Of a stretch of 10,179 nucleotides of DNA, positions 1 to 10,179 are shown piece after piece; position 1 is the first letter of the stretch, and each line of letters starts with the position of its first letter. The stretch is taken from positions 1-10,179 of the forward strand of contig QMWA01000050.1 of assembly GCA_003661385.1 (NCBI GenBank). Reading direction: 5' to 3'. This DNA comes from Thermoproteota archaeon. Lineage in GTDB: Archaea; Korarchaeota; Korarchaeia; B14-G2. The notes beneath the pieces are model-generated. The model had not been told where the DNA came from. It worked only from the letters and a program-made list of their open reading frames with translations, and ran no database searches. The position numbers were made by a program, and so were the translations under genes.

Positions 1-2
1 AT

Positions 3-566
3 GCTAAGAAGCTCGCCAAGATAGAAGCTGCCCTCAGAATAGATGGTGCAGCCAACATAAACTTCGTGGGGGGAGACCCAACTCCAAACCTACACACGAT
101 ACTCGAGTCCCTCCTCTACCTAGAGGAGAATGTACCACTCTTGTGGAACAGCAACATGTACTGCAGCATAGAGACCATGAAGCTCCTAGCTGACATCATA
201 GACATATGGCTACCTGACTTCAAGTATGGGAATGACAGCTGTGCAGAGAGGCTGTCAAAGGTTCAAAGATACTTCGAGGTGGTGTCAAGGAACCATAAGA
301 TAGCTCACGAAAGCGGAGACATGATAATAAGGCACTTAGTCCTACCGAACCATGTAGAGTGCTGTACAAAGCCTGTGCTCAAGTGGATATCTGAAAACTG
401 CCCTAATGCCTTAGTCAATGTGATGGCACAGTACAGGCCAGAGTACCTAGTAGCTAGGAACCCCAGAGACTACCCAGACATCTCGAGGAGGCCTACAGCA
501 GAGGAGATGCGTGCAGCATACAGCTATGCTAAGAGCTTAGGCATATGCTATGAGCCAGTCTCCTAA
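3..566 (+). CDS. PflX-like radical SAM protein (COG1313 type), 3' part only
   Basis: The reading frame is open from the left edge (first full codon at 3), so the N-terminus and the CxxxCxxC cluster motif lie outside the window. A GTG at 66 is internal and not the start, because the residues before it (INF, then VGGDPTP) form the conserved glycine-rich strand of this family. Other family hallmarks are WNSNMY, the PDFKYG motif, an IRHLVLPNH segment followed by ECCT, and a C-terminal helix. These match the uncharacterised iron-sulfur proteins related to pyruvate formate-lyase activase (PflX). The expected chemistry is SAM cleavage at a 4Fe-4S cluster, but the substrate is unknown. The usual Glu of GGEPTP is Asp here. 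The stop overlaps the convergent acyltransferase gene by 4 bp. Family assignment is strong; function is open. Confidence 0.88.
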
Positions 567-1261
567 CCTCCCCTTTCATATCTGGCCTTCTTCTCCTCGT
601 ACTCCTCTCTACTCATCACACGCCTAGCAGGCACCCCAGCTACCACAGTATATGGCTCAACATCCCTGGTTACAACAGCTCCTGCAGCTACAACAGCCCC
701 CTCACCTATGGTTACCCCTGATATCAGGACAGCCCTAGCACACACAACAGCCTTGCTCTCTACTATAACACCGAGCAGCCTCCTGCTAGGAGGATACCTG
801 TCATTTGTAAAACACACCCCTGGTGCCAGAAAGACCTCGTCGCCAATCCTCGTGTAAGGAGGTATGTACACTCCAGTCTGTATGCTGACCTTACGCCCGA
901 CCTGGACTCTTCCATCTAGCACAGACCCTGTCCCAATAATCGTCCCATTACCTACTCTAGTATCCTCCCTCACTAGAACATTATGCCCAGTTTGTACGCC
1001 GTCTCCGAGCTCAGCTCTCTCGTAGATTACTGTACCCCATCTCACTATGCACCTCTTGCCCACCTTAGCTCCTTCACTGGCTTCATCGAGTGAGCTCCAG
1101 CTGTAGTCTGCTAGCTTTCTTACCTTAGAGGCTGTTGGGTATCCTATGATGGTCATGTTGTCTACCACTGCTTCAGCACCTACTCTGCTGGCTCCCAAGA
1201 CCACGCTGAGACTGGATACCCGCGCTCCAGGCTCTATCTCAGCTTTTTTAGACAGGAACAT
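563..1261 (-). CDS. Left-handed beta-helix (hexapeptide repeat) acyltransferase
   Basis: The protein is 232 aa from the ATG at 1261; a longer form of 238 aa starts at the ATG at 1279. Imperfect [LIV]-G-x4 hexapeptides run through most of its length (for example [12 protein letters not shown] and [13 protein letters not shown]), giving a left-handed beta-helix that normally trimerises. The FTNDRYPP loop and the closing [13 protein letters not shown] motif are typical of sugar N-acetyltransferases of the WbpD/WlbB type, which use acetyl-CoA on nucleotide sugars. I infer a role in surface-glycan sugar synthesis. The charged tail [14 protein letters not shown] is not catalytic. I prefer the 1261 start: neither ATG has a Shine-Dalgarno sequence, and a TATA-like stretch lies about 25 nt upstream of 1261, as for a leaderless mRNA. 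The longer start would overlap the divergent carrier gene by 2 bp. The exact substrate is uncertain. Confidence 0.85.
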
Positions 1262-1277
1262 AGGGGGCTGAGGTAGC

Positions 1278-1478
1278 ATGCTAATATATGTTGAGCTAGA
1301 GGGTAAAAGGCTAGAGCTAACGTTACCTGATGGAGCTAAGCTAGCTGACCTCTATAAGGCTGCCAAAATCAACAGGGAAGTGTACCTGGCAGCGAGAAGG
1401 GGAAGGCTTCTTCCAGACGAGGCTAAGCTAGCTGATGGAGATGAGATAAAGATGATTCGGGTGGTATCTGGGGGATGA
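1278..1478 (+). CDS. Ubiquitin-like sulfur carrier (MoaD/ThiS/TtuB-like)
   Basis: This is a 66-aa beta-grasp protein ending in VVSGG, the C-terminal Gly-Gly that E1-like enzymes adenylate and convert to a thiocarboxylate in MoaD, ThiS, TtuB and archaeal SAMPs. The length and the late [12 protein letters not shown] strand are typical of the family. A GAGGT Shine-Dalgarno at 1270-1274 supports the ATG at 1278. The gene overlaps ttuA by 4 bp (ATGA), so the two are co-transcribed and probably translationally coupled. That context favours a dedicated sulfur donor for tRNA 2-thiolation (TtuB role) over molybdopterin or thiamine synthesis. No E1-like activating enzyme is in the window. An exact 14-nt direct repeat (GCTAAGCTAGCTGA at 1335 and 1422) encodes two AKLAD pentapeptides. 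Confidence 0.88.
1282..1289 (-). promoter_or_regulatory. Possible TATA box for the acyltransferase gene
   Basis: Read on the minus strand this is ATATATTA, centred about 25 nt before the ATG at 1261, the usual distance for an archaeal leaderless transcript. It lies inside the first codons of the divergent sulfur-carrier gene. The match is short and AT-rich, so it could be chance. Confidence 0.35.
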
Positions 1479-2425
1479 GCTTGTCAACCTGCCCATGTGG
1501 CCGTCCAGCAGTGATAACACTCAGATACAAGCACGTGAGCTTGTGCGACCTCTGCTTTAAGAAGGATGTAGAGGAGAGAGCTAAGGCTGTGATCAGGTCA
1601 TCAATCCCCCCCGGAGCAAAGGCTGTAGCTGCGTTGTCAGGTGGAAAAGACAGCTCAACAGCCCTGTACCTGACGTACAAGCTGACAAGAGGCCTAAACG
1701 TAGAGATAACCCCTCTGCTAATAGACGAAGGCATATCACAGTACAGGCCCCATACAGTGAAGAGGGCTAGAGAGCTAGCTGATATGCTAGGCCTCCAGCT
1801 GGTGGAAGTCTCCTTTAAGGAGGCTTTTGGCTTCACTTTAGACGACCTTGACAAGGCTATTCCCTCTAAGGCCATCAGAAAGACATGCACATACTGTGGG
1901 GTCCTCCGAAGAAGGCTCCTTAACGTGTATGCTAGAAAGCTCGGTGCACAAGTGCTCGTGACAGGCCATAACCTAGATGATCTAGCTCAAACCTACTTGA
2001 TGAACCTCATGCGTGGAGACCTCTATGCGCTAGCTAAGCTAGGCCCCTACACAAGGCCAATCCGAGAAAAGCTGGTCCCAAGAGTACGCCCCCTCTCAAG
2101 AGTCCCCGAGAGGGAGTCCGCAGCCTATGCTATGCTAGCGGAGATACCCTTCTCACTAGCAGAGTGCCCATACATATCTGGCTTCAGGCCTAAGGTCAGA
2201 GAGCTTCTAAACGAGGTAGAAGCTGAGAAGCCGGGGTTCAAGCTAGGTCTAGTAGAGCTAGTTGAGAAGAAGCTGATACCTAAGCTAAGGGAATTATACC
2301 GTGGAGAAGAGAGGCTGAGATCCTGCAGGATATGCAGCGAGCCAACTACCACGGAGATATGCAAGGTGTGTGAGATGCTGAAGGAAGCTAAGGAGCTGCT
2401 CAGCTCCAGAAAGGCCAGCGACTAG
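1475..2425 (+). CDS. ttuA: tRNA-5-methyluridine(54) 2-sulfurtransferase, TtuA/Ncs6 family
   Basis: This 316-aa protein has the full TtuA layout: an N-terminal zinc site (C6, C8, C24, C27), the PP-loop SGGKDS (55-60) that binds ATP, C138 and C141 in CTYCG, the GHNLDD motif (164-169), C231 in ECPY, and a C-terminal zinc finger (C284, C287, C296, C299). In characterised TtuA, three cysteines equivalent to C138/C141/C231 hold a 4Fe-4S cluster that receives sulfur from the thiocarboxylated carrier. The enzyme adenylates and thiolates uridine, at position 54 in thermophiles; the related Ncs6/NcsA branch works at wobble U34. Both zinc sites being present favours TtuA. The first zinc pair is CxC, not the common CxxC. 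The start overlaps the carrier gene stop. The 3' end overlaps amrS by 26 bp, so no terminator separates the convergent genes. Confidence 0.92.
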   Translation: MSLSTCPCGRPAVITLRYKHVSLCDLCFKKDVEERAKAVIRSSIPPGAKAVAALSGGKDSSTALYLTYKLTRGLNVEITPLLIDEGISQYRPHTVKRARELADMLGLQLVEVSFKEAFGFTLDDLDKAIPSKAIRKTCTYCGVLRRRLLNVYARKLGAQVLVTGHNLDDLAQTYLMNLMRGDLYALAKLGPYTRPIREKLVPRVRPLSRVPERESAAYAMLAEIPFSLAECPYISGFRPKVRELLNEVEAEKPGFKLGLVELVEKKLIPKLRELYRGEERLRSCRICSEPTTTEICKVCEMLKEAKELLSSRKASD

Positions 2426-3461
2426 ACTTCATTACCCTACCGACTATCGGGATGCTCTCCCCACACTTCAAGCAGCTATTGCTCTCATCCAACTTAACAT
2501 CAGCGATGTTATACCCTACCCTCCTGACGACCACCGTCCCACAGCTCGGGCACCTAGTGCTCTCAAGGTCCGTAGACCACACGTTTCCAACGTAAACGAA
2601 CTGGCACCCCTCCTTCTCAGCTATCCTCTTGGCTTCTAGCAAAGTCTCTATCGGAGTAGGCTCTCTATCCAACATCTTGTAGTTAGGGAAGAACCTGCTG
2701 AAGTGTACTGGCGTATCTGCTCCAACATCGCTGACAACCCACCTAGAGAACTCTCTCACCTCCTCTCTACTGTCATTCCAGCCTGGAATCACAAGGTAAG
2801 TTACTTCAACATGCACATTCCTTCTCTTCAGCTCCTCAACACACCTGAGTACAGGCTCAAGAGAGGCTCCTCCACAGACCTCCTTATAGAACCTATCTGT
2901 GAACGCCTTCACATCAACGTTAGCAGCATCTATAGCTTCAGCCATAGCATCCAGGCTGCGTCCTCTGATATACCCGTTTGTCACAGCAACATTCAGCACC
3001 CCCCTCTCCCTAGCGAGCTTAGCTGTATCAAGCATGTACTCCAATGTTATTATCGGCTCATTGTACGTGTACGCAATAGACTTGCACCCAGTCCCAATAG
3101 CCCCCTTAACAGCAGCTTCAGGCGGAAGGCTGTCCATAGGAACCTCCTCAGGGCTCCTCTGGCTGATATGCCAGTTCTGGCAGTGCTTACACTTGAAGTT
3201 GCAGCCAACAGTCCCAATGGAATACGCGTAGCTACCCGGCCAGAAGTGAAACAGCGGCTTCTTCTCAATAGGGTCAACATAACACGATGAGATGAGCCCG
3301 TATGTCAGAAGGTAGAGCTTCCCACCCCTATTCTCCCTAACACCACACAACCCACGCCTACCCTCTCTGATAGTACACTCCCTTGCGCAAGTAAGGCACT
3401 TTACAGCCTCTCCTCTACTCTCATAGAACAGCCCCTCCCTAGCCAAACAACCCCCCAGCAT
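2400..3461 (-). CDS. amrS: AmmeMemoRadiSam system radical SAM enzyme AmrS
   Basis: The protein is 353 aa from the ATG at 3461; the frame is open to a TTG at 3473. The N-terminus carries cysteines at about 22, 25, 29 and 39, then the radical SAM motif GCNFKCKHCQNW (Cys 87, 91, 94), a YTYNEP strand (SAM-binding region) and a C-terminal zinc-ribbon-like CPSC/CLKC pair. This combination is the AmrS form of the PflA-like family (COG1180). Family members co-occur with AMMECR1 and Memo proteins; neither partner gene is in this window, and the reaction of the system is not settled. I chose the ATG because the TTG only adds MAAC. The promoter would lie in the roughly 60-bp space shared with the divergent methyltransferase gene; an AT-rich stretch (ATAACCTTTA and flanks) lies there, but I see no clean box. 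Confidence 0.9.
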   Translation of the reverse strand: MLGGCLAREGLFYESRGEAVKCLTCARECTIREGRRGLCGVRENRGGKLYLLTYGLISSCYVDPIEKKPLFHFWPGSYAYSIGTVGCNFKCKHCQNWHISQRSPEEVPMDSLPPEAAVKGAIGTGCKSIAYTYNEPIITLEYMLDTAKLARERGVLNVAVTNGYIRGRSLDAMAEAIDAANVDVKAFTDRFYKEVCGGASLEPVLRCVEELKRRNVHVEVTYLVIPGWNDSREEVREFSRWVVSDVGADTPVHFSRFFPNYKMLDREPTPIETLLEAKRIAEKEGCQFVYVGNVWSTDLESTRCPSCGTVVVRRVGYNIADVKLDESNSCLKCGESIPIVGRVMKSSRWPFWS

Positions 3462-3521
3462 ACAGGCAGCCAAGAGTAAAATAACCTTTAGGCCAACACC
3501 CAGAGAGATGATGTGACCAAT

Positions 3522-4541
3522 ATGAGGCTAGCCCTGATATACAGTGGGGAACACGACACCCTACCTAAGGCTGAAACCAGAGGAATCTTAGAGGGAGAAC
3601 TCCTCCAGTACAAAGTCCTAGAAGAGTATCCACAAGCCATGGTGATAGAGGCCCCAGAGCAGGCTGTAAGCAGGCTAGCCTCCAGGTCAGCCATGCTAAA
3701 AACCATACTAAAGCACATAGCCACACTAGAAGCCAAGCAGCCCCACCAGGTGAAAGAGCTCATCTCCACACTAAACATACCCATAGGAGCCAAGACGTTC
3801 CGTGTCAGAGTGAGAAGAGGGAGAAACCCCCCTTCAGTGAGCGCAACAGAGCTGGAGAGGAGAATAGGAGAGCTAATAAAGATCCAAAACCCCAGCAGCA
3901 AAGCAGACTTAAAGAACCCACAAGTCGAAATCCAAGGCTACCTTACATCATCAAAGCTAATAGTAGGCCAGCTACTAGCCAGCATAAAGAGAGGCTCCTT
4001 CAAGGCAAGGCAGCAAGCCATGAAAGCCATATACAAGCCCGGGTCAATGAACCCCATAACAGCCAGAGTCCTCATCAACCTATCCAGAGTAAAGCCTGGA
4101 GAAACCCTGCTAGACCCCTTCTGCGGGCCAGGAGGAATCCTAGTGGAAGCAGCCCTAATAGGAGCTAAAGCAATAGGATCAGACATAGACTTCCTAGTAG
4201 TAGAGGAAGCAAGGCAAAACCTAGCACTATACGGAATAGAAGCCAAAATAGAGGTAGCAGACGCCAGAAGCCTCCCATACCAAAACACCATAGACGCCAT
4301 AGCAACAGACCCACCATACGGCAGAATGGCCCAACCCAAAGCAGCCAACACACCAAGAAAGCTAGTAGAAGAGTTCATAGAGAAAGCCATAAGCTACCTA
4401 AAGCCAGGACACCACCTAGCCCTCTCATACAGCTCAAACCTATCAGAGAAAATAGAGCAAGCAGGCTTCAAGCTAATAGAAGTACACAAGCAAAGAGTAC
4501 ACAAGTCCCTAACAAGATACATCCACATAGCAAAAGCCTAG
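3522..4541 (+). CDS. trmG10: tRNA (guanine(10)-N2)-dimethyltransferase, TrmG10-like
   Basis: The protein is 339 aa from the ATG at 3522; a GTG at 3513 would add three residues. The N-terminal half has the ferredoxin-like plus THUMP arrangement that binds the tRNA acceptor end, including the FRVRVRRGR strand. The C-terminal half is a Rossmann methyltransferase: DPFCGPGG (from about residue 198) for SAM, GSDID for the ribose-binding acid, and DPPYGR (from about residue 263) as the catalytic [DN]PPY motif of exocyclic-amine methylation. Length and order fit archaeal TrmG10, which makes m2G/m2,2G at position 10; the m2G6 enzyme Trm14 is the main alternative. With ttuA, this is the second tRNA-modification gene nearby. 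In the 3' half, codons end almost only in A or C (43 of 48 counted by hand from 4302). Confidence 0.88.
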   Translation: MRLALIYSGEHDTLPKAETRGILEGELLQYKVLEEYPQAMVIEAPEQAVSRLASRSAMLKTILKHIATLEAKQPHQVKELISTLNIPIGAKTFRVRVRRGRNPPSVSATELERRIGELIKIQNPSSKADLKNPQVEIQGYLTSSKLIVGQLLASIKRGSFKARQQAMKAIYKPGSMNPITARVLINLSRVKPGETLLDPFCGPGGILVEAALIGAKAIGSDIDFLVVEEARQNLALYGIEAKIEVADARSLPYQNTIDAIATDPPYGRMAQPKAANTPRKLVEEFIEKAISYLKPGHHLALSYSSNLSEKIEQAGFKLIEVHKQRVHKSLTRYIHIAKA

Positions 4542-4578
4542 CAGCCAACAGAGCCAAACACCCAAACCACACAGGAAC

Positions 4579-5241
4579 CTAAGACAAGGCCTTCAAAAGA
4601 GCTTCCACAGCATACCTCAAGAGAAGCACCCCCGCAATCGACACCCAACCTAAAATCGACGCCTTAACAACCCCATACAAGTCATCCATCCGCTTATTCA
4701 ACTGCACAAACATCCCCCTCAACTCAGATATAGCCTCAGCAATCTTAAGCTGCCCCCTCTCAACCTCCCTCAACCTACCCTCAACCCCACCAACCCTCTC
4801 CTCCAACCCCCCTATCCTCTCCTCCAACTTCCCCACACTCTCTTCCAGCTTTCCAACTCTCTCCTCTAGCTTCCCCACTCTCTCCTCTAGCTTCCCCACT
4901 CTCTCCTCTAGCTTTCCAACCCTTTCCTCTAGCTTTCCAACTCTCTCTTCCAGCTTCCCTATCCTCTCTTCTAACCCTCCTATTCTCTCCTCTAGGCCTT
5001 CGATCTCGGCTTTCATCCTCCTTTCAAGCTCATTCAAGTCGCTTTTAGTAGCTACCTCATGCAGTATGGGCTTCAAGCCCTCAACTCGAAGCTCAGGTGT
5101 AAGGATCTCCGCTGCTATCTCTGAAGCTATCTCCCTCCTCAGCTTAGGCTTCTCCCTAAGCTCAGATAGAAGCTGCTCCCCAACACTCATATGCCCCAAT
5201 ACTCCAGCAGCTACCCACCTATAAATCTCCCTAAGCTCCAC
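4579..5241 (-). CDS. Long coiled-coil protein with C-terminal membrane anchor
   Basis: This 220-aa protein matches no family I can name with confidence. The GTG at 5241 is the likely start; the next in-frame ATG would remove 17 conserved-looking residues. The N-terminal 65 residues are helical and charged. From about residue 69 to 194 the sequence keeps one heptad register without a break (about 18 heptads); ten of these (83-152) are near-identical LEERVGK-type units. Val or Ile at a and Leu at d with Glu/Arg/Lys elsewhere predict a rod of roughly 19 nm. Residues about 195-217 (SILGWVSIAGVLLL and following) form one hydrophobic segment, so the rod is probably tail-anchored. I infer a structural, spacer or scaffolding role only. 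A CATATG-like box lies about 25 nt upstream of the start. The gene ends 37 bp from the convergent trmG10. Confidence 0.8.
   Translation of the reverse strand: MELREIYRWVAAGVLGHMSVGEQLLSELREKPKLRREIASEIAAEILTPELRVEGLKPILHEVATKSDLNELERRMKAEIEGLEERIGGLEERIGKLEERVGKLEERVGKLEERVGKLEERVGKLEERVGKLEESVGKLEERIGGLEERVGGVEGRLREVERGQLKIAEAISELRGMFVQLNKRMDDLYGVVKASILGWVSIAGVLLLRYAVEALLKALS
4786..4995 (-). repeat. Ten-unit 21-bp tandem repeat (minisatellite) coding for heptads
   Basis: Ten in-frame 21-bp units encode LEE[RS][VI]G[KG]. The plus-strand unit at 4856-4876 is repeated exactly at 4877-4897, and the next copy (4898 on) matches for 15 bases before differing. Outer units are more diverged than inner ones, the pattern expected from recent slippage or unequal recombination at the centre of an older array. 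Confidence 0.92.
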
Positions 5242-5350
5242 ATACTGTATGTATCCTACCTGTCATATGCCACTCAGCTAGCCTATTAATGCATCAAAAC
5301 GCCACCATCGCCCTCAGCTACCATAGCTTTACTGGCTGCAGTTTTCTGGC

Positions 5351-5824
5351 TTAAATAAGCTCAAGTACAGATTCTTCAGAAACCTTCTCTCCATGGAACC
5401 TAACCCCCTCCTTCAGCAGGATCCTCATCTTCAGCCTCCTTCCAAAAGCATACCCTCCAACACTCAAGTCAGAGGACACAACCCTATGACAAGGGTAAAC
5501 TATCGGATAGGGGTTCCAAGACAAACACGATGCAACAGCTCTAGCATGAGTCCCAAGAAACCTAGCTAAGCCACCATACGTAGCCACCTTACCACGTGGA
5601 ATAAGCCTAAGAGCCTCAACAACCCTACCTAAAGCGCCACCAAGCTTCCTGAACCTAAACCCACTGAAGTCGGTGGCCTTCCCCTCAAACCCCCTATAGA
5701 CCTCTTCAGCAAACTCTAAGCTCCACCCACTGCAACCAGCAGCATGGGAAACCTTGCCGCGAATAAACCTGCTCAAAAAGCCAAGTACCATACCTACACT
5801 CTCCAGTGGAATGCTGTTGGCCAA
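5351..5824 (-). CDS. ogt: Methylated-DNA-[protein]-cysteine S-methyltransferase (Ogt/MGMT)
   Basis: This suicide DNA-repair protein removes O6-alkyl groups from guanine onto its own cysteine. Visible from the TTG at 5824 (157 aa) are IPRGKVATYGGLA (DNA-binding helix-turn-helix start, from about 75), the arginine-finger helix (R95 in HARAVAS), the asparagine hinge WNPYP, and the active site PCHRVV with Cys112, followed by GGYAFG. The family's RAVGxAL appears as RAVASCL. The FEGK-to-active-Cys distance (66 residues) agrees with my recollection of Sulfolobus Ogt. The coordinates are the conservative choice: the frame stays open to a stop at 5894-5896 and the upstream codons look like the missing N-terminal beta-strands (see the separate entry). 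A near-perfect inverted repeat, GCTTA-AA-TAAGC (5349-5360), covers the stop codon. Confidence 0.92.
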   Translation of the reverse strand: MANSIPLESVGMVLGFLSRFIRGKVSHAAGCSGWSLEFAEEVYRGFEGKATDFSGFRFRKLGGALGRVVEALRLIPRGKVATYGGLARFLGTHARAVASCLSWNPYPIVYPCHRVVSSDLSVGGYAFGRRLKMRILLKEGVRFHGEKVSEESVLELI

Positions 5825-5890
5825 AACAACATCCCCCTCACATAAAACCCCAACATAGAGCCCGCCAACATCACATAGATATACCCTCAG
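5825..5890 (-). other. In-frame N-terminal extension of ogt, possible CTG start
   Basis: Upstream of the TTG the ogt frame reads LRVYLCDVGGLYVGVLCE then GDVV before joining ANSIPLE. The alternating hydrophobic strands with a Gly turn resemble the small N-terminal beta-domain of Ogt proteins. The frame has no ATG, GTG or TTG between the stop at 5894-5896 and 5824, but a CTG lies at 5890-5888, directly after a GGGGGTGAGG stretch (minus strand, 5891-5900) that closely resembles a strong archaeal Shine-Dalgarno. The full-length protein would be 179 aa. This is inference; a sequence error or natural loss of the start codon would look the same. Confidence 0.5.
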
Positions 5891-6030
5891 GCCTCACCCC
5901 CTACCCTAGAGCCCACGTCAGATAAAGCCAGTGCGCTCCAGAGGCTCTCCCACACTTCCGCAATCTGCTCGGGATAATGAGAGCTTCAGCTAGCTGTGCT
6001 CCTAAGCTTCAAGCAGCAAGCCTGAGATGA

Positions 6031-6038
6031 CTTAAATT
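6031..6038 (+). promoter_or_regulatory. Probable TATA box for the GT39-like gene
   Basis: CTTAAATT is centred about 29 nt before the ATG at 6064. No Shine-Dalgarno is evident just before the ATG, which fits a leaderless or very short leader transcript. The rest of the 5897-6063 spacer shows no tRNA, repeat or ORF that I can support. Confidence 0.5.
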
Positions 6039-6063
6039 CAGTTGCTTCACAGGCTTACCTGAG

Positions 6064-7328
6064 ATGAAAGCTGCTAAGGCTTTAGCACTAGCCTCCATCA
6101 CTACGAGCGCTCTAGCTTACCTGGTAGCTTCTATCGCCGCTGAAAACTTGGCTTCAGCTTCTCTGATATCCTTCTCAGAGTACATGAAGCTCAGATATGC
6201 CCTACTGCCTGCTCTAGCTATACTAACCATGCTAGCTGCCTGGTTTGCAGCAGATGTTCTGAAGCCAAGCATCCCATATCAGCCTTTAGCCCCACTTCTC
6301 CTCTGCCTCTACCTACTAGCCTTAAGAGAGAAGCTCCTTAGAATCGAGAAGTGCAGTGATGCCTACATATACATCGAGGCTGGTGTAGCCTACATCTCAG
6401 GCACATCACCGCTAGAACTGAACTGGGAGCACCCTCCACTAGCAAAGTACATCATAGGCTTAGCCTCGCTTATAAGCCGCAGCTACTGGGCCTATGCCGC
6501 CCAGGGGCAGCTATAGCCCTGCTGCTCTTCCTAGTGGTCTGCAAGCTCGGCCACAGGCTAACAAGGAACCCAAGGCTGGCTGCTCTCCTGCTTGCAGCAG
6601 ACCCCCTCTACCTTGTATATGCCTCTACTCCAATGCCTGATGTGTATGCTGTATCCCTAGCATGCATAGCCGTGCTGCTAGCTGCAGGAAACAAAATGAG
6701 AGACGCCTTAGCATCAGGTGTAGCCATGGGCTTAGCTTTAGCATCGAAATGGACCATAGCACCAGTAGTGGTGACCATATTGTACCTACAGAGGCACTTG
6801 AAGAAGGCTGTTGTCATGCTAGCTACTATGACCTTAGCGTACACAGCCACCTACTTACCTGCTACTACAAGCATACACCTGATAGCTGCGCATCAGCTTA
6901 AGATGATAGAGTTCATGAGCTCACAGCACCTAGGGATCAGCTGCCTCGACGGCTTCCTGGCTATACTCGGCTTCTACACAGTGAGAATCCCCCCACACGA
7001 GGAACCGCTCCACATGCTCTTTAAAGGCCACACCCTCATACAGCCCCCCACCTCAGCCCCCATAGCGCTCCACCTAATCTCATGGAACCCAGGAAACCTA
7101 GTCCTCTACCCCCTTCTGCCACTAGCTCTACTAGCCCACAGGAACAGAGAGGTTCTAGCATATCTCCTGCCGCAAGCAGCATTCCTGCTCTTCACACCCC
7201 CATACTACACGTGGTATAGGCTAGCTCTAGCTCCTCCTCTAGCCCTAGCGCTCGCAGACCTCCTAGAGAAATACCAGCAGAAGCTAGCTATGGTGTACCT
7301 AATTCAGCTTTTTCTCGCTCTAATATAG
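6064..7328 (+). pseudogene. GT39/PMT-like membrane glycosyltransferase, split by a frameshift
   Basis: Two adjacent frames make one protein of about 421 aa. Frame one (6064-6516, 150 aa) has hydrophobic segments near 5-25, 43-63 and 72-88, then the first exoplasmic loop with D99 and the hallmark NWEHPPLAKY (E122-P125) of dolichyl-phosphate-sugar transferases. It then stops at TAG 6514-6516. The other frame carries on immediately (first ATG/GTG-type start at 6534, but homologous sequence PGAAIALLLFLVV begins near 6500) with DPLYLVYASTPMPD, GLALASKWT and several more membrane spans, ending at 7328. Restoring one base, for example one C in GCCGCCC near 6495-6502, gives YWAYARPGAAIA, which fits the family's conserved Arg. 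The enzyme would move a sugar from a polyprenyl-phosphate donor to protein or glycan outside the membrane. It could be a true pseudogene or a sequencing error; I see no good slippery site. Confidence 0.8.
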
Positions 7329-7631
7329 TGGTCAGCTGCTCAGCTCAACCTTCACTTAAACTCCCTCCAACAAACACCCCATATCACACCTGCACTACAG
7401 AACCCTCTCACTAGCTGTAGCAGGCTGAAGAGCATCGTTCTCAGCACGTCTCCAACTCGCTTCCTAAGCTGCTTACTCGACTCTAATAAAACTGCTCCAA
7501 CTCCAACAGACTACATAATAGCTCCCAAAGCAAGCCTCTAAGGCTCAGTAAATCCTATAGGGAATACACATAGGCTGTAGCTAGCATCATGACATCAACG
7601 CAGCCAACAGGCTTACATCTCCTTTTACATG
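7329..7631. other. Gene-poor spacer, possible remnant of a membrane-protein gene
   Basis: No gene, tRNA, CRISPR or insertion element can be supported in these 303 bases. On the minus strand, an open stretch from 7510 to a TGA at 7352 (52 codons) reads hydrophobic and basic blocks (VGVGAVLLESS, LRKRVGDVLRTMLFSLL). Just beyond a TAG (7511-7513) the same frame reads LALGAIM. It has no plausible 5' start and could be a decayed ORF or chance. Confidence 0.4.
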
Positions 7632-8570
7632 CTAAGCACTAAACCCTATCTCAGCCACCACAGCCTCCACTTCTACTGAGCAGGCATAAGCCTCTGAGAC
7701 CATATAAGCTTCATCGTTAATCACAGCATAGATATAAGCGTGAAATGGCTCAGAAGCCGCTAGACGGTACACAAGCCTATTCACACCCCTATTCGCCAGA
7801 ACCACACGCTGCGTCTGGCTGGAAACAGCTACTAAGCGAATATCCATAGGCCTAGCCCTACACCCCAGCAAAGTAACATTTACCACAGGGCCTCCATTCA
7901 CCCCACATGATGCTAGAAGCCTAGCCCTGATAAAAAAAGCAAACGCATACAGAGACTCGGAGGGCCTAGAGAAAACCACCAGAGAACTGCACTTATCAAG
8001 CGTCTCTACTGCAAAGAACCCGAAACCACCTGGAAGCAAGCACTCCCCCTCTGACACTAAATACTTATCCCACTTAACATCTCCGTAGGTTCCTCTCAGA
8101 AGCTGCACCCCACCAACTGGAAGCAAGTCCACTTTAGATGGAACAAGCACCTCCACAAATGGAGCCTCATACTCCATTAGCAACAGGCACTTATGCCCAT
8201 CTACAGTGTCTGTGATCAGCGCCAGGTCAATGGGCTCAGCTACCCCTGTGCTCAAATTGTATATGCTCAAACCATCTAGCTCCTCGAAAGCAAGGTAAAT
8301 AGAGATGTTATCATGGAAGTCAGGTACAAACCTAACCAAAGCCTCATCAACCCGGATTTCAGCCACACTAGCAGCCCCCTCCCCCCTATTTACGACCGAA
8401 AAAGCGCACCTCTCCAGGTTCAAGATAAACTGTTCTGCATCATATACCCTAGCAGCATCTCTAACATTCAAGATGGTAGCAAAACCCCAGCTAAATGCAA
8501 GCAGGGAAAGCAGCGTAACGACGCCTAAAAGAAGCATCGTAGACGTAATCTCAGCCACACCCTGCTTCAA
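7632..8570 (-). CDS. Pilin-like exported protein with class III signal peptide (A)
   Basis: This 312-aa protein starts MKQG|VAEI followed by an uninterrupted hydrophobic stretch to about residue 34. That is the layout cut by archaeal prepilin peptidase (PibD/EppA) after Gly4, leaving the helix as the filament core. The TTG at 8570 is the only possible start: the frame closes at a TAG (8580-8582) three codons upstream and contains no other start codon. A weak GGGATG Shine-Dalgarno precedes it. The large outer domain of about 270 residues is beta-rich in appearance, with seven cysteines and three N-glycosylation sequons (NIS, NLS, NVT), consistent with a disulfide-bonded surface protein. It is bigger than ordinary major pilins, so a minor or adhesive pilin is a fair guess. 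It is transcribed divergently from three more pilin-like genes. I do not recognise a specific family. Confidence 0.8.
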   Translation of the reverse strand: MKQGVAEITSTMLLLGVVTLLSLLAFSWGFATILNVRDAARVYDAEQFILNLERCAFSVVNRGEGAASVAEIRVDEALVRFVPDFHDNISIYLAFEELDGLSIYNLSTGVAEPIDLALITDTVDGHKCLLLMEYEAPFVEVLVPSKVDLLPVGGVQLLRGTYGDVKWDKYLVSEGECLLPGGFGFFAVETLDKCSSLVVFSRPSESLYAFAFFIRARLLASCGVNGGPVVNVTLLGCRARPMDIRLVAVSSQTQRVVLANRGVNRLVYRLAASEPFHAYIYAVINDEAYMVSEAYACSVEVEAVVAEIGFSA

Positions 8571-8602
8571 CTCGCATCCCTACACCACTGACACCACAAC
8601 AG

Positions 8603-8616
8603 TTATTAAGACTTAA
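8603..8616. promoter_or_regulatory. Shared bidirectional TATA element between divergent pilin genes
   Basis: TTATTAAG (8603-8610) is centred about 27 nt before the ATG at 8634, the position expected for a leaderless plus-strand transcript. Read in the other direction (CTTAATAA) it would start transcription near 8580, about 10 nt before the TTG at 8570, leaving room for the GGGATG leader. Bases 8606-8616 form a perfect inverted repeat, TTAAG-A-CTTAA, which could also be an operator. Confidence 0.5.
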
Positions 8617-8633
8617 CTACATAATAACAACGC

Positions 8634-9116
8634 ATGCAGAAGGGGATATCAATCATACCATACCTACTAGGAGTTATAGCCATAGGAATACTCCTAGTCT
8701 ACACATCCTACAGCTTCTCCAGAGGAATGCTAAGAGGGGAGAAGCTAGAACTCAGCGAACAACAAGCAGAACTCATCGCCACCTACATGTCCCGCTACCT
8801 AGTTAAAGCTGCCATAATAGGAGAAACAATCTCCTCAGATGAAGGAAGAATAATCCTCCCAATAGAGCCTCCTCCAAGCGTGCTAGGTGAAGGCTACTGG
8901 ATCGAAATCATTGTCCAAGACAGCAAACAAGCTGTGAAAGTCTACCTAGACATACACAGAGATGTCTGCTCTGAGCAGACTCTATTCAACCTGCTGGCAG
9001 AAGAAGCAGGAGAGCAGTGGAGATTCCAGCTAGGAGACCTAAAGAAGACAGCAGGCTCCAAGCTCTCCCCAATACTAATCTACGTCGAAGGAGGCTACAT
9101 AGGGTTTGCTGGCTGA
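8634..9116 (+). CDS. Pilin-like exported protein with class III signal peptide (B)
   Basis: This 160-aa protein opens with MQKG|ISII and a hydrophobic helix (PYLLGVIAIGILLVYTSYSF). Prepilin peptidase would cut after Gly4. The remaining roughly 125 residues mix a charged amphipathic helix (ELSEQQAELIATYMSRYL) with beta-rich sequence and a single cysteine, the size and plan of a small pilin or pseudopilin. The start lies in a GCATGC palindrome with no Shine-Dalgarno, and the TATA element at 8603-8610 suggests a leaderless mRNA. It is the first gene of an operon; the next start follows its stop after 4 bp. Its codons favour A and C endings, unlike gene A on the other strand. I know of no named homologue. 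Confidence 0.78.
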   Translation: MQKGISIIPYLLGVIAIGILLVYTSYSFSRGMLRGEKLELSEQQAELIATYMSRYLVKAAIIGETISSDEGRIILPIEPPPSVLGEGYWIEIIVQDSKQAVKVYLDIHRDVCSEQTLFNLLAEEAGEQWRFQLGDLKKTAGSKLSPILIYVEGGYIGFAG

Positions 9117-9120
9117 GACC

Positions 9121-9864
9121 ATGGACAGAAAAGGAGTAGTACACATGGACTTCATATTTGCACTAGGCCTCTTCCTAGCAGCCCTAGTAATATACATCAA
9201 CCTCTCAATCAGAACCCTAGCCCCCACCCCCACAGAAGTCGAAAAGGCAGAGCTAGAAGCCATAGCTGAAGCCATAACAGAGCTCCTATCAGAAACCCCA
9301 GGAAACCCCCCCAACTGGGAAAGCAGCGTCCCCTCCTTAGACAGCAACACCTTCCGCCTCGGCCTAGGAGCCTACGACCCAAGCGAATACGCACACTACC
9401 AGGGGAAATCACCAACCACACTTTCACTAGCCAAGCTCATCCACCTCAACCTAACAGCCTCTAACATAATACATGGCTCCCCATGGCAGTACCTCCCATA
9501 CAGCGAAGCAGAGTTCTACACCCTAGTACCCGCTGAAGCCCTAGACGACCCAGATGCAGATTGGAGAAAGTACATCATAGATGGGAGGATAGTCAACGCC
9601 AAGAGCTCACTAGACCTCACAGCATACGACTTCCTCATCAAAGTCGAGCCCATAGACCCCACCACCATAACATTCAAAGGGCTACCCATAGTTTATGGCG
9701 GCCAGCTTCCCACAGACAGGCTAATAGCATGCATCCACAGGATAATGCTACTCAGAGTAGACATATACGATGGAGAAGCACAGATAGACCTTGGAATAGA
9801 GCAGCACATGGTCAACAAGCTGATTCCCGTGAAAGTCACAGTCTATGTATGGGGGAGAAGATGA
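9121..9864 (+). CDS. Pilin-like exported protein with class III signal peptide (C)
   Basis: I chose the ATG at 9121 (247 aa) over the upstream TTG at 9106, because it puts the signal MDRKG|VVHMDF at the true N-terminus: two basic residues, Gly5 as cleavage site, then the hydrophobic run FIFALGLFLAALVIYINL. The start lies 4 bp after the stop of gene B. The outer region of about 215 residues has Asp/Pro-rich and Tyr-rich segments, one cysteine and a surface-type sequon (NLT). I see no enzyme motif. The last codons overlap the start of the next gene by 4 bp (ATGA at 9861), so B, C and D form one operon. By analogy with other archaeal filament loci it may be a minor pilin; that is inference from the N-terminus and position only. 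Confidence 0.78.
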   Translation: MDRKGVVHMDFIFALGLFLAALVIYINLSIRTLAPTPTEVEKAELEAIAEAITELLSETPGNPPNWESSVPSLDSNTFRLGLGAYDPSEYAHYQGKSPTTLSLAKLIHLNLTASNIIHGSPWQYLPYSEAEFYTLVPAEALDDPDADWRKYIIDGRIVNAKSSLDLTAYDFLIKVEPIDPTTITFKGLPIVYGGQLPTDRLIACIHRIMLLRVDIYDGEAQIDLGIEQHMVNKLIPVKVTVYVWGRR

Positions 9865-10179
9865 TAGCACCAAAATCAAAGAGGAGAAGAGGTTACCTAT
9901 ACACCATTGAAGCTGTTGTAGCAGCTATTCTTCTATTCGTTATCCTAGCATTCACAATAAGGCAAAAGCTCCAGTTTCCAATAATAGAAGACCGCCCAGA
10001 ACCACAGCTGCTCCTAGACATACTCCTAGAGCTAGACGAGACAGGAGCACTAGACTACCAGGGGCCCATAGCAGAGTACTTTGCAGGCAAAGGAAGCCAG
10101 CTGAAAGCACAATCACAGCTCTACAAGCTCATAAGAAGCAGGCTCCCCCACACCATGGGCTTCAACATAACAATAGAAG
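9861..10179 (+). CDS. Pilin-like exported protein with class III signal peptide (D), 3' end missing
   Basis: The ATG at 9861 overlaps the stop of gene C and has a strong Shine-Dalgarno, GGGGGAG at 9851-9857. The visible 106 residues begin MIAPKSKRRRG|YLYTIEA followed by VVAAILLFVILAF. Four basic residues before the Gly, then an aromatic residue and a Glu near +6 before the hydrophobic helix, resemble the classic prepilin pattern more closely than the other three proteins do. After the helix comes an acidic, Leu-rich segment (LLLDILLELDETG) and the sequon NIT close to the window edge. The frame is open to the last base, so the length is unknown. The operon very likely continues; an assembly ATPase or membrane platform gene beyond the edge would be informative. 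Confidence 0.8.
   Translation, partial: MIAPKSKRRRGYLYTIEAVVAAILLFVILAFTIRQKLQFPIIEDRPEPQLLLDILLELDETGALDYQGPIAEYFAGKGSQLKAQSQLYKLIRSRLPHTMGFNITIE

Follow-up and report, generated by a model that had tools for sequence, protein, structure and literature searches.

Four neighbouring genes at one end of a Korarchaeial contig encode dissimilar proteins with pilin-like N-termini, which raises the question of what kind of surface structure they belong to. The window analysed here is the entire contig (C50, 10,179 bp) from a 1.74-Mb genome assembled into 206 contigs, which is the sole member of its family in our genome sample. A preliminary description had proposed that the four genes may represent an undescribed surface system. 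We found that g1 to g4 (Table 1) match one-to-one a pilin set that is conserved beside type IV pilus (T4P) ATPase and TadC genes across archaea, and they very probably encode pilin-like subunits of an archaeal type IV pilus, here in a lineage of the class Korarchaeia. Such a pilus, of the broad euryarchaeal (PilB4-like) kind, usually has five of these subunits, and g1 to g4 would be four of them.

Table 1. Pilin-like genes at the right end of the window. A slash marks the putative cleavage site; class assignments are predicted.
Feature	Position	Strand	Start	Length	N-terminus	Assignment
Gene 1 (g1)	7632..8570	-	TTG	312 aa	MKQG/VAEITSTMLLLGVV	Putative T1-type minor pilin
Intergenic, divergent, g1-g2	8571..8633			63 bp (from sequence)
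Gene 2 (g2)	8634..9116	+		160 aa	MQKG/ISIIPYLLGVIAIGIL	Putative T2-type (DUF7266-like class) pilin
Gene 3 (g3)	9121..9864	+	ATG	247 aa	MDRKG/VVHMDFIFALGLFL	Putative T3-type (DUF7287-like) pilin
Gene 4 (g4)	9861..10179	+	ATG	3' end off contig	MIAPKSKRRRG/YLYTIEAVVAAILLF	Putative T4-type (DUF7288-like) pilin

The tight packing described previously for three of the genes is that of g2 to g4, which are joined by a 4-bp gap (g2-g3) and a 4-bp overlap (g3/g4); g1 lies on the minus strand and is divergent from g2, an arrangement left unstated at the time. Thus, a single transcript is possible for g2-g4 only, and the promoters of both g1 and g2 presumably must sit in the short interval between them. 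The outer-domain lengths given earlier were about right for g1-g3, while g4 comprises 106 codons up to the contig end. No DNA overlap with the right end of C50, which stops at position 10179, was found among the other contigs of the genome. At the left end, positions 1-210 overlap contig C59 (202 bp, 91% identity), so C59 probably adjoins the window there, and strain variation is suggested to have broken the assembly at these positions. At 1278-2425, the gene of a ThiS-like ubiquitin-fold protein with a GG end overlaps that of a TtuA-like tRNA thiolation enzyme. The window also encodes a coiled-coil protein (4579-5241) with tandem GKLEERV repeats and a hydrophobic segment at its C-terminus; an archaellum FlaC identity for it was dropped because it matches 142 families, apparently a coiled-coil artefact. 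A glycosyltransferase-like gene (6064-7328; PMT_2, weak, E = 8e-4) is apparently split over two frames near 6510, which appears to reflect a frameshift, an assembly error or a pseudogene.

All four proteins begin as the preliminary description had it, with a class III signal in which a short basic leader running to K/R(Q)-G/A is followed by a hydrophobic helix; residue -2 of g1 is Gln, a weaker prepilin peptidase site. A leader scan of the same genome (463 ORFs, 428 kb) returned six ORFs with K/R(Q)-G and a hydrophobic stretch, namely three window genes and three scattered elsewhere in the genome, with g4 masked by a longer overlapping TTG ORF. The background of ~0.65% per ORF corresponds to ~2e-9 per position for four in a row, and the four class III-like N-termini are therefore not due to chance.

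None of the four genes scored above the cut-offs of Pfam and NCBIfam, and searches of these collections linked the window proteins to no family of archaellins, UpsA or pilins. Below threshold, Pfam related g3 to DUF7287 (weak, E = 0.083) and g4 to DUF7288 (weak, E = 0.019), the latter family being present in the Haloferax volcanii control genome. Searching the ORFs of relatives with g1-g4 (phmmer) gave no match, and a PDB sequence search gave none for g1 and g3 and chance matches only for g2; a single-sequence search of 61 genomes with g3 recovered one weak outside match, adjoining a TadC gene. Structure prediction agreed with the pilin helix postulated earlier, as the AF2 models of g1 and g3 both open with a confidently predicted helix and are beta-rich thereafter, towards the C-terminus (in g1, the helix spans residues 2-62, begins at a pLDDT of about 90 and is followed by strands). 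The heads were predicted with low confidence (mean pLDDT 50 and 42 in the two models), and the models therefore support the general pilin plan only.

Examining the genes that surround relatives of TadC in other archaea, we found several unrelated genomes in which a secretion ATPase and TadC are accompanied by five pilin-like genes, and these were taken to define five classes, T1-T5. The order T1-T2-ATPase-TadC-TadC-T3-T4-T5 is shared by L068, L079 and L073; L075 has the window's order, T2-T3-T4-T5, with the ATPase just upstream, and L084 and L085 contain all five classes in other orders beside an ATPase (classes in L075, L084 and L085 assigned partly by eye). The T2 protein of L068 matches DUF7266 (E = 7e-6). 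In profile comparisons, each window gene scored highest on its own class and none better on another: g1 on T1 (hhalign, E = 8.8e-5, residues 3-80), g2 on T2 (E = 1.2e-4, residues 1-97), g3 on T3 (E = 4.1e-7, with a lesser T2 match at 1e-4) and g4 on T4 (E = 1.2e-6). As controls, 45 proteins from this genome that carry a hydrophobic segment at the N-terminus reached at best 0.034 on T1-T4 and 0.0091 on any profile. Because three loci had been classed partly by eye, the comparison was repeated with order-only classes (O1 and so on), built from gene order alone in three loci. The pairs g1-O1 (0.0018), g3-O3 (1e-6) and g4-O4 (3.5e-6) remained the best, the latter two highly significant, and g2 was not separated, scoring better on O1 (0.0029) than on O2 (0.032). 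For g1 and g2, the class similarity is modest. For g3 and g4, acidic residues near the site agree with the assignment: g3 has Asp at +5 and g4 Glu at +6, and D/E at +5 occurs in 7/7 T3 proteins and E at +6 in 7/7 T4 proteins (g3 and g4 counted, respectively). A motif LLSETPGNPPNW...LGLG is also present in g3. The earlier view of different, co-encoded pilin-like proteins with class III signals was borne out.

The profile of g3 and its relatives detected this family in 85 of 247 archaeal genomes, with no second copy found in the source genome. By our count of 22 independent loci outside the profile (L132 and L141, related to profile members, were left out), the T3-class gene is directly followed by a T4-class gene in 16 and directly preceded by TadC in 14, while seven have T5 after T4. 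The HMM cut-off was permissive, at E = 0.01 on a small set, and there is some cross-matching between classes at ~1e-3, so that gene order carries part of the weight. K/R-G/A sites are mostly kept in the T1-T5 proteins of other archaea. Homologues in other archaea mostly retain both cleavage site and neighbourhood.

Components of a pilus machine are encoded elsewhere in the genome. Contig C78 carries a prepilin peptidase (Peptidase_A24, Arc_PepC_II), a TadC gene and a pilin-like ORF, and C54 carries a T2SSE ATPase gene with a MinD-like gene beside it, the ATPase being 48-49% identical to those of the T1-T5 loci L079 and L068. An ATPase and a double TadC of the Korarchaeial type lie at the start of C44, and C59 contains another ATPase. 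Makarova et al. (PMC4858521) note that pilin sets and ATPase/TadC modules are exchanged. The cognate ATPase/TadC of the window pilins may be the Korarchaeial-type pair on C44 or one made up of the C54 and C78 genes.

In Korarchaeial relatives, a pilin cluster parallel to this one lies with an ATPase and a double TadC (L051-L058, including L062 of Methanodesulfokora washburnensis). The TadC relatives of the source genome fall in Korarchaeia, among them the korarchaeote M. washburnensis. This cluster resembles the window in that its groups B, C and E match T1, T3 and T2, respectively, and its ATPase/TadC type is the same as that of C44 in the source genome; unlike the window, its gene order differs, group D has no more than a weak match to T4/T5 and most members are without the Gly site. 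An assignment from the Korarchaeial groups A-E alone was dropped, as the matches were too weak. In L051, L052, L054, L055, L056 and L058, the pilin counterparts mostly start at the hydrophobic helix and do not have the Gly site, though they lie beside ATPase/TadC. Separately, L053 (L053:2-4573; QMVU01000049.1, Guaymas Korarchaeial MAG) encodes a pilus ATPase of 1523 aa with intein domains (Intein_splicing, E = 2e-49; LAGLIDADG_3), the intein apparently being inserted near the P-loop GKS.

The window proteins could also be accessory pilin-like components of the machine (cf. archaellum ArlF/ArlG), retained in the membrane outside the fibre. Korarchaeial counterparts in groups B, C, D and E, which mostly start near the helix without a Gly site, look as uncleaved accessory pilins would, whereas the four window genes and other archaea's T1-T5 mostly preserve K/R-G/A sites, and we consider this explanation unlikely. 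Still less probable is a separate surface assembly, such as an adhesin complex or one that binds sugars or is bindosome-like, which would depend on the prepilin peptidase but form no pilus. C50, which ends in g4, holds no ATPase or TadC gene and has the glycosyltransferase-like gene nearby, as such an assembly might, but in many archaea the same four classes adjoin ATPase and TadC genes, and Pfam and NCBIfam revealed no sugar-binding domain in the window proteins. Similarity to named families below cut-offs would suit unrelated membrane proteins with class III-like N-termini by chance, a coincidence that is barely credible given that such a start recurs in only 3 other ORFs among about 460, that the matches are class-specific while the controls are clean, and that gene order is conserved across loci.

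Assignment to a type IV pilus is supported at the level of sequence by the signals, the one-to-one classes, the ATPase/TadC linkage in other genomes and the peptidase, ATPases and TadC of the source genome, and g1-g4 are best interpreted as minor pilins. In such a pilus, prepilins would enter the membrane via the N-terminal helix, a PibD/FlaK-type prepilin peptidase would cut the short basic leader after Gly, and a VirB11-family ATPase together with the TadC platform would pull the mature helices into the filament. The filament would be built largely from a PilA-like major pilin whose gene lies elsewhere, and the dissimilar beta-rich T1-T5 heads would act as minor subunits in initiating or capping this filament or in binding targets; that they are minor and not major components, and that they function in adhesion, is what we infer. 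The T5 gene would be expected just beyond the contig end.

Bacteria possess minor-pilin tip complexes, GspH-I-J-K and FimU-PilVWXE, which resemble the set described here by analogy, with four to five dissimilar pilins encoded with the pilus machine and an acidic residue near +5. T1-T5 might tentatively be seen as their counterpart, a pan-archaeal minor-pilin complex (GspH-K-like or FimU-PilVWXE-like) that primes or caps the pilus, with the window as its Korarchaeial example, although we regard this as doubtful. The window proteins may form the hetero-oligomeric tip complex raised in the preliminary description. In place of the claimed undescribed system, the window offers a fresh example of a known surface filament. 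The fast-evolving and mostly unannotated DUF7266, DUF7287 and DUF7288 classes are tied to one conserved T4P neighbourhood found in many archaea, Korarchaeia among them, a link that aids their annotation and makes an archaeal minor-pilin role easier to test.

The preliminary description could match the genes to none of the archaellum, Ups, Aap or Bas loci; this stands insofar as no archaellin or UpsA family match was found, but a known T4P set exists outside those four. Pilin sets like the one seen here feature in the T4P models of Makarova et al. 2016 (PMC4858521), and the closest are the euryarchaeal pilin set of clade 2 and the PilB4 locus of Haloferax volcanii, including the signature minor pilin arCOG02911. 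The related but different paralogue PilB1-C1 of Haloferax has a locus that matters for adhesion (PMC6491452). Compared with the clade 2/PilB4 set, the window differs in its Korarchaeial genome, in the location of ATPase and TadC on other contigs and in its divergent g1. Common to that set and the T1-T5 set are several dissimilar pilins, linkage to a VirB11-type ATPase and TadC, and a single long minor pilin of all-beta type, which here is probably g1/T1.
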